A DNA stretch of 64,000 nucleotides from Actinokineospora baliensis. Its GTDB lineage: Bacteria; Actinomycetota; Actinomycetes; Mycobacteriales; Pseudonocardiaceae. The position numbers and the translations under genes were made by a program. Below, piece after piece: positions 1 through 64,000 of this stretch; the first letter of the stretch is position 1, and every line of letters begins with the position of its first letter. The notes beneath the pieces are model-generated. The model worked only from the letters and a program-made list of their open reading frames with translations. It made no database searches and was not told the origin of the DNA. The stretch is taken from contig NZ_JAFBCK010000001.1 of assembly GCF_016907695.1 (NCBI RefSeq), forward strand, positions 1,612,001 through 1,676,000, in the 5' to 3' direction.

Positions 1-1449
1 TCTCCGGTGTGCCGGTCGGCAGCTACACGGTGCTGCTCGACGAACCGTACCGAGTGGACACCCCGGTCGAGGCGCCGCTGCGGTTCCCGATCACGGCGGC
101 CCCGGCCGGTCGGCTGGACGTCCCGGTTGTCGTCGACCAGCGGCACCACGGCCGGTACTCGGACCTGCTGGTGACCGCGCGGCTGGACAAACCCGCCTAC
201 CTGGGCAGCGACGCGGTCAAAGCGACGGTGACCGTCCGCAACAACGGCAACGTCATCGCCACCGGCGTCGGGTTCACCCTCGACGGTATCGGTGGTCTGT
301 CGGTGAACTTCCACGACCTCGGTGGACTGCCGAGGGCACGCAGGCCAGGGGGGATCACGTTGGCTCCCGGGCAGACGCGTGAGTTCGTGCTGACCGGGTT
401 CGCTTATGCGGGTGCGCCTGCGCTCACGACCACGGTCACGGCGGTGGGCGACCAGGCCGAGTTGGACCAGGAGAACAACAGTGCCACGGTGAGCGCCCCC
501 GTCGTCGTGGGCAACGGCGATCTCACCGGTGCCGTCTTCCTCGACCTCGACGCCGACGGCGTCGTCGACCCGGGTGAGGGCATCCCCGGGGTGGAGGTGA
601 CCGCGTCGGCGCGCTCGGGCGGGGTGTACGTGGCCCGGCGGACCGAATCGGACGGTCGCTTCTCCATCTCCGGGATCGACGCGACCGGGTATGTGCTGAA
701 GTACAGTCGCACCAACGACAAGTACGAGATCCCCGGCGGGGCGGGCGGATCCACCGACTACGTCGCGGTGACGACGGCCGGACTCGACCTGCCGGTGCCC
801 GCGGTTCTGGTGCCGGACAAGGCGATCCAGGCGCGGGTCTCCTTCGACCGCGAGTTCTACCACCCGGGCGACACCGCCCAGGTCACTTTCAGGTTCCTCA
901 ACACCAGCGACTACCCGCTCGCCGGTGTGGGTGTGCGCAACAACCCGGGTGACGGCGACTTCCCGGTCGAGGCCGACTGGGCGTTGATCGGACTCGGCCA
1001 GCCGGGCTTGGCCATCGCACCGCGCGAGGAGGAGGTCGTCACCGTGCCGGTGCGCATCCCGGCGACCGCCGGGGGGCGGTGTGCGCTTCACCGGGTCCGT
1101 GGTGGCCAACGCCGTGTCCGGCCCGCTGCCGATCACCGCGACCGCGACCGTGGAACCCGGTCAGCCGACCACCTCGACCACGGTCTCCCCGACTACAACG
1201 GTCTCCCCGACAGTGTCGCCGACCGCAACGGTGTCGCCGACGCCCTCTGTCCTGACGGCCGAGCCGGTCGTGCCGAGCACGTCCGCCGTCGCGACGAGTC
1301 CCGTGCCGCCGCAGGTCCAGGGTGGGCGCGCACCGAGCGGCCTTGCCGACACCGGTGCGAGCGTGATCGGCCTGGGCCTGACCGCTCTGGGCGCTGTGCT
1401 CGTAGGCGCAGCGACGGTCGTCTTTTCGCGCAGGCGCAGGGTTTCCTGA
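1..1449 (+). pseudogene. Cell-wall-anchored CARDB/SdrD-B repeat protein, 5'-truncated by window and frameshifted
   Basis: The coding frame is already open at the left edge, so the N-terminus lies outside the window. In order it holds a CARDB-like adhesion module (about bases 150-500), an SdrD-B/collagen-binding-like module carrying the motif DLDADGVVDPGEGIPGV (about 540-760) and a second CARDB-like module (about 830-1140). A Pro/Thr/Ser-rich stalk, a LADTG sorting motif, a hydrophobic helix and a basic RRRR tail follow. LAxTG is the type of signal used by class E sortases of actinobacteria. The frame breaks at a run of six G (1071-1076): with one G fewer, the upstream frame reads straight into the stalk and anchor and ends at 1449. 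As written, the upstream frame runs into nonsense to 1664. This is either a sequencing error, a real inactivation or a phase-variable tract. Confidence 0.8.
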
Positions 1450-1480
1450 CCAGGTGGGGCGGCGGTGCCGCCCCACCTGG
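1450..1480. terminator. Bidirectional hairpin terminator
   Basis: A perfect 14-bp GC stem (1450-1463 pairing with 1467-1480) with a 3-nt loop lies between the stops of two convergent genes. There is no long U-tract, as is usual in high-GC actinomycetes. Confidence 0.8.
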
Positions 1481-1481
1481 T

Positions 1482-1637
1482 TCAGCTGAACATCACGAAC
1501 ACCGACAGGGTGGCAAGCGAGCCGAGCACGAACCCGATCACCGCCAGCCTGCCGAACAGTTCCGCCTTGCCGAGCAGCCACAGCGCGCCAAGGCACGCCA
1601 TCAGCACACCCGAGGCGATCATCGCCATGTCGGACAT
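1482..1637 (-). CDS. Small two-helix membrane protein
   Basis: This 51-residue protein starts at the ATG at 1637, preceded by an AGGGGG ribosome binding site. It consists almost entirely of two hydrophobic segments (about residues 5-22 and 30-50) joined by a short charged turn (GKAELFGR). It begins 23 bp after the stop of the upstream MFS transporter on the same strand, so it is probably co-transcribed. An accessory role for that transporter is a guess from position only; I recognise no family. Confidence 0.65.
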   Translation of the reverse strand: MSDMAMIASGVLMACLGALWLLGKAELFGRLAVIGFVLGSLATLSVFVMFS

Positions 1638-1660
1638 GGTTCCCCCTATGGGCACTCCTA

Positions 1661-2905
1661 TTAGGACAGTTCCTGGTCCCGGGTCTCGGGCAGCCAGAAC
1701 AGCGCGGTGAAGGCGATCCCGTACGCGATCGCGCCGAAGGCCATCGCGCCGCCGATGCCGTAGGTCAGCGCGATGAAGCCGATCCCGGTGGGGAAGAAGG
1801 CGCCGCCCGCGCGGCCGAAGTTGTAGGTGAACCCGGGACCGGCGCCGCGCGCCCGGCTCGGGTAGAGCTCGGCCAGGTACGCGCCGAAGCCGGAGAAGAT
1901 CGCCGACGAGCAGAACCCGAGCGGGAAGCCCAGGTACATCACGTACCCGCCGACCGAGCTGGGCAGTTGTGTGTAGGCCAGCAGCAGCGCCGCGCTGAGC
2001 ACAGCGAACAGCCGGAACGACGCCTTGCGGCCGATCCGGTCGGCGACCTGGCCGCCGGTGAGGTAGCCGAGGAAGGCGCCGCTGATCAGGAACGCCAGGT
2101 AGCCGCCGGTGCCGATGACGGTGAGACCGCGGTCCTTGGTCAGGAACGCGGGCAGCCAGGTCGCCAGGGTGTAGTAGCCGCCTTGGCAGCCGGTCGCCAG
2201 CAGCGAGGCGAAGACGGTGCGCTTGAGCAGGTCCGGCCGGAAGATCGCCTTGAGCGAGCCGCGGGCCTTCTCCGGGGTGAAGACGGGGGCGTCCTGGAGG
2301 CCGCGCCGCAGGTAGATGACCAGGAGCGCGGGCAGGGCGCCGGTGAAGAACAGGATGCGCCAGCCGGTGCTCGGGTCGGTCAGGCTGAACACCAGCGTCG
2401 ACACCAGGGCGGCAAGGCCCCAACCGACGGCCCAGGAGCTCTGCACCAGGGCGGCCGCTCGACCGCGGTGGGTGGCGTTGACGTACTCGGCGACCAGGAT
2501 CGCGCCGGTCGCCCACTCGCCGCCGAAGCCGAGGCCCTGCATGGCGCGCAGGGCGAGGAGCGTTTCGTAGTTGGGCGCCAGACCGCACAGGGCGGTGAAC
2601 ACGGCGTAGGTGATGACCGTGATCATCAGCGTCTTGACCCGGCCGAGCCGGTCGGCGAGCACGCCTGCGGCGACACCGCCGACCGCGGAGAACACCAGGG
2701 TCGTGGTGGACAGCAGGCCGGTCTGGCCGGTGTTGAGGCCGAAGGTCGCCGCGATGGCGGTGAGGCCGAGCGGCAGGACCCAGAAGTCGTAGGAGTCGAG
2801 CCCGTAGCCGAGGAAGGCCCCGACCACCGCCTTGCGGCCGCGCTGCGGCAGGTCCCGCCACCAACGGCCCCGCTTGGTGGCCGCCTGCTCCGTCGTGTGT
2901 GCCAT
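1661..2905 (-). CDS. MFS transporter (metabolite:H+ symporter type)
   Basis: A protein of 414 residues with the twelve-helix pattern of the major facilitator superfamily. It has the loop 2-3 motif GVLADRLGRVK (about residues 81-91) and a GFGGEW segment (126-131) typical of the sialate/aromatic-acid/metabolite:H+ symporter branches. I chose the ATG at 2905 because GGGG lies six bases upstream; the in-frame GTG at 2908 is less well placed. It is divergent from a GntR/FCD regulator across an intergenic region with two matching palindromes, so that regulator probably controls it. FCD regulators usually sense carboxylates or sugar acids, which suggests an organic-acid substrate by inference. A small two-helix membrane protein follows in the same operon. 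Confidence 0.8.
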   Translation of the reverse strand: MAHTTEQAATKRGRWWRDLPQRGRKAVVGAFLGYGLDSYDFWVLPLGLTAIAATFGLNTGQTGLLSTTTLVFSAVGGVAAGVLADRLGRVKTLMITVITYAVFTALCGLAPNYETLLALRAMQGLGFGGEWATGAILVAEYVNATHRGRAAALVQSSWAVGWGLAALVSTLVFSLTDPSTGWRILFFTGALPALLVIYLRRGLQDAPVFTPEKARGSLKAIFRPDLLKRTVFASLLATGCQGGYYTLATWLPAFLTKDRGLTVIGTGGYLAFLISGAFLGYLTGGQVADRIGRKASFRLFAVLSAALLLAYTQLPSSVGGYVMYLGFPLGFCSSAIFSGFGAYLAELYPSRARGAGPGFTYNFGRAGGAFFPTGIGFIALTYGIGGAMAFGAIAYGIAFTALFWLPETRDQELS

Positions 2906-2952
2906 CACTCACCCCACTCAGTCGCTTGCCTGCAGTGACCACCAGTGTGGGG

Positions 2953-3020
2953 ATTGTTCAACAATATGACAATACTTCAATTGGACGATCCTACAGTTCA
3001 ATCGTATGATTGTTGAACAA
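2953..3020. promoter_or_regulatory. Paired palindromic operators of the GntR regulator
   Basis: Two near-identical sites face each other in the divergent promoter region: ATTGTTCAACAAT at 2953-2965 and ATTGTTGAACAA at 3009-3020. Each is itself a near-perfect palindrome and the second is the reverse complement of the first. Short palindromes of this sort are typical GntR/FCD operators. One sits next to each divergent gene, which fits autoregulation plus control of the MFS gene. Confidence 0.7.
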
Positions 3021-3043
3021 CCCGGGACGAGCTGGAGGACGAG

Positions 3044-3727
3044 TTGAGCGTCGAGGACGCGGTGGGCAGGCTGCGCGACCTGGCCGGGGCACGGCGGCGG
3101 TCACACGGGACGGCGGCCGAGGTAACGGCGGACACGCTGCGCGAGCTGATCATGGAAGGCGGCCTGCGCCCGGGCGACCGGGTGGTCGAGGAGAGCCTGC
3201 TCGAGCCGCTGGAGGTCTCCCGCAACACGCTGCGCGAGGCGTTCCGGCTGCTGGTGCGCGAGAAGCTGCTGGAACACAAGGTCAACCGCGGCGTCTTCGT
3301 CCGGGTACTCACCGCCACCGACGTCGACGACCTGTTCACGGTGCGGGTCCTGATCGAGCTCACCGCGCTGCGCCGCTCCCGCGAACCCAACTGGACTGCG
3401 ATGACCGAAGCCGTCGCCCAAGGCCGCGCCTACGCCGCGGCTGAGGACTGGCTAGGTGTCGGCACCGCCAACATGCGCTTCCACAAAGCCATCGTCGCCT
3501 CGGTCGGCAGCGCCCGCCTCGACGAGATCATGGACCAACTGACGGCAGAGCTACGCCTCGGCTTCCACGAGATGGGCGACCCCCGCGCCTTCCACGAGAA
3601 GTACCTGACCCGCAACGCCGCCATAGCCGACGCGGTGAGCCAAGGCGACATAGAGGGTGCGGTACTCCAACTGCAGGAGTACCTGGACGACGCCAAGTCC
3701 GAAATGCTCGCCGCCTTCACCGCCTGA
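3044..3727 (+). CDS. GntR-family transcriptional regulator (FCD/FadR subfamily)
   Basis: A protein of 227 residues, the usual length for the FadR/VanR subfamily. A winged helix-turn-helix occupies about residues 26-92, including the recognition segment EVSRNTLREAFRLLVREKLL, and an all-helical FCD ligand domain follows (about 100-225). The FCD domain normally binds a carboxylate, often through a metal. The start is a TTG at 3044 with GGAGGA upstream. It is divergent from the MFS transporter, and the intergenic palindromes are the likely operators. Immediately after the stop comes the 14-bp minisatellite. Confidence 0.85.
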   Translation: MSVEDAVGRLRDLAGARRRSHGTAAEVTADTLRELIMEGGLRPGDRVVEESLLEPLEVSRNTLREAFRLLVREKLLEHKVNRGVFVRVLTATDVDDLFTVRVLIELTALRRSREPNWTAMTEAVAQGRAYAAAEDWLGVGTANMRFHKAIVASVGSARLDEIMDQLTAELRLGFHEMGDPRAFHEKYLTRNAAIADAVSQGDIEGAVLQLQEYLDDAKSEMLAAFTA

Positions 3728-3751
3728 CCCAGCCCCCGCCCTCTCGCTGAG

Positions 3752-4109
3752 CCGCGCTGCTGCTGCCGCGCTGCTGCTGCCGCGCTGCTGCTGCCGCGCT
3801 GCTGCTGCCGCGCTGCTGCTGCCGCGCTGCTGCTGCCGCGCTGCTGCTGCCGCGCTGCTGCTGCCGCGCTGCTGCTGCCGCGCTGCTGCTGCCGCGCTGC
3901 TGCTGCCGCGCTGCTGCTGCCGCGCTGCTGCTGCCGCGCTGCTGCTGCCGCGCTGCTGCTGCCGCGCTGCTGCTGCCGCGCTGCTGCTGCCGCGCTGCTG
4001 CTGCCGCGCTGCTGCTGCCGCGCTGCTGCTGCCGCGCTGCTGCTGCCGCGCTGCTGCTGCCGCGCTGCTGCTGCCGCGCTGCTGCTGCCGCGCTGCTGCT
4101 GCCGCGCTG
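3752..4109. repeat. 14-bp perfect minisatellite, about 25.6 copies
   Basis: The unit CCGCGCTGCTGCTG repeats without an interruption I can see for 358 bp: 25 full copies plus 8 bases. It fills most of the 573-bp gap between the GntR regulator and the TSUP permease. The unit contains no stop triplet in any of the six frames, so long reading frames cross it on both strands; these look like artefacts, with a 14-residue peptide period caused by the 42-base frame cycle. CTG/CAG-rich single strands can form hairpins, so length variation between isolates is plausible. The remainder of the gap (3728-3751 and 4110-4300) shows nothing recognisable. Confidence 0.95.
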
Positions 4110-4300
4110 TGCGGCTTCCTTGCTGCCCTTGTCCTTTCCAGTCGCCAATCGGGCCCCAGTCTCCAACCGTCCAGCACCCCTTGGCCCAACCAAGCCCCGG
4201 TCAGCCGCAGGGATCACCCCCACCGCCGCGGCGCCCTCGTCTGGGACGCTCGGCTGGGGGGTGCGGGCTCGGCTAGGGTCGGAGCGGTGCGGATGATCGG

Positions 4301-5065
4301 ATGTGTCCTGTGAGTCCTTGGGAGGCAGGCCTGGTCTTCGTGGCCGGGGTGCTCGCCGGGGGGATCAACTCGGTGGTGGGGTCGGGGACCCTGATCACCT
4401 TCCCCGTCCTCCTCGCCGTCGGCTACCCGCCGGTGGTCGCCAACATCTCCAACGGCATGGGGTTGGTGCCGGGGTCGGTGTCCGGCGCGATCGGTTACCG
4501 CGATCAGCTCGTCGGCCAGCGGCAGCGCCTGCTCCGCCTGGGCGCCGCCTCCACCACCGGCGGCATCGTCGGGGCGGTTCTCCTGTTGGTGCTGCCTTCC
4601 AGCGCGTTCGAGGCGATCGTCCCCGTTCTCATCGCCGTGGCGCTGGTGTTGGTGGTGGTGCAGCCGTGGTTGGCCAGGAAGTTGGCCGAGCGGCAGGGCG
4701 AGCGGCACCCGCACGGTGGGCTCGGCCTGCTCGCGGCGGTCTTCGTGGTCGGGGTGTACGGCGGCTACTTCGGCGCGGCGCAGGGGATCCTGCTGATGGG
4801 GATCATGGGCATCCTGCTGCAGGAGTCGCTGCAGCGGGTCAACGCGATCAAGAACGTGTTGGCCGCGGTGGTGAACCTCGCTTCGGGCCTGGTGTTCGTG
4901 TTCGTCGCCGATGTGGCGTGGTGGGCGTTCGCGTTGATCGCGGTCGGGTCGACGATCGGGGGGGTGATCGGCGCGAAGGTGGGCAAGAAGCTCTCGCCCA
5001 CCGTCCTGCGCGGCGTGATCGTGGTCGTCGGGACCGTGGCGATCGTCCAGTTGCTGCTGAAGTAG
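4301..5065 (+). CDS. TSUP/TauE-SafE family membrane permease
   Basis: A protein of 254 residues with about eight hydrophobic segments arranged as two related halves. Each half begins with the glycine-rich signature of the family (GGINSVVGSGTLITFPVLL early, GGYFGAAQGILLMGIMGILL later). TSUP proteins move sulfite, sulfoacetate, sulfonates or related anions across the cytoplasmic membrane. No sulfur-metabolism gene is nearby, so the substrate is unknown. The start is the ATG at 4301 and the ribosome binding site is weak. Its stop abuts the stop of the convergent aminotransferase. Confidence 0.85.
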   Translation: MCPVSPWEAGLVFVAGVLAGGINSVVGSGTLITFPVLLAVGYPPVVANISNGMGLVPGSVSGAIGYRDQLVGQRQRLLRLGAASTTGGIVGAVLLLVLPSSAFEAIVPVLIAVALVLVVVQPWLARKLAERQGERHPHGGLGLLAAVFVVGVYGGYFGAAQGILLMGIMGILLQESLQRVNAIKNVLAAVVNLASGLVFVFVADVAWWAFALIAVGSTIGGVIGAKVGKKLSPTVLRGVIVVVGTVAIVQLLLK

Positions 5066-6133
5066 TTACCGGGGGAAGGCCGTCGCCGCCGAGAGGAACA
5101 GGTCGTTCTCCTCCGGGGTGCCGATGGTGACCCGCGCGCCGTCACCGGCGAAGGCGCGCACGACGACCTTGTGGTTGAGGCAGTGCTCGTTGAACGCCGC
5201 GGTGGCCTCGCCGAGCGGCAGCCACACGAAGTTCGCCTCGGTCTCGGGCACCTCGTACCCGAGTGCCAGCAGCGCCGCCCGCACCCGCCCGCGCTCGGCG
5301 ACGATGTCGCGGCAGCGCGCCAGCAGTTCGTCCTCGGCCTCCAGCGAGGCCAGCGCCGCCACCTGCGCGATCGCGTTCACGCCGAAGGGCACGAACACCT
5401 TGCGCACGGTCTCGGTCACCGCCTCCGGCGCCACCAGGTAGCCGACCCGCAGGCCCGCCAGGCCGTACGCCTTGGAGAAGGTCCGCAGCACCGCCACGTT
5501 GTCGCGGCCGCGCGCCCACTGCTCCTTCGCGATCACGACCCCGTCCGGCACCTCGGGGTCGGCCACGAACTCGCGGTAGGCCTCGTCGATCACCACGAGC
5601 ACGTCCGAGGGCACCGCGTCGATGAACCGCTCCAGGTCGGCGCGGCGCAGGGCGGTCCCGGTCGGGTTGTTCGGGGTGCAGACGTAGACCAGGCGGGTGG
5701 CCGGGGTGATCGCGGCGATCATGGCGTCGATGTCGAGCGCGTGCCCCGCGGTGAGCGGGACGCGGACCTGCTTGGCGCCCACCACCTGGGTGAGGATCGG
5801 GTACGCCTCGAACGAGCGCCACGGGAACAGCACCTCGTCGGCGTCGGTGCAGGTGGCCTGGATCAGCTGCTGGCACAGGGTGACCGAGCCGCAGCCGACG
5901 GTGACCTGGTCCTGGCTGACGCCCAGCTTGGCCGCGAGCCTGGCCACCAGTTCGGTCGCGCCGCTGTCGGGGTAGCGGTTGATCCGCCCGGCCGCCTCGG
6001 CGATCGCGGTCACCACGCTGGGCAGCGGGCCGAGCGACACCTCGTTGCTGGCCAGCTTCACCGCCCCCGGCACGCTCTTGCCGGGGATGTAGCCGGGCAG
6101 CGAGTCCAGGTCGGCGCGGGTTCGCACGGTCAT
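5066..6133 (-). CDS. Histidinol-phosphate / aromatic aminotransferase (HisC2/Pat type)
   Basis: A protein of 355 residues in the class I/II fold-type I PLP aminotransferase family. Visible are N155 in the NNPTG motif, D183 in VIDEAY, and the PLP lysine K221 in SKAYGLAGLRVGY. Length and the opening LPGYIPGKSVPG match the HisC-like aromatic aminotransferases (Pat) of actinobacteria. These transaminate phenylpyruvate and hydroxyphenylpyruvate, and may act on histidinol phosphate. It stands alone, not in a his operon, which favours the aromatic role. The ATG at 6133 follows a GAGGAG site; a much longer open frame upstream is not the gene. Confidence 0.85.
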   Translation of the reverse strand: MTVRTRADLDSLPGYIPGKSVPGAVKLASNEVSLGPLPSVVTAIAEAAGRINRYPDSGATELVARLAAKLGVSQDQVTVGCGSVTLCQQLIQATCTDADEVLFPWRSFEAYPILTQVVGAKQVRVPLTAGHALDIDAMIAAITPATRLVYVCTPNNPTGTALRRADLERFIDAVPSDVLVVIDEAYREFVADPEVPDGVVIAKEQWARGRDNVAVLRTFSKAYGLAGLRVGYLVAPEAVTETVRKVFVPFGVNAIAQVAALASLEAEDELLARCRDIVAERGRVRAALLALGYEVPETEANFVWLPLGEATAAFNEHCLNHKVVVRAFAGDGARVTIGTPEENDLFLSAATAFPR

Positions 6134-6273
6134 CGATGCTCCTCGTGAGTCCAAAATGGCTCCAGGCCCCCATGCTATCGAGCGGACACAAGCGTCCGAT
6201 ATTCGAGCACGGCTCACCAGGTGAAAATGCGGGTTTTCCTGCGGACGGGTGAGCGTGTGATCACGTTGACTGC

Positions 6274-6286
6274 TATTAACCCCGGC
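6274..6286 (+). promoter_or_regulatory. Possible leaderless -10 element
   Basis: TATTAA at 6274-6279 lies exactly seven bases before the ATG at 6287, the spacing expected if transcription starts on the A of the start codon. No good ribosome binding site is present, which supports leaderless translation. No clear -35 box is seen. Confidence 0.45.
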
Positions 6287-6964
6287 ATGGTTGGGTATGT
6301 CATGGCCCAGACCCGCACAGAGGACTTCCGGCTCGATGACGGCCGTGCGCTGCGCCTCACCTACGCCGAGCCCGACGGGGTCACCAGAGGCGGCCTCGTG
6401 GTGCTGCACGAGGCCAGGGGGATCACTGACACCACGACCGCGATGGTCGCCAGACTCGCGGGCGAGGGCTGGCTGGTGGTGGTCCCGCACCTGTACCCGG
6501 GTGAGGCCGGGTCGGCCGAGATCGGCCACGACGAGGCGCGGGACAAGGTCAGCGGCCTCTCCGGCGAGTCCGTGCTCGCCGCGACCGACATCGGGTTCGC
6601 CTGGCTGGCCGGTCACGGCCTGGCCGCGGACCGGATCGGCGTGATCGGCTTCGAACTCGGCGGCTCGGTCGCCCTGGTGGTCGCCGCCAGCCGCGACATC
6701 GGCGCCGCGGTCACGGTGTCCGGCGACGGGATCCTGGAGCCGCTCTCCGACGGCCTGCCCGCGCTGATCGAGGTCGCGGGCGAACTGCGGGTGCCGTGGC
6801 TGGGCCTCTACCGCGAGGACAGCGACACGGCGACCGTGGAGAAGCTGCGCGAGGCGGCCGCCGCCGCCAAGATCGCCACCGACGTCGTGCGCTACCGGCC
6901 GGAACCGGGTGCCCCCGAGGCCTGGGCCCGAGCCCTCAACTGGTTCGACGCCCACCTGCGGTGA
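6287..6964 (+). CDS. Dienelactone hydrolase-like alpha/beta-hydrolase fold protein, catalytic residues replaced
   Basis: A protein of 225 residues with dienelactone hydrolase family layout: an early LVVLHEARGI strand-turn, PHLYPGEAG, and the nucleophile-elbow strand IGVIGFELGG. In the family the elbow is normally GxCxGG. Here the nucleophile position (E123) is glutamate, and the usual C-terminal GxxHxF histidine motif reads PGAPEAWAR without a histidine. The fold is probably kept but the Cys-Asp-His triad is not. The start is either the ATG at 6287 (leaderless, preferred) or the ATG at 6302. Its stop overlaps the GTG of the EspG-like gene by four bases, so the two are translationally coupled. 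Confidence 0.7.
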   Translation: MVGYVMAQTRTEDFRLDDGRALRLTYAEPDGVTRGGLVVLHEARGITDTTTAMVARLAGEGWLVVVPHLYPGEAGSAEIGHDEARDKVSGLSGESVLAATDIGFAWLAGHGLAADRIGVIGFELGGSVALVVAASRDIGAAVTVSGDGILEPLSDGLPALIEVAGELRVPWLGLYREDSDTATVEKLREAAAAAKIATDVVRYRPEPGAPEAWARALNWFDAHLR

Positions 6965-7731
6965 GGATCGCATCGCTGACGCTGGTCGAGTTCGACCTGC
7001 TCTGGGAGGCGCTGGGGCGGTCCGACCGGCCGTACCCGCTCGACGTGCCCTCCTTCGGCGAGACCACCGACGACCGGGACCAGTTGCGCAAGGAAGTCAT
7101 CAACGGCCTGACCGCGCGCGGGTTGCACGACGGCACCGACCTCGACCGCGACCTCGAGGACTCCCTGACCGTGCTCGCCCAGCACGACTACAGCGTCGAC
7201 GGGCTGCTCTCGGTCGGTCGTCACGTCCGGGTGCTCGGCGCCGGGCGCGGTAGCCGGACCGTGCTGGCCGTGCAGATGGGGGAGCGCATCCGCATCGGGC
7301 AGTTGCGTGGTGGTGCCATCGTCGCCGAGATCGTGGCCCTGTTACCCGACGCCGACCCGGGCCCGGGAACGGCCGTGACGCTGGCGAAGTCGGTGTTCCA
7401 CAACGCCATAGACGCCTACGTGGACTCCGGTTTCGCGGGCCTGGAAACCGCGCTCAACCAGGGCGGGGTGACCGGCAGGGACATGCGGACCATCGCGACC
7501 CTGGTGGAGAACTCGCGTCACGGCGGCGGCCAGATCGCGGCCAACAGCGTCGACCGGATGGGCAGGCGCACCCGCACCGACGTGGTGAACTGGTTCGACA
7601 CGACCGCGGGCCGCTACCTCGCGTTGCCGACCAAGCGGGACGGGGTGGACTGGTTGACCCTCGCGCCAGCCGACACGCCCCGGCTGTCCCAGCGGCTGCG
7701 GGACCTGGTCGACTCGGTCACCCCGCGCTGA
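6961..7731 (+). CDS. EspG-family ESX secretion-associated protein
   Basis: A protein of 256 residues that starts with the hallmark SLTLVEFDLLWEAL followed by a DVPSFGxTxxDR segment and ends in a helical region. This is the pattern of the EspG family common in mycolata and Pseudonocardiaceae. EspG proteins are cytosolic chaperones that bind PE/PPE-type substrates of type VII (ESX) secretion systems. No ESX ATPase, EccB/C/D/E or WXG100 gene is visible in the window, so this copy is an orphan. The GTG at 6961 overlaps the previous stop (GTGA). A bidirectional terminator follows at 7733. Confidence 0.75.
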   Translation: MRIASLTLVEFDLLWEALGRSDRPYPLDVPSFGETTDDRDQLRKEVINGLTARGLHDGTDLDRDLEDSLTVLAQHDYSVDGLLSVGRHVRVLGAGRGSRTVLAVQMGERIRIGQLRGGAIVAEIVALLPDADPGPGTAVTLAKSVFHNAIDAYVDSGFAGLETALNQGGVTGRDMRTIATLVENSRHGGGQIAANSVDRMGRRTRTDVVNWFDTTAGRYLALPTKRDGVDWLTLAPADTPRLSQRLRDLVDSVTPR

Positions 7732-7732
7732 A

Positions 7733-7756
7733 GGGGGCGGGTGCAGGCCCGCCCCC
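7733..7756. terminator. Bidirectional hairpin terminator
   Basis: GGGGGCGGG (7733-7741) pairs perfectly with CCCGCCCCC (7748-7756) across a six-base loop, between the convergent EspG-like and CoA-transferase genes. Confidence 0.75.
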
Positions 7757-7762
7757 GTCGCC

Positions 7763-8416
7763 TCAGACCGCCGCTTCGACCACGTCGGTGACGATGAGCT
7801 CGGGCTCGGTCTTCTCCTTGACCTCGGCCACGCTCACCCCGGGCGCCACCTCGCGCAGCACAAGGCCGTCGTCGGTGATGTCGATGACCGCCAGGTCGGT
7901 GATGATCCGCTGGGCCACCCGAAGACCGGTGTAGGGCAGCGAGCACTCGTTGACGATCTTGTAGGTGCCGTCCTTGGCCACGTGCTCCATCAGCACGATG
8001 ACCTTCTTGGCGCCGTGCACCAGGTCCATGGCGCCGCCCATGCCCTTGACCATCTTGCCGGGGATCATCCAGTTCGCGATGTCACCGACCTTGGACACCT
8101 GCATGGCGCCGAGGATCGCCGCGTCCACCTTGCCGCCGCGGATCATCCCGAAGGACAGGGCCGAGTCGAAGAACGAGGCGCCGCGGCGGAGGGTGACGGT
8201 TTCCTTGCCCGCGTTGATGAGGTCGGCGTCCTCTTCGCCGTCCCACGGGTAGGGGCCGACGCCGAGGATCCCGTTCTCGGACTGGAGCACGATCTCCACG
8301 TCGTCCGGGACGTAGTTGGGCACCAGGGTCGGCAGTCCGATGCCGAGGTTGACGTAAGAGCCGTCGGACAGCTCTGCCGCCGCGCGGGCGGCCATCTGCT
8401 CGCGGGTCAGTCCCAT
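7763..8416 (-). CDS. 3-oxoacid / 3-oxoadipate CoA-transferase subunit B
   Basis: A protein of 217 residues, the usual length of the beta subunit of class I CoA-transferases. The catalytic glutamate is E47 in SENGILG, which forms the CoA thioester intermediate, and the GIGLPTLV and GGAMDLV segments are characteristic. It works with subunit A just upstream (one base between its stop and this ATG) to move CoA from succinyl-CoA to an oxoacid such as acetoacetate or 3-oxoadipate. No beta-ketoadipate or ketone-body genes lie nearby, so the substrate stays open. Confidence 0.85.
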
Positions 8417-8417
8417 G

Positions 8418-9182
8418 TCAGGCCTCCTTCGTGCGGACGGTCCGGCGCTCAATGCGCTTCTCGACAGCCTCTTCCGGCGTCAGCACCACTACGCGCTGCA
8501 CGAAGATGCCCGGCAGGTGGATCTCAACCGGCGCCAGGTCACCCGGCTCAACCAGCTCCTCGACCTCGGCGATGCTGATGCGGCCCGCCATGGCGCACAG
8601 GGGGTTGAAGTTCTGCGCGGAGTCCCGGAACACGAGGTTGCCGTGCCGGTCGCCCTTCCACGCGCGGACCAGTCCGAAGTCGGTGGTGATGGACCGCTCC
8701 AGGACGTAGTCGTGGCCGTCGAACTCGCGGACCTCCTTGGCCGGGGAGGACACCGCGACGTTGCCCGCGTCGTCGTAGCGCCACGGCACACCGCCGTCGG
8801 CGACCTGGGTGCCGACGCCCGTCCGGGTGAAGAAGGCGGGGATGCCGGAGCCGCCCGCGCGCAGCCGCTCGGCCAGCGTGCCCTGCGGGGTCAGCTCGAC
8901 CTCGAGCTCCCCGGACAGGTACTGCCTGGCGAACTCCTTGTTCTCCCCGACGTAGGAACTCGTCATCCTGGAGATGCGCTTCTCGCGCAGCAGCAGACCG
9001 AGGCCCCAGTCGTCGACGCCGCAGTTGTTCGACGTGACCTGCAGGCCGGTGACGCCCTTGGCCAGCAGCGCCTGGATCAGCGCGCTCGGGATGCCGCAGA
9101 GACCGAACCCGCCGACGGCGAGGGTCGCGTTGTCCGGGATGTCGGCTACGGCCGCCGCGGCGCTGGGGACGACTTTGTCCAT
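8418..9182 (-). CDS. 3-oxoacid / 3-oxoadipate CoA-transferase subunit A
   Basis: A protein of 254 residues with the alpha-subunit signature [13 protein letters not shown] near residue 25, then [12 protein letters not shown] and [25 protein letters not shown]. Subunit A carries the CoA-binding Rossmann-like domain of the heteromeric enzyme. The ATG at 9182 follows a strong AAGGAGGGG site. It is the first gene of a two-gene leftward operon with subunit B. SCOT and PcaI cannot be separated by eye. Confidence 0.85.
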
Positions 9183-9260
9183 GTGTGTGCCCCTCCTTCT
9201 GGGTGTGGCACCGGCGACTCTAGCGGGGCGGACCCGGTTGCCGATGTGGTCGAAATCGCC

Positions 9261-11045
9261 ATGAATCGCCGTTGGCCGGTGGGCGTGGACACTGTGCACG
9301 TGGGTGTGGAGCAAGACGGCCGCGCATCGCGGCCCAGGGTTGAGGGGCGCCGGTGGCGGCCGAGTGACGAGCTGACGCTGCGGCTGCTGACGTGGTCGAC
9401 GCGCGTGGTCGGGCTGCTGGCCGTGGTCTCGGTGGTGTTCCCGGTCGGCAGGCGCAGGCTGCGCGACACCATCGGCGGCTGGCTCGACCTGCCCACCGAG
9501 GCGACCGTCGCCGCGGGCGTCGTGGTCCTGGCCAGCGGCGTCATGCTGCTGATGCTCGCCACCGCCCTGCGCAGGCGCAAGCGCAGGGCCTGGCAGGTGA
9601 CGGTCGTGGTCACCGGCCTCATCGCCCTGGCCCACCTCGGCTGGCGGCACGGCATCGGCTCCGGGGTCACCGCCCTCGTGCTGTGCGTCGCGCTGATCGC
9701 CACCCGCGGCCACTTCACCGCCAAACCCGACCCGGTGCACGGCAAGTGGCGGGCGGTCCGGGTCACCCTGCAGCTGTGGGTGGCCGGGTTCCTGGCCAAC
9801 CTCGTGCTGCTGAGCACCACCCCGGCCCGCTTCACCGACAACGCCCCCCTGCTCGACCGGGCGTTGCACGCGCTCCTCGCCCTGATCGGGGTGTCCGGCC
9901 CGGTGCAGCCGGTGCCGTGGCTCGACGACCTCAGCGCCGCCATTGGTCTCGCCTTCGGCGTCGGTGCGCTGCTGCTCGGCGGGTACTACCTGCTGCGCTC
10001 GGCCGAGCCCAAGCAGGGCCTGTCCCCGGGGGCCGAAGGCGGACTCCGGGAGTTGCTGGCCGCGCGCGGCGCCGAGGACTCGCTGGGCTACTTCGCGCTG
10101 CGCAGGGACAAGTCGGTCGTGTTCTCCCCGTCCGGCAAAGCGGCGGTGCCCTACCGGGTCCTCGCGGGCGTCGCGCTGGCCTCCGGCGACCCGCTCGGCG
10201 ACCTGGAGGCGTGGCCGGGCGCCATCGAGCTGTTCCTCGCCGACTGCCGCGACAACGGCTGGATCCCGGCCGTCATCGGCTGCTCCGAACGCGGCGCCAC
10301 GGTCTGGGTGCGCTACGGCCTCGACGCCATCGAACTCGGCGACGAAGCCATCGTCGACGTCCCCGGCTTCACCCTCGACGGCCGCTCCATGCGGGGTGTC
10401 AGGCAGGCCGTCGCCAAGCTCCGCCGCGCGGGCTACGAGGTCACCGTCCGACGCTCCGCCGACCTGGCCGCCGACGAACGCGCCCAGCTGTCCACCCTGG
10501 CCGAACACTGGCGCGGCACCGAGACCGAACGCGGCTTCTCCATGGCCCTGTCCCGGCTGGCCGGCCCCGACGACCCCGACTGCGTGCTGGTCACCGCCAG
10601 CCGCGAGGGCGAGGTCACCGGCCTGCTCCAGTTCGTCCCCTGGGGCCGCGACGGCCTCTCCCTCGACCTCATGCGCCGAGACCGCGCCACCGGCGACAAC
10701 GGCCTCAACGAGCTCATGATCGCCGACCTGCTGGCCGCCTGCCCGGCACTGGGCGTCACCCGCGTATCGCTCAACTTCGCCGTCTTCCGCGCCGCCATCG
10801 AACGCGGCGGCCGCATCGGCGCGGGCCCCGTCGCCCGCCTCTGGGCCAAAGCCCTGCGCGTCGGCAGCCGCTGGTGGCAGATCGAAACCCTCTACCGCTT
10901 CAACGCCAAGTTCGGCCCCACCTGGAACCCCCGCTTCCTGATCTTCCCCGCCGTCCGCGACCTCCCCCGAGTGGCACTGGCCGCGATCGAAGCCGAGGGC
11001 TTCGGCGGCCGCCCACCAGCACTTTTGCGCGCCTTACGCCGCTGA
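9261..11045 (+). CDS. MprF-like phosphatidylglycerol lysyltransferase (DUF2156)
   Basis: About 594 residues. The N-terminal part (about 45-250) has five or six hydrophobic helices. The C-terminal part (about 265-590) is the LPG-synthase/DUF2156 double-GNAT fold, with segments such as [14 protein letters not shown] and GFSMALSRL. Enzymes of this family transfer an aminoacyl group, usually lysine, from charged tRNA to phosphatidylglycerol, making the membrane less negative and more resistant to cationic peptides. It is shorter than MprF of Firmicutes because the large flippase domain is reduced. No lysyl-tRNA synthetase domain is fused, unlike LysX. The start is uncertain: ATG at 9261 or one of several GTG codons downstream. 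Confidence 0.75.
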
Positions 11046-11114
11046 CCGGGGGGCGTTTTGCCCTCCGTCGAGGCACCTGTGTAGTCTTACCTCCCGAGCG
11101 GCCACGGGGCCCCG

Positions 11115-11204
11115 GGAGGCTTCGCCTAGTCTGGTCTATGGCGCCGCACTGCTAATGCGGTTGGGGTTCAAAGCCCCTCCCGGGTTCAAATCCCGGAGCC
11201 TCCG
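11115..11204 (+). tRNA. tRNA-Ser (GCT anticodon)
   Basis: A class II tRNA of 90 nt. Acceptor stem GGAGGCT (11115-11121) pairs with AGCCTCC (11197-11203) with G as discriminator. The anticodon loop CTGCTAA (11149-11155) is closed by CCGCA/TGCGG and gives anticodon GCT. A long variable arm and the T-loop GGGTTCAAATCCC are present. No CCA is encoded. It reads AGC/AGU serine codons. Confidence 0.95.
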
Positions 11205-11239
11205 CTGTACACCCGACCCGTCGGGTGACAACTGAACAA

Positions 11240-11312
11240 GCGCCCGTAGCTCAACGGATAGAGCATCTGACTACGGATCAGAAGGTTAGGGGTTCGAATC
11301 CCTTCGGGCGCG
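11240..11312 (+). tRNA. tRNA-Arg (ACG anticodon)
   Basis: A 73-nt tRNA. Acceptor GCGCCCG (11240-11246) pairs with CGGGCGC (11305-11311). The anticodon loop CTACGGA is closed by TCTGA/TCAGA and gives anticodon ACG; the T-arm contains GGTTCGAATC. A34 must be deaminated to inosine by TadA, whose gene is at 39002 in this window. It lies 35 bp after tRNA-Ser(GCT). Confidence 0.95.
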
Positions 11313-11320
11313 CACGACGG

Positions 11321-11355
11321 CGACCCATGTCCACGGAAAGCGTGGACGTGGGTCG
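11321..11355 (+). terminator. Terminator hairpin after the tRNA pair
   Basis: A 15-bp stem (11321-11335 with 11341-11355, one G-U wobble) and a five-base loop are followed by TTTG. It lies nine bases after tRNA-Arg. Confidence 0.75.
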
Positions 11356-11458
11356 TTTGCGTTGTATCTGGGGGGCGACCCCCCAGGCCCCCACGGTGCG
11401 ATCCCTCTCGACCCAGCGTGGTTCGCTCGGGCCTTCGGCCCTCGCATCGAGTTTGTTG

Positions 11459-11487
11459 CCCACGTCCAGCCGGTGGGTGGACGTGGG
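11459..11487 (-). terminator. Hairpin terminator of the DUF4407 operon
   Basis: CCCACGTCCA (11459-11468) pairs with TGGACGTGGG (11478-11487) across a nine-base loop, just beyond the stop of the leftward DUF4407 gene. Its arms resemble those of the tRNA terminator 100 bp away. Confidence 0.55.
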
Positions 11488-11497
11488 TCTGGGGGGG

Positions 11498-12895
11498 CTA
11501 CTTGGGTGGGTGGGGGAGGGATTGGGATTCCAGGGTGGCGGCTAGGCGGTTGATCTGGGCGGAGTAGGCGATTCGGCGGTGGGCTTTGGCGGTGCGGTCG
11601 GCACCGTCCAGGTCGGCTATCCGGTTCCTCAGCCTTTGGTCCAGGCGCTGGGAGTGGACCCTGAGGTCGACGGTGTCGCGCTTCTCGTTGAGGACCAGGT
11701 GCTCGTCGTGCAGCCTGCGGGCGGTGGCCAACTGGTGGCGCACCTGGTGGTCGTACGCGGTGCTGCCGCTCATCATCTTGGTCAGCACCGGGAGGCAGTC
11801 CAGGGCGACCAGCAGCGCCGCCAGCAGCCAGTGCGCCAACAGCACGATGGTGCTCCGGTCGGACAACCGTTGCAGTGCCTCGAACTCGTCCAGGATGCCG
11901 CTGCCGTCGAGGTTCGCCCGCTTCTCCTGGACCTTCGCCGCGATGGCGGTGCTGGTGGCGCGTTCAGTCGTGTCGCGCGCGGCGGCGAGTTCGCCGGTCA
12001 GCGATTCGACCTGGTGCTGGGCCTCGGCCAGTTCCCGCTGCCGCTGGTCGAGGCCGTGGTCGCGCCGGTAGTCGTCGGCGATGGTTCGGTTGCGCCTGCA
12101 CTCGCCGCCGACGCCGGGTACCCCGGTGGTCCCGGGGCCGGGGACGCCGGTGCACTCGTTCATGGCCAGCTGGTTGAGCCGCGTCCACTCCTGGTCCATC
12201 GCGGCGACGCTGGTCCGCAGGTCGTCGCGGATCCGGGTGGCCTGCGCCAACTGCGTTTCCGTCGCAGCGGGGTTCACCCCGGTGTTGACCAGCGCCCCCG
12301 CACACGCCGCGTCGGCCGGTGCCGGGCCCGAGCTGGGGTTGCACCGTTTGAGGAGGCCCTCGTACGCCTCGACCTCCGCTTTGCGGTGCTCACCGATCTC
12401 GTTCTCGATGGACGTGCCGAACACCGACAGCACCAGCGGTTCGGCGATCACCACGCCGAGCAGCAGGGACAGCACCAGCCGGGGCAGGTAGCGCAGCCAC
12501 GAGCCGGGGCGGGAGCCGTGAGTGCTCGAGATGAGCCAGCTGTCGATGACGACCACGGCGGCCATCCAGATCAGCGCGACCACGCAGGCGGTGGCCCAGC
12601 CCGCACCGGTTGTCTTGCCAACGGCCATCGCCATGGACACCGCGGCGACGATGCCGGTGTTGAGCACGATCGCACCGAGCCGGGTGTAACGGGGACGCTC
12701 CTCCGGGACCCAATCCAGGATGTCCTCGCTCACCCCGACCAGCCTGCGCAGCAACCGCGGAATGCCGCCGCTGGGCCGCACCGGGCGGAACAGGTCGACC
12801 GCGGCGTCGTTGCGCAGCGAGTGCCGGACCGGCCTCGGGTCGGTGACCAGCGGGATGATGTCGGTGCGTTCCAGGTCGCTTGGCTCAGCGCGCAT
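11498..12895 (-). CDS. DUF4407 membrane protein
   Basis: A protein of 465 residues with the DUF4407 layout. A soluble N-terminus is followed by hydrophobic helices (about residues 75-170), a long extracytoplasmic or coiled-coil middle rich in charged and Gln residues, and a final membrane helix near STIVLLAHWLLAALLVALDCLPVL; the C-terminal tail is again charged. Function of the family is unknown. Its start overlaps the stop of the SPFH-like gene by 11 bases and it is the last gene of the five-gene Crp/cyclase/STAND operon. A membrane anchor or pore-like output for that system is inference from position. Confidence 0.75.
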   Translation of the reverse strand: MRAEPSDLERTDIIPLVTDPRPVRHSLRNDAAVDLFRPVRPSGGIPRLLRRLVGVSEDILDWVPEERPRYTRLGAIVLNTGIVAAVSMAMAVGKTTGAGWATACVVALIWMAAVVVIDSWLISSTHGSRPGSWLRYLPRLVLSLLLGVVIAEPLVLSVFGTSIENEIGEHRKAEVEAYEGLLKRCNPSSGPAPADAACAGALVNTGVNPAATETQLAQATRIRDDLRTSVAAMDQEWTRLNQLAMNECTGVPGPGTTGVPGVGGECRRNRTIADDYRRDHGLDQRQRELAEAQHQVESLTGELAAARDTTERATSTAIAAKVQEKRANLDGSGILDEFEALQRLSDRSTIVLLAHWLLAALLVALDCLPVLTKMMSGSTAYDHQVRHQLATARRLHDEHLVLNEKRDTVDLRVHSQRLDQRLRNRIADLDGADRTAKAHRRIAYSAQINRLAATLESQSLPHPPK

Positions 12896-14087
12896 CGTCT
12901 TCCCTCGCCGGTGGGTCGATGACCTCGTCCTCGGGCTGCTCGGCGATGGCCTGCCGCGGCGCGCCGCTGCCTGGCCCGACCAAGGCCTTGACCACCTGGT
13001 CCAGCTGCAGGTTCACCGCATCGATGTGACCCTGCTTGGCCACGGTCTCGATGATCCGGATCCGGGCGTCGAACTCCTGCTCGGCGCGGCGACGCTGCCA
13101 CTGCGCCTCCTGCTCCCGGTCCGCCCGCTCGGTATCGGCACGCATTTTCGCGAGCTCGCGGTCGTGCGCGATCCGCTCGCGCAGATCGGCGCGGTCTTGT
13201 TCCAACTCGGCTGCCCGGTCTTGGCGTTCGCGCTCATGGATCGTGCTCAGCTCCGCGCCGAGTTCCTTGGCAGTGATCTCACCGAGTGCGTAGGCGAGTT
13301 GGAGCGCGCTTACGGCGTCGCCACCGGCCACTTCGACGGCGTGCTCCTTCTCCGCGCGCTGCTGCTCCCGCCGCGCCGCGCTGAGGTCGCTGCTGTGGTG
13401 GGTGCGCACCACTTCGCGGGACTGTTCGAACTGGGTGCGCTGGTCGATCAGCGCCTGTTCGTTGCCCAGCCGCGCAAGCTCGATCAGGTGCTGCTGCTGC
13501 TCGACGCGCTTGGTGTTCTCGTACCCGGCGAGCTCCTCCGGGGTCAGCACCTCGACGCTGGCCAACTCCACGGCGAGGCCCATGATCTCCGCTGGCACCA
13601 CCGTCCAGTACGCGCGGACCTGGGCGTTCACCTTGCGCCGCACCAGGTTGATGTCGTCGAGGGTGAAGTCCAGGCCGAGCTCGTAGAGCCCGTGGTGCCC
13701 CTTGAGGTAGCTGGTGAGAGCGGCACTGGCGTCCACCACCCCCTCCCTGACCACGGCGACCGCGTCGGTCACCGTGCACAGGAACGTCACCCGCACGGTG
13801 AACGAGGCCGCGTCCCGCGCGGGAACAGCCAGCGTCAGCACGACCTCGGCGTTGCCGGTCATGTCCACCACCGACACCCGCGACGCGTTGACCACCCGAC
13901 CGCTGTCCAACGGCAAGTCCTGGGTGTCGAGGAAGAAGGTGCCCGCCGAGCGGTACACCAGCTGCTCGTTGGCCTTCGGCCGGGGCACCTCACCCCACGC
14001 GCGGCCCACGGGCTTGCGCTTGAGGAACGACTTGGCCTGGACCGGCCTGAGTTCCTGTTCGACGACGACCGGGTAACCCCGTTCCAT
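12885..14087 (-). CDS. SPFH/band-7-like protein with long coiled coil
   Basis: A protein of 400 residues. The first about 190 residues read as an SPFH/stomatin-like domain: alternating strands with FTVRVTFLCTVTDAVAVVREG, then LGLDFTLDDINLVRRKVNAQVR and ELASVEVLTPEELAGYENTKRVEQQQHLIELAR. From about 190 to 350 it is almost pure charged/Gln helix (QQRAEKEHAVEV, ERERQDRAAELEQDRADLRERI), clearly a coiled coil. SPFH proteins form membrane-associated rings or cages. No N-terminal membrane helix is seen, so attachment may go through the DUF4407 partner. The ATG at 14087 follows GGAGAAG; 11 bp separate it from the STAND gene. Confidence 0.7.
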   Translation of the reverse strand: MERGYPVVVEQELRPVQAKSFLKRKPVGRAWGEVPRPKANEQLVYRSAGTFFLDTQDLPLDSGRVVNASRVSVVDMTGNAEVVLTLAVPARDAASFTVRVTFLCTVTDAVAVVREGVVDASAALTSYLKGHHGLYELGLDFTLDDINLVRRKVNAQVRAYWTVVPAEIMGLAVELASVEVLTPEELAGYENTKRVEQQQHLIELARLGNEQALIDQRTQFEQSREVVRTHHSSDLSAARREQQRAEKEHAVEVAGGDAVSALQLAYALGEITAKELGAELSTIHERERQDRAAELEQDRADLRERIAHDRELAKMRADTERADREQEAQWQRRRAEQEFDARIRIIETVAKQGHIDAVNLQLDQVVKALVGPGSGAPRQAIAEQPEDEVIDPPAREDDAR

Positions 14088-14098
14088 CGCTGCTTCTC

Positions 14099-16129
14099 CT
14101 ACTTGTCCGAGGGATTGGTGCGCAGGGCGGCCAGGAGCGCGGCCACGATCGGGCCGATGCCGGTGCCCTTGCGGTCGAGGAAGGCCTCGAAGTCCTGCCG
14201 CAGAGCGGCCAACTCCGCGGCGTCGAGCTGGGCGGACAGGGCGGCGCCGAGTGCTTCGGCGCGCGGCCGGGGATCACCTTCGTGCCGCCCCATGCTCTCC
14301 AGCGCGGCGCGCATCGTCCGGATCCCGCTCTGCCGCTCCGGCCGGTGCAGCAGCACGTCCGCCCACAGCCGGGCCACCAGCAGCAGCCGGTCCGGTGCGT
14401 GGTCGAGGAAGCTGACGAACGCGTACCGGCCGGAGGTGGCGTCAGTCGCCGAGAGCACGGCCGCGGTGCAGCGCACGGCCGTCCGGCGCAGTTCGGGGCG
14501 CCTGCCCAGCGGCGGGAACCGGTCGAGCTTGGCCCGCAGGTGCGCGAGCACGAACTCCGCGTCCCCGCCGTTGTGCACGAGGGTGGCGAACAGCTTGCCG
14601 AACAACAGCTCCACCGAGCCGGTCACGGTGTGCGGCTGCGTGCTGATCTGCCACAGCACGTTGACCGCGTCGTGCGGGTACTGCGCGCCGAGCTGACCGC
14701 CGAACGCCGTCGCGCCGACCCAGCGCTGTGCGGGGTTGCCCTGTTTCGACCAGGCAGTGGCGATCTGCAGCGCGCTGGCCGACAGCGCGTCGTCGCGCGC
14801 CATGAACCACAGCGCGTACACCGCGGCCCGTTGCCCCGCGCTGCCGAGCTCGCCCCTCGACCACTCGACGAGCAACGGCAGGACCTCCTCGACCGCCGCC
14901 GAGGCGAACACGGCCAAACCGAACGCGGTGCTGCGCTCGAAGAAGTCCCCCAGCGCCACGATATCGCGCAGGCAGTCGTGCAGGGCGTCCCAGAAGGCAA
15001 CGCCCATCCTGGTCCACAACTGGTTGACCACATGGCGGTGGTGTCCGGGGTCGGCGAACACCAGGGCGCCGCGGCTGCCGAAGGTCGTCGGCAGCCGAAC
15101 CCGGCGGATGAGCGGGTTCCTGTTGTAGAGCAGCCGGTGCTGGGCGAGCCCCGCACCCTCCGAACCCTCCACCGGTGGTTCGGGCACGTGCCGGTCGAGG
15201 TGGCGCAGGAGGACAGCGGTGCTGGACTCCAGGGTCCGCTCATCGGCGCCGGTGGTGAACGCGAGCGCGGCGAGGGTGGCCACTGATGTCCGGTCCGGGC
15301 CCGTGTCGAACCACTGCGCCACTTCCTTGGCCAACCGCGAGTCGAGGTGACCGGTGGCTGAGTCGACCGAGTCCCCCGCGGCCAACCTGGTCGCCAGGGC
15401 CACGGCATCGGCCACGAACTCGATCCGGGCGAGCGCCTCGGCGAGGGACTCGGCCTCGTCGGGTGGCCATGGCACCGACCAGCGGGCCCGCAGCACCCGT
15501 TCGGCATCGGGCGCTGCCCAGGCCAGCTGGGCGACACCGCTGTCGTCCCACGCCCGCGCCGAGGACCCGGTGACCACGAGGAACGCCCCTTGAGCGCGCA
15601 GCCGATCGCGCACCAACAACCACTCGAAGTCGGAGTCGCCCGCCTCTTGGTTCGCGGGCCGGTCCAGCAGCAGGTAGCCGCAGCCCGCGTTGTAGTCCCG
15701 AGTGGACAACTCGGCAAGGGTGACCTGTGGCGAGAGCATGAACAGCGCGTCCCCGGTGACCTCTCTGAGCAGCGCGAGCGCCGACGAGCGCCGTCCGATG
15801 CCCGGCCGACCGCGCAGCACCACGATCTGGTCGGCGACCAGTCGCGTTGCCGCCACGTCGAACACCGCCGGGCGGACGAAGTGCTCGAGTGCGCCGCGGA
15901 TGTCTTTGTCGTCGACCCGCCCGGTCGCCTGGTGCGGCGACGCGGTGCCCGGTCCGCTCGCTCCGAAGACGGCCTGCTGGATGTGGACGTCGCCCTGGAA
16001 GCTGTTGAACAGCGGGCCGAGGTTCTCGCCGTCGAAGGTCTCCGACCTTGTCCGGGGGTCCGCCGGGGTCCTGTGCTCGTCGGGGGTGCCCTGGTCGGCG
16101 GCCGCGGGTGCTCCCCTGAGCTCGGTCAC
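14099..16129 (-). CDS. STAND-like P-loop NTPase with N-terminal short signalling motif, degenerate Walker A
   Basis: A protein of 676 residues. A disordered N-terminus carries a short motif FQGDVHIQQAVFGAS (about 44-58) that resembles the C-terminal end of the upstream cyclase-like protein. A P-loop domain follows: strand VVLRGRPGIGRRSS (103-116) has the Walker A glycines, but arginine (R113) replaces the invariant lysine. GYLLLDRP (D156) is the Walker B strand and FLVVTGSSARAW a sensor-1-like strand. The C-terminal half (about 300-676) is all helical and looks like a HEAT/TPR-type superstructure. This is the domain order of STAND/NLR-like sensors. The GTG at 16129 overlaps the cyclase-like stop (GTGA), so expression is coupled. 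Nucleotide hydrolysis is doubtful. Confidence 0.7.
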   Translation of the reverse strand: MTELRGAPAAADQGTPDEHRTPADPRTRSETFDGENLGPLFNSFQGDVHIQQAVFGASGPGTASPHQATGRVDDKDIRGALEHFVRPAVFDVAATRLVADQIVVLRGRPGIGRRSSALALLREVTGDALFMLSPQVTLAELSTRDYNAGCGYLLLDRPANQEAGDSDFEWLLVRDRLRAQGAFLVVTGSSARAWDDSGVAQLAWAAPDAERVLRARWSVPWPPDEAESLAEALARIEFVADAVALATRLAAGDSVDSATGHLDSRLAKEVAQWFDTGPDRTSVATLAALAFTTGADERTLESSTAVLLRHLDRHVPEPPVEGSEGAGLAQHRLLYNRNPLIRRVRLPTTFGSRGALVFADPGHHRHVVNQLWTRMGVAFWDALHDCLRDIVALGDFFERSTAFGLAVFASAAVEEVLPLLVEWSRGELGSAGQRAAVYALWFMARDDALSASALQIATAWSKQGNPAQRWVGATAFGGQLGAQYPHDAVNVLWQISTQPHTVTGSVELLFGKLFATLVHNGGDAEFVLAHLRAKLDRFPPLGRRPELRRTAVRCTAAVLSATDATSGRYAFVSFLDHAPDRLLLVARLWADVLLHRPERQSGIRTMRAALESMGRHEGDPRPRAEALGAALSAQLDAAELAALRQDFEAFLDRKGTGIGPIVAALLAALRTNPSDK

Positions 16130-16899
16130 CTGGTCGGGCCGAAGTTGTTGCCGAAGATCGCGGTGTCGCTGCGGATCCCGCCGTGCACGACGGTGGCGAC
16201 CGACGGCGGCGCGGCACTGGCGGGCTCCGGCTCGGCACGCGGTCGGTGGTCAACGGGGCCTGGCCGGTCGTCTGGCGGGCTGGGCGGGGTCGGGTCGTCA
16301 GGACCGAGGTCGAGTGGCCCGATGTCGAACTCGGGCAGGTGCAGCCATGCGGTTTCGGTGTACTCCTTCACCCGCACGTCGATCCGCCGGAACTCCTCCG
16401 GGCGGCGCTTGGTGTGGCGCTGGGCGACCAGGTCCGAGTAGAGGGTGTTCGACACGACGAGCACGAGGTTCGCGGCCGGGATGGCGTTCTGCGCCGCCTT
16501 GGCCGCGGGGCTGTCGACCAGGCGGGCTACCGCGACAACGGCCTGGCCGGGGAAACCCCCTGGTCCCCGGCCGACCATGCCCTGGTGCAGCGACAACCGC
16601 AGGCGCAGCCGCGTCTCCTCGGATCGGCCGTGGTTGTGCAACTGCAGCAGGTGGGCCAGTTCGCGGGGGAACTCGTCGATCAGCCTGGACTCGGAGGTGC
16701 CGAGCGGGAGGACGTCGAGTTCGCCGTCCCCGCGCTCCTGCACGCTCCACTCACGGCGGTCGAGACCGGCGGCCGCAGCGGCCTCACCCATCAACTGGTC
16801 GAGGTGGCGCTGCAGGTCTTGCTGCCGCCGGTCGTCGCCGCCGCTGTAGTTCCGCGCGTCGACGCACAGCAGCGACCGGCGGGTGAACTCTTCGCTCAC
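16126..16899 (-). CDS. Class III nucleotidyl cyclase-like protein with C-terminal short motif
   Basis: A protein of 257 residues. The first about 190 residues follow the class III adenylyl/guanylyl cyclase order. D14 in LLCVDARNYS and D58 in the GDG turn (57-59) match the two metal-binding aspartates. LRLSLHQGMVGRGPGGFPGQAVVAVARLVDS matches the usual GLHTG...GYxGxAVNxAARL stretch, but asparagine of the transition-state pair is not conserved. A Pro-rich linker (about 195-230) leads to the terminal motif HGGIRSDTAIFGNNFG (239-254). A Crp/Fnr gene lies just upstream, so a cyclic-nucleotide or ligand circuit is plausible. The GTG at 16899 follows AGGAAG. Enzyme activity is uncertain. Confidence 0.7.
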   Translation of the reverse strand: MSEEFTRRSLLCVDARNYSGGDDRRQQDLQRHLDQLMGEAAAAAGLDRREWSVQERGDGELDVLPLGTSESRLIDEFPRELAHLLQLHNHGRSEETRLRLRLSLHQGMVGRGPGGFPGQAVVAVARLVDSPAAKAAQNAIPAANLVLVVSNTLYSDLVAQRHTKRRPEEFRRIDVRVKEYTETAWLHLPEFDIGPLDLGPDDPTPPSPPDDRPGPVDHRPRAEPEPASAAPPSVATVVHGGIRSDTAIFGNNFGPTR

Positions 16900-16992
16900 A
16901 GTGGACTTCCTGTGTGGTGGGTTGGGAAGGGATGTGGGGAGTCTGTCCGGCTGGTCCGCCGAACACCCTGTAAAAATCCAGAACCAGCGCGA

Positions 16993-17706
16993 TCAGTCCT
17001 CGCCCGCGGCCACGCGCAGCGCGTCGACGTCGTAGAGCAGCAGCCCGCGCCGTCGGGACGTGACCAAGCCCTCGACCTTGAGCGCGCGCCACGCCTGACC
17101 GACTGAGTCCGGCCGCGCTCCGATGAGCTTGCCCATCTCCTCCTGCGTCAGTTCGACTCCCAACTCGACACCCCGGTCCGTGCGCTGACCGTGCTGTTCG
17201 GCCAGTTCCAGCAAGACCCTGGCCAACCGGGTCCGCACGTCGTAGCCCATGAAGTCGAGCCGCCTGCGGTTGGCCCAGGTGAGTCGCTCGGCCATCAGCC
17301 CGCACAGCGCTGCCCAGCCAAGCGGGTGGCGCATGAGGAAGTCGAAGAAGTCCCTGTGCGGCATGACGTGCACGACCAGGTCACCGCACGCGGTCACGGT
17401 CGCGCTGCGCGCACCGTCGCCGAGCGCTGCCATCTCGCCGACCACGTCGCCTGCGAATCGGATGCCCAACAACGACTCCCAGCCGTTGCGGGCCACCGCT
17501 GTCACCTTGACGCAAGCCGACGAGCCGGAATCGGACGAGCCGAGCAGCAGCACGTCCGTGCGCGGTTGCCCTTGCGTCAGCAGGAGCTCACCCGCAGTCG
17601 CGGTTCGCTTGCGTGCCAGTGAGAGCAGTTCGGCCGCGTCCTCGCGGACGAGTCTGGTGAGGAAGGTGCCGGGCAGCCATGTTCCCGGTTGTTCGGTGTC
17701 GTCCAC
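16993..17706 (-). CDS. Crp/Fnr-family transcriptional regulator
   Basis: A protein of 237 residues. A cyclic-nucleotide-binding-type beta barrel covers about residues 15-130 (GDVVGEMAALGDGARSATVTA is the phosphate-binding-cassette region), then a long dimer helix and a winged HTH (about 170-225) with LTQEEMGKLIGARPDSVGQAWRAL. The first gene of a five-gene leftward operon, it precedes a nucleotidyl-cyclase-like gene by 93 bp. The pair suggests that the regulator reads a small nucleotide made or sensed by its neighbour (inference). The GTG at 17706 follows AGGAG. It is divergent from the signal peptidase gene, over 429 bp that hold no convincing gene. Confidence 0.8.
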   Translation of the reverse strand: MDDTEQPGTWLPGTFLTRLVREDAAELLSLARKRTATAGELLLTQGQPRTDVLLLGSSDSGSSACVKVTAVARNGWESLLGIRFAGDVVGEMAALGDGARSATVTACGDLVVHVMPHRDFFDFLMRHPLGWAALCGLMAERLTWANRRRLDFMGYDVRTRLARVLLELAEQHGQRTDRGVELGVELTQEEMGKLIGARPDSVGQAWRALKVEGLVTSRRRGLLLYDVDALRVAAGED

Positions 17707-18051
17707 CAGGGATCTCCTGTTGCGGGCACGTTCGCCCTGAGTCTTGCCCGTCGTCTGGCGTGGACACGCTGCCGATAGCGGTCGGGGCGTTCGTGATGGG
17801 GCGATTTGGTATCACATTGCGCCGACCGGGTGCAATAGGGTGACCGTGCGTGGACATCTGAGAAGTCGAATTACCGCTGGTCGTTTTTCGGCTGTCATGA
17901 GCAAGGTTGTCGCAGGTAGCCGCACTGGTGCGGAATCAGACTCCGCGCGGACGGGAATTCGCGGCGGCGGCGTCGTGAATTCGACGGCGGGTATTCGGAA
18001 TGGCGATAGGCCGTTTGAACCAATCGGCGGAGTCCCGAGCGGACGGCCTGA

Positions 18052-18075
18052 CCGTGCCAGGAGGTGTTGGCACGG
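18052..18075. promoter_or_regulatory. Inverted repeat upstream of the signal peptidase gene
   Basis: CCGTGCCA (18052-18059) and TGGCACGG (18068-18075) form a perfect 8-bp inverted repeat with an 8-bp spacer, about 60 bp before the ATG at 18136. It could be an operator or a leader hairpin. It is the only clear structure in the 429-bp gap 17707-18135. Confidence 0.4.
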
Positions 18076-18135
18076 CCGCGGTGTGCTGGTGGAATGCTGT
18101 GGACCGCTACAGGAGCGGACTTCTGGGGAGCTTTG

Positions 18136-18828
18136 ATGGTCAGGTGGGTTGTGCCCGCTGCGGTTGTCGTGGTGGGGCTGGTTGTTGTGGGGTGGGCGGT
18201 CGTCACGGCTGCGGGGTATGAGCGGTACCGGGAGACTGCGGACTCCATGGCGCCGACGATGACCCGGGGGGACTCGATCAAGGTGTTGGAGATCGAGGGT
18301 GATCAGGTGCGGCGGGGGGACATCATCGTGTTCGCCATGGGCGCGTGGCCGGATGACGAACCGGCTGACGGTGAGCAACTGCTGATCAAGCGCGTGATCG
18401 CGGTTGGTGGGGACGCCGTGGCAGGCGGCGGCGGCGGCCTGACGGTCAACGGGAAGCGGGTTGTCGAGGACTACCTCTTCGATGAGGACCCGAGCATGGC
18501 CCGCCCGTTCGACGCCCAGGTGCCCGCGGGCACGGTGTTCGTCGCGGGCGACTACCGGTCCCTGTCCCGGGACTCCCGCATCTACGCCAGCCAGGGTGCT
18601 ATCCCGTTCTCCCACGTCAAAGGCGTTGTCGTCGAGGTCGACGGGAAGCCGGTTGTGCCGACGAAGGCGTTCACGGCGGCGGGGTTGGCGGGGGAGCCGA
18701 CGGTGGATCGGGCTGATCGGTCGGGGTGGTTGGCGGTGGGGACCGGGGTGTCCCTGGTGGGGGCGATCTGGTTGGTGGTCGGGTTGGTCTGGCGCAAGCG
18801 GCCTAAGGCGAGTGTGCAGGAGGCCTGA
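18136..18828 (+). CDS. Type I signal peptidase (S26)
   Basis: A protein of 230 residues. An N-terminal membrane helix (about 5-27) precedes the catalytic serine S37 in ADSMAPTM, and the general base is K85 in LLIKRVIAVGGD. The GDYRSLSRDSR segment is the conserved box E-like region, and a second membrane helix lies near the C-terminus (about 197-220). The enzyme releases signal peptides of exported proteins outside the membrane. With its extra C-terminal helix this is likely an accessory signal peptidase rather than the housekeeping LepB by the ribosomal-protein locus. The ATG at 18136 follows GGGGAG. Confidence 0.85.
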   Translation: MVRWVVPAAVVVVGLVVVGWAVVTAAGYERYRETADSMAPTMTRGDSIKVLEIEGDQVRRGDIIVFAMGAWPDDEPADGEQLLIKRVIAVGGDAVAGGGGGLTVNGKRVVEDYLFDEDPSMARPFDAQVPAGTVFVAGDYRSLSRDSRIYASQGAIPFSHVKGVVVEVDGKPVVPTKAFTAAGLAGEPTVDRADRSGWLAVGTGVSLVGAIWLVVGLVWRKRPKASVQEA

Positions 18829-18835
18829 GGTGGAG

Positions 18836-18871
18836 GCGTCGGGGAGTCGCGTGCGGACGGCTCCCCGACGC
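18836..18871. terminator. Bidirectional hairpin terminator
   Basis: GCGTCGGGGAG (18836-18846) pairs with CTCCCCGACGC (18861-18871), an 11-bp perfect stem between convergent stops. Confidence 0.7.
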
Positions 18872-18876
18872 TGGTT

Positions 18877-20799
18877 CTAGGGGTGGGTGCGGATGGTGAA
18901 GCGGGTGGTGGCCACGCCGGTGGGGGTGGTGATGGTGAGGGTCGCCCGGTAGGTGCCGGGGCGGGCGTAGCGGTGTTCGGCGGCTGTGACCTTCCACAGG
19001 CCGGGGGCGGCTAAGGGGCCCGCGGGGGTGGTCGGGGTGACGGTGGCGTTGGCCGTGGTGCCGTCGCCGTGGTCGAGGACGGCGGTGGGGGTGGCGGCGG
19101 TCGGGGCGGTGAAGCGGGCCACCTCACCGCGCAGGGTGCGGGCGCGTTGGTCGGGGGCGTCGATGTCGGTGGTCCACGCGACGGCGGGGCTGGGGCGGAA
19201 GTTGACCCCGGCGATGGTGAGCCTGCTGCCCAGCGACGCCAGGCGGGCGGTGAAGTCGGTGAGGTCGCGAGCGGACCGCTGGGTCCAGCCGATCTCCGCG
19301 ATGGACGCCAAGCGCGGGTGGCTCAGCCATTCCGCCTGGGCCAGGCCGCGGATCGTCTCCGACCACAGCGGGCCCGCGACGCCGATGACGTCGGACTCGG
19401 TGAGCCCGTCGCGCACCGGCTCCCAGTCGTAGTAGCGGTCGAAGTCGCAGGCGTTGCGGCAGGCCCAACTCAGGCCGATGGGGCTGCTCGGGTCGTACTT
19501 CTGGTCGAGGTAGGTGGTGCCAGCGGGCGACATGACGACCTTCGCGCCCCTGGCCACCTGCTTGAGGGTGTCCGCGAGCGTCGCGCCGCGCCAGAAGTGG
19601 ATCACCGCGCCCGGCGGCAGGTCGACCGCGGCGTACTCGTTCCAGCCCATCGGCAGCTTGCCGAGCGCGGCGACCTCCGGCAGCAGGGTGCGCAGGTAGG
19701 TCAGGTAGTTGTCGTGCCCGGTCACCAGCGCCTCGTCCCCGCCGATGTGCAGGTACGGGCCGGGGGTGAGCTTGGCGATCTGGCCGAGCACGGTGCGCAG
19801 GAACTCGTAAGTGACCGGGGAGTTGGCGTCCAGCGTCGAGTAGCCGACGTCGGCGGTGTTGTTCATCGGCTTGGTGACGCCGTCCGGGTTCAGCTTCGGG
19901 ATCGAGGCCAGCGCGGCGTTGGTGTGCCCGGGCCCGTCGATCTCGGGCACCACCGTGACGAACCGGGACCGGGCGTGCGCGACGATCTCCGAGTAGTCGC
20001 GCTGGGTGTAGGAGCCGCGGATCGCCGGACCGGTGCCCAGCGGGGTGCCGTTGGCGTACCGGTCGGCGCCGCCGAGCGACCCGACCCGGGTGAGCGCGCC
20101 GTAGTCCAGGCCGGAGGGGTTGTCCCTGGGCTGGGTGATCGCGATCCGCCAGGCCTGGTCGTCGGTCAGGTGCAGGTGCAGGGTGTTGACCTTGAACAGC
20201 ACCGCGGTGTCGATGTAGCGCTTGACCTCGGCGACGGTCAGGTAGCTGCGCGCCACGTCGAGCATGACGCCCCGGTAGCCGAACCGGGGGTAGTCGCTGA
20301 TCTCCGCGGCCTGCGCCCGCCACGGCCCGTCGACCCTGCGCCCGCTCTCCACCCAGGCGGGCAGCAGCTGCCGGAGGGTCTGCACGCCGTTGAACAGGCC
20401 CGCCGGGGTGTCGGCGGAGATGGTCGCCGCGCGCTCGTCGGTGACCAGCCGGTACCCCTCGGCGGCGTGGCCCTCCGGGGCCTTGCCGCGGCCGAGGTCC
20501 AGCACGATGTCGCCGCGCCCGGGACGCCCGCCGGTGATCGGCAGCCGGTACCCGGTCGCCGGGCGCAGCAGGTCGGCGAGGTACTCGGCGACCGGTCTGG
20601 CCGCACCCCGCGCGACGATGCCGCTGTCCTCGGTCAACGTGAACGGGCTGCGCCCGGTCGCCACTGCCGCCACCGGCCGGGGCAGCAACCGCTGCACCCC
20701 GGGCTCGACGGTCGCGACCGGCGCCGCCGGTGCCGCGGCGGCCGGTACCGCCAGCAGCGCCACCGCCGTCACCACCACCACGCGCCATGTCCTCCGCAT
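18877..20799 (-). CDS. Secreted beta-N-acetylhexosaminidase (GH20)
   Basis: A protein of 640 residues. It has a Sec signal peptide (MRRTWR then a hydrophobic core ending near AAAAPAAP), a GH20b-like N-terminal domain (about 35-165) and a GH20 TIM barrel from about 170. The catalytic pair D355-E356 is in HIGGDEAL, with substrate residues in LHLHLTDDQAWRI and PEIDGPGHT. A C-terminal Ig/PKD-like domain (about 560-640) follows. It removes terminal GlcNAc/GalNAc from chito-oligosaccharides or glycans outside the cell. The ATG at 20799 follows GGAGGG. A perfect DasR-type operator stands 30 bp upstream, tying it to GlcNAc/chitin control. Confidence 0.9.
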   Translation of the reverse strand: MRRTWRVVVVTAVALLAVPAAAAPAAPVATVEPGVQRLLPRPVAAVATGRSPFTLTEDSGIVARGAARPVAEYLADLLRPATGYRLPITGGRPGRGDIVLDLGRGKAPEGHAAEGYRLVTDERAATISADTPAGLFNGVQTLRQLLPAWVESGRRVDGPWRAQAAEISDYPRFGYRGVMLDVARSYLTVAEVKRYIDTAVLFKVNTLHLHLTDDQAWRIAITQPRDNPSGLDYGALTRVGSLGGADRYANGTPLGTGPAIRGSYTQRDYSEIVAHARSRFVTVVPEIDGPGHTNAALASIPKLNPDGVTKPMNNTADVGYSTLDANSPVTYEFLRTVLGQIAKLTPGPYLHIGGDEALVTGHDNYLTYLRTLLPEVAALGKLPMGWNEYAAVDLPPGAVIHFWRGATLADTLKQVARGAKVVMSPAGTTYLDQKYDPSSPIGLSWACRNACDFDRYYDWEPVRDGLTESDVIGVAGPLWSETIRGLAQAEWLSHPRLASIAEIGWTQRSARDLTDFTARLASLGSRLTIAGVNFRPSPAVAWTTDIDAPDQRARTLRGEVARFTAPTAATPTAVLDHGDGTTANATVTPTTPAGPLAAPGLWKVTAAEHRYARPGTYRATLTITTPTGVATTRFTIRTHP

Positions 20800-20828
20800 G
20801 TGATCCCTCCCAGCACAAAAGTCGGACA

Positions 20829-20844
20829 TATGGTCTAGACCATA
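20829..20844. promoter_or_regulatory. DasR-type operator (dre-like palindrome)
   Basis: TATGGTCTAGACCATA is a perfect 16-bp palindrome whose core TGGTCTAGACCA is the core of the dre site bound by DasR, the GntR-type GlcNAc regulator of Streptomyces. It sits 30-45 bp upstream of the GH20 start. The rest of the 343-bp gap to 21142 shows nothing recognisable. Confidence 0.8.
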
Positions 20845-21142
20845 AGAAGTTCGATCAAGATCCGTCAATCACCCAAGCAGCGAGGAACGCCGACCCACCC
20901 CCCGGCGGCGCCGTGCCCCGACCGCGCGTCGACCGGGTTCGGTGTCGGACGGCAAGAGTTAGAGCTCGCTGGAACTGCAAGTCCCAAGTGGATGGTTGGC
21001 TCGCCGCGCCCGGACAACTGGGCGCGGCGAGCGGGTGGATGGGGGAACAGCGGGTAGACCTCGTCGAGACCAATGCCGTTCGGAGTGGTCTCCACGCCTG
21101 CCGCGCCACTCGGCGCGGCAGGCCGGGTCCGCCCGCGCCCGG

Positions 21143-21619
21143 TCAGGACGTGACGACCGCGTCTCGGCCGACCAGGGCCGCTGACGTCTCGGTCAGCAGC
21201 CTGCCGGTGACGTCCGGATCGCAGCCGACCCTGGGTAGGCGGGCGCGGATCGCCGCGACCGAGCGCTGTCGTTGCTCGGCCAGCTCGCGGATGGCTTCCG
21301 CCGCTTGCTTGGTGGGCGGGTGCGCCAGCCAGGCCTCGCGCAACGTCGTGTCCTGTTCGGCCGACCACGGCTGGTTGGCGTTGCCGGTGGTGCGGCGCTT
21401 GGTGTCCAGGGCTGCGATCGCGACCAAGGACTCGCGCAGCAGCTTCGCCGCCTCCGCGGCGCCGCCCGGCGGTAGCCGCAGGTTCCCTTGTGCGAGCAGG
21501 GTGCCGTCGTCACCCTTGCCGCTGACGTCGATGGCGAGGTCGCCGTCGGCATCCGCCGTCACGGTCAGCGTGTAGCTGATGTCCTGCCGTGTGCTGGTGT
21601 ATTCCAGGTTGAATGTCAT
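21143..21619 (-). CDS. Hypothetical protein with SANT/Myb-like helical segment
   Basis: A protein of 158 residues that I do not recognise. The first half looks like a small beta sheet (NLEYTSTRQDISYTLTVTADADGDLAIDV). The second half begins with PWSAEQDTTLREAWL and RSVAAIRARLPRVG, which resembles a SANT/Myb-like or sigma-like helix set that could bind DNA. The start could be the ATG at 21619 or a GTG at 21667, which has a better ribosome binding site; the shorter form looks more natural. A small membrane protein lies just upstream on the same strand. Confidence 0.6.
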   Translation of the reverse strand: MTFNLEYTSTRQDISYTLTVTADADGDLAIDVSGKGDDGTLLAQGNLRLPPGGAAEAAKLLRESLVAIAALDTKRRTTGNANQPWSAEQDTTLREAWLAHPPTKQAAEAIRELAEQRQRSVAAIRARLPRVGCDPDVTGRLLTETSAALVGRDAVVTS

Positions 21620-21688
21620 GCAGGCAAAGGTAAGGACTTCTCGGGAATCGTGGAGAAAGTTGTCCACAGCCCTGATCGGGTGACTTGT

Positions 21689-21904
21689 TCAGTGCCGCCA
21701 GTGCTGCCTGCCGACCGAGTGCGGCCGATCTTCCGGTTCCACCGCCTGCGCTTCTGGGCCCTCGTCGTCCGCTGGTTCGACGGGCTCGGTGCGTTCGCGC
21801 TCCTCACGAAGAATCGTCTCAAGTGTGGTGTTGGCGCGGCGCAATCGCCAGACGATGACCGCTACGGCGACCACCGCGGCAACGATCCACAGTGCGGTAG
21901 CCAT
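21689..21904 (-). CDS. Small single-pass membrane protein
   Basis: A protein of 71 residues: one hydrophobic helix at the N-terminus (ATALWIVAAVVAVAVIVW), then RLRRANTTLETILREERER as a charged helix and an acidic tail. This type-III-like topology is common among actinobacterial hypotheticals. The start is the ATG at 21904 or the in-frame ATG 15 bases upstream. No family recognised. Confidence 0.55.
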   Translation of the reverse strand: MATALWIVAAVVAVAVIVWRLRRANTTLETILREERERTEPVEPADDEGPEAQAVEPEDRPHSVGRQHWRH

Positions 21905-22075
21905 AGGACCACTCCGCATCAGCCGTTGTGCACCCGCTGGGTGGGGTACCTCAAAGACTCCCACCTGAAGCACCGCAGCGCAGCCGAGCGACCCACTTTG
22001 GCCACCTGGTCGGGAGGAATCCGCCCCAACGGAGCAATCTGCCGACGCAATGTGACCAACCGTTCCCCCGAACGG

Positions 22076-23347
22076 CTACTGAGCGGCCTCGCGCGGTCGC
22101 TCGGCGTCGGTGACTTCGGCGAGTGCCTCGTCATTCGCGGCGCGGTTGAGCGTTTCCCTGGCAGGCAGCCAGACCAGGGCCGCGACCACGGCCATCGCCC
22201 CGGTCACCAGGAAAGCCGAGCCGAAAGAAAGCCGGTCCGCCAGCACACCCGCGACAACCGGACCCAGGATGGCACCGACGTCGGCGGCCATCTGGAAGGT
22301 CGCGAGCACCTGCCCACCACGGGATTTGCCCATCACGTCGGCCACGACGGCCTGTTGCGGCGGGGTCAGCATCCCGGTGCCCAGACCGGCGACGACGGTC
22401 GCGACCAGGAACTCGCCGACCGTCTCGGTGAAACCGAACCAGATGGTCCCGCCCGCGGAAACCACCAGCCCGACCAGGATGAGCGGCTTGCGACCCCAGC
22501 GGTCCGACAACCGCCCCGACACCAGCAACATCACCACGTTGCCCGCGGCGAACACCGATAGCGCGGTCCCGGCGAAGGTGCCATCCCGGTGCAGGACTTC
22601 TGTGATGAACAACGGCACCAGGGAGACACGCACCCCGAAGACAGCCCAACCATTGACAAAGCTGGAGGTCAACGCGGCCGTGTAACCGCTGTTGCGCAGT
22701 GCCTCTCGCAGTGGCATGACCGGCGCGGTGTCATGGCTTGCCGGCGTGATCAGGGTGGACTTGCGCAGGAACAGCCACACCGTGCCAACAGCGACCATGA
22801 GCGCGGTCGCGTAGACGAGGAACGGCGCGCGCAACGAGATGCCGATCAGTCCACCGCCGACCAATGGCCCAGCCACGTTGCCCAGCAGGAAACTCGTCCC
22901 CCAGAGGCCTGACGCCTTGCCGCGCACGTCAGATGGCGTCAAGTGGATGAGCAGCGCGATTCCGGAGACTGTGAACATCGTCGACCCCGTGCCGCCGAGT
23001 GCGCGTAGGGCGACGAGTTGCCAGTAGTGCGTGGCGAAAGCGCAGGCACCGGTGGTGACCGCGACGATGGTCAGACCCGTTAGGTACACCTTGCGTTCAC
23101 CGAGTCGGGTGACGAGCCTGCCACTGACAGGTGCGAACGCGAGGCGGGTCACGGCGAAGGCGCTGACCACGATGGACGCCGCGGTGACGCTGACGTCGAA
23201 GCTGCGGGCGAAGCTGGGCAACGCGGGCGCCACCAGGCCGAACCCGACGGCGATGATGAAGTTCGCCGCGACGATGACCCACACCTCGCGGGGTAGCGCG
23301 GATGGCCGTTGCCCTGTCGCTGCCACCCTCGCCCGCCTTCCTCGCAT
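22076..23347 (-). CDS. MFS transporter, DHA1-like (probable drug/metabolite exporter)
   Basis: A protein of 423 residues with twelve hydrophobic segments. Motif A-like sequences occur in both halves (GRLVTRLGERK after helix 2; GRLSDRWGRKPL after helix 8). Motif C, the antiporter signature, is at GTSFLLGNVAGPLVGG in helix 5, which points to proton-coupled export rather than uptake. It stands alone; the substrate is unknown. The ATG at 23347 opens a frame with a short basic N-terminus. Its upstream intergenic region contains a CTATAG box at 23364. Confidence 0.85.
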   Translation of the reverse strand: MRGRRARVAATGQRPSALPREVWVIVAANFIIAVGFGLVAPALPSFARSFDVSVTAASIVVSAFAVTRLAFAPVSGRLVTRLGERKVYLTGLTIVAVTTGACAFATHYWQLVALRALGGTGSTMFTVSGIALLIHLTPSDVRGKASGLWGTSFLLGNVAGPLVGGGLIGISLRAPFLVYATALMVAVGTVWLFLRKSTLITPASHDTAPVMPLREALRNSGYTAALTSSFVNGWAVFGVRVSLVPLFITEVLHRDGTFAGTALSVFAAGNVVMLLVSGRLSDRWGRKPLILVGLVVSAGGTIWFGFTETVGEFLVATVVAGLGTGMLTPPQQAVVADVMGKSRGGQVLATFQMAADVGAILGPVVAGVLADRLSFGSAFLVTGAMAVVAALVWLPARETLNRAANDEALAEVTDAERPREAAQ

Positions 23348-23461
23348 TGCTTAGCCCTGCGAACTATAGGCCGGTTCGCCTCAATCGGGCTAACCCCTGT
23401 CAGGGCAGGCCCCCCGCTGGGTACGTGGGGGTGGTCACCCGCACTAGCTAAGGAACCGCCG

Positions 23462-23653
23462 ATGTCCGAACCGCTCGACGCCATCGAGGTCACCGCGTTG
23501 CTCGCCAAGCTCGCCGAGGCGGAGCGGGACGCCCGCGTCCTGACTGCCGACGAGTCTTACCGGGATGGTCAGGCCGCTGGGCTTGAACTGGCCCAACGCA
23601 TCGTCAGGGAACTGGCGAACCTGCCTGTGGAGGCCGACTCCGGCCGGGTCTAG
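23462..23653 (+). CDS. Small helical hypothetical protein
   Basis: A protein of 63 residues, mostly amphipathic helix (IEVTALLAKLAEAERDARVL and AGLELAQRIVRELANL). The ATG at 23462 follows AAGGA at good spacing, and a perfect terminator follows, which supports a real gene. No family recognised; DNA-binding or regulatory partner roles are possible but unsupported. Confidence 0.65.
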   Translation: MSEPLDAIEVTALLAKLAEAERDARVLTADESYRDGQAAGLELAQRIVRELANLPVEADSGRV

Positions 23654-23665
23654 GGCTGGACGGCA

Positions 23666-23693
23666 CGGAGGCCGGGTAGCTACCCGGCCTCCG
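23666..23693. terminator. Bidirectional terminator (28-bp perfect palindrome)
   Basis: Bases 23666-23693 are perfectly self-complementary (arms CGGAGGCCGGGTAG and its complement, no spacer). They lie between the convergent small protein and ABC permease genes. Confidence 0.8.
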
Positions 23694-23717
23694 CCACCTC
23701 CGTTGCCTTACCGACCC

Positions 23718-25319
23718 TCAGCCGATGTCGCGGCGGCGGAACGTGGTCAAACCTGCCGCCACCGCGACCACTGCGACGCCGGTCAGCCAGAACAAGGGCG
23801 TCGCCACGAACTCGGTCCCGGGTTGCAGCTTGGGCACGTGCACGAACGGTGACACGTCTAGTACGGCCTGTGCCAGACCGATGACCGGGCCGTACAACGC
23901 GAGCAGCACTGCCACCGCGACTACGGTCCACGAGCCCGCAACCGCCAGCTTCGGCCAAGCGCCGTACAGCAACGCTGCGATACCGGCGACCACCCACACC
24001 GCAGGCAATTGCGCCATAGAGGCCGCGAGTGTGTGGGAAAGCTGGTGCCCGATATCGCCCGCGCGTAGACCGTGCGCAAGACCAGCGGACAGTCCGGATG
24101 CCGCTAGGAGCACTACGGGGCCGAGTACCGCGAAAGCCAGGTGACTACCGGCCCATTGAGCGCGCCCCACCGCGGTCGCGAGTACTGATTCCGCGTGTGT
24201 TGCCGTCTCTTCCGACCGCATTCGTAGGGCAGCTTGCACCGCATAGACAGCGCCGAGCATCCCGAAGAGGCCGATGATCGCGGACAAGTAGGCGTCCACG
24301 AGTCCCTGGGTGCCGCCCATCCGTTCCATGATCTGCTTGACCTGTTCGCTGTCTCCGACGAGCCCGCCAATGCCGTCGGCGATCGCGCCGAAGATGACGC
24401 CCATGACGACAACGGCGGCCGTCCACCCCAGCAGCGATCCGCGTTGCAGCCGCCACGCCAGTCCCCACGGGCTCGACAGTGACTTGGGCGCGGAAGCCGG
24501 ACCGGGCCGCGAGGGCCAGAGCCCCGCGCCGATGTCTCTTAGCGGCACCAGTCGGTAGGCGACTGCGGCGATGACAGCGGCGACACCTGTAGCCAGCAGG
24601 AAAACCCACCACTTGTCGGCTACGAACGGCCTAGCTTGTTGCGGCCACGCCAAGGGCGACAGCCACGACACCCAACTCGCGGACGGTGTCGAGTCGCCTA
24701 GCGCGCGCAGCAAGAAGGCTGCACCGAGGATGGTGGTGGCTATGCCATTGGCTGACCGGGAGTACTCGGTGAGCTGCGCGGTCACCCCGGCGATCGCGGT
24801 GAACACTAGGCCCGTACCGGCGATGGCCAGCCCTAGCGTGAACGCCCCTGCGGCAGGCAAACCGGCGCCAGCCATGCCTGCGGCGATCAACACTCCTATG
24901 AGGAGGCTGGAAGCTCCAGCGATCACCATGCCTGCCGTAAGAGCGGCATACCTGCCCACTACGGCGGATCCCAGTAGCTCTAGCCGCCCTGAGTCCTCTT
25001 CTGCGCGTGTGTGCCGGGTGACCGTGAAGATCGCGAAGAGTCCGATGAACAGCGCCAGGAACGAGCCGTACCGCCACGCGCTCCAGCCGCCAGGCGTCGA
25101 CAGGTCAAAGGCCGGTCCGTAGAGGACGGCGACCGACGGATTGCTTCCCGTGCCTGCGTTAAGAGACGCTCGGGCAGCCGCAGTGGGGTAGAGCTGTTCG
25201 TAGGCGGACACCGTCGACCCAGGGATCACGCTCAAGACCACGATCCAGATCGGGAGGATGACCCGGTCGCGGCGCAGCGCGAGCCGGATAAGAGGCCACG
25301 TCCCGGCTATCCCGGTCAT
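23718..25319 (-). CDS. ABC transporter permease (polyketide-antibiotic exporter type)
   Basis: A protein of 533 residues with about twelve hydrophobic segments in two repeats. The opening ([27 protein letters not shown]) and the conserved [25 protein letters not shown] loop are those of the large ABC-2-type exporter permeases often annotated for polyketide antibiotics. Its start overlaps the stop of the ATPase gene, so the two form one exporter. A divergent MarR/GbsR-like repressor with a palindromic operator suggests induction by a toxic compound. The coding sequence contains many codons unusual for the genome (TA-containing), notably 24.0-25.2 kb. Confidence 0.85.
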
Positions 25320-26215
25320 CGGGTGCCTACCGGCTCGTCTTGGTAGTGCCGTAGGAACAGCTCTTCCAGCGTCGGCGGTTGGCTGGTCAGTGAGCGGACG
25401 CCCGACTCGGTGAGCGCGCGTAGTGCGGTGTCGAGGTCGCGGGTGTCGACATCGAACTTGACCCGGTTGCCCTCTACGACCACGTCGTGCACACCCGGGA
25501 GTTGAGCGATCCCGTTGGGCGGGCTCGCCAGCTCCGCGCTGATGCTCGTGCGCGTGAGGTGCCGAAGCTCGCTAAGAGTTCCCGTCTCGACGGTCGTACC
25601 GGCGCGGATGATGCTGACCCTGTCGCACAGGGTCTCGACCTCGGCCAAGATGTGGCTCGACAGGAGAACCGTGCGACCGCGGTCGCGCTCCTCGCGCACG
25701 CACTCTTGGAAGACCGACTCCATCAACGGGTCGAGCCCGGACGTCGGCTCGTCCAGGACGAGCAGCTCGATGTCAGAGGCGAGGGCGGCGACCAGGGCCA
25801 CCTTCTGCCGGTTGCCCTTGGAGTAGGTGCGGCCCTTCTTGCGCGGGTCCAGGTCGAACCGCTCCAGCAGCTCCGCGCGTCGGCGCTGGTCGAGCCCGCC
25901 GCGCAGTCTGCCGAGCAGGTCGATGACCTCGCCGCCGGACAGGTTCGGCCACAGCGAGACGTCACCGGGCACATAGGCGAGGCGGCGGTGCAGGTCGGTG
26001 GCGTCGCGCCACGGGTCGCCGCCGAGCAGCGTGGTGGTGCCCGCGTCGGCGCGCAGAAGGCCGAGCAGCACTCGAATGGTGGTGGACTTGCCCGCGCCGT
26101 TGGGGCCGAGGAAGCCGTGGACCTCCCCGGTCTCGACCGTCAGGTCGAGGCCGTCCAGCGCGCGGGTCCGACCGAAGGTCTTGACCAGGCCGGACACCGA
26201 GATTGCCGTTGTCAT
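25316..26215 (-). CDS. ABC transporter ATP-binding protein (drug exporter type)
   Basis: A protein of 299 residues. Walker [10 protein letters not shown] is at 37-45. The signature loop is divergent (YSKGNRQK, 131-138, instead of LSGGQ), as is common in this subfamily; Walker B is LLVLDEP (about 151-157), with SSHILAEVE containing the H-loop. A C-terminal extension (about 210-299) matches the drug-resistance ATPase family. It energises the downstream permease. The ATG at 26215 has no good ribosome binding site; a TTG nine bases earlier is the alternative. The divergent palindrome at 26235 probably represses it. Confidence 0.9.
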
Positions 26216-26234
26216 GATTCGCAACGTACTCTTG

Positions 26235-26252
26235 GTTCACAACTTTGTGAAC
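26235..26252. promoter_or_regulatory. Palindromic operator between ABC exporter and MarR/GbsR regulator
   Basis: GTTCACAA (26235-26242) and TTGTGAAC (26245-26252) form a perfect 8-bp inverted repeat with a 2-bp centre, in the 83-bp divergent region. This TTCACAA-N2-TTGTGAA form is typical of MarR/GbsR-type operators. It lies 20 bp from the ATPase start, so binding should block that promoter. Confidence 0.75.
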
Positions 26253-26298
26253 GTTCCGAACGCGCTAGCGTTGTGATGTCTATCGGAAGGGTGAGGCC

Positions 26299-26751
26299 GT
26301 GACAGACGACCCGGTGGCGCACTACGTCGAGCGGTTCGCGCTGCTCCTGTCGGACGCGGGCATGCCGAGGATGCCCGCCCGGGTGTTCACCCGGCTGCTG
26401 GTCAACGACTCGGGCAAGGCGAGCGCGACCGAGTTGGCCCAAGCGCTGCAGGTGAGCCCAGCGGCCATCTCCGGTGCTGTGCGCTACCTGGAGCACGTGG
26501 GCATGATTACCCGTGGCCGCGACCCAGGTCAGCGCCGCGACCACTACGCCGTGCCCGACGATGCCTGGTACGAAGCCATCATGAACCGCGACAAGGTGCT
26601 TAGCGCCTGGTCATCGGCCATGGCCGACGGCGCCAAGCTGCTCGGCGAAGACAGCCCCGCAGGCAAGCGGATGGCAACGAGCAACCGGTTCTTCGAGTTC
26701 TTGCGCCAAGAGATGGACGAGATGCTCGACAGGTGGCGCGCGCAGCGCTAG
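26299..26751 (+). CDS. GbsR/MarR-family transcriptional regulator
   Basis: A protein of 150 residues. A winged HTH occupies about 25-95 (ASATELAQALQVSPAAISGAVRYLEHVGMITRGRDPGQRRDHYAV), flanked by dimerisation helices. This matches the GbsR-like branch of the MarR superfamily that often sits next to ABC exporters. It probably represses the divergent exporter through the palindrome at 26235. The GTG at 26299 follows AAGGGTGAGG. Its stop overlaps the stop of the convergent SRPBCC gene. Confidence 0.85.
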   Translation: MTDDPVAHYVERFALLLSDAGMPRMPARVFTRLLVNDSGKASATELAQALQVSPAAISGAVRYLEHVGMITRGRDPGQRRDHYAVPDDAWYEAIMNRDKVLSAWSSAMADGAKLLGEDSPAGKRMATSNRFFEFLRQEMDEMLDRWRAQR

Positions 26752-27200
26752 CGCTCGGCGGCCTGGACCAGCCTCTTGGCCAGATCCTGGATGAAGGTGC
26801 GCAATCCCGCGCGTAGGACCGAGCCGGTGCCAGGGACACGCTCGACGAAGCTGATCCGCCACACCAGGTCGGTGCCGCCACCATCGCGGGGAACGAGGGT
26901 GACTTCGCCCCTATAGTCCCGGACCGGCGACGCGGACCGCAGCACATAGGCGTGCCTGCGGTCCTGTTCGTACTCGACGGTCTCCTCCCGCACGAGGACC
27001 GGCTTGCGCCCCAGGACCCGCACGGCGCCGACGCCGCCGGGAGCGGGATCGCCCTCACGCTCCATGAACGACTCCACCACCACCGGGCGCGCCCATTCCG
27101 ACCACCGGTTGCCGTCGGAGACCAAGGCGAACAGGGTGGACGCGTTGGCGCTGCTGCTCGTGCTGATCTCGAAGGCGAAGGTGCGCTGGCGCTCGACCAT
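26748..27200 (-). CDS. SRPBCC-family protein (polyketide cyclase/START-like fold)
   Basis: A protein of 150 residues with the SRPBCC pattern: ISTSSSANASTLFALVSDGNRWSEWA at the N-terminus (the strand then two-helix clamp), then antiparallel strands and a long C-terminal helix (LRTFIQDLAKRLVQAAE). Such proteins bind hydrophobic ligands. The ligand is unknown. The ATG at 27200 follows GGGAGA. It shares overlapping stop codons with the MarR-like gene and is divergent from the DUF885 gene. Confidence 0.8.
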   Translation of the reverse strand: MVERQRTFAFEISTSSSANASTLFALVSDGNRWSEWARPVVVESFMEREGDPAPGGVGAVRVLGRKPVLVREETVEYEQDRRHAYVLRSASPVRDYRGEVTLVPRDGGGTDLVWRISFVERVPGTGSVLRAGLRTFIQDLAKRLVQAAER

Positions 27201-27333
27201 GGGCGGTCTCCCGGTGTCGGGGCTGTGGACGGGGGCAATCGTTCCACCCCGGTTTCGGCGTAGCCTGCCCACCAGGCGAATGACCACCGGGCGAGGAGCC
27301 CGTGGCGACCGATGGACGGAAGTGGGGCCGGGC

Positions 27334-29001
27334 ATGACGACTGCCGACGACCGCGTGCTCGCGCTCGCCGACGAGCTGTTGGACCTGCAGTTGACCGCCG
27401 AGCCGCTCGGGGCGACCCTGCTCGGCGTCCCCGGCTACGACGACCGGCTCGCCGACGCCACCGAGGGTACGGCGATCGCCCAGCGCGCCGCCGCTGTCGA
27501 CATCGCCGCGCGCGCCCACCTGGTCGAGGCGGTCAGCGCGGAGAACGCCGTCACCGCCAAGGTCATCGCCCAGCAGGCCGAGGCGATCGTCGACAAGGTC
27601 GACGCCCGGATGGTCGAGTACACGATCAGCGACATCTTCGTGGGCCCGGCGGCCTCGCTGTTGACCTTCCTGCCGATGGTGGTGCTCCCCGACGCCGAGC
27701 GCGGTCAGGCCTACCTGAGCCGGTTGCGCCAGGTCCCCGAGCACCTCGAGCAGGTCGCCGAGCGCCACCGCGCCGGGATCGCCGCGGGTCGGGTGCCGGT
27801 GCGCAAGCTGGTCGACTCGGCCGTTGCCCACCTCGACCGCTACCTGGGTGCGGGGCTCACCGCGGATCCGCTGCTCGCGCAGCAGTTGGCGGGAGACGAC
27901 AACGGGTTCGCCGCTGAACGCGAGCGCGTGGTCGCTGACGTTGTCCGTCCCGCCTTCGCGGCCTATAGGTCACTGCTGATCGACGAGATCGCCCAGCACG
28001 GTAGGCCTGAGGACCGTCCTGGCCTCTGTGCGTTGCCGGGTGGCGACGAGGCTTACGCAGCTCTATCGCGCGTGCACACCACCACGGACCGCACACCGGA
28101 GCAGCTGCACCAGACCGGTCTGGACATCATCGCGAACCTACGCGAGGAGTACGCCGAGCTGGGGTCTCGCGTCTTCGGCGTCTCAGACCAAGCTGAGGTC
28201 TTCCAGCGGCTCATCACCGACCCCGCGCTGCGCTGGCGCGACGCCGACGAGCTCCTAGAGCACGCCAGGGCCGCCATTGAGCGAGCCGAAGAGGCCGCGC
28301 CGCGCTGGTTCGGCCGGTTGCCCGGGCAGCGCTGCCGGGTCGAACCCGTTCCCGCCGCCGAGGCGCCTGGTGGCCCCGCCGCGTACTACATGCAGCCGTC
28401 CCTCGACGGCCTGCGCCCCGGCGTCTACTACGCCAACACCGACCGCGCTCACGAGCGCGACAGGTTCCTGGCCGAGGTCACGGCGTTCCACGAGGCGGTC
28501 CCCGGCCACCACTTCCAGCTCACCATCGCCATGGAGCTCTCGGATCTGCCGCTGCTGCGCAGGCTCGCCGACGTCAACGCCTACGCCGAGGGGTGGGGCC
28601 TCTACACCGAGCGCCTCGCGGAGGAGATGGGCCTCTACTCCGACGACGTCGCCCGCTTCGGGATGCTCGCCATGGACTCCATGCGCGCGGGCAGGCTCGT
28701 GGTGGACACCGGTCTGCACGCCAAGGGCTGGAGCCGCGAGCAGGCCGTCGACTACCTGCGCGCGAACACCCCGCTGTCCGCGCTGGAGATCGGCAACGAG
28801 GTCGACCGCTACATCGCCTACCCGGGCCAGGCGTTGTCGTACATGGTCGGCAGGCTCGAGATCCAGCGGGTCCGCGCCGAGGCGGAGGCCAGGCTGGGCG
28901 ACCGGTTCGACATCCGCGCGTTCCACGACCTGGTCCTGTGCGGCGGCCCGCTGCCGCTCAAGGTCCTCGACGAGGTCGTCACCGCCTGGACGGGCGTCTG
29001 A
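27334..29001 (+). CDS. DUF885-family predicted metallopeptidase
   Basis: A protein of 555 residues, the usual length of DUF885. The zinc motif HEAVPGHH lies at H386-H393, and a downstream NAYAEGWGLYTERLAEEMG provides the further glutamate ligand expected in this gluzincin-like family. The fold is mostly helical; members are cytoplasmic or, with a signal peptide, exported peptidases. Here no signal peptide is visible, so the enzyme should be cytosolic. The start is the ATG at 27334. Bases 27950-28260 carry a patch of TA-rich unusual codons. Confidence 0.8.
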   Translation: MTTADDRVLALADELLDLQLTAEPLGATLLGVPGYDDRLADATEGTAIAQRAAAVDIAARAHLVEAVSAENAVTAKVIAQQAEAIVDKVDARMVEYTISDIFVGPAASLLTFLPMVVLPDAERGQAYLSRLRQVPEHLEQVAERHRAGIAAGRVPVRKLVDSAVAHLDRYLGAGLTADPLLAQQLAGDDNGFAAERERVVADVVRPAFAAYRSLLIDEIAQHGRPEDRPGLCALPGGDEAYAALSRVHTTTDRTPEQLHQTGLDIIANLREEYAELGSRVFGVSDQAEVFQRLITDPALRWRDADELLEHARAAIERAEEAAPRWFGRLPGQRCRVEPVPAAEAPGGPAAYYMQPSLDGLRPGVYYANTDRAHERDRFLAEVTAFHEAVPGHHFQLTIAMELSDLPLLRRLADVNAYAEGWGLYTERLAEEMGLYSDDVARFGMLAMDSMRAGRLVVDTGLHAKGWSREQAVDYLRANTPLSALEIGNEVDRYIAYPGQALSYMVGRLEIQRVRAEAEARLGDRFDIRAFHDLVLCGGPLPLKVLDEVVTAWTGV

Positions 29002-29004
29002 CGG

Positions 29005-29786
29005 TTACCTGAGGCGGGCGGTGCCGAGGATCGAGTCGACCGCCGCCTCGGTCAGCGGCGCGGGTGTCGCCGGGCCGCCGGTGAGGTCGGCGGCGACGAC
29101 CAGCAGGGCGTAGCCGCGCGGGCGGGTGGCGGTGGCGTTGTCCAGGTCGACGCACAGGACCGCGACCTCGCCCTCGCTCGACGCGCACGCGGGGTCGGTG
29201 GGCTTGCTGGCGACCCTGGCCGTGGCCACGACCCCCTTCTTGCCGTCCACCTCGACCGGCCGTACCTGCGGGGCCGCGACCGTCGCGCCGGGGAAGTACG
29301 TGCGACCGAATGCGGACGTGAACGTGGTCGCGGTTTCTCCGCCGTGAGATCTTTGTCGGTCGGGTTCTGCGCGGTCGCGCTGGCGGCGAACGCCCTGCTG
29401 TAGCCGGTGCCGCCGCAGTTGTACCCGCCATAGGCCGCGGTGCCGCTGAAGTCGACCCCGGAAACGGTCGGTTTCGCCGTCGCGTCGACTCGCCAGTCCG
29501 CCGGAACCCGGTACGTCAGGTGCGCTGCCGGATTATCGATCACGCGACCGGGGGCGGGTGTCCGCGTTGACGTGCGGGTTGTTCGGGTGGTCGGCCGCGT
29601 TGTGGGGCTCGACGGGCGCGCGGTTGTGGTGGACACCACCGCCACGTCGTCGGGTGCGCCACCCGGAGAGCGGTTGACCAGCGCCAACACCACGACCGTC
29701 GCGACCGCGGCGACGATCGCGACGACGCTGAGCGCCACGGGGAGTCGGGGTGTCCGCCGCTCCCGGTCGTCCTGCCAGCCGGTCAC
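29005..29786 (-). pseudogene. Membrane-anchored extracytoplasmic protein, frameshifted
   Basis: The N-terminal frame (from the ATG at 29786) encodes a cytoplasmic stub, one membrane helix (about residues 17-37), a Thr/Pro/Ser linker, and the start of a globular domain (LTYRVPADWRVD, YGGYNCGGTGYSRAF). Near 29334-29345 the reading frame switches. The downstream frame continues naturally (TATTFTSAFGRTYFPGATV, then VDGKKGVVATARV and CASSEGEVAVLCVDLDNAT) to a stop at 29005. One extra base near the GGAGAAACC stretch would restore one protein of about 260 residues with several cysteines. Either an assembly error or a recent inactivation. Function unknown. Confidence 0.7.
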
Positions 29787-30071
29787 GCGGCGACCCTAGC
29801 CGCAGTTCGACCGGGGAATTGCCATTTCAACTGGTTACTCTCCGCGTAGTCGTCACCGTCCCATGTGAACGTTCGGCAACACTTTGGACTCAAACCCACC
29901 CTGACGAGTGGGAGTAAATGAGCGCTTAGTAGAGTCCGCCCACGCCGACGTGTCGATTTCGACTCGAACGAGTGAGTCGATCTTTATGCACGTCGGTGGC
30001 GGCGGACCGGGTCGGGCCGAGGCCGCATCCAGCCATTGCCGGTTCGTCCGTTCGGTGCGCGAAGGAGAGTC
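29787..30071. other. Intergenic region, 285 bp
   Basis: This is the divergent region between the frameshifted membrane protein and the thioester-domain protein. It is less GC-rich than its surroundings. It contains a small imperfect inverted repeat (CGACTCGAACGAGT at about 29958-29971) and presumably both promoters; nothing more specific can be supported. Confidence 0.4.
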
Positions 30072-31268
30072 ATGGGGAGTCGTTGGAAGGTGGCCGCGGC
30101 CGCTGTGTCGTTCGCCGCGGTCGCGGGGGCGCTCGCCGTCTCGCCCGCGTCGGCCGACAAGGTCACCGGCACGTTGCAGCCGACGACGGCGGAGGACACC
30201 GGCTTCGTGGTCCGGCTGGTCAAGCCGGGTGTCGCGGGGCACGAGGACCTCACCCCGTACCTGTTCCGGCTCACCCTCTCCGACGGCTCCAAGCTCGCGG
30301 TGTACTGCGTCGGCGCCGACATCGACTGGAGCTTCGAGCCCGACGTGATGTCCGAGGTCCCCTGGGGTGACTACCCGGACGCGACCTCGCCGTTCAAGGC
30401 GAACGCCAAGAAGATCAACTGGGTGCTGCACCACGGCTACCCGAACCTGTCGCTGACCCAGCTCAACGACCTCGGCCTCGACACCAACGCCGACGGCATC
30501 GAGCTCGAGGAGGCCATCTCGGCCACCCAGGCGGCGCTCTGGCACTTCAGCGACGGCGTCGACCTCGACCGCGACGAGCCGGTCCAGCGCGGCAACCACG
30601 ACTCCGACAAGGACGTGCTCGCCCTCTACGACTACCTCACCGGGACCGACAACACCGGCATCGACGAGTGGGTCGTCGGCGACCTGAAGGTCTCCCCTTC
30701 GACACTGTCCGGCGAGGTCGGCACGCTGATCGGCCCGTTCAAGGTGACCACCAACGGCACCGTCACCAAGCTCGAGGACACCCTGCCCGACGGTGTCGAG
30801 GTCACCGACGCCCAGGGCAAGGTGCTGGCCGCTGGTGACATCAAGAACGGCACCGAGTTCTACGTGAAGGTGCCGCCGGGCACCGCCGCGGGCAACGGTG
30901 GGATCAAGATCTCGGGTGACTCGCCCAAGCGCGAGGTCGGCCGCCTGTTCACCGGCAAGACCGCCGCGGGCGAGGAGGCCCAGCCGCTGATCGTGGCCGG
31001 TTCGGAGACCAAGCCGCTGACCGCGGAGGCCAAGGCGGACTGGAAGGCCCGCCCGACCACCCCGCCGTCGTCGACCACCGAGACCACCCCGCCGACCACC
31101 ACGGTCCCGCCGACCACGACCACCACGGTCGCCCCGATCCCGCAGCCCAGCCCGGGCCTGCCGGACACCGGCGCCTCGATCCTGGTGCCCGCGCTGGTCG
31201 GTCTCGGCCTGCTCGGTGGTGGCGCAGGCGCTCTGCTCTACGCCCGGCACCGCCGCCGCGCTGCCTAA
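30072..31268 (+). CDS. Thioester-domain (TQxA) LPxTG-anchored surface protein
   Basis: A protein of 398 residues. It has a Sec signal peptide ending near SPASA (residue about 28), then a thioester domain: C79 in LAVYCVGAD and Q153 in the TQAALWHFSDG motif are the pair that forms the internal Cys-Gln thioester. A beta-rich stalk follows, then a Thr/Pro-rich wall-spanning region (about 320-360). Last come the sorting signal LPDTG (363-367), a hydrophobic helix and RHRRRAA. Such domains bind host or surface amines covalently in Gram-positive adhesins; the role in a soil actinomycete is unknown. The ATG at 30072 follows GGAGAG. A strong terminator follows. Confidence 0.9.
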   Translation: MGSRWKVAAAAVSFAAVAGALAVSPASADKVTGTLQPTTAEDTGFVVRLVKPGVAGHEDLTPYLFRLTLSDGSKLAVYCVGADIDWSFEPDVMSEVPWGDYPDATSPFKANAKKINWVLHHGYPNLSLTQLNDLGLDTNADGIELEEAISATQAALWHFSDGVDLDRDEPVQRGNHDSDKDVLALYDYLTGTDNTGIDEWVVGDLKVSPSTLSGEVGTLIGPFKVTTNGTVTKLEDTLPDGVEVTDAQGKVLAAGDIKNGTEFYVKVPPGTAAGNGGIKISGDSPKREVGRLFTGKTAAGEEAQPLIVAGSETKPLTAEAKADWKARPTTPPSSTTETTPPTTTVPPTTTTTVAPIPQPSPGLPDTGASILVPALVGLGLLGGGAGALLYARHRRRAA

Positions 31269-31281
31269 GAGCCTGATCTGA

Positions 31282-31317
31282 ACGACGCCCTCCCGGGTCC
31301 GCCCGGGAGGGCGTCGT
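31282..31317 (+). terminator. Strong hairpin terminator
   Basis: A perfect 16-bp stem (31282-31297 with 31302-31317) and a 4-base loop, followed shortly by GTTTCC. Confidence 0.85.
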
Positions 31318-31345
31318 CGTTTCCCGACCGCTTACCGTCAGAGGC

Positions 31346-33235
31346 GTGAGCAGCGACGACGTGGCGGCACCGCACTGGCTGCGGGGCCTGTTGAGCCAGC
31401 AGCCCGCGCCGATCCCCTGGAAGCGGGGGCTGCGCGCTGCCGCCTCTATAGCTGGCCCGGTCGCTGTGGGGCTCGCCTTCGGCCGCATAGACCTGGGCGT
31501 ACTGGTGTCTCTAGGTGCCCTCTGCGTCGTGTTCGCGGATATAGACGGCCCCTATCCCTATAGGTTTCACCGCACCGGCTGGGCCGCCGTCGCAGGTGTC
31601 TCCGGGTACCTGGCTGGCGCGTATCTAGGCAGCTCAGGAGCCTGGTTTCTGATCCTGATCGCGGGCGTGTCTGCTCTGGTGAGCGCTATAGGCAGCAATG
31701 CCTCGATGGCTGGTCTCCAGCTGCTCGTGTTCGCGGTTCTTGGCACCGGGCAGACCGCTGACCCGTGGCTGGCAGCCCGGTGCTTCGGCCTGGGGGCCGC
31801 GGTCGCGTTGCTGCTGTCTCTCGCGGCGTGGCCGGTTCGGGGTGCTGCGCACGAGCGCGCGGCCGTTGCGGCGGTCTATGACCAGATCGCGGTCATGCTG
31901 GCCGCCTCCGGCACCGCCGCGGCCCGGCAGGCCCGCCGCGACCTGACTGACACGCTCAACGCTGCCTACGACGCGCTGTTCACCGTCCGCTCGCACCTAG
32001 CGGGCCGCGACAGGTCGTACCGGCGGCTGTTCGTGCTGCTCACCGAGACCACGCCGGTGATCGAGGCCGCGGTCGCCATGGTCAACGCCAAGCGGCAGGC
32101 ACCGCCTGAGTACGTCACCTACCTCCTGGACGCCGCCTACCGAATCCGTGTCCGCGAGCCGCTGGCCGAGCCGCCGGAATTGGCCGGGGATAGTCGCGCG
32201 GTCGCCCAGCTCCACGCGGGCCTCAGGGCGGTCGCCGAGTTCCGCCGCAGCGACGGCGACACGGACCGACGCCAAGACAGCGAGCGGATCGACGTGGGCG
32301 TCCTCCTCGGTCGCCGTACCTGGATGGTCGTACTACGCCTCATGCTTTGCGTAGGGCTCGCTGTGGCAGTTGGGCGGCTCTTGGACCTAGAGCACGCGTA
32401 CTGGGTAACGCTGACAGTGGCGATCGTGCTGAAGCCCGACTTCGGCTCCGTGTTCGGCAGAGCCGTCCTACGCGGCATAGGCACCGCAATAGGCGTGCTG
32501 CTTGGAGCAGGGGTGCTCGCGATCTCTCCGCCCAGTTGGGTGCTCGTGGGCTTGATGGCCCTCGCGGCGGCCGCGCTACCTGTGGGCCAGGTGCGCAACT
32601 ACGGCATGTTCAGCGTCTTCGTCACGCCCCTGGTGCTCGTCCAACTCGACATAGCGCAGGCAGGCGAGTGGAGCCTGGTCGCTGCGCGGCTGCTCGACAC
32701 CGTGATCGGCTGCGCCATCGTCCTCATCGCGGGCTACCTGCTCTGGCCGGGCGCCCGCCGCCCCAGGGTGGGGGAAGACCTGGCAGCGACCCTCGACACC
32801 ATCGCCGAGTACCTCCACCACGCCCTGACTGGGCAGGCCGACGAGAAGTCCACCCTCCGCAGGCAGGCATACCGGGCCCTCTCAGACCTCCGCACCGCCT
32901 TTCAGCAGTCGCTGGTCGAGCCCACGGCCGCCGGTCGCGTCGCTGCTGCCTGGTGGCCGGTCATCATCGGCCTGGAGCGGCTCACCGACGCCGTCACCGA
33001 GGTCGCCGTCGCGGTCGACCGGGGCGCCGAGCCGATCGGCGAACACGACACCAGGGTCTTGGCCGCCGCGATCAGGGAGGCGGCGAAGGCGGTGCGCGGG
33101 CAGCGGTCCCCCAAGCGGCCCACGCTGCCCGACGACGACCGGCTCGAGCGGGTCGTCGGCGAGCTGACCTCGGTGAACGCCACCCTGCGCGGGCCGGCAT
33201 TGGCGGGCGGCCGTCGAGCGCCGGGGGCGGAGTAG
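31346..33235 (+). CDS. FUSC-family transporter (aromatic acid/efflux type)
   Basis: A protein of 629 residues with two sets of about five or six membrane helices (about 30-170 and 330-460), each followed by a soluble helical region. The second membrane block carries VLRLMLCVGLAVAVGRLLDLEHAYWVTLTVAIVLKPDFGSVFGRAVLRGIGT, the FUSC/YccS signature. The family includes the AaeB aromatic-carboxylate efflux proteins. The start is the GTG at 31346. Two regions (31440-31700 and 32330-32660) are rich in ATA, CTA, AGG and TAT codons unlike the rest of the gene. It stands alone between a terminator and the antitoxin-like gene. Confidence 0.8.
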   Translation: MSSDDVAAPHWLRGLLSQQPAPIPWKRGLRAAASIAGPVAVGLAFGRIDLGVLVSLGALCVVFADIDGPYPYRFHRTGWAAVAGVSGYLAGAYLGSSGAWFLILIAGVSALVSAIGSNASMAGLQLLVFAVLGTGQTADPWLAARCFGLGAAVALLLSLAAWPVRGAAHERAAVAAVYDQIAVMLAASGTAAARQARRDLTDTLNAAYDALFTVRSHLAGRDRSYRRLFVLLTETTPVIEAAVAMVNAKRQAPPEYVTYLLDAAYRIRVREPLAEPPELAGDSRAVAQLHAGLRAVAEFRRSDGDTDRRQDSERIDVGVLLGRRTWMVVLRLMLCVGLAVAVGRLLDLEHAYWVTLTVAIVLKPDFGSVFGRAVLRGIGTAIGVLLGAGVLAISPPSWVLVGLMALAAAALPVGQVRNYGMFSVFVTPLVLVQLDIAQAGEWSLVAARLLDTVIGCAIVLIAGYLLWPGARRPRVGEDLAATLDTIAEYLHHALTGQADEKSTLRRQAYRALSDLRTAFQQSLVEPTAAGRVAAAWWPVIIGLERLTDAVTEVAVAVDRGAEPIGEHDTRVLAAAIREAAKAVRGQRSPKRPTLPDDDRLERVVGELTSVNATLRGPALAGGRRAPGAE

Positions 33236-33308
33236 GTATCTTGATTGTTTGGCAGTGGGCACTGCTGGATCGGTTGGGTAACCTTCGAACCTGGCGTGAG
33301 GAGTAGCG

Positions 33309-33509
33309 ATGGGCATCGACTTCAACCAGCTCAGGCAGCAGGCGGAGAGCCTGGTCGAGCAGCACGGGGACAAGATCGAGCAGGGCGTCGAGAAGGCGGG
33401 CGAGCTGGTCAAGGGCAAGTTCGGCCACGAGTCGCAGGTCGACGCCGTCGTCGACAAGATCCAGGACCTCATCCCGGACAAGCCGCAGAACCAGGGCGAC
33501 CAGGCGTGA
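33309..33509 (+). CDS. Rv0909/MT0933-like antitoxin
   Basis: A protein of 66 residues, helical and acidic (MGIDFNQLRQQAESLVEQHG, KIEQGVEKAGELVKGKFG), matching the MT0933-like antitoxin family (Rv0909 of M. tuberculosis). In that system the partner Rv0910 is a START/SRPBCC-like toxin. Here the stop overlaps (GTGA) the start of a glycolipid-binding-type protein instead. The ATG at 33309 follows GAGGAG. Whether this pair is a toxin-antitoxin module is unproven. Confidence 0.7.
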   Translation: MGIDFNQLRQQAESLVEQHGDKIEQGVEKAGELVKGKFGHESQVDAVVDKIQDLIPDKPQNQGDQA

Positions 33510-34135
33510 GCTCACCGACCTCGACCGAGCGGGTGGAGCACGCGGCCCGGCTGCGCAACCCCACCGTCGTCACCTGGCACGGCACCGAGCCCACCTCGCT
33601 GGAGTCGGTGCGGTTGCTGCTCGCCGACGGCCGGGTCCGCGCTTCGGGCAGGCTCATCGTGGCCGCGGACCGCTCGACCGGGGCCGAGGCGTACAGCGCC
33701 TCTTACGAAGCCGCCGTCGACCGAGGTGAGGAAGCGGGCAGGCTCCTGCTCCGCACCACCACCGCGGAGCAGGAGCGGCAGATCTCGTTGAGCCGGGCCG
33801 AGGACGGCACTTGGCTCGTCGACCACGGCAACACCTCCACGCGCGACCACTTCGGCGGCTCGGTGACGGTGCACGTGGCAGGCGCCATCACCTTCGTCAC
33901 CTTGCCGATCCGGCGGCTGGGGCTGCACCGCACCCCCGGTGAGTTCGCGATCCCGGTGGTGCACGTGTCGCTGCCGGATCTGCAGGTTCGACTGGTCGAC
34001 CAGACCTATAGGACGATCTCGGTCGACGAGCACGGGGCAGTCATCGCGTTCACCCAGGGCGAGTTCAGCACGGAACTCAAGGTGGACTCCGACGGCGTCG
34101 TAGTGGACTACCCGGGCGTCGCGACGCGCGTCTAG
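33506..34135 (+). CDS. Putative glycolipid-binding protein
   Basis: A protein of 209 residues, nearly all predicted beta strand (VVTWHGTEPTSLESVRLLLADGRVRASGRLIVA, SGRAEDGTWLVDHG-like turns, SVTVHVAGAITFVTLPIRRLGL). This matches the putative glycolipid-binding family, a lipocalin-like barrel known in mycobacteria. No signal peptide is seen. It is translationally coupled to the antitoxin-like gene and overlaps the convergent FN3 gene by four bases at the stops. Confidence 0.7.
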   Translation: MSSPTSTERVEHAARLRNPTVVTWHGTEPTSLESVRLLLADGRVRASGRLIVAADRSTGAEAYSASYEAAVDRGEEAGRLLLRTTTAEQERQISLSRAEDGTWLVDHGNTSTRDHFGGSVTVHVAGAITFVTLPIRRLGLHRTPGEFAIPVVHVSLPDLQVRLVDQTYRTISVDEHGAVIAFTQGEFSTELKVDSDGVVVDYPGVATRV

Positions 34136-36129
34136 TCCGCGAGCTGGAACGACGCGTAGGCCAATGCCGGGATGGCGGTCTCGTCGGTCCCGAGCACCTT
34201 CACCTCGAAGGTGTGCCTGCCTGCCTTGAGGCCGCCGTTGGGCAGCGCGATCGTCCACCGACCCCCCACCCCCGGCCCGTCGACGATGGTGGGAATACCG
34301 GCGATCCGTTGCCCGTCCAGCCGGACCTCGACGCCCGCGGTACCCGCCAGGCGCCCGGCCACCTGTTGCCCGACGAAGCCGTCGGTGCTGACCTCGATCA
34401 CCATCCGGCCGCGGGGGACGTTCGCGCCCTCTTGGATCAAGTTCCCCGCAGCGGCGAAGAAGGTGATCCCCGGCTCGGGAAGCGCGGGTTTGGGCCTGGG
34501 AAGGGGAACGTCAGTACCGCTGCCAGCCGCTGGTGACACGGCGCCATCAGGCGCGGTTAGCTCGAGAGCGACGTTGACGACAGCCGTCGCTGCTTGACCT
34601 CTATGAAGAGGCCCGCGCACCTGAAGCGGCAGGGTCTTACCGTCATCGCCTAGTACGAGTGCTTCAGGTGGGACGTCGGCGACGATCGGGTAGCGCACCC
34701 CTCGTGACATCGGCTGACCAGGGACGGCAGGTCGTGCGGGGAAGATGGCACCGCCGACCTCGATGCTGAAGGTGTCTGCGGTCGCGTCGCCGGGCCTGTT
34801 CTGCGGAACCAACACCGCGCGAACCTGCGCGCCCTTGTTCCCGCTTAGGCGAGTGCCGGTAGCCGAGGTGATCAACGTGGCCTCGGGTGGGACCACAACA
34901 CGGCCCGCGTCCACGGGCGGCGGCACTACGAGAGTCGGGACAGTCGTAGGCGCTCCGATGAACCCCACCAGGCTGACCGCCGCGTAGGTGCTGCCCCGTG
35001 CGCCTACGAACCCCACGAGCGCCGTGGCCTCACGCCATGCCGGAAGAACATTGGCAGCGCCAACCAGAGAGCCGTTCTGCAGCACTTGGATGCCCGCTTC
35101 GGTGAAGACGACCTCCCAGCGGACCGAGACCCCGATCTCGGGCGGCATGGTCGACCCGACGGCGCTGCCTCTCGCATTGCGCGGTGTTCCAGGAGCGACC
35201 AGGACCCCCACATCGGTGGTCGAGTCCCCTTGGGCCGCTATCCACACCCGGATGGCACCGGGCGGAAGTGCGGGATCGTCAGCAGCGCTACCCGAGGGGT
35301 TGGGCGCCAACTTGTCGGCGGTGGGGCCACCGATCAGGTCGGCGGGTCCTGGTACCAAGTCCAGGGTCAGGATGCCGCCGAGACCGACGTGGTCGGTCTC
35401 CACGACGAACCTGCCGTACTCGCCGTTGACTGGGGTATCGCGCAGCGTGAAGAGGGGCCGCGCCCGCAGGGCCACCGGATCCGTTCCGCATTTGGCGCTG
35501 ATGACCAGGCGCCGCCCGTCCTCGCCCTCGCCGCTGGTGGCTTTGCCGCAGCCGTTGGAGCTGGCCAGTTGCCACTTGGCCGGGTCCGGGACCACCCGTG
35601 AGGTGAACCGGTCGTTGAACGACCAGGGTGGGTCGTCGGTGGTCTCTTGCGGCGTACCTGTCGCCTTCGTGGGTGCGGACCTCTGGCCGTAAGAGTCGAC
35701 TGCGCGGACCTCTATGTCGTAGGCCGTGTTGTTGTCCAAGCCGTCCAGTTGTATCGACGGCAGTGCCACCAACCGGGAGTACTCCATCGTCCCCATACGG
35801 CCCCACCGCACGTCGTAGCCCGCGGTGGTCTTCGTCTGATCGGACAGCCACCGGACCTTCAGCCGCTGGGGGCCCGCGCTGATGGAGATCAGCGAAGGCG
35901 GCTCGGGCTTCCCGCCAGGGGTGGGCACCACGACCCCGTCCGCCGCGAACTGCTTCACAGCGGTCTGCGGTGGTGGAACCGGAGGAGTTGTCGGCCCAGC
36001 GTCCTCCTCCGGCGGCGTGCGCAGCAGGAGGACCGCTCCCACGAGCACGGCCAAGCCCGCGGCGATGGCCGCGATCCGGCGCGCCCGGTTGGGGGGAACC
36101 GGGGCGGGCAAGGGCTCCGGGTGATCCAC
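34132..36129 (-). CDS. Membrane-anchored FN3-containing extracytoplasmic protein
   Basis: A protein of 665 residues. The short basic N-terminus leads into one membrane helix (about 17-38), then a Pro-rich linker and a fibronectin type III domain (about 75-160: LKVRWLSDQTKTTAGYDVRWG, LDGLDNNTAYDIEVRAVDSYG). A jelly-roll/concanavalin-like beta domain (about 170-400) and a C-terminal Ig-like domain (about 530-665) follow. No catalytic motif is visible, so a binding or structural role outside the membrane is likely. The start is the GTG at 36129. Unusual TA-rich codons occur at 34580-35000 and 35690-35760. Confidence 0.65.
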   Translation of the reverse strand: MDHPEPLPAPVPPNRARRIAAIAAGLAVLVGAVLLLRTPPEEDAGPTTPPVPPPQTAVKQFAADGVVVPTPGGKPEPPSLISISAGPQRLKVRWLSDQTKTTAGYDVRWGRMGTMEYSRLVALPSIQLDGLDNNTAYDIEVRAVDSYGQRSAPTKATGTPQETTDDPPWSFNDRFTSRVVPDPAKWQLASSNGCGKATSGEGEDGRRLVISAKCGTDPVALRARPLFTLRDTPVNGEYGRFVVETDHVGLGGILTLDLVPGPADLIGGPTADKLAPNPSGSAADDPALPPGAIRVWIAAQGDSTTDVGVLVAPGTPRNARGSAVGSTMPPEIGVSVRWEVVFTEAGIQVLQNGSLVGAANVLPAWREATALVGFVGARGSTYAAVSLVGFIGAPTTVPTLVVPPPVDAGRVVVPPEATLITSATGTRLSGNKGAQVRAVLVPQNRPGDATADTFSIEVGGAIFPARPAVPGQPMSRGVRYPIVADVPPEALVLGDDGKTLPLQVRGPLHRGQAATAVVNVALELTAPDGAVSPAAGSGTDVPLPRPKPALPEPGITFFAAAGNLIQEGANVPRGRMVIEVSTDGFVGQQVAGRLAGTAGVEVRLDGQRIAGIPTIVDGPGVGGRWTIALPNGGLKAGRHTFEVKVLGTDETAIPALAYASFQLAD

Positions 36130-36198
36130 CGGCCCAACCTAGGCGCCCGGACCGGACTCCCAAAGGTTCGTTGCCGAGCCGATACCTCGGCCTGGCCC

Positions 36199-37176
36199 TC
36201 AGTCCGGCAGTACGGGCAGGTTCACCACGGCCATGTCGCCGTCGAACCCGGTCACGCGTCCGCCGCGGGTGCCGACCAGGCGCAGTTCCTCCATCGGATC
36301 CGCGCCCGCCAGGTCCACCATCGCCTGCGCCCGGCCTGCCGTGCGGTAGCCGTCGAAGGTGACCCGGCCTGCGTGGCCGGAGTGCACGGTCGCGCCCAGC
36401 GAGCCGGTTGACGCCAACGCACCCCTGGCCGCGCCGAGCCTGCCCAGGGCATCGTCGACGGCGTCCAACAGCGCGGGCCGGTTGCCCTCGCACATCGCCA
36501 GCACCAACTCGGGCCTGCTGCCCGCCACCCGGGTCCCGTCGCTGAACGAGCCAGCCGCCAGAGCCATCGCAAGAGGCCCGCCATCGGCCCCACACGCGGC
36601 CAAGACCGCTGCCATGACGTGGGGGAGGTGCGAGATCCGTGCCACCGCCGCATCGTGCTCTTGCGTCGTTGTCGGCACTACGCCCGCGCCGCAGTCCAGC
36701 GCCAGTTGGGCGGCCTCACGCCACGCGGGCAGGCTGGTTTCCTCGTCCGCAGTGACCACCCAGGCGGCATCCTCGAACAGAGCCGCTGAACTGGCCTCCC
36801 AACCCGAGACAGACTTACCTGCCATCGGGTGGCCTCCCGCGAACCTCGTCGACGGCGCGTACTTGGCGACCGCCTCGGCAACAGGGCCCTTGACGCTCAC
36901 CACGTCCGTCAGCAGGCACTCCGGAGCTAGATCGCCCACCTTGCGGAGGATGCCGTCGACGGCGGGTAGGGGCACAGCGATCACCACCAAGGCGTCCTCC
37001 GCCGCGGCCCGGCGCAAGGCCGTGTCCACGTCGACGACGGTGAAGCCCTCCGCGATCGCGCTTTGCGCGTCCGCGTTCGACCCCGTCGCACCCCACACGT
37101 CCCGTCCGGCCGCCGCTGCCGCCCGCAAGACGGAACCGCCGATGAGTCCCAGCCCGACCACGCACACCGATCGCAT
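36199..37176 (-). CDS. tyrA: Prephenate dehydrogenase
   Basis: A protein of 325 residues. The N-terminal Rossmann motif is GLGLIGGS (8-15), and the catalytic histidine H116 lies in GGHPMAGK. The helical dimerisation domain follows, with SHLPHVMAAVLAACG and SFSDGTRVAGSRPELV typical of TyrA. It converts prephenate to 4-hydroxyphenylpyruvate in tyrosine synthesis. The ATG at 37176 fits the Rossmann start; a GTG at 37203 is possible. No other aromatic pathway gene adjoins it, but a HisC/Pat-like aminotransferase for the next step is at 5.1 kb. Rare codons cluster at 36620-36900. Confidence 0.9.
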   Translation of the reverse strand: MRSVCVVGLGLIGGSVLRAAAAAGRDVWGATGSNADAQSAIAEGFTVVDVDTALRRAAAEDALVVIAVPLPAVDGILRKVGDLAPECLLTDVVSVKGPVAEAVAKYAPSTRFAGGHPMAGKSVSGWEASSAALFEDAAWVVTADEETSLPAWREAAQLALDCGAGVVPTTTQEHDAAVARISHLPHVMAAVLAACGADGGPLAMALAAGSFSDGTRVAGSRPELVLAMCEGNRPALLDAVDDALGRLGAARGALASTGSLGATVHSGHAGRVTFDGYRTAGRAQAMVDLAGADPMEELRLVGTRGGRVTGFDGDMAVVNLPVLPD

Positions 37177-37206
37177 GTAGCCGGATTGTGCCGTATGGAT
37201 CACCTG

Positions 37207-38442
37207 TCAGCGCAGTACGTCCAAAGCGAACGCAGCGTAAGTGCTCACTCCGTGCGGTAGTGCCGACTCGTCGAAGTGGACGCGGTTGGAGTGGTTGGGC
37301 GCAGCTTCGGCCGGGTCGACCCCGGGCGGGCAGGCCCCTAGGAACGCCATCGCGCCAGGCACGCGCTGAAGCACGTAGGACCAGTCCTCGGCGCCCATAA
37401 GCGGGTTCGTCATCGGGTTGACGTGTCCGTTGCCGAGGGTGGCCCGCGCGATGTCGTGCACGCGGCCCGCGACCTCGTCGTCGTTGACGGTCACGGGGTA
37501 GCCCGCGTCGACCACGAAGCTGATCGTGCAGCCGTGGGCCGCGGCGATCTGCTCGCACACCCGCGGGATCTCGGCCAGCATCGTCGCCCGCGACGCCTCC
37601 GACAGCGCCCGCAGCGTGCCTTCCAGCTCCGCGGTCTCCGGGATGATGTTCGAGGTCGTCCCGGCGGTGATCCGCGAGATGGTCACGACCGTCGGCTCGA
37701 ACACGCTGATCCGCCTGGTCACCACGGTCTGCAGGGCGCCGACCATGGCCGCTGCGGCGGGCACCGGGTCGACCGCGTCGGACGGGTTGGAGGCGTGCCC
37801 GCCCTTGCCGGTCACGGTGATGGTGAACGAGTTCGCGCTCGCCATGATCGGGCCGGGCCTGCACCGCAGCACCCCGGAGGTCTCCTTCGAGGTGATGTGC
37901 AGCGCGAGCGCCTGGTCCACCGGCCGGTCGGCCACGTCGAGCAGGCCCTCGTCGAGCATGAACTTCGCGCCGTAGTGGCCTTCCTCGCCGGGCTGGAACA
38001 TGAACACGACGGTCCCGGCCAGCTGGTCGCGGCGGTCGGTGAGCAGCCGCGCGGCCGAGGCCAGCATCGCCACGTGCGTGTCGTGGCCGCAGGCGTGCAT
38101 GCTGCCCTCGATCCGGGACGCGTAGTCAAGACCGGTGTCCTCTTGCAGCGGCAGTGCGTCCATGTCGCCGCGCAGCAGCACGGTCGGACCGGGCCGGGCG
38201 CCTTCAAGCACCCCGATGACGGAACCGACCTTCTCCCCGGTGTGCACGCGTAGGTCCAGATCCGCGAGAGAGCTGAGCACCGCAGCCTGCGTAAGAGGCA
38301 GTTCTAGGCCCTGCTCCGGGTTCTGGTGGAGCTGCCTGCGCAGGGCGACCGTCTTGGGCTGGAGGGCGTGCGCTGCTTCGAGGAGGCCGCTGAACCGGGG
38401 GTCGCCCGCCAGCGGTGAGGAGGCCGGAGCCTGGTTCGTCAT
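37207..38442 (-). CDS. M20-family amidohydrolase/peptidase
   Basis: A protein of 411 residues with M20D features: LRRQLHQNPEQGLELPLT at the start, RGDMDALP with the metal aspartate, HACGHDTHVAMLASAARLL, FQPGEEGHYGAKFMLDEG, and a dimerisation domain with GKGGHASNPSDAVDPV. Members release amino acids from N-acyl or aminoacyl conjugates (hippurate, IAA-amino acid, N-acetyl-diaminopimelate). The ATG at 38442 lies in a short divergent region with the tadA-associated gene. The substrate cannot be told from sequence. Confidence 0.9.
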   Translation of the reverse strand: MTNQAPASSPLAGDPRFSGLLEAAHALQPKTVALRRQLHQNPEQGLELPLTQAAVLSSLADLDLRVHTGEKVGSVIGVLEGARPGPTVLLRGDMDALPLQEDTGLDYASRIEGSMHACGHDTHVAMLASAARLLTDRRDQLAGTVVFMFQPGEEGHYGAKFMLDEGLLDVADRPVDQALALHITSKETSGVLRCRPGPIMASANSFTITVTGKGGHASNPSDAVDPVPAAAAMVGALQTVVTRRISVFEPTVVTISRITAGTTSNIIPETAELEGTLRALSEASRATMLAEIPRVCEQIAAAHGCTISFVVDAGYPVTVNDDEVAGRVHDIARATLGNGHVNPMTNPLMGAEDWSYVLQRVPGAMAFLGACPPGVDPAEAAPNHSNRVHFDESALPHGVSTYAAFALDVLR

Positions 38443-38519
38443 TTCTCGATAGTGTCATCGAGGCCCGGTATGGGGGACTGCTTCTTCCGGGTGACCTCCC
38501 GGCGGAATACGGTGTGTGC

Positions 38520-39005
38520 ATGTCGGGAGAGGAGCCGGTACCGGGCTTCGGGGTTGCGGTCGTCCGCGAGGACGGCAAGTGGCGGTGCGATCCGATGGAC
38601 AGCACCGCCTTGCGCGAGCTCGATGCCGCGATCACCGAGCTGCGCAAGACCCGCTCCACCGGGGCGGTATTCGGATTGTTGGCCATCGACGACGAGTTCT
38701 TCCTCGTGCTGCGGCCCAGTCCGGGCGGGGTGGCCCTGCTGCTGTCGGACGCCGCGGCGGCGCTGGACTACGACATCGCCGCCGACGCGCTCGACGTGCT
38801 GCGGGTCGACCCGCCCGAGGACGAGGACGAGGTGTGGCCGGAGGGGTCGCTCGACATCCTCGCCGACCTCGGCCTGCCTGCCCCGGAGCTGCAGGTGATC
38901 ATCGATGAGATCGACCTGTACCCGGACGAGCAGTTGCAGATGATCGCCCAGCGCTGCGGGTTCGCCGCGGAGTTGACCAAGCACCTGGACACCATCCTGC
39001 AGTGA
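38520..39005 (+). CDS. tRNA adenosine deaminase-associated protein
   Basis: A protein of 161 residues that almost always precedes tadA in actinobacteria. It has an N-terminal beta domain (VAVVREDGKWRC, TGAVFGLLAIDDEFFLVLRPSPGGVALLLSD) and a helical acidic C-terminus (LDILADLGLPAPELQVIIDEIDLYPDEQLQMIAQRCGF). Its role is unknown; co-conservation suggests it supports TadA. The ATG at 38520 is the best fit to the family start. Its stop overlaps the GTG of tadA (GTGA). Confidence 0.85.
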   Translation: MSGEEPVPGFGVAVVREDGKWRCDPMDSTALRELDAAITELRKTRSTGAVFGLLAIDDEFFLVLRPSPGGVALLLSDAAAALDYDIAADALDVLRVDPPEDEDEVWPEGSLDILADLGLPAPELQVIIDEIDLYPDEQLQMIAQRCGFAAELTKHLDTILQ

Positions 39006-39466
39006 ACACCGGCGCTGACCTGGACGAACTGGTCCGCGCCGCGCTGGTGGCGGCCCGCGCGGCCCCGGCGAGCGGCGACGTCCCGATCGGTGCCGTCGTC
39101 TTCGGCCCCGACGGCGCGCCGCTGGCCGCGGCGTGCAACGCCCGCGAGGCGCTCGGCGATCCGACCGCGCACGCCGAGGTGCTGGCCCTGCGCGCGGCCG
39201 CTGCCGCGCACGGCGACGGCTGGCGGCTGACCGGCTGCACGCTGGCGGTCACCGTCGAGCCGTGCACCATGTGCGCCGGGGCGGCCGTGCTGGCCAGGGT
39301 CGAGCGCGTCGTGTTCGGTGCGTGGGAGCCGAAGACCGGCGCTGTTGGCTCATTGTGGGATGTTGTGCGGGACCGCAGGCTGACCCACCGGCCGCAGGTG
39401 GTCGGTGGGGTTCTCGAAGCCGAGTGCGCGGCGCTCATCGCGGAGTTCTTCGCCACCCGGCGTTAA
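39002..39466 (+). CDS. tadA: tRNA-specific adenosine deaminase
   Basis: A protein of 154 residues. Zinc and catalytic residues are H57 and E59 in HAE, and C88 and C91 in PCTMC. It deaminates A34 to inosine in tRNA-Arg(ACG), whose gene is at 11240, so this single tRNA can read CGU, CGC and CGA. Translationally coupled to the upstream accessory gene; the arrangement with tRNA-Ser(CGA) downstream is common in actinobacteria. Essential in most bacteria. Confidence 0.95.
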   Translation: MNTGADLDELVRAALVAARAAPASGDVPIGAVVFGPDGAPLAAACNAREALGDPTAHAEVLALRAAAAAHGDGWRLTGCTLAVTVEPCTMCAGAAVLARVERVVFGAWEPKTGAVGSLWDVVRDRRLTHRPQVVGGVLEAECAALIAEFFATRR

Positions 39467-39545
39467 TAGTGATGTGAGTCACAATGATGTGGATTCACCC
39501 GTCTCGGCGGACACCCCAGTGGTGTCGGCGAACGGAGGAATGGCG

Positions 39546-39758
39546 ATGAGCGTGTTCGACAAGGCCAAGGACAAGGCCGAGCAGGTGGTCGGCGAGGTCA
39601 AGGAGAAGCTCGGCCACGCGACCGGCAACCGCGACCTGGAGGCGTCCGGCAAGGCGGACCAGGTGAGCGGTGAGGCCAAGGAGGCGGGGCACACGCTCCG
39701 CGACAAGGTCGCCGGTGCGGTCCACGACGCCAAGGACCGTCTGGACAACCGGCGCTGA
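39546..39758 (+). CDS. CsbD-family stress protein
   Basis: A protein of 70 residues, highly charged, with the CsbD pattern DKAKDKAEQVVGEVKEKLGHATGNRDLEASGKADQ split over two helices. Family members are small abundant proteins induced by general stress (SigB-type regulons). The ATG at 39546 is chosen over the one at 39540 because GGAGGA ends six bases before it. A strong terminator follows. Confidence 0.85.
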   Translation: MSVFDKAKDKAEQVVGEVKEKLGHATGNRDLEASGKADQVSGEAKEAGHTLRDKVAGAVHDAKDRLDNRR

Positions 39759-39769
39759 CCTCCTGATCA

Positions 39770-39804
39770 CGGGCCCGCCTCCTATCCCCCGGGAGGCGGG
39801 CCCG
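39770..39804 (+). terminator. Hairpin terminator of csbD-like gene
   Basis: CGGGCCCGCCTCC (39770-39782) pairs with GGAGGCGGGCCCG (39792-39804) across a nine-base loop. Confidence 0.8.
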
Positions 39805-39860
39805 CACTCGTTAGGGAACCCGATCGTCGCAGGGCCGACGGGGTCTGTAGTCTCTTCTGC

Positions 39861-39950
39861 GGTGGCGTGTCCGAGCGGCCGAAGGAGCGCGCCTCGAAAG
39901 CGCGTGACGGTTCACCCCGTCCGTGGGTTCAAATCCCACCGCCACCGCCA
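39861..39950 (+). tRNA. tRNA-Ser (CGA anticodon)
   Basis: A class II tRNA of 90 nt including an encoded CCA (39948-39950). Acceptor GGTGGCG (39861-39867) pairs with CGCCACC (39940-39946). The anticodon loop CTCGAAA (39893-39899) is closed by CGCGC/GCGCG and gives anticodon CGA. A long variable arm is present. Confidence 0.95.
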
Positions 39951-39957
39951 AGCTCTC

Positions 39958-39988
39958 AGAGGGTCGGACAGCCACTGTCCGACCCTCT
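39958..39988 (+). terminator. Terminator after tRNA-Ser(CGA)
   Basis: AGAGGGTCGGACAG (39958-39971) pairs perfectly with CTGTCCGACCCTCT (39975-39988) over a 3-base loop, followed by TTGGCTTTTC. It may also serve the convergent leftward operon that ends at 39996. Confidence 0.85.
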
Positions 39989-39995
39989 TGGCTTT

Positions 39996-40931
39996 TCAGC
40001 ACAGGCGCCGATCGGCCTTGGCGGGTTTGTGGCCCTGCCGTTCGATACCCGAGAGGTGGTCGGCGAAAGCCCGATCCCACCCCGCGCTGTCGGCGAGGAA
40101 GTCGTCCACCGCGTCAGCCAGCTCCCGGCACAGGGCGGGGCTGCCGTCGCGCATGGCGATGCCGTAGCGCTCGTCGTTCATCGGGAAGCCGAACTGGTCG
40201 TTGGCCCACGTGGCCGACTCCACCTTGGGGCCCGCGTTCTTCGCGTAGGCGCTCGCGCTGTACGCGCTCAGGATGCTCTGGTCGGTGACCATGCCGGTGA
40301 CGGCGAGGTCGTTCGGGTTGTTGAACCGGTCGAAGCACTCCCGCTGGGTCGCGCGCACCGGGGTCTCGTCGCTGCTGGGCACCGCGGACCTGCGGAGGTA
40401 CTCCTCGGCCGTGGTCCCGACGGAGGCGCACAGGAACTTGACCGTCCCGCGTTCGACGTTCACCGACAGCAGGTCCTTGATCTTGGACCGGTTGAACATC
40501 ACGCCGGAGACGTCGAGGAAGTACGGCCCGGCGAAGTCCAGCACGTCGCTGCGGGACGCGGTGCCGTTCTCAGAGCTCTTGCCGTCCATCGAGTAGTTCG
40601 CGATGACCAGGTCGACCTTCCCGCTGACCAACCAGGGTTCGCGCTGACCGGGGTCGAGGAACACCGGCTCCCAGGTGAAGCCGTACCGGTCAGCGAGGTA
40701 GTCGGCCAGGGCGACGTCGAAGCCGGACGGCCGCTCGTAGGCGCCCTTCTCCTTGTCCCACTTGCCGAAGCTCCACCCGGGCAGCCTGCCGTTGAACCCG
40801 ATCTTGACGGTCTTGGGCAGGGACATCAGCGCCGGGTTGACGAACCGGTCGGCCACCACCGTGGCCGTGGCCGCGACAACGGCGGCGGCGCTGAGGGAGA
40901 GCAGTCGAACGCGGAGCCGACGGTCGGCCAT
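39996..40931 (-). CDS. Membrane-anchored type II solute-binding protein in caspase/EACC1 operon
   Basis: A protein of 311 residues. The N-terminus is basic followed by one membrane helix (about 8-28), and then a periplasmic-binding-protein fold of the amino-acid-binding (SBP_bac_3) type: VKIGFNGRLPGWSF, SGFDVALADYLADRYGFTWEPVFLD, GKVDLVIANYSMDG, and LDFAGPYFLDVSGVMFNR. No permease or ATPase gene is nearby. Its ATG overlaps the caspase stop (TGATG), so it is the third gene of the EACC1-caspase operon. An extracellular ligand sensor for the caspase is a reasonable inference; uptake is not supported. The start has no strong independent ribosome binding site. Confidence 0.75.
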   Translation of the reverse strand: MADRRLRVRLLSLSAAAVVAATATVVADRFVNPALMSLPKTVKIGFNGRLPGWSFGKWDKEKGAYERPSGFDVALADYLADRYGFTWEPVFLDPGQREPWLVSGKVDLVIANYSMDGKSSENGTASRSDVLDFAGPYFLDVSGVMFNRSKIKDLLSVNVERGTVKFLCASVGTTAEEYLRRSAVPSSDETPVRATQRECFDRFNNPNDLAVTGMVTDQSILSAYSASAYAKNAGPKVESATWANDQFGFPMNDERYGIAMRDGSPALCRELADAVDDFLADSAGWDRAFADHLSGIERQGHKPAKADRRLC

Positions 40932-42118
40932 CAGACCTTCTTCCCGGTTGTCGAGCTGTGCGCGACGCGTTGCGCGGTGGCGCTGAGCGCCCCGATCGCC
41001 GCGCCAGCGATGATGGCGTGCGGCAGGTACCAGCTCGACCACCACAACGCCACGCTTGCGGCCAGCGCGGCGACCAGGCCGGTCGAGATCGCCCACCAGT
41101 CCGGCTGCCGCCGCCGGGCCAAGGTGATGGGGACCTGGCTGGTCCGGCTGCCATCGAGGTCTTTCAATACGCGTGACGCCTCGCTGCTGACCAACTTGCT
41201 GTCGTCGCTTAGCGCCTTGGTCAGCTCGGCGCGACTCGCCGCTTGCACGGCAGGGCTTCCGGTCCTATAGATGGGGCCGAGTTCGCGGATCCCTCGCGCC
41301 CGCACGGTGTAGTTCTCGCTCTCAAGGTCCTCCTGGACCTGTTCGGGCAGCGACCAAGTGGCGTTGTTCGCGCGGTTCCGCACCAATGCGAGGTGTTCGA
41401 TGCTGTCGGTCATGTGCTGGTGCGGCGACGGGAGGTGGTTGTCGATGAGGGTCTTACGCAAGTGGGGGAAGACCTTCGGCAGCGACAGCATCTCTCCCTG
41501 CCCCTCTATGCCGTTCGACAGCAACTCCAGCAGGGTCCCGGTGAACGCGGTGTTCCGCTCGTTGCTGTGCAAGGCGACTGCGCGGTAGTTCTTACCGACC
41601 GCCGTGAGTGTGTAGGCGCCCTTCACGCTAAGAAGATGTTCGGCCTGCCCGCCCAGCGACTCTCGCAAGGCCCGCCCTGCGAAGCAGGTGTCAACGATGA
41701 CGATCGTGTTGTCCGCAGTGCTCTGGCGGACCGTCTCACGGACATCGTCGTAAGACAGGGCGTCTTGCCACCACCGCCGCTTCGACGTGTCAGTGCCTGG
41801 GAGATAGATGAACAGGTTGTTCGCGTCCGGGTCCCTAGGCAGCGCATGCGCCGCTATATAGACAAGCAGGACGTCTTGGGCTTGGTCGACGGCTTCGTCG
41901 AGCCGCTCGAGGATCCGCGCGCTGTTGGACTCGTCGACCAGTTGGGCGCAGTGCTCGCGGCGGAACCCGCCGTTGTTCTCGTCGACGAGCACGTCGACCA
42001 GGTCGGCGATGTTGTGGCCGATCACCGGCAGCTGGCCACCCGCGTTGGGGTCGGTGTACTTCGTGGTTCCGATGAGGACGGCGCGGGATAACTCAGGATC
42101 GGGTAGGCGCATCGTCAT
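40931..42118 (-). CDS. Caspase-like protease, EACC1-associated type
   Basis: A protein of 395 residues. The N-terminal caspase (C14) domain begins SRAVLIGTTKYTDP. The catalytic histidine is H91 in VYIAAHALPRD and the cysteine C145 in VIVDTCFAGRA, both preserved in their usual strand contexts. After about residue 250 come helices suggestive of two HEAT-like repeats (VRARGIRELGPIYRTG, SSEASRVLKDLDG) and two membrane helices (about 345-390). The caspase would therefore be membrane-tethered. It overlaps EACC1 upstream by about 26 bases and the binding protein downstream by one. Start at ATG 42118 or 42112. Bases 41600-41900 have unusual codons. Confidence 0.85.
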   Translation of the reverse strand: MTMRLPDPELSRAVLIGTTKYTDPNAGGQLPVIGHNIADLVDVLVDENNGGFRREHCAQLVDESNSARILERLDEAVDQAQDVLLVYIAAHALPRDPDANNLFIYLPGTDTSKRRWWQDALSYDDVRETVRQSTADNTIVIVDTCFAGRALRESLGGQAEHLLSVKGAYTLTAVGKNYRAVALHSNERNTAFTGTLLELLSNGIEGQGEMLSLPKVFPHLRKTLIDNHLPSPHQHMTDSIEHLALVRNRANNATWSLPEQVQEDLESENYTVRARGIRELGPIYRTGSPAVQAASRAELTKALSDDSKLVSSEASRVLKDLDGSRTSQVPITLARRRQPDWWAISTGLVAALAASVALWWSSWYLPHAIIAGAAIGALSATAQRVAHSSTTGKKV

Positions 42119-42485
42119 CCCCGAAGAAGCTCGCGTCCACGCCGTCCACCGCGGGTGGTTCCGGCTCGCCCACGAAGAACCGGACGAGGTCCCCGGCATC
42201 AGTGGTCCGCTGGACCCTGAGCTTGCGGACCCTCCCCGACGGGTCCTCGACGGTCAGCTCCAGATCCGAGTGGCGCTGCCGGTGCCGTTCGGTCAGGAAG
42301 CGCAGGACGGAGTCGGCGACCACGGGCGCGGCGGCGATGGCCGCGGCGATGACGAGCTCAGCACCGAGGGTGCCTTCCTGGACTGGACCTGGGCGGATCC
42401 GCACCCTGCCCCGGAGGTCCTCCTCGTTGCTCAGCCACCGCCACAGGTCCGCGGTGTCCCCCTCCGCTGTGACAAGCAGGTGCAC
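42093..42485 (-). CDS. Effector-associated constant component EACC1
   Basis: A protein of 130 residues from the GTG at 42485, chosen because GGAGAGGAGTGGGA lies just upstream and because the family starts with a strand like VHLLVTAEGD. The open frame continues to 42545 without a good site. The layout is the EACC1 type: short N-terminal alpha/beta segment (ADLWRWLSNEEDLRG), a single hydrophobic helix (about 40-62, GAELVIAAAIAAAPVVADSV) and a C-terminal beta segment (DLELTVEDPSGRVRKLRV). In actinobacterial conflict systems EACC1 is the constant partner encoded beside variable effectors, here a caspase. First gene of the operon. Confidence 0.8.
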   Translation of the reverse strand: MHLLVTAEGDTADLWRWLSNEEDLRGRVRIRPGPVQEGTLGAELVIAAAIAAAPVVADSVLRFLTERHRQRHSDLELTVEDPSGRVRKLRVQRTTDAGDLVRFFVGEPEPPAVDGVDASFFGDDDAPTRS

Positions 42486-42585
42486 TCCCACTCCTCTCCG
42501 TTGTTGGAGATGTCGGGTCCGCTCGTCGGCTGTTACGTTCGACACAGGGTCTCACGAAGATCGTTGCCGGTGTTCCCGCCACGGT

Positions 42586-42647
42586 GCGGTCCTGGCGTCG
42601 CAGGGCGGTCCTGGCGTCGCGGTGCGGTCCCGGCGTCCCGGTGCGGT
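42586..42647. repeat. 19-bp imperfect tandem repeat, about 3.3 copies
   Basis: Units start at 42586, 42605 and 42624, each opening GCGGTCCTGGCGTC or GCGGTCCCGGCGTC, with a partial fourth GCGGT. It lies in the 196-bp divergent region between EACC1 and the XRE-cupin regulator. Confidence 0.75.
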
Positions 42648-42681
42648 AGAACTGCCGGACACGGGGTCGAGGAGGTCGGTG

Positions 42682-43266
42682 GTGAGCAGGCAGGCGGGGC
42701 AGGTGCTCGCGGGGAACCTGCGCGCGCTGCGCGAGCTGGGCGGGTTCTCCCTCTCGGAGCTGGCCAGGCGGTCCGGGATCGCCAAGGGGACGCTCTCGCA
42801 GTTGGAGTCGGGGACCGGTAATCCGACCATCGAGACAGTGTTCAGTCTGTCGAACGCTCTTGGGGTGCCGGTGTCCAGCCTGCTGACCGCGCCCGCCGAG
42901 GCGGAGGTCGTGCTGGTGCGCGGCGCCGAGGTCGACGTGCTGTCCGGGACGGCTGTCGACCTGCGGATGATGCGCAGGCTGGACCTGACCGACACCGTCA
43001 TCGAGGTCTACGACCAGCGGGTCCGGCCGGGGGAGACCCAGTACTCGGCTGGCCATCCCGGCCGGGAACACGTGCTGGTGAGCGAAGGTGTGCTGCGCGT
43101 GGGTCCGCCGACCGAGCCCTACGAGGTGGGTCCGGGCGACTACGTGTGCTTCTCGGCGGCCGGGCCGCACGTGTACTCGGCGGTCGACGGTCCTGTCGTG
43201 TCCGTGCTGCTGCTCGAGTACCCCTCCAACGGGGATCGTCCCGCGATCGGGGTACATGGGGATTGA
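42682..43266 (+). CDS. XRE-cupin transcriptional regulator (likely of the hydroxyproline operon)
   Basis: A protein of 194 residues. An XRE helix-turn-helix (about 8-65: LAGNLRALRELGGFSLSELARRSGIAKGTLSQLE) is fused to a C-terminal cupin barrel (about 115-190: VRPGETQYSAGHPGREHVLVSEG, VGPGDYVCFSAAGPHVYSA). Such regulators bind a small metabolite in the cupin and control neighbouring catabolic genes. It lies 60 bp upstream of the hydroxyproline operon on the same strand, and a palindrome stands in that gap. The GTG at 42682 follows GAGGAGG. Confidence 0.85.
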   Translation: MSRQAGQVLAGNLRALRELGGFSLSELARRSGIAKGTLSQLESGTGNPTIETVFSLSNALGVPVSSLLTAPAEAEVVLVRGAEVDVLSGTAVDLRMMRRLDLTDTVIEVYDQRVRPGETQYSAGHPGREHVLVSEGVLRVGPPTEPYEVGPGDYVCFSAAGPHVYSAVDGPVVSVLLLEYPSNGDRPAIGVHGD

Positions 43267-43294
43267 CCGCCCCGGCCCGGCTGCTTACGCTCAG

Positions 43295-43316
43295 GGCGTT
43301 CACTTCAATGAACGCC
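43295..43316. promoter_or_regulatory. Candidate operator/promoter of the hydroxyproline operon
   Basis: GGCGTTCA (43295-43302) and TGAACGCC (43309-43316) form a perfect inverted repeat with a 6-base spacer, eleven bases before the first GTG. TACGCT at 43286-43291 could be a -10 box, which would put the start of transcription inside the repeat, consistent with a repressor site. Confidence 0.6.
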
Positions 43317-43326
43317 AGGAGGGCTC

Positions 43327-44442
43327 GTGGACGTGGTCGTCGTCGGTGCGGGGGTGATCGGTGCCGCGTGCGCTGATGCGCTGTCGGCCGCCGGGCTCCG
43401 CGTCACCGTGCTCGACCGGGGTCCGCTCGCGGCGGGCACCAGTGCCGCGGGTGAGGGCAACATCCTCGTCTCGGACAAGGAGGCAGGCCCGGAACTGGAA
43501 CTCGCCCTGGCTTCTCTGCGCCGGTGGCCCGCCCTTGTTGAGGATTTCGACGTCGAGTGGGAGCCGAAGGGCGGCCTGGTGGTCGCCACGGGAGACCCGG
43601 CTCCTCTAGAGCGGTTCGCGGCGGCCCAGCGTGAGGTCGGTGTGGATGCTCGGTGGATCACCCCGGCCGAGGCGCGCGAGATGGAGCCGCACCTTACGAG
43701 CCGCGTGACGGCTGCTGTGCATTACCCGCAAGACGCTCAGGTACAGCCGGTTCTGGCTACGCAGGCTCTGCTCGCGAAGGTCCGGCGCCGCGGCGGCGTC
43801 CTACGTCCCGGGGTCGCTGTCGTGGGTCTAGACGTAAGAGGCGTCCGCACGACCGAGGGCGTTATCGCTTGCGAGCACGTCGTCAACGCATGCGGTCCGT
43901 GGTCGGGAGAGGTCTCTCGGGTTCTCGGCGGGCCTATAGCGATCGCACCGCGCCGCGGGATGGTTCTCGTGACTGCCCCGTTGCCGCCTACTGTGCACCA
44001 CAAGGTCTACGACGCCGACTACGTAGGCGCGGTCGCTAGCGGTGATGCCGACCTGCAGACCTCGACTGTCGTTGAATCCACTGCGGCGGGCACCATCCTC
44101 ATCGGATCGAGCCGCGAACGAGTCGGGTTCGACGAGTCGATCCGCGTCCGCGTGCTGCGCGAGTTGGCGCGCAAGGCGGTCGCGTTGTTTCCAACTCTGG
44201 CCACTGTCCCGGTCATGCGCGCCTACGGCGGGTTCCGGCCCTATGCGCCAGATCACCTGCCGGTCATTGGAGCCGATCCGCGCGTTCCGGGTCTGTGGCA
44301 CGCCACCGGACACGAAGGCGCCGGAATCGGCCTGGCGGCCGCAACTGGGGCCCTACTTGCGGAATTGATCACTGGTGCCGCACCGCACCTGGATCCTGAA
44401 CCGTTCCGAGTGGACCGGCCGGGGGTGCTCCTGTGCGCGTGA
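43327..44442 (+). CDS. FAD-dependent amino acid dehydrogenase subunit (probable cis-4-hydroxy-D-proline dehydrogenase, catalytic)
   Basis: A protein of 371 residues of the DAO/sarcosine-oxidase family. The dinucleotide motif is GAGVIG (7-12), then VLDRGPLAAGTSAAGEGNI, and the C-terminal FAD segment GGFRPYAPDHLPVIGADPRVPGLWHATGHEGAGIGLA. With the next two genes it matches the three-component D-hydroxyproline dehydrogenase known from Pseudomonas. That enzyme oxidises cis-4-hydroxy-D-proline to 1-pyrroline-4-hydroxy-2-carboxylate and passes electrons to a quinone or other acceptor. The GTG at 43327 follows AGGAGGG. Its stop overlaps the next start by ten bases. Bases 43650-44000 use unusual codons. 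Confidence 0.8.
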   Translation: MDVVVVGAGVIGAACADALSAAGLRVTVLDRGPLAAGTSAAGEGNILVSDKEAGPELELALASLRRWPALVEDFDVEWEPKGGLVVATGDPAPLERFAAAQREVGVDARWITPAEAREMEPHLTSRVTAAVHYPQDAQVQPVLATQALLAKVRRRGGVLRPGVAVVGLDVRGVRTTEGVIACEHVVNACGPWSGEVSRVLGGPIAIAPRRGMVLVTAPLPPTVHHKVYDADYVGAVASGDADLQTSTVVESTAAGTILIGSSRERVGFDESIRVRVLRELARKAVALFPTLATVPVMRAYGGFRPYAPDHLPVIGADPRVPGLWHATGHEGAGIGLAAATGALLAELITGAAPHLDPEPFRVDRPGVLLCA

Positions 44443-44675
44443 CCATAGATGGGGTGCCCTGTTCCGCGGCGCCGGGTCAGACCGTGGCGGCTGCACTGCT
44501 CGCCGACGGCCGCACTTCGTGGCGCACCACCCGAGGCGCGGGGAAGCCAAGAGGTGTTTTCTGCGGCATAGGGGTGTGTTTCGACTGCCTTGTGACGGTC
44601 AACGGGATCCCTGATGTGCGTGCCTGTCAGCGGCTCTTGGCCGAAGGTGACGACGTTCGCACGGAGGAGCCGTGA
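44433..44675 (+). CDS. [2Fe-2S] ferredoxin-like subunit of D-hydroxyproline dehydrogenase
   Basis: A protein of 80 residues with a plant-ferredoxin-like cluster site: C44, C49, C52 and C65 (C-x4-C-x2-C-x12-C), within FCGIGVCFDC. Small subunits like this (HcnA-like) occur only beside HcnB/HcnC-type flavoproteins in amine or imino-acid dehydrogenases. It is coupled on both sides by overlapping stop/start codons, so the three subunits should be made in equal amounts. Confidence 0.85.
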   Translation: MRVTIDGVPCSAAPGQTVAAALLADGRTSWRTTRGAGKPRGVFCGIGVCFDCLVTVNGIPDVRACQRLLAEGDDVRTEEP

Positions 44676-45952
44676 GAGTCGTAGTCATCGGAGGTGGGCC
44701 TGCTGGGCTTGCAGCGGCCAAGGCGTCGGCTCGCGCTGGGGCGGAGACCGTGCTGGTCGACAGCGAGCCGACATTGGGTGGCCAGTTCTATAGGGGCAGT
44801 ACTCAACGCATTGATCCTCAAGTCCGGTACCTCGCGAACAGCACGGTCTGGGCCGTTCAGGGCCTACGGCTGCACATCCGCACGGGCCAGGCTGACAGCC
44901 CCACCCGCACGGGCGAGACCATCGAGGCAGACGCGGTAGTACTCGCCACTGGCGCACACGACCGTGTGGTGCCGTTCCCGGGGTGGGATCTGCCCGGCGT
45001 CTACACCGCAGGGGCTGCGCAAGCGCTTGCCAAGGGGCAAGGCGTCTCTATAGGCCAGCGGGTTCTTGTTTCTGGAACAGGCCCCTTCCTACTCCCGGTC
45101 GCCGAGTCACTGGTGCACGTAGGCGCGACGGTGCTGGGGATCTGCGACGCCAACACCGGCTTGGGGTGGCTCAACCACCCCCGCGCGGCGAGCCCTGCAA
45201 AGGTCGCCGAGCTCTTGGGCTACGCGCGTCGCCTACGAACCCCGTGGCGCCCCAGGACTGCGGTGGTGGCCGCGCACGGCGACGACAAGGTCAACGCTGT
45301 CACCGTGGCCAAGCTGAACCCTGATTGGACCATCCGCGGCCAGCGCCGCGTCGCGGTCGATGCTGTTTGCGTAGGCCACGGTTTCACCCCGCGCCTGGAG
45401 CTGGCCGTGTCCGCCGGGTGCGAGGTGGTGGACGGCTTCGTCGCTGTCGACCACACCGGCGCGACATCGGTACCCGGCTGGTACGCGGCAGGTGAAGTCA
45501 CCGGTATCGGCGGGGCAGACCTGGCAGCCGCCGAGGGAGAGGTTGCTGGAACCGCGGCAGCTGGCGGGCCTTGTCCCACCAAAGCCCTGGCCAAGGTCCG
45601 CAGCGGAAGGCGGTTCGCCACGGCACTAGCAGCTGCCCACCCCATTCGACCTGGTTGGCAAACCTGGCTCGAAGACGACACGTTGATCTGCCGCTGCGAA
45701 GAAGTCACCTATAGGGCGCTTCGTGAGGCGATCGCTCTAGGTGCCACCGGTACGCGCACCTTCAAACTGACCAGCCGCGTCGGCCTAGGCCTGTGCCAAG
45801 GCCGGATGTGCGGCCGTTCCGCGGTCGACCTGGCCACCACCCTCGCCGCCGAGCGGCGCACCTTCTTCACCCCCGCCGACCTGCAGCGCCGTCCCATCGC
45901 CACGCCGCTGCGGTTGGCCGAACTCGCATCCCTGCCAGAGGAGGACCTGTGA
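44672..45952 (+). CDS. NAD(P)/FAD-dependent oxidoreductase subunit of D-hydroxyproline dehydrogenase
   Basis: A protein of 426 residues, HcnB-like. FAD motif VIGGGPAG (5-12), GGQFYRG, then a second Rossmann motif region VLVSGTGPFLLPVAESL. The C-terminus carries a BFD-like [2Fe-2S] site with ICRCEEV and LCQGRMCG. It probably accepts electrons from the DAO-like subunit. Several Tyr-Arg pairs here are encoded TAT AGG (44788, 45709), unusual for the genome. The GTG at 44672 overlaps the previous stop. Confidence 0.8.
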   Translation: MRVVVIGGGPAGLAAAKASARAGAETVLVDSEPTLGGQFYRGSTQRIDPQVRYLANSTVWAVQGLRLHIRTGQADSPTRTGETIEADAVVLATGAHDRVVPFPGWDLPGVYTAGAAQALAKGQGVSIGQRVLVSGTGPFLLPVAESLVHVGATVLGICDANTGLGWLNHPRAASPAKVAELLGYARRLRTPWRPRTAVVAAHGDDKVNAVTVAKLNPDWTIRGQRRVAVDAVCVGHGFTPRLELAVSAGCEVVDGFVAVDHTGATSVPGWYAAGEVTGIGGADLAAAEGEVAGTAAAGGPCPTKALAKVRSGRRFATALAAAHPIRPGWQTWLEDDTLICRCEEVTYRALREAIALGATGTRTFKLTSRVGLGLCQGRMCGRSAVDLATTLAAERRTFFTPADLQRRPIATPLRLAELASLPEEDL

Positions 45953-46857
45953 CCGAGCGACTTGACGGCGTCATCGTCGCCACCGCCCTGCCCTACACCC
46001 CGGACGCCACCGCGCCCGCGGGACTGCGCCCGGACCTGGACCGCTACGCCGAGCACTGCCGGTGGCTGGTGGACAGCGGCTGCCGCGGTGTTGGCCCCAA
46101 CGGCTCGCTGGGGGAGTACTCCTCGCTGACCGACGATGAGCGCCGCCAGGTCGCCCGCACCGCGGTAGAGGCCGTGGGCAACGACGGGATCGTCGTCGTC
46201 GGCGTCCACGGCGTAGGCGCCCACCAGGCTCGGCACTGGGCCGAACTGGCAGCGGACGACGGTGCGGACGGCGTCTTGTGCCTGCCGCCGACGATGTACC
46301 GGGCCAACCCCCGCGAGGTCGTCGAACACTTCACCGCTGTGGCGTCCGTAGGCCTGCCGGTGATGGTCTACAACAACCCGATCGACACCAAGGTCGACCT
46401 CACGCCCGCTCTTATGGCCGAGATCGCCCAGATCGACAACGTCGTGGCGGTCAAGGAGTTCTCCGGTGACGTGCGCCGGGTCCTGGAGATCCGGGAAGCC
46501 GCTCCGAACCTGGCTGTGGTCGCCGGAGCCGATGACGTCGTCCTGGAGTCGCTGCTGATGGGCGCCACCGGCTGGTTCGCAGGGTTCCCCAACGTCTTCC
46601 CCGCCGAGTCCGTGCGCCTCTATGAGCTGGCGCTCGAAGGCAGGGTCGCCGAGGCGCGGGCGCTCTACGAGCCCATGGTCGCGGCTTTCCGGTGGGACTC
46701 GCGGACAGAGTTCGTGCAGGCCATTAAGCACGGCATGGACATGGTGGGCCGATTTGGTGGGCCTTGTCGCCCGCCGCGCGGGCCATTGGCGCCCGAGCAG
46801 CTCGCGTTGCTCGAGGCGGACATGCGCCGCGCTGTCGACGCAGTGCAGGCAGCCTGA
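45949..46857 (+). CDS. DapA-family lyase/hydrolase, probable 1-pyrroline-4-hydroxy-2-carboxylate deaminase
   Basis: A protein of 302 residues of the dihydrodipicolinate synthase superfamily. The Schiff-base lysine is K169 in VVAVKEFSGD and the general base Y141 in VMVYNNP. The GPNGSLGEYSSLT loop fits the substrate-binding region. In this operon the expected reaction is conversion of 1-pyrroline-4-hydroxy-2-carboxylate to 2-oxoglutarate semialdehyde and ammonia. Real DapA genes sit with lysine genes, not here. The GTG overlaps the upstream stop. Confidence 0.8.
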   Translation: MTERLDGVIVATALPYTPDATAPAGLRPDLDRYAEHCRWLVDSGCRGVGPNGSLGEYSSLTDDERRQVARTAVEAVGNDGIVVVGVHGVGAHQARHWAELAADDGADGVLCLPPTMYRANPREVVEHFTAVASVGLPVMVYNNPIDTKVDLTPALMAEIAQIDNVVAVKEFSGDVRRVLEIREAAPNLAVVAGADDVVLESLLMGATGWFAGFPNVFPAESVRLYELALEGRVAEARALYEPMVAAFRWDSRTEFVQAIKHGMDMVGRFGGPCRPPRGPLAPEQLALLEADMRRAVDAVQAA

Positions 46858-46858
46858 C

Positions 46859-47857
46859 ATGCGTTCCGTCCGATGCCTACACGCCGTCGACTCCCACACC
46901 GAGGGCATGCCAACCCGCGTGATCACCGGTGGGGTGGGCGTCATCCCCGGCGCGACGATGGCCGAGCGCCGCGAGTACTTCATGGCCAACCTCGACCACC
47001 TGCGGGAGTTCCTGGTCAACGAACCGCGCGGCCACTCGGCCATGAGCGGGGCGATCCTCCAGCCGCCTACGCGGCCCGATGCTGACTGGGGTGTCGTCTA
47101 CATAGAGGTGTCCGGGTGCCTACCTATGTGCGGGCACGGCACCATCGGTGTGGCGACCGTCCTGGTGGAAACGGGGATGGTTGAGGTCACCGAGCCGGAA
47201 ACTCTTATCCGGCTTGACACCCCTGCCGGGCTCGTCGAAGCCAGGGTAGCGGTGCGGGATGGCCGCGCGGAGTCGGTGACCATCGAGAACGTCCCGTCGT
47301 TCTCGCTGGAGTTGGACGCGACGGTAGACGTGCCGGGTATCGGGCAGGTCCGCTACGACATGGCCTACGGCGGCAACTTCTACGCGATCCTGCCCATCGC
47401 GGACCTGGGCATCCCGTTCGACCGCGCGGAGAAGGACCGGATGCTCGCCGCCGGACTGTCCATCATGGACGCCATCAACGAGTCCAACCGGCCCGTGCAC
47501 CCGGGCAACCCCGCCATCACGGGGTGCAAACACGTGCAGTTGGTGTCGCCGCGCGCCAATGGCGGTTCGCGCAACGCCATGGTGATCCACCCGGGCTGGT
47601 TCGACCGGTCCCCTTGCGGTACCGGCACTTCAGCCCGGTTGGCGCAGCTACACGCGCGCGGGGAACTCGAAATCGGCCAAGACCACATCAACGAGTCGCT
47701 TCTGGGAACCCACTTCGTGGGCCGGTTGGTGCGGGCGACCGAGGTGGGCGACCTGTCGGCGGTCGTGCCCACAGTCACCGGGCGAGCCTGGATCACCGGC
47801 ACGGCCCAGTACCTGCTCGACCCAACCGACCCGTTCCCAAGGGGGTTCGTCCTGTGA
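46859..47857 (+). CDS. 4-hydroxyproline 2-epimerase (proline racemase family)
   Basis: A protein of 332 residues. Both catalytic cysteines of the racemase fold are present: C91 in MCGHGTIG and C253 in SPCGTGTSA. Two cysteines distinguish epimerases and racemases from the Thr-containing dehydratases of the family. The enzyme interconverts trans-4-hydroxy-L-proline and cis-4-hydroxy-D-proline, the first step of the pathway encoded around it. The ATG at 46859 follows the previous stop by one base. Confidence 0.9.
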   Translation: MRSVRCLHAVDSHTEGMPTRVITGGVGVIPGATMAERREYFMANLDHLREFLVNEPRGHSAMSGAILQPPTRPDADWGVVYIEVSGCLPMCGHGTIGVATVLVETGMVEVTEPETLIRLDTPAGLVEARVAVRDGRAESVTIENVPSFSLELDATVDVPGIGQVRYDMAYGGNFYAILPIADLGIPFDRAEKDRMLAAGLSIMDAINESNRPVHPGNPAITGCKHVQLVSPRANGGSRNAMVIHPGWFDRSPCGTGTSARLAQLHARGELEIGQDHINESLLGTHFVGRLVRATEVGDLSAVVPTVTGRAWITGTAQYLLDPTDPFPRGFVL

Positions 47858-49140
47858 GGATCGTGTCCACCTCGCCCCAGGCTCCTGACGACGTCGTCAT
47901 CGACGTGCCGGAGGGCGATGCCGTTGGCGCAGTGACGCGAGCTCGGGCCGCGCAACGAGAGTGGGCCACTACGGGGCCGGCGGTTCGCGCGGCCGCGCTC
48001 GACGCTATGGCCGACGCGGTGGCCGGGTCCGACCTCGCCGCGTTGATCGTGCGGGAAGTCGGCAAGCCCATCACCGAGGCCAAAGGCGAAGTCGCTCGTG
48101 CCGTCGCGATCCTCCGCTACTACGCGCAACAGGCATTCGACCCGATCGGGGAGACCTACCCGGGCGGGTTGGCGTTCACCGTGCGCAGGCCACGCGGCGT
48201 CGCTGGGCTGATCACGCCGTGGAACTTCCCGCTGGCGATCCCGGTGTGGAAGGCCGCACCGGCCCTGGCCTTCGGCAACGCCGCCGTGATCAAGCCGTCC
48301 CCCGACGCGACCGCGTGCGCGCTGCGGCTCGCCGAACTCGTCGAAGGGCACTTGCCCGAAGGCCTGTTCGCCGTCGTCCCGGGCGGTCCGGACGCGGGGG
48401 CCGCCCTGGTCGACTCGGCCGACGTCGTCTCGTTCACCGGATCGGGGGCAGTCGGCCGCCAGGTCGCCGTCGAGGCCGCCGCCAGGGGTATCCCCGCCCA
48501 GTGCGAGATGGGCGGGTTGTCAGCCTCGATCGTGCTGCCCGACGCCGACCTCGAGCGGGCAGCCGCCGACATCGCCTACGCCGCCATGGGGTTCGCGGGC
48601 CAGAAGTGCACCGCCACCAAACGGGTGATCGCTGTGGGCTTCGGGGTCCGCGACGCGCTCATGTCCGCTGTGACCGCATTGCGCATCGGCGACCCGAACG
48701 ACCCGACCACCGCCGTCGGGCCGGTGATCAACGCCGCCGCCAGGGACCGGGTGCTCGCCGCGGGCGGCAGCCGGGCCGACGGCGACGGCTGGTTCGTCCG
48801 GCCGACCCTCGTCGGACCCGGCACTCGGCTCGACCGCGAGGAGGTGTTCGGGCCGATCGCCACCATCACCGAGGTCGCCGACGTCGACGCCGCGATCACC
48901 CTCGCCAACGCCACCGACTACGGCCTCGTCACCGCGCTCTACACCGCCGACCTGGAGGCCGCGCTGACCTACGTGCAGCGGTGCGAATCCGGGCAGGTGA
49001 AGGTCAACATGCCCACCGCGGGCGTCGACTTCCACCTGCCGTTCGGCGGTGAGCGCGGCTCCGGGTACGGCGGCAAGGAGCAGGGGAAAGCCGCGGCTGG
49101 CTTCTATACCCTCAGCCGCACCGTCCAGGTGTCCCAGTAG
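47854..49140 (+). CDS. Aldehyde dehydrogenase, probable 2-oxoglutarate semialdehyde dehydrogenase
   Basis: A protein of 428 residues, somewhat shorter than the common 480-500. The catalytic cysteine is C252 in FAGQKCTATKR, the general base E218 in CEMGG, and the cofactor region TPWNFPLAIPVWKAAPAL is intact. The last step of hydroxyproline degradation oxidises 2-oxoglutarate semialdehyde to 2-oxoglutarate. GTG start coupled to the epimerase stop. Confidence 0.85.
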   Translation: MRIVSTSPQAPDDVVIDVPEGDAVGAVTRARAAQREWATTGPAVRAAALDAMADAVAGSDLAALIVREVGKPITEAKGEVARAVAILRYYAQQAFDPIGETYPGGLAFTVRRPRGVAGLITPWNFPLAIPVWKAAPALAFGNAAVIKPSPDATACALRLAELVEGHLPEGLFAVVPGGPDAGAALVDSADVVSFTGSGAVGRQVAVEAAARGIPAQCEMGGLSASIVLPDADLERAAADIAYAAMGFAGQKCTATKRVIAVGFGVRDALMSAVTALRIGDPNDPTTAVGPVINAAARDRVLAAGGSRADGDGWFVRPTLVGPGTRLDREEVFGPIATITEVADVDAAITLANATDYGLVTALYTADLEAALTYVQRCESGQVKVNMPTAGVDFHLPFGGERGSGYGGKEQGKAAAGFYTLSRTVQVSQ

Positions 49141-49141
49141 T

Positions 49142-49175
49142 TGAACGTCCCGACCAGGTGAACGTCCCGACCAGG
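49142..49175. repeat. 17-bp exact direct repeat, two copies
   Basis: TGAACGTCCCGACCAGG occurs twice head to tail (49142-49158 and 49159-49175) in the 51-bp gap between the aldehyde dehydrogenase and the aminopeptidase, followed by TGAA. It may be a duplication or a tandem binding site. Confidence 0.85.
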
Positions 49176-49191
49176 TGAAAGAGGTGTCCAG

Positions 49192-50607
49192 ATGAGCGAC
49201 CGCCCTGCCCGACGAGACCCGTCGAGGTTGGTGGAAGCCGAGGGTTTCCGCGATTTCGTCCGCGACGACTGGGGCCCGGCCGACCGCAGGGTGCACCTGG
49301 TCGATGGCGCGGCTGAGGCCGCGGCCGCGCACCGCGCCCGGCTCTCCGCCGCGTTCCCCGGCAAGCGCATCGCCATTGCCGCGGGCATCGCCCCGACGAG
49401 GTCCAACGACACGGACTACCAGCTGCGGGTGGACAGCGACTTCGGCTGGCTCACCAACTGCAGCGCCGAGGGCGCCGTCCTGGTCATGAACCCGGTCGGC
49501 GGCGGCCACGACGCCGTCCTGCACCTGCGTGAGCCCGCGGGTCCGAGTGAGCCGGACTTCTTCGCCAGCGCCCGCGACGGGGAGCTGTGGATCGGTGCCG
49601 TGCCCGGCCTCGCGGAGTGGTCGGAGGCGCTGCAGATCGAGTGCAGGCCGCTGGAGGATCTGCCCCGCTCGCTGCGCGGCCAGCTGCCGGAGGTCCTCGC
49701 CGCGAAGGGCGTCGACCCACTGCTCGACGCCCTGGTCGGGGCGCACAGCCCGGAGCTGCGCACCACCCTCGCCGAGCTCAAGCGGATCAAGGACGACTGG
49801 GAGATCGGGCAGCTGCGGGCGGCCGTTGACGCCACCGTCCTCGGCTTCGCCGACGTGGCTCGTGAGCTGGACACGGCCGTGCGCGGTGGTGGTGAGCGGT
49901 GGCTGCAGGGCACCTTCGACCGGCGCGCCCGCGCTCTCGGCAACGGCCCCGGGTACACCTCTATCGTCGCCGCGGGCCCGCACGCCCCGGTCCTGCACTG
50001 GACCAGGTGCGACGGCCCTGTGGCCGAAGACGGCCTGCTGTTGCTGGACGCCGGTGTCGAAGTCAGCACCCTCTATACGGCCGACGTCACTAGGACCTTC
50101 CCGGTCGCAGGTGAGTTCACCGACGCCGAGCGCCGTGTGTACGACCTCGTCCTTAAGGCGCACCTGGCGGGTATCGCTGAAGTCAAGCCGGGGCGCGACT
50201 ACCGCGCCTTCCACGAGGCGGCCATGGCTGTCCTCGCCGAGGGCCTGCACGACTGGGGCATGCTGCCCGGGTCGGTGGAGAAGTCGCTCGACCGCAACGG
50301 GCAGCACCACCGCCGCTACATCGTGTGCGGCATCGGCCACTTCCTCGGCATGGACGTGCACGACTGCGCCCGCGCGAGCGCCGCGTCCTACCACGAAGGC
50401 GTCCTCGAACCGGGCATGGCGCTGACCGTCGAACCCGGCCTCTACTTCCACCCCAACGACCTGACCGTGCCGCCGGAGCTGCGCGGCGTCGGGGTGCGCA
50501 TCGAGGACGACCTGGTGGTCACCGCCACCGGCGCCGACGTCATCTCCGACGCGTTGCCCATCACAGCCGACGGGATCACCGAGTGGGTGCGCGACCGCCG
50601 GGGGTAG
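49192..50607 (+). CDS. Xaa-Pro aminopeptidase (M24B family)
   Basis: A protein of 471 residues. The N-terminal creatinase-like domain covers about 30-190 and the pita-bread domain about 190-465. Metal ligands are visible as D in LLLDAGVEVS, D in TADVTRTFPV, H in GIGHFLGMDVHD, and E in VEPGLY and RIEDDLVV. Such enzymes cut the bond before proline, and often hydroxyproline, at peptide N-termini. Its place at the end of the hydroxyproline operon suggests it feeds imino acids from collagen-like peptides (inference). The ATG at 49192 follows AAAGAGG. Confidence 0.9.
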   Translation: MSDRPARRDPSRLVEAEGFRDFVRDDWGPADRRVHLVDGAAEAAAAHRARLSAAFPGKRIAIAAGIAPTRSNDTDYQLRVDSDFGWLTNCSAEGAVLVMNPVGGGHDAVLHLREPAGPSEPDFFASARDGELWIGAVPGLAEWSEALQIECRPLEDLPRSLRGQLPEVLAAKGVDPLLDALVGAHSPELRTTLAELKRIKDDWEIGQLRAAVDATVLGFADVARELDTAVRGGGERWLQGTFDRRARALGNGPGYTSIVAAGPHAPVLHWTRCDGPVAEDGLLLLDAGVEVSTLYTADVTRTFPVAGEFTDAERRVYDLVLKAHLAGIAEVKPGRDYRAFHEAAMAVLAEGLHDWGMLPGSVEKSLDRNGQHHRRYIVCGIGHFLGMDVHDCARASAASYHEGVLEPGMALTVEPGLYFHPNDLTVPPELRGVGVRIEDDLVVTATGADVISDALPITADGITEWVRDRRG

Positions 50608-50649
50608 CCTCGGGTCCGCTGTAGACAGGGGACTTGAAGGAGGGACGTC

Positions 50650-50787
50650 GTGACTGACCACGACGAACGGCAAGAGGGGACCGGCAAGCACGCGGCGCCG
50701 GAGGGGGCCGAGCGGCACCCGTTGATCGACCTGTCGCGCGACCCGAACCCGGGCAAGCCCGACCACGCGGCGCCCGAGGAGGACTGA
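50650..50787 (+). CDS. Small hydrophilic hypothetical protein
   Basis: A protein of 45 residues starting at GTG 50650, six bases after AAGGAGGG. It is rich in Asp, Glu, His, Pro and Lys (VTDHDERQEGTGKH, HPLIDLSRDPNPGKP) and looks disordered. The good ribosome binding site and clean codon use support translation. Unknown function. Confidence 0.55.
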   Translation: MTDHDERQEGTGKHAAPEGAERHPLIDLSRDPNPGKPDHAAPEED

Positions 50788-50859
50788 CCGCTGGGCCAGG
50801 TGCGGGCAAGTCGCCCGCGCCTGGCCATGTGCCCGCTGAGCTCGTCGGGCGGTTCGCGT

Positions 50860-50875
50860 TCGAACATGTGTTTGA
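50860..50875. promoter_or_regulatory. Candidate SOS box (LexA site)
   Basis: TCGAACATGTGTTTGA matches the actinobacterial LexA consensus TCGAAC-N4-GTTCGA at 11 of 12 defined positions. It lies 24-39 bp upstream of the DUF2786 start. It would place that gene under DNA-damage control. Confidence 0.65.
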
Positions 50876-50898
50876 ACAACCGGCGCCGAGCGGGCAAG

Positions 50899-52023
50899 AT
50901 GGGCGCCATGCGAACGTATGGTCGACAGGGGTCGGTCGCTCTGCTCGCCGCCCGGCTGACCGAGGCCGCCGCGCTCGGGCCTGTGACGGCGCTCGACCGC
51001 GTTCGCCAGGTCGCCGAGCACGGCCAGGTGGTGGCCACGGCCGCCGCTGCCGCCTCGCTGTCGCGGGCGCTCGAACTGCTCTGGCAGCGCGGCTGGCTGC
51101 CCGCAGAGGCCGTCGCGGCGGTGCCGAAGGCGCTGACCGCCCTGGTCACGGCGGCCATCGGGCACGAATGTCGCCGCTACCCGACCGCCAGGCTGCACCC
51201 GGTGTGGCGCACGCAGCTCGCGGAGTTGGACGGCACCCCGATCGAGCTGACCGAGCCGCTGGTCCCCAGCCTGAGCCAGGTCGTGGAGCTCGTCTCGGTC
51301 CTGATGGCCCTGCCCCAGTTGCCCCGCCTGGTCCCGGGCCCCTGCGAGGCCGCCGAGCAGGCGAGCGGACCCGCGGTCGACCCGCGAGTGATGATCAAGG
51401 TGCGCGGCCTGCTGGCCAAGGCCGAGTCCACCCCGTTCGCCGCCGAGGCGGAGGCGCTCTCGGCCAAGGCCCAGGAGCTGATGTCGCGGTACGCCTTCGA
51501 GCAGGCCGTGATCACCGCCGACCACCCGCAGCAGGCCGCCGCCCGCCGGATGTGGCTCAGCGGTCCCTACCAGGTGCCCAAGGCCCAGCTGGTCGACGCC
51601 GTGGCCACCGCCAACCGCTGCCGCTCGGTGTTCTACCCCCGCCTCGGCTGCGTCGGCCTGGTCGGCCACGAGACCGACCTGGAGATCACCGAACTGCTCG
51701 CCGCGTCGCTGGCCACCCAGTCCACCCGCGCCATGGCCCACGCCCCCGGCCGCACCCGGGCCTACCGCCACGCCTTCCTGGTCGCCTACGCCCACCGCGT
51801 GCACCAGCGCCTCACCGAGGCCGCCGCCCACGTGCGCCCCACCGCAACGGCCCTGGTCCCAGCCCTGGCCTCCCGCGAGGCGGCCGTGGAAGCCAAGTTC
51901 ACCGCCCTCTACCCCGGCATCCGCACCCGCCGCACCACAGCCACCAACCCCTCAGGCTGGACCGCAGGCCTAGCCGCCGCCGACCAAGCCGACCTCCACC
52001 CCCACCGCCGCGTCGCCAGTTAG
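50899..52023 (+). CDS. DUF2786 domain protein, likely SOS-regulated
   Basis: A protein of 374 residues. The DUF2786 signature lies mid-protein (KVRGLLAKAESTPFAAEAEALSAKAQELMSRYAFE), followed by a beta/alpha region ending with helices (AYRHAFLVAYAHRVHQRLTEA). Phage and plasmid proteins often carry this domain; function is unknown. The start could be ATG 50899 or 50908; neither has a strong ribosome binding site. The upstream LexA-like site suggests induction by DNA damage. Confidence 0.7.
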   Translation: MGAMRTYGRQGSVALLAARLTEAAALGPVTALDRVRQVAEHGQVVATAAAAASLSRALELLWQRGWLPAEAVAAVPKALTALVTAAIGHECRRYPTARLHPVWRTQLAELDGTPIELTEPLVPSLSQVVELVSVLMALPQLPRLVPGPCEAAEQASGPAVDPRVMIKVRGLLAKAESTPFAAEAEALSAKAQELMSRYAFEQAVITADHPQQAAARRMWLSGPYQVPKAQLVDAVATANRCRSVFYPRLGCVGLVGHETDLEITELLAASLATQSTRAMAHAPGRTRAYRHAFLVAYAHRVHQRLTEAAAHVRPTATALVPALASREAAVEAKFTALYPGIRTRRTTATNPSGWTAGLAAADQADLHPHRRVAS

Positions 52024-52057
52024 CTCACTGCCACCTCGATCCACAGTGGACGTCCAT

Positions 52058-52381
52058 TTAGGGCGCCTGGCGCAGTTCGTCTACCAGGCTTGCGTTGTCC
52101 TGGTCGCCGAAACCCCTTTCGGCTCGTCGCGCCATCAGGTTGACCAGGTCCTTGCCCGCCAGGTCAACGCCATCGAGCGTCGAGGTGACCGAGTCGTCGT
52201 CGAGGAGGCAGACGACGACCAGGCGGTTGGCCGCGACGGCCGCGGCCGCCGAGTCGGCCACCGTCGCGCCGGGGAGCGCCTTGGCGGTGCGGTTCCACAC
52301 GGTCGTCCGGATGCCCGCGGTGAGCCAGGATTGTGCGATCGCGGTGCCCATCGCACCGAGTCCGAGGAGGGTGACTGCCAT
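52058..52381 (-). pseudogene. NAD(P)-binding imine-reductase/6PGDH-like gene with large internal deletion
   Basis: The 107-residue product begins with a Rossmann motif VTLLGLGAMGTAIAQSWL and continues as imine-reductase-like proteins do (TTVWNRTAKALPGA, LVVVCLLDDDSV, GVDLAGKDLVNL). It then jumps directly to what looks like the C-terminal end of the same family (FGDQDNASLVDELR). About 180 residues of the central and catalytic helical domain are missing in frame. It cannot form the dimer that makes the active site. It is divergent from an HxlR regulator, the usual partner of this family. Confidence 0.65.
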
Positions 52382-52468
52382 GGGTCCAGGCTGGTCGGAG
52401 TGGGTGCGGTGATCAAGTACGCACTATGAAGTCAGTGCCCACCCCCCGGCTTGGGGCACCCTGGTGGC

Positions 52469-52801
52469 ATGGCCACCACCCCCCGCCCCAGCGGCGCCTA
52501 CCACTGCGGCATCGACGCGGCGATGGACGTGATCGGCGGCAAGTGGAAGGTGCTCATCCTCTGGGCCCTCGACGAACACCCCTGCCGCTTCGGTGAGCTG
52601 CGCAGGCACCTGCCCGGCATCACCGAGAAGGTCCTCACCAGCCACCTCCGCGAACTCGAATCCGACGGCGTGGTCCACCGCCACCCCTACAACGAACTCC
52701 CCCTCCGCGTCGAGTACTCCCTCACCCCGCGCGGCCGGTCCCTCAACGCCGCCCTCGCCCCACTGGGCACCTGGGGCCGGGAGAACGTCATCGGCACCTG
52801 A
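52469..52801 (+). CDS. HxlR-family transcriptional regulator
   Basis: A protein of 110 residues with the HxlR winged-helix pattern: CGIDAAMDVIGGKWKVLILWAL, RFGELRRHLPGITEKVLTSHLREL, DGVVHR, and VEYSLTPRGRSL. A cysteine near the N-terminus (in YHCGID) is the position used for redox sensing in some members. It probably controlled the divergent, now deleted reductase-like gene. ATG at 52469. Confidence 0.85.
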   Translation: MATTPRPSGAYHCGIDAAMDVIGGKWKVLILWALDEHPCRFGELRRHLPGITEKVLTSHLRELESDGVVHRHPYNELPLRVEYSLTPRGRSLNAALAPLGTWGRENVIGT

Positions 52802-53298
52802 ACCTGTTGCCACTGCTCTCCGGCGAGGGAATCTCCGTCACGAAATTGTCGAGGTCGGGCTGCCTTGCCGCTGGTCGGGCGAGTGACCACACGGTGATCT
52901 CGCCGGGCTTGCGCGGGTGCGGCACCGCGCGCACCACTCGCCAGCCCTGGCGTTGGTACTAGCGCACCAGGCCGCGGTTCCCGCCCTCGCTGTCGCTGAG
53001 CACACCGCGACGAACCCACTGCCGCCCCTGCCGGGCGGCACGGTCGAGCGCCCAGAACGCGATGGCCATCCCCAGCCCAGCGCCCGCCCGGCAGGGGTGG
53101 GTCACGGTCGATTGCAGGAAGATCGCCGACTCGGCGCGTTCAGTCGGGTTCGGCGACCTGGTCAGCGAGGTGCTCGGCCGACTTCACCCACCCGCGCCAC
53201 CGGCCGATGCCCTGGTCGCGCATCCACTCCGCCCGGGTGTGCACCAGGTCAGCGACCCCATCGCGGTCCGCCGCTTCGGCTGGTCGAATCACGTACAT
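52788..53298 (-). pseudogene. GNAT acetyltransferase pseudogene
   Basis: The minus strand from the ATG at 53298 reads MYVIRPAEAADRDGVADLV and continues like a GNAT N-terminus to a TGA at 53140-53142. Just after it, a shifted frame carries the acetyl-CoA-binding motif RAGAGLGMAIAFWALDRA and then RQWVRRGVLSDSEGGNRGLVR, interrupted by an in-frame TAG at 52959-52961 before YQRQGWRVV. One frameshift and one nonsense codon therefore separate three parts of a normal GNAT protein of about 165 residues. The gene is dead unless both are sequence errors. Confidence 0.75.
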
Positions 53299-53313
53299 GG
53301 ATGCGCTGCGCCG

Positions 53314-54144
53314 TTAGCCGTCGAGCAGGGCCGCAGCGTGGCGCTTGAGCGGTTCGGCCAAGTCTGGGTAATCCCCACCCTCGATCCGGCGTGACAACCG
53401 AGCGACGACGTAGAGCTGAGCGAGTCGTCCAGCACGGGTGTCGAGTACGTCGGCGTAGACCTCCCGCACCCGCTGGGCCGTCTTGGGAACCAACAGGCTG
53501 TACGACAGCAGCGTCGCGGCATCGGTCCCCGCCGGTCCCCGTCCCCACAGTTCCCAGTCGAGTAGGCCGAACTCGGGGCCGAGCAGGTTCGCCCAGTGCA
53601 GGTCACCGTGCACTGTTTCCCACTTGTGCACGGTGGAGTCGACGGCTTGGCCGAACCGCTGCACCAGCCGTTCTGTGACCTTGTCCTGCGTGCTGTTGAC
53701 CCGCTCAGTGGGCGTCGCCGCGACGGTGTCGGTGGTGCGGCGCAGCTCGGTCCACCACGCGTCCGGCAGGTCGACCGCGATCCGCAGGACGTCCGTCGGC
53801 GAGCAAGCTCGGCCAGGTACCAAGGTCATCAACTCGGCTCGCTGCTGCCGCCACTCTTCCCACTCGAACACGTCCAACACCCGCGGCTTGCGGAGGTCGG
53901 TGAACACGTTCGCATCGTGGTTACCGGTCCAGAAGTCGCCGCCGGTCCACTGCTTGTCCTCGGACACGACCCGCAGCCAATGGTCGGTACCGTCCTTGCT
54001 GACCGCCGCGCTGATCGACCGATCGAGCCATCCGGCCAGGGGCACACCGACGACAGACACCCCGAAGTGGCCCGCTGCGCGAGTCAGGTTGTCGTGCATC
54101 CACTTCTTGAACCGTGCATCGGCTTCGCCGGTATCGGTCGTCAA
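53314..54144 (-). CDS. Aminoglycoside-phosphotransferase-fold kinase-like protein
   Basis: A protein of 276 residues. The catalytic loop is H179-G-D181-L-H-x3-N186 (HGDLHWANLL) and the metal aspartate D196 is in GLLDWELW, both intact. The N-terminal lobe is atypical and Trp-rich (DKQWTGGDFWTG). APH-fold enzymes phosphorylate small molecules or proteins; resistance to an aminoglycoside is not supported. It follows the ATPase gene by 12 bp in a three-gene leftward operon with a radical SAM protein. The start is TTG at 54144 with GAAGGGGCGAGG upstream. Confidence 0.75.
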   Translation of the reverse strand: MTTDTGEADARFKKWMHDNLTRAAGHFGVSVVGVPLAGWLDRSISAAVSKDGTDHWLRVVSEDKQWTGGDFWTGNHDANVFTDLRKPRVLDVFEWEEWRQQRAELMTLVPGRACSPTDVLRIAVDLPDAWWTELRRTTDTVAATPTERVNSTQDKVTERLVQRFGQAVDSTVHKWETVHGDLHWANLLGPEFGLLDWELWGRGPAGTDAATLLSYSLLVPKTAQRVREVYADVLDTRAGRLAQLYVVARLSRRIEGGDYPDLAEPLKRHAAALLDG

Positions 54145-54156
54145 CGCCTCGCCCCT

Positions 54157-54900
54157 TCACGCGTCGGTGATGTGCCGAAGGTACGCGCTGGGGTTGTCGA
54201 GGTAGCGGCGCCAGTGGGTGACCAGTGCAAGGTCATCCCACTTGGTCCGGCGTAGTCCGTGCTCGCCCACCTCGACAATGTCAGCCCCGGGAGTCGAGGC
54301 CAGGATCGGCGAGTGCGTCGCGCAGATGACTTGAGCACCTGACCGGCCCAGTTCGTGCATGAGCGACACCAATTGCAGACAGGCCGTGAAGGACAGCGCC
54401 GACTCGGGCTCATCCATCACGTAGAACCCGGGGGCACGAAACATCGAGCGGAACACGGCGAGGAACCCCTCACCGTGGCTCATCTCCGCGGTGTTCTCCT
54501 CCCAATACCCGGGAACACCGCCAAGGTTCTCGGTCATGCTGAACGCGGTTTCAGCTCGCAGGAAGAAGCCCTTCTTCTTCAGACGAGGACCGGCCAACAT
54601 GCGAGCGCCCTTGGCGGTGGTCTCCAGTCGCAGCACTTCACCCAACGCCGTCTTGGACGGATTGGCGTTGCCTGCCTTGCGGGCTGCTCGCCCGCCGCGC
54701 GCGTCCAGCTTGAACCCCTCGGCGATGGCCTCGACCAAGGTCGACTTGCCAGAACCGTTGTCGCCGACGAGGAAGGTGACCGGGTGCGTGAACTCAACCC
54801 CGCGCTCGACAACCTCCGCCACGGCGGGCACGGAGTAAGGCCACTGTCGGTAGTCGTCGGGACGTAGGGACTCAGGCACGTGCGCGCGGCTGACGAACAC
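54157..54900 (-). CDS. ABC-type AAA ATPase (single domain)
   Basis: A protein of 247 residues. Walker A GDNGSGKST is at 46-54, a signature-like MSHGEG at 140-145, Walker B FYVMDEPESALS with D163-E164, and a CATHSPIL H-loop follows. It resembles the single-domain RecF/SMC-like ATPases found in many accessory and defence loci; no membrane partner is present. The GTG at 54900 follows GGAGGGTGA, 8 bp after the radical SAM stop. Probably works with the two neighbours. Confidence 0.85.
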   Translation of the reverse strand: MFVSRAHVPESLRPDDYRQWPYSVPAVAEVVERGVEFTHPVTFLVGDNGSGKSTLVEAIAEGFKLDARGGRAARKAGNANPSKTALGEVLRLETTAKGARMLAGPRLKKKGFFLRAETAFSMTENLGGVPGYWEENTAEMSHGEGFLAVFRSMFRAPGFYVMDEPESALSFTACLQLVSLMHELGRSGAQVICATHSPILASTPGADIVEVGEHGLRRTKWDDLALVTHWRRYLDNPSAYLRHITDA

Positions 54901-54908
54901 TCACCCTC

Positions 54909-55802
54909 CTAGTCGTAGTTGGGCTGGCAGCCGCCCTTGGGACCGCACGGACCGCTGCCGGTGGGCCAGCATTGCGGAGTGCACGCTGGCCCACAGTTCG
55001 GCCCACACTGAGGGTCGCACGGCTTGCCGGAGTGCGGCGTCGCCGCGAACTGCTGTTCCAGTTGGGCGATGGCCTCCGCCAGCGCCGGACCGCTCAGGAT
55101 CTCGGCGAGAGAGTCCTGCCGGACGTTCCCGACCGGCATCCACCGAGAGAACACACAGGGCCACACCGACCCATCCGGTGCCACCGCCACCTTGCCCTTA
55201 CCGCAGTGCCCGCACAGTTGCGACACGTCCGGCTCTACGGTTCGGACGCCGCGGCCAACTTGGCGCAGGTGGTCGACCCGCACCTCACCGGTGACCCCGA
55301 GCGCGGTGAGTTCCTCGCGAGCCTGCTCGACTCGCTGCTCATCCGCGACGTCAATCAGTCCAACGCGCAAGGGGATCGAGCGGCGCCCAGCCTCAGCGAT
55401 GTTCGCCTTGGTGCGCTTGTAGCTACCGCGCCCCTTGGTGATCGCCTCATGCTCGGTGGCGCTGTCGCTGTAGTAGCTCGTCGCGAGCTGAACCCCCGGT
55501 TGGGTGAAGACCTCCCACAGGCGTTCCGGCACGTGCACAAGGTTACTGAACACCTCGACTTGCAGACCGCGCCCCAGCGCCCGACCGACGAAGTCAGGCA
55601 GCGAGCGGTGCAACGTGGGCTCCCCGCCGATGAACTGCACCATCTCAACCCCGAGCCCCGCAGCCTGGTCGATGACGCGCTCCCAGTCCACTGACCCCAT
55701 CTCGCCGTGAGTGCCGGTCGGCCCGGACTCCGCGTAGCAATGGGAGCACTGGAGTTGACACTTTCCGGTGATCTCCAGCCAGAGGAATGACAAATCGTTC
55801 AA
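54909..55802 (-). CDS. Radical SAM/SPASM-like protein with Cys-Pro-rich tail
   Basis: A protein of 297 residues. The [4Fe-4S] site is C15-x3-C19-x2-C22 (GKCQLQCSHCYAES), with the glycine-rich FIGGEPTL strand. After the barrel, a SPASM-like stretch has CGHCGKGKVAVAPDGSVWPCVFS. The C-terminal about 36 residues hold nine cysteines in a repeated C-x-P-x-C / C-G-P pattern, presumably binding extra clusters. Family members modify peptides. No precursor peptide is seen next to it. I prefer the TTG at 55802 (AGGGG upstream; start of the conserved NDLSFLWLEITGKC) to the TTG at 55829. Confidence 0.8.
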   Translation of the reverse strand: MNDLSFLWLEITGKCQLQCSHCYAESGPTGTHGEMGSVDWERVIDQAAGLGVEMVQFIGGEPTLHRSLPDFVGRALGRGLQVEVFSNLVHVPERLWEVFTQPGVQLATSYYSDSATEHEAITKGRGSYKRTKANIAEAGRRSIPLRVGLIDVADEQRVEQAREELTALGVTGEVRVDHLRQVGRGVRTVEPDVSQLCGHCGKGKVAVAPDGSVWPCVFSRWMPVGNVRQDSLAEILSGPALAEAIAQLEQQFAATPHSGKPCDPQCGPNCGPACTPQCWPTGSGPCGPKGGCQPNYD

Positions 55803-55839
55803 CTCAACCCCTCGGTCTAGTTGGCGCAATTCTGTCGGA

Positions 55840-56228
55840 TCAATAATCCCGTCCGGCCGTCAACGGTGGCTTCGTGGAATCCATCGGATTCGGGTTGCCC
55901 GGCGTGATGTGCTTACGAGCGATAAGCCACTTGAAGTAGACCCGCAGGTTGCGATAGCGGTGCGCCGCGTTGCCCTTCGAGGTCTTCTTGATGATGCCCG
56001 CGATGAACGCCTGCACGTGGTAGGTGGTGACGCCGTCCGGGGCGACCTCGTGCCCCTGGTCCACCAGCCACCCGCCCCACCGCCGGGCCGTGCGCAGGTA
56101 CCCCCGATCGTGTGGTCCGAGAGCCCTTCGGACTCCAGGGGCATCTCCCACAGTTCGGCGATCATGTCCCAGATGGGGCATTGGTACAGGTCACGGCCAT
56201 GTCTCAAGCTCGGCAATCGTGTCGTCAC
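55840..56228 (-). pseudogene. Tyrosine-recombinase (integrase) N-terminal fragment, frameshifted
   Basis: The first frame from the ATG at 56228 runs through GLSDHTI. Near 56104-56109 the frame shifts, and the next continues with RGYLRTARRWGGWLVDQG, TTYHVQAFIAGIIKKTSKG and HRYRNLRVYFKWLIARKHI. That is the SAM-like core-binding domain of a phage or plasmid integrase. The stop at 55840 comes right after it, and the catalytic R-H-R-Y domain is absent. A truncated relic beside tRNA-Ser(GGA), a common integration target. Confidence 0.75.
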
Positions 56229-56319
56229 CGAGCGCCGTGCTAGCTCAGGACTCCCCGTGCTGGCCGCCCCCGACCCCCCGTTTTGGGTGGTCAGGCCCCC
56301 TTCCGGTAAGCTCTCCGGC

Positions 56320-56409
56320 GGAGGATTCGCATAGTGGCCTAGTGCGCACGATTGGAAATCGTGTTGGGTGTTAAAACCCTCGGGGGTTCAAATCCCCCAT
56401 CCTCCGCCA
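56320..56409 (+). tRNA. tRNA-Ser (GGA anticodon)
   Basis: A class II tRNA of 90 nt including encoded CCA (56407-56409). Acceptor GGAGGAT (56320-56326) pairs with ATCCTCC (56399-56405). The anticodon loop TTGGAAA, closed by CACGA/TCGTG, gives GGA. A long variable arm is present. It is the third serine tRNA in the window. Confidence 0.95.
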
Positions 56410-56410
56410 C

Positions 56411-56450
56411 CGAGAGCGCCGGTCACCCCAACGGGTGACCGGCGCTCTCG
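56411..56450 (+). terminator. Strong hairpin terminator after tRNA-Ser(GGA)
   Basis: A perfect 18-bp stem (56411-56428 with 56433-56450) over a CAAC loop, starting two bases after the tRNA CCA. Confidence 0.85.
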
Positions 56451-56518
56451 TCGTTGGTGGGGGCCGCGCGCGAGCCCCGCCGGGGGTGCGGGTGGCTGGG
56501 GCCCGCTACACTGACCGA

Positions 56519-56604
56519 GGACCCCGCGCGGTGTTCATCTCGCGAACCTCCCCAGGGCCGGAAGGCAGCAAGGATAAGCGGGCTCTGGCAGGTGCGCGGG
56601 GTCC
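56519..56604 (+). ncRNA. ffs: Signal recognition particle RNA (small 4.5S type)
   Basis: The ends GGACCCCGCGC (from 56519) and GCGCGGGGTCC (to 56604) pair as the long stem. The apical loop region has the universally conserved AGGGCCGGAAGGCAGCAAGG with its GGAA tetraloop, and GTGTTCATCT precedes it. A -10 box TACACT (56507-56512) sits seven bases upstream. Position between tRNA-Ser and dnaX is conserved in actinobacteria. Confidence 0.95.
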
Positions 56605-56616
56605 CCTTTGTGCGGC

Positions 56617-57621
<1,005 letters not shown>

Positions 57622-57689
57622 GTAACGCCCAACGCCGCCGGGGCCGGTCGGATTCCCGGGCTGTCGGTGCCGACCGGTAGTGTCGCGTC

Positions 57690-59681
57690 GTGGCGCTCGC
57701 CCTCTACCGCAAGTACCGGCCTGCGACCTTCGCCGAGGTCGTCGGGCAGGAGCACGTCACCGTCCCGCTGCGAACGGCGTTGGCCGCGGGCAGGGTCAAC
57801 CACGCGTACCTGTTCTCCGGTCCGCGCGGGTGCGGCAAGACCTCCAGCGCGCGGATCTTGGCCCGCTCGCTCAACTGCGCGCAGGGCCCCACCGACGAGC
57901 CCTGCGGTACCTGCGACTCCTGCATCGGCCTCGCCCCCAACGGTCCCGGCACCGTTGACGTCGTCGAGCTCGACGCGGCCAGCCACGGTGGCGTCGACGA
58001 CGCCCGCGAGCTGCGCGACCGCGCCTTCTACGCCCCGGCCAACTCCCGCTACCGGGTGTTCATCGTCGACGAGGCGCACATGGTCACCACGCAGGGCTTC
58101 AACGCCCTGCTCAAGATCGTCGAGGAGCCGCCGGAGCACCTCGTCTTCATCTTCGCCACCACCGAGCCGGACAAGGTGTTGCCGACCATCCGGTCGCGCA
58201 CCCACCACTACCCGTTCCGGCTCATCCCGCCCAGCTCGATGCGCGAGCTGCTCGAGCGCAACTGCGCCGCCGAGGACGCCAAGGTCGAGCCCGCGGTGTT
58301 CCCGCTGGTCATCCGCGCGGGCGGCGGCTCGGCCCGAGACACCCAGTCGGTGCTCGACCAGCTGCTCGCGGGCGCGGGCCCTGAGGGGGTCACCTACGAG
58401 CGCGCGGTGTCGCTGCTCGGCGTCACCGATGTGGCGCTCATCGATGACATGGTCGACGGGCTCGGCGCGGGCGACGCGTCCGCCGTCTACAGCACTGTGG
58501 ACCGGCTGGTCGAGGCCGGGCACGACCCGCGCAGGTTCGCGGCAGACCTGCTCGACAGGCTGCGCGACCTGGTCCTGCTGCGCGCGGTGCCCGATGCTGC
58601 GAGCCGCGGGCTGGTGAGCGCGCCCGAGGACGAGTTGGACCGGATGGTCGGTCAGGCGGAACGGCTCGGCGCGGCGACGTTGGCCCGCTACGCCGAGATC
58701 GTGCACACGGGCCTAGTGGAGATGCGCGGCGCCACTGCGCCGAGGCTGCTGCTAGAGCTGTTGTGCGCGCGCATGCTCCTGCCTGGCGCGGTGCCCACGG
58801 ACGCCGTCGCTGATTCGGCTGTGCTGCAGCGGTTGGAGCAGATGGAGCGGCGCCTGTCCGCGGCTCCCGCTGCCGCTGAAGCCCCGGCACGCCAGGTGGT
58901 CAGCCGACCCTCGCAGCGAGCCCAAGAGCCTGTTCGCGCAGCTGCACCCACGCGTGAACCTGTGCGCGCCCCCGAACCCACCCGTGCGCCAGAACCCCCT
59001 CGTGCCGCTGAACCCCCGCGTGCCGCTGAACCTTCCCGCCCGGCGGAGCCCGCGAGCCCCGCTCCCGTTGAGCCGGTGAGCCCGCCTGAACCGGCCGTGC
59101 CCAGTGCGGAGCCCGCAGCGCCCGGTGCGTTGGACGCGACGGCCATCCGCCGCGTGTGGCCGGAGCTGCTCTCCGCGGTTCGCGCGGGCAGCCGCAGCAC
59201 CGAGGCGATGTTGACCAACGCGACCGTCCAGTCGGTCGACGGCGACACCGTGGTGATCGCGCACCCCGCGGCCCCGCTGGCCCGCCGCCTCGGCGAGCCC
59301 CGCAACGCCGATGCCATCGCCCAAGCCCTGGTCAGTGTGCTCGGCGGCAGATGGCAGGTCCGCTGTGTACATGCCGAACCCGGGGCCGCAGTAGCCCAGC
59401 CCGCGCGGCAGGCGCGCTCGGCCCCGGAACCCACCCGCACCTTCGAGCCGACCCGGCGCCAAGCGGTCACCCCCGCGGCGGCGCCCGTGGACGAGATCCC
59501 GCCCCCGGAACCGCCGGAGCCGGATCTCCCGCCGGAGCCGGAAGACGAAGAAGAAATGATGGCGCAGGCGGCCAGGAAACCGGACCCCAACGACGTTTCG
59601 GCGCGTCAGCGGGACCCGGAGGAGGCCATGCTCAAGCTGCTGGCCGAGACCCTGGGCGCCCGGCCGGTCGAGAGCAGCTAG
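57690..59681 (+). CDS. dnaX: DNA polymerase III subunit gamma/tau
   Basis: A protein of 663 residues. Walker A is [10 protein letters not shown] (44-53), the zinc cysteines are C63, C72, C75 and C78, and Walker B is VFIVDEAHM (D127, E128), with the SRC-like [18 protein letters not shown] sensor. Domain III continues to about 370. A low-complexity Ala/Pro/Glu/Arg linker (58900-59110) has repeated EPxRAPEP and AAEPPR units. The C-terminal tau-like domain follows (about 480-663). It loads the beta clamp. GTG start at 57690. No obvious slippery run for a gamma frameshift was seen. Confidence 0.95.
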
Positions 59682-60592
59682 GCGACGGGCACCTGGCGCA
59701 CGGTCGCCGAGTCCGCCTGCACGACGGCCACCTCGTCGGCGACCGTCCGCACCGCGACCGCGCGGGAATCGGGCGACCACAACAGGTCCTCGATCTCCGC
59801 GCCCACGACCGCCGACCGCAGGAACCGCCCGTTGTCGGTCTGGTACAGCGACAATTCACCGCCGACCGCGATCGCCACGCGCCGCCCGTCCGGTGCCGTC
59901 CACCCGTGCGCGCGCGGGTCGAGCGACACCACCACCGGGTGCCAGCTCTCGCTGCCCACGTCGAACCGGACCACCCGAGCTGAACCCGGCTCGTATTCCA
60001 CGGCCGTCAGCCGGGCCGAGTCCGGCAGCCAGTGCAGGTTCCGCCGCCCGCGCTCGGCGGGTTCCGGCGAGATCAGCCGGACGTGGTCGTCCTCGGTCAC
60101 CGGCATCGTGTCGACGAGGACGAGCTTGCGGGGCAACCGGATCGCGACGTAGCGGCTGTTGGGGCTGACCGCGGCCTCGATGACCGACCCGCCCCGGTCG
60201 TAGACCGCTTGTTCTTCGCCGACCAGGACGTTGCGGATGACGACGCTGTAGAGCAGGCGGTGCTTGCGGTTCGTCCGGTAGACGATGCGCCCGGGCAGGA
60301 CCCCGAGCAGTTCGGTGGCGTGGTCGTCGGCCCCGACCAGCGCCGTGACCTTGCCGCCCACCTTCACCAGCGACAGGTGGGCCGGTGTGCCGTGCTGCAG
60401 GACCACTTTGCGCTCACCGGGCAGGTAGCGCGCGGTGGTGAGATCCGGTACCTGGGCCAGTTCCCTGGTCGCGCCCTTGGCGTCGACCTCCACCAGCCGG
60501 ACCGGGGCGGCTGCCCCGACCCCCGGCAGCGAGATCAGCAACCGCTCCTGCTCGTCGACGTCGAGCACCCGCATCCCGGACATGATCTCCAC
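59678..60592 (-). CDS. Beta-propeller-like hypothetical protein
   Basis: A protein of 304 residues built of repeated short strands with the WD40/TolB-like feel: AAVSPNSRYVAIRLPRKLVLVDT, LHWLPDSARLTAVEY, DLLWSPDSRAVAVRTVADEVAVV. No signal peptide, so cytoplasmic. No catalytic motif. Its stop overlaps the dnaX stop by three to four bases. Probable GTG start at 60592 with the amidase gene 15 bp upstream on the same strand. Confidence 0.6.
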   Translation of the reverse strand: MEIMSGMRVLDVDEQERLLISLPGVGAAAPVRLVEVDAKGATRELAQVPDLTTARYLPGERKVVLQHGTPAHLSLVKVGGKVTALVGADDHATELLGVLPGRIVYRTNRKHRLLYSVVIRNVLVGEEQAVYDRGGSVIEAAVSPNSRYVAIRLPRKLVLVDTMPVTEDDHVRLISPEPAERGRRNLHWLPDSARLTAVEYEPGSARVVRFDVGSESWHPVVVSLDPRAHGWTAPDGRRVAIAVGGELSLYQTDNGRFLRSAVVGAEIEDLLWSPDSRAVAVRTVADEVAVVQADSATVRQVPVA

Positions 60593-60607
60593 CTTGTCAC
60601 AACGGAC

Positions 60608-61501
60608 TCAGCCGAGATATCCGAGGACCCCGTTCGCGATCGCTTCCGCGTAGCGCTGTTTGCCGCCGCCGCTGGCGAGCACCGCCGCCTCGGTGGCGTC
60701 GCGCATGTTGCCGCACTCCACCAGCACCGCCGGGCGGGTCGACAGGTTCAGCCCGCCGAGGTCGTCGCGCGCGGACAGGCCCTGCGAACCGATGTAGGTC
60801 GACGTCGCCAACCCGGCCTTGACCATGTCGTCGCGCACGGATCGGGCCAGTCGCAAGGAAGGTTCACCTTGGGCCGCGTTGAGCGGGGGCGACGAGTAGG
60901 CGATGTGGAAGCCGTGTGCGCCCGCCGAGGTGGAGCCATCAGCGTGGAGGGACACCACGGCGTCCGCGCCCGCTTCGTTGCCGATCGCCGCGCGCCGGTC
61001 CACACAGGGACCGACGCCCTTGTCGTCGGGCCTGGTCAGGATCACCGTGACGCCGCGCTGCTTAAGAAGGTCGCGGACCCTAAGAGCCAAGTCCCATGTG
61101 AACTCGTGCTCGGAGTACCCACCGTTGGTGGCGGTTCCAGTCGTATTGCACGGTTTCGTCTTACCGCGCCCTGCCGGGACCGGTCGGTTGATTTCGCCGG
61201 GGTGGCTGGCGTTGCCGCCATTGTGTCCTGGGTCCAGCACTACGACTTTGCCGCCAGCAGAGGCCGCCCTAGGGGGAGCGGCCGTTGTCGTCGTCTTAGA
61301 CGAAGAGGTCGTCGTCGGCTTGGCGGAGGTGGTGGTCGTCGTTGTCGTGACCGGAGGGCCAGTAGTAGAGGTGGTGGTCGGCGTAGTCGTTGACGTGGTT
61401 CCTAGGGACTGTGCGGCTGGAGGTGGCTCTTGCCCTCCGCAAGCGGTCAGCACTACCGCGAGCGCACAGCCGATGGCCAACCCGACACGTCGTCTCAGCA
61501 C
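60608..61501 (-). CDS. N-acetylmuramoyl-L-alanine amidase lipoprotein
   Basis: A protein of 297 residues from the GTG at 61501. A short basic N-terminus, a hydrophobic core and a lipobox LTAC (18-21) indicate a lipoprotein. A Thr/Pro/Ser linker (about 25-80) leads to an Amidase_3 domain: H in [12 protein letters not shown] in [10 protein letters not shown] in VSLHADGS, and E in LVECGNMR are the zinc and catalytic residues. It cleaves peptidoglycan between MurNAc and the stem peptide. The open frame runs further upstream but would lose the signal peptide. A patch of TA-rich codons lies at 61050-61450. Confidence 0.85.
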
Positions 61502-61571
61502 GGGCCCACGATGCCACAGCGCACGGCCCTCTAAGCTGAAGACGGCACAACCCGAGACGAGAGGGGCCGCG

Positions 61572-61913
61572 GTGTTTCCCGGAGGCGGCGCACCCGACAT
61601 GCAGGCCATCCTGGCTCAGGCGCAGAAGATGCAGGAGCAGCTGCTCAGCGCCCAGCAGGAACTGGCCGACGCCCAGGTCACCGGCACCGCGGGCGGTGGT
61701 CTGGTGACCGCGACGGTCTCCGGCGCTGGCGAGCTGAAGTCCCTGGTCATCGACCCCAAGGTGGTCGACCCCGAGGACACCGAGACCCTGGCCGACCTGG
61801 TCGTCGCCGCGGTGCGCGACGCGGGCAACAACGCCCAGCGGCTCGCCGAGGAGAAGATGGGCCCGCTCGCCGGTGGGCTCGGCGGCGGCGGGCTCGGCCT
61901 GCCGGGGCTGTGA
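61572..61913 (+). CDS. YbaB/EbfC-family nucleoid-associated protein
   Basis: A protein of 113 residues. The family pattern is clear: [23 protein letters not shown] helix, then [26 protein letters not shown] strands and a closing helix, with a glycine-rich tail. These dimers bind DNA and are encoded between dnaX and recR in most bacteria. GTG 61572 or ATG 61599 could be the start. RecR follows after 7 bp. Confidence 0.9.
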
Positions 61914-61920
61914 GGACCGG

Positions 61921-62517
61921 GTGTACGAGGGTCCGGTCCAGGATCTGATCGACGAGCTGGGCAGGCTGCCCGGCGTCGGTCCCAAGAGCGCGCAGCGGAT
62001 CGCCTTCCACCTGCTCGCCGCCGAACCGGCCGATGTGACCCGGTTGCAGGAAGTGCTGCAGAAGGTCAAGGAGGGCGTGGTCTTCTGCGACATCTGCGGC
62101 AACGTCTCGGAAGAGGCCACCTGCCGCATCTGCCGCGACGCCAGGCGCGACCCGACCGCGGTGTGCGTGGTCGAGGAGCCCAAGGACGTCCTGGCCATCG
62201 AGCGCACCCGCGAGTTCAAGGGCCGCTACCACGTGCTCGGCGGCGCGCTCGACCCGCTCTCGGGCATCGGACCCGAGCAGTTGCGCATCCGCCAGCTGCT
62301 GTCGCGGATCTCCGCCCAGGAGGTCAGCGAGGTCATCCTGGCGATGGACCCCAACACCGAGGGCGAGGCGACCGCGACCTACCTGGTCCGGATGCTGCGC
62401 GACTTCCCCGGTCTCACCGTCACCCGGCTCGCCTCCGGCCTGCCGATGGGTGGCGACCTGGAGTTCGCCGACGAGCTGACCCTCGGTCGGGCGCTGTCCG
62501 GCCGCCGCGCCGTCTGA
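61921..62517 (+). CDS. recR: Recombination mediator RecR
   Basis: A protein of 198 residues. An HhH segment near the start ([19 protein letters not shown]), a four-cysteine zinc finger (C56, C59, C68, C71) and a TOPRIM domain ([14 protein letters not shown] and [16 protein letters not shown]) are all present. With RecO and RecF it loads RecA at gaps. GTG at 61921, GAGG just upstream, in operon with ybaB. Confidence 0.95.
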
Positions 62518-62547
62518 CCCTCCACATCGGACTCGGGTGTTCTGGTC

Positions 62548-63135
62548 ATGGGTAACACTGTGGATGACTGGGAACGGGGTAGGGGTCACCCGTTGGGGGT
62601 GGAACAGGTCGCTGCCGCCGTTCGCGCGACCGGGCCGCGACTCGGCGGCGTCCGACTGGTCGTCGTCGATGGGCCGTCCGGCTCCGGCAAGAGCACCTAC
62701 GCCGCGCGGTTGAGCGCATTGCTCCCCGACTCGCTGCTCATCTCCACCGACGACTTCGCCACCTGGGACGACCCGGTCGGTTGGTGGCCGCGGCTCGAGC
62801 GCGGCGTATTCCACCCGCTCGGGTCAGGCCGACCCGGTAGGTACCGCCGAACACGCTGGGTGAACGGCGTTGCCGAGCCGGGGGACTGGGTCGAGGTGCC
62901 CGTGCCGACGACGTTGCTGATCGAGGGCGTGTCCTCCGGTCGCCGGTCGATCACGCCAGCACTCTCCGCGTTGATCTGGTGCGAGCTGCCGGATCCGGTC
63001 GAGCGCCTGGAACGCGCCGTCGCCAGGGACGGCGCGGCCTCGCGCGCGGAACTGGTGCGCTGGCAGGCTTTCGAGTCCGGGTGGTACCCGGTCGACGGTG
63101 CCGCCACGCGGGCGTCGATCACGGTGACTGTGTGA
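62548..63135 (+). CDS. Uridine kinase-like P-loop kinase
   Basis: A protein of 195 residues. Walker A DGPSGSGKST is at 41-50. LLISTDDFATWDDPVGWW is the nucleoside-binding stretch and LLIEGVSSGRR the Walker B-like strand. It matches the uridine/(phospho)ribulokinase-like small kinases common in actinobacteria. The substrate is not known. ATG at 62548, 30 bp after recR. Confidence 0.8.
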   Translation: MGNTVDDWERGRGHPLGVEQVAAAVRATGPRLGGVRLVVVDGPSGSGKSTYAARLSALLPDSLLISTDDFATWDDPVGWWPRLERGVFHPLGSGRPGRYRRTRWVNGVAEPGDWVEVPVPTTLLIEGVSSGRRSITPALSALIWCELPDPVERLERAVARDGAASRAELVRWQAFESGWYPVDGAATRASITVTV

Positions 63136-63345
63136 CCGGTCACTACCCCGGTCCGTCCGTTCAGCGGACATATACCGGCTGTTGATCACGGTGTGTGTCA
63201 TTTCAATCGCGTACCGGTGATTCTGTGTATGGCAGTTGGCCGGATCGTGACCTCCCGTAGCTAAGGGATGGTGACCCGAGCGGCTATGGTCGGCCACCAC
63301 ACGGTGAGATCCCGGAGTAAGTGAACCGGACACGAGGAGTGCGTG

Positions 63346-63447
63346 ATGGCTTACCAGCGATCCGCGCGACCCGGTCGACCGGACGGCACCTTCAGCCGCC
63401 CACGACTTGTCGCGCAGACGCCCGGACGGGGACGGACGGCGGCATGA
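63346..63447 (+). CDS. Short upstream ORF coupled to the ABC permease
   Basis: A 33-residue basic peptide (MAYQRSARPGRPDGTFSRPR...) starts at ATG 63346 after GAGGAG and ends with a TGA that overlaps the permease ATG (ATGA, 63444-63447). It may be a translational coupling leader. I see no family. The 210 bp before it (63136-63345) hold no other gene and presumably the promoter. Confidence 0.5.
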   Translation: MAYQRSARPGRPDGTFSRPRLVAQTPGRGRTAA

Positions 63448-64000
63448 CGGCTCCTCCCGAGGTCACCGGATCGGCCGCGGACGCGGACCCGGAGGCCGCG
63501 CTGCAGGGCATGCCCAAGAAGGCGATCCAGGGCCGCTCGCTCGGTCAGATCGCCTGGATGCGGCTCAAGCGCGACAAGGTGGCCATCGCTGGCGCCGTGG
63601 TCATCGCGCTGCTGATCCTGATCGCGATCGCCGCCCTGCTGCTCGACCGCGTCTTTGACGTGGTGCACCCCAACGAGTTCCACCAAGACCTGATCGACAC
63701 CCAGAACGGCACGCTGGCGCCGTTGGGCACCTTCGGCGGCATGTCCGGCGACCACCCGCTGGGAATCGAGCCGGTCAACGGCCGCGACATCCTCGCCCGC
63801 ATCTTCGCCGGGTCCTGGATCTCGCTGCTGATCGCGACCCTGGCCACGGTGCTGTCGGTCATCATCGGCACCACGCTCGGCATCGTCGCCGGTTTCTTCG
63901 GCGGCTGGGTCGACACGCTGATCAGCCGCCTGATGGACGTCTTCCTCGCCTTCCCGCTGCTGGTCTTCGCGATGGCGCTGGTCGGCGTGCTGCCCGACAC
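63444..64000 (+). CDS. Oligopeptide/dipeptide ABC transporter permease (DppC/OppC type), 3' end outside window
   Basis: The first 185 residues are present. An N-terminal cytoplasmic stub is followed by the conserved LGQIAWMRLKRDKVAIAGA and the first membrane helix. HPLGIEPVNGRDILARIFAGSWISLLIATLATVLSVIIGTTLGIVAGFFGGWVDTLISRLMDVFLAFPLL is the OppC-family core up to the start of the EAA loop. It imports peptides or nickel-like substrates with partners not yet visible. Unusually, the DppB-type permease is not immediately upstream. Start at ATG 63444. Confidence 0.85.
   Translation, partial: MTAPPEVTGSAADADPEAALQGMPKKAIQGRSLGQIAWMRLKRDKVAIAGAVVIALLILIAIAALLLDRVFDVVHPNEFHQDLIDTQNGTLAPLGTFGGMSGDHPLGIEPVNGRDILARIFAGSWISLLIATLATVLSVIIGTTLGIVAGFFGGWVDTLISRLMDVFLAFPLLVFAMALVGVLPD

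Follow-up and report, generated by a model that had tools for sequence, protein, structure and literature searches.

The window analysed here is a stretch of 64,000 nucleotides from Actinokineospora baliensis, and it carries five genes on one strand that encode a Crp-type regulator, a class III cyclase-like protein, a STAND-like P-loop ATPase, an SPFH/Band-7-like protein and a DUF4407 membrane protein. The genes and sites are listed below by their position in the window.

11456..18118, no strand: block without a counterpart in relatives, between tRNA-Arg and a signal-peptidase-like gene
11498..12895, minus strand: DUF4407 membrane protein, 465 aa (PF14362, 5.4e-75)
12885..14087, minus strand: putative SPFH/Band-7-like protein with a long coiled coil, 400 aa (AlphaFold2, fold searches)
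14099..16129, minus strand: STAND-like P-loop ATPase, 676 aa (nSTAND3 family matches, alignment)
15962..16006, minus strand: STAND N-terminal coupling motif, residues 42-56, inside NSFQGDVHIQQAVFGA (effector C-tail model)
16126..16899, minus strand: class III cyclase-like protein, 257 aa (Asp14, Gly57-Asp58, Arg126, Lys178; Val122 at the Asn position)
16147..16200, minus strand: cyclase-like C-terminal coupling motif, residues 234-251, VATVVHGGIRSDTAIFGN (motif models without the window; family alignment)
16940..16945, minus strand: -10-like CAGACT, 37 bp from the start of the 18-bp motif
16965..16981, minus strand: putative Crp operator CTGGATTTTTACAGGGT, palindrome CTGnAnnnnTnCAG (conserved 18-bp motif, PWM scan)
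16993..17706, minus strand: Crp-type regulator, 237 aa (Pfam cNMP_binding 4.2e-12, HTH_Crp_2 1.2e-12)

The preliminary description had pointed out these genes as one operon and proposed a genome search for them in the given order, with homologues that never co-occur counting against it. The arrangement is real and was seen beyond this single operon. With the SPFH protein as the query, 346 genomes of the family yielded 31 loci, 24 of which held all five genes together and in order, the opposite of homologues that never co-occur. A STAND gene was present in 30 of these 31 SPFH-anchored loci, a Crp gene was adjacent in 26, and in 4 the SPFH protein was fused to the STAND in one ORF. The distribution is patchy (30/346 genomes, 11/46 genera), and other families of the class also carry the set: of their 10 strong loci (L098-L107), 6 have all five genes.

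The five genes are the sole recognised content of the 11456..18118 block. The closest relative aligns to both flanks, at 10999-11455 (95.9%) and 18119-18874 (80.1%), and has just 225 bp between them, and in two further relatives the same signal-peptidase-like gene comes closely after tRNA-Arg; the block is missing as a whole from three relatives. No tRNA-derived att repeat was found at the far block end, with the largest 20 out of 56 repeat families listed. The cassette is conserved and apparently mobile. A literature search, with Dyrka 2020 outside its scope, found no description of the five-gene set, and NCBIfam matched the Crp weakly to Crp-family models and was uninformative for the remaining proteins.

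The cyclase-like and STAND-like proteins

The cyclase-like protein has the cyclase homology fold of class III nucleotide cyclases, as recognised by profile search. The metal-binding residues D14 and D58 are both kept in 44 of 46 aligned sequences, Arg126 is kept in 44 and Lys178 in 43. The earlier wording, a cyclase-like protein with both metal aspartates, is borne out by these counts, but it hides the change from Asn to Val in the window. This Asn is the transition-state residue of class III nucleotide cyclases, which act as dimers. It is present in only 7 of the 46 sequences, all within L110-L117 (7 of those 8 loci), so that the Asn and Arg pair expected of a class III cyclase is generally incomplete through the Asn. 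The five-gene members that were aligned have Val, Ile, Thr or Arg at this position, and Gln and Gly predominate at the base-selecting positions. Given that the Asn and the base-selecting positions are both changed, cyclase activity of the five-gene members appears doubtful.

The protein could thus be a dead nucleotide sensor or scaffold, in which case Crp would answer a cNMP made elsewhere and the cassette would only adjust transcription. The lost Asn and altered base pocket fit this, as do the inactive cyclase domains known in related systems (Kaur et al., excerpts of PMC7159879). We nevertheless consider it somewhat unlikely, given the retention of both metal aspartates, Arg126 and Lys178, the frequent adjacency of the Crp gene and the retained Crp pocket. 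The Crp cNMP-binding cassette, GEMAALGDGARSA, is intact; in an alignment of 47 sequences, which includes one chance match, its Glu is kept in 45 and its Arg in 44.

For the STAND-like protein, nSTAND3 matched 23 of the 29 members of A4 at E<=0.1 (best 1.2e-7), and the window protein scored 14.1 bits (Pfam cut-off 27.2). Its Walker A, GRPGIGR-R at about 15788-15811, has Arg in place of the Lys found in at least 90% of A4 rows. Sequence-only PDB searches with the cyclase-like and STAND-like proteins, and a profile search with the SPFH protein, returned nothing useful.

Paired tails of the effector and the STAND

The C-terminus of the cyclase-like protein and the N-terminus of the STAND carry a paired, locus-specific motif of about 20 residues. 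An effector C-tail model built from other loci only, with the window and its clade left out, gave the window STAND N-terminal motif the top score of 9.4 bits, whereas 1000 shuffled window proteins reached at most 5.6. Another model, built from 26 cyclase C-tails, was searched against 9296 sequences, half of them shuffled. At E<=0.084, its matches outside the training set were limited to the N-termini of 11 STANDs and the C-terminus of one SARP, and the first shuffled sequence appeared at 1.8. The window cyclase tail was not recovered by a pooled model without the window's clade (1.8 bits, rank 7). Among the matches listed, none placed the motif in Crp, SPFH or DUF4407, the best being an SPFH ORF at E=9.6.

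Across 42 dereplicated loci, tail pairs scored 47.4 with their own partner versus 28.7 when crossed, and 0 of 20000 permutations was as high; L064 and L067 were retained despite a doubtful cyclase assignment, the L117 motif lay outside the cut, and all loci were counted as they fell. The pairing holds in loci with quite different motifs (L065, L110-L116). Taken singly, 22 of the 42 pairs fall at or below the 99th percentile of shuffled tails, and the pair in the window is itself a weak one, with a pairwise score of 33 (rank 20 of 50). The STAND of the same locus outscored that of the nearest relative with 31 wins, 8 losses and 3 ties (p=3e-4), which makes phylogeny alone an unlikely source of the matching. 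Shared coding DNA was rejected as a source as well: the two motifs are encoded by separate stretches of DNA, and in 20 well-matched pairs the codons disagree at 129 of the 305 residues that are identical, so the likeness is not a recent DNA copy.

In the predicted model, the tail of the cyclase-like protein has low confidence. The cyclase homologue P0037, which NCBI names a 'RIP homotypic interaction motif-containing protein', has a RHIM-like tail with IQVGDNN (Pfam RHIM E=0.0059, 16.6 bits, cut-off 20); our comparison with the BASS1-10 motifs comprised Pfam RHIM only, with this one homologue matched. The STAND beside P0037 has no clear RHIM, with a loose TTVGDGS seen by eye. From the arrangement of the tails and this single sub-threshold match, we infer that the tails may form amyloid. 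The same wiring would also work if the tails were ordinary beta-strands or short adaptors with EAD-like homotypic contacts, giving a stoichiometric complex and not a self-propagating amyloid. Effectors and NTPases that share effector-associated domains follow the same logic (Kaur et al., excerpts of PMC7159879 and PMC8195603), the cyclase homologue P0022 bears EAD2 (PF19956, 7.5e-19), and the motif evidence consists entirely of sequence pairing. However, a tail of about 20 residues, its low model confidence, the P0037 tail, and the layout of N-terminal STAND and C-terminal effector motifs all fit amyloid motifs better, and we regard the adaptor alternative as rather unlikely.

The effector is exchanged in three loci (L043, L044 and L102), where Crp and cyclase give way to a SARP-like transcription factor that has a tail of this kind. 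These regulators are of the Trans_reg_C+BTAD type (BTAD matches of 1.8e-14, 2.8e-14 and 4.6e-17, respectively), and no cyclase was found in these loci.

Crp and its putative operator

A conserved palindrome lies upstream of the cyclase, STAND, SPFH and DUF4407 genes. In 16 dereplicated Crp-cyclase intergenic regions, the 18-bp motif scored 294.8 versus 174-182 in 5 shuffled sets, which were run with fewer iterations than the real set; L057 and L059 have poor sites. A -10-like pattern, picked after inspection of the sequences, is present in 8 of the 16, and its 37-bp spacing is identical in all 8. The operator centre would lie near -41.5, the position expected of a class II CRP site. In loci outside training, the PWM gave 16.9-20.1 for L100, L101, L104 and L106, against a background from random pieces of the same loci with a 95th percentile of 9.9 and a 99th of 17.0. 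Scores were weak in L103 (12.7), L098 (10.6) and L107 (7.2), the sites of L099 (14.4) and L105 (12.9) lay on the opposite strand, and the PWM scan found the operator absent in the two-Crp clade and L110-L117.

At 0-2 mismatches the operator is single copy in this genome; the next three operator-like sites have 3 mismatches, and a reversed control pattern gave 1. With no further close copy, a wider Crp regulon in this genome was rejected and few outside targets are predicted, which argues against the cassette being a regulator of secondary metabolism or development built as a split AfsR-like system. The three SARP-like loci favour that idea, since they combine a STAND module with a Trans_reg_C+BTAD regulator, and medium/large SARPs join SARP to an NB-ARC STAND (excerpts of PMC10972967). 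Here, in contrast, the parts are in trans and have matching tails, and the regulator occupies the place of cyclase and Crp. We judge a split AfsR-like system unlikely.

A Pycsar-type cassette that protects against phage by abortive infection, with the cyclic nucleotide as an infection alarm, is in our view quite improbable. A class III cyclase fold adjoins a cNMP-binding protein as in Pycsar, the Crp resembles PycTIR models across the cNMP domain (1.5e-10), and the patchy spread and position beside a tRNA would suit such a cassette. However, the receptor is a DNA-binding Crp with no toxic effector fused and no TIR or TM part (Pfam: cNMP_binding + HTH_Crp_2), the output looks transcriptional, and the SARP loci are without a detected cyclase. 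Pycsar and other PADLOC systems were rejected given that PADLOC models matched 0 of 28 cyclase-family members at E<=0.1.

A proposed switch and its known relatives

The earlier reading of the genes as a sensor-signal-effector unit gains from their co-occurrence, the whole-block absence in relatives and the locus-by-locus match of sensor and effector tails; it had missed the motif that couples the tails, the exchange of effectors and the operator candidate. We propose that the cassette is a conserved, mobile-looking signalling switch under STAND control, with amyloid-like tails and Crp feedback, and put the probability of this at roughly 0.6. An SPFH/DUF4407 membrane assembly, suggested by gene context, would present or sense a cue, after which the STAND would oligomerise and its N-terminal tails would seed a cross-beta stack, a BASS/RHIM-like amyloid, to which the tails of the effectors are drawn. 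The stacked tails would bring cyclase domains together, leading to cyclic nucleotide, and Crp would bind it and turn on the operon to which it belongs, so that the switch is all-or-none. At the SARP loci, tail stacking would directly cluster the transcription factor. It is possible, at somewhat less than even odds, that the cassette goes further and is a prion-like, self-propagating and perhaps heritable switch over second messenger and transcription instead of killing, in which an NLR-nucleated amyloid, a class III cyclase with changed specificity, Crp autoactivation and an SPFH/DUF4407 membrane sensor are joined through a plug that accepts a cyclase or a transcription factor.

BASS1-10 are bacterial amyloid signalling systems with Bell, CHAT and TIR effectors, the outcome of which was left to be explored (excerpts of PMC7889193). 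As in parts of the BASS literature (PMC7889193, PMC8086366, PMC12261475), effector and STAND genes here are adjacent or overlapping, a similar short motif is present at the effector C-terminus and STAND N-terminus (at family level, with the window pair weak pairwise), there are several motif families, and the hosts are filamentous actinobacteria. The cassette differs in its class III cyclase-like or SARP-like effector, its nSTAND3-like ATPase, its putative Crp feedback and its SPFH/DUF4407 pair. The VMAP/iSTAND/EAD conflict systems, in excerpts of Kaur 2020 and 2021, share linked STAND-type NTPase, cyclase and Band-7 domains, an occasional CRP-like gene, paired adaptors and multicellular hosts; where they have EAD/Death-like domains the cassette has a short motif, and its five-gene operon was not found in those excerpts. 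MoxR and vWA, the core genes of the MoxR-vWA ternary conflict systems, had no Pfam match among the five proteins.

BASS-type wiring would here lead to a cyclic-nucleotide enzyme fold and a receptor for cNMP, or straight to a transcription factor, and an ordinary promoter reporter could therefore read the outcome. The effector swap before a constant STAND-SPFH-DUF4407 core, together with tails that match locus by locus and a putative feedback site, makes prion-like bacterial switches directly testable. The cassette also gives DUF4407 a working context; by hydropathy the window protein has four TM-like segments (73-95, 97-127, 133-164 and 347-379), and its loop carries Cys at 185, 198, 248 and 266.

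Gene set, order and distribution

The genome harbouring the window is a single contig of 7.68 Mb. Its five genes lie on the minus strand in the order Crp, class III cyclase-like protein, STAND-like P-loop protein, SPFH-like protein and DUF4407 membrane protein, and their overlaps agree with the preliminary description. The features discussed are the following:

11498-17706, minus strand, five-gene cassette
16965-16981, minus strand, putative Crp operator between the Crp and cyclase genes
15788-15811, minus strand, Walker A motif of the STAND gene

A protein search returned 17 STAND homologues, the window's own counted, and a STAND profile matched 134 of 346 family genomes (E ≤ 0.001), the majority weakly. 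Thirty-two neighbourhoods, 28 of them around strong STAND matches, were retrieved and annotated with the five window proteins. The STAND start in a same-genus genome, G119, matches that of P0008, the homologue from Actinokineospora auranticolor. To avoid STAND-anchored sampling, we also searched 346 family genomes with an SPFH alignment, which gave 31 loci in 30 genomes, the window counted. STAND was present in 30 of these loci, cyclase and DUF4407 in 28 each and Crp in 26, and 24 carried all five genes in a single order. A different effector is present in L043, L044 and L058, where Crp was not found; L055 is truncated by a contig end; and annotation with the window proteins found no Crp in L063 and no DUF4407 in L149. 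L148 has lost STAND and retains a DUF4407 fragment; it appears to be a decayed cassette in which the cyclase gene adjoins SPFH, with another Crp-cyclase pair a few kb away. A single ORF matches both STAND and SPFH in L054, L056, L062 and L063, which argues for a physical complex of the two proteins.

At class level, 38 of 394 genomes gave a match at E ≤ 1e-10, and 20 further places were retrieved, ten strong (L098-L107) and ten weaker. Six strong loci hold the complete set (L099, L101, L104-L107); L098 and L103 are without Crp and L100 is without DUF4407; L102 has a different effector and neither Crp nor cyclase. Among the weaker loci, L110, L111, L113, L114, L116 and L117 carry Crp-cyclase-STAND, L112 carries cyclase-STAND, and L115 carries cyclase-STAND with a distant Crp on the opposite strand. 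The cyclase was not found in L108 or L109, DUF4407 was not found in any of the ten, and SPFH matches were partial in L108 (5e-6) and L110 (5e-7). A search of 296 genomes of the phylum gave four matches at E ≤ 1e-30, all within the host's class.

In the closest relative, DNA around tRNA-Ser/tRNA-Arg matches window positions 10999-11455 (95.9%) and picks up again at 18119 (80.1%), with 225 bp where the window has 6.66 kb. The recognised content of this block is the five cassette genes only. Two other relatives have the same signal-peptidase-like gene close after tRNA-Arg, and that gene had no match in three further stretches. A search of the block for an att copy of the tRNA end found none; alternatively, the block may be missing from the relatives through loss there.

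Probable coupling of the STAND protein to its effectors

Printed side by side, the cyclase C-terminus resembles the STAND N-terminus of its own locus. The L062 cyclase tail TVHNTFHAEVHANHAVFG resembles the STAND start TVHNEFHADVHANHAGFG, and the L110 pair has a different motif (SFGGSLVGGDQHGVSGG and SFGGSVVAGAQHGVSAG, respectively). We consider tail-to-tail coupling of STAND with the effector likely, with a probability of about 0.8; this figure and the likelihoods worded below for amyloid, Crp activation, cyclase activity and defence are judgements, not calculated. A model of 26 cyclase tails only, the window's included, was run against 9296 sequences, half of them shuffled. Beyond the training proteins, it reached 11 STAND N-termini and the C-terminus of the SARP-like effector of L043 at E ≤ 0.084, followed by the L044 SARP (0.74), an unrelated ORF (0.75) and, as the earliest of the shuffled sequences, one at 1.8; this search did not pick up the window STAND. 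In a pairing test of 50 loci, 42 of them below 60% STAND identity, matched pairs scored 47.4 versus 28.7 for crossed pairs, and 0 of 20000 permutations scored as high. The own STAND was the top-ranked partner in 19 of 42 loci and was better than the nearest relative's STAND in 31 cases, with 8 losses and 3 ties (p = 3e-4), and 20 of 42 pairs exceeded the 99th percentile of shuffled tails. Different codons are used at 129 of 305 identical residues in 20 closely matching pairs, which were not dereplicated; recent copying of DNA therefore does not explain the resemblance.

The window pair scored 33, ranking 20th of 50. With an effector-tail model from other loci, excluding the window and its clade, the top-scoring segment was window STAND residues 42-56 (9.4 bits), followed by cyclase residues 220-250 (7.6 bits); the best of 1000 shuffles of the two window proteins reached 5.6 bits. 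A pooled model without the window clade did not recover the window cyclase tail (1.8 bits, rank 7).

The strongest argument for the tail as a wire is that tailed effectors are exchanged while the STAND-SPFH-DUF4407 core stays the same. A BTAD protein replaces Crp and cyclase in L043 (1.8e-14) and L044 (2.8e-14) of the same family and in L102 (4.6e-17) of another; Trans_reg_C passed its cut-off only in L044, and by eye all three C-termini bear the motif. The 129-aa effector of L058 (6581-6967) has no Pfam match and carries a similar motif at its end. Fusions of SARPs with NB-ARC modules have been described (PMC10972967), whereas the SARP-like effector here would be linked to STAND in trans. In L043, an in-frame TAA breaks the STAND gene (6966-9011).

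In logic, the cassette is closest to BASS signalosomes and EAD-coupled conflict systems (PMC7159879, PMC8195603). BASS likewise places a motif at the effector C-terminus and STAND N-terminus, in adjacent genes of filamentous actinobacteria (PMC7889193, PMC8086366, PMC12261475), and cyclase and Band-7 domains co-occur in the EAD-coupled systems. P0037, a cyclase homologue from Paractinoplanes maris (locus L165, where cyclase and STAND are accompanied by two Crp genes), ends in GIQVGDNNEQNNYRYGR and is named by NCBI as a RIP homotypic interaction motif-containing protein. Pfam RHIM matched it at E = 0.0059, below the RHIM cut-off, and no clear RHIM was seen by eye in the L165 STAND. We somewhat favor a putative amyloid as the means of coupling. 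A defence role is doubtful. Two named systems were ruled out, Pycsar by PADLOC (0 of 28 cyclase-family members) and the MoxR-vWA ternary system by a Pfam search of the five window proteins.

Cyclase-like protein and putative Crp control

The cyclase-like protein has a class III fold. In an alignment of 46 sequences, two of them partial and doubtful (L064, L067), Asp14, Asp58 and Arg126 are retained in 44 and Lys178 in 43. Position 122, which we take by eye to be the catalytic Asn of class III cyclases, is Val in 31, Asn in 7, Ile in 4, Thr, Arg and Asp in one each and a gap in one, and all seven Asn fall within L110-L117. Positions 54/115 are presumably the base selectors, again mapped by eye. 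Given that five-gene members retain the metal and phosphate residues, have lost the Asn and have a changed base pocket, their sequences suggest that they may differ in specificity, be weakly active or act in binding, and the chances of an active cyclase in the window clade are about even. PycC cyclases use different base residues (PMC11224242). An Arg occupies the base-selecting position in L051-L054 and L062, and in P0036 a protein-kinase-like domain is fused to the cyclase-like domain.

Among 47 aligned Crp sequences, one (L004) a chance match, the phosphate-binding cassette retains Glu in 45, Arg in 44 and Ser or Thr in 41. The Crp-cyclase gap contains an 18-bp palindromic motif in 16 dereplicated loci (score 294.8, versus 174-182 for five shuffled sets in shorter control runs). 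A -10-like hexamer was seen in 8 of 16 loci, window included, always 37 bp from the motif start, which places the motif centre near -41.5, where class II CRP sites lie. Activation of the class II type by Crp at this predicted site is quite likely. Outside the training set, L100, L101, L104 and L106 score 16.9-20.1 and other loci lower, against random-piece 95th and 99th percentiles of 9.9 and 17.0. No such site was found within 350 bp of the cyclase in the two-Crp clade (including L051-L054 and L062) or in L110-L117. The window site is unique in its own genome at 0-2 mismatches, which suggests a Crp that serves only the operon it belongs to. Two Crp genes lie upstream of a divergent cyclase in L051-L054, L062 and L165.

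STAND and membrane proteins

The window STAND Walker A reads GRPGIGR-R, with Arg in place of the usual Lys, and GR also occurs in the L098, L099, L104 and L106 STANDs. The SPFH structure model comprises strands and helices followed by helices 183-253 and 273-351; its nearest structures are prohibitin, HflK/C and QmcA by Foldseek, and erlin and prohibitin by Z (7-8.6, modest). In the DUF4407 protein, four TM-like segments are accompanied by a long loop that bears four Cys. From their co-occurrence and the STAND-SPFH fusions, SPFH and DUF4407 could serve as a sensor platform. Two additional DUF4407 genes lie elsewhere in the same genome (L004, L005), one adjoining kinase- and phosphatase-like genes and the other a CHAT-like peptidase and an alpha/beta-hydrolase, all named by eye. 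The SPFH C-termini (alignment A5) share a recurrent acidic end, e.g., VREEDA, possibly a second short docking motif.
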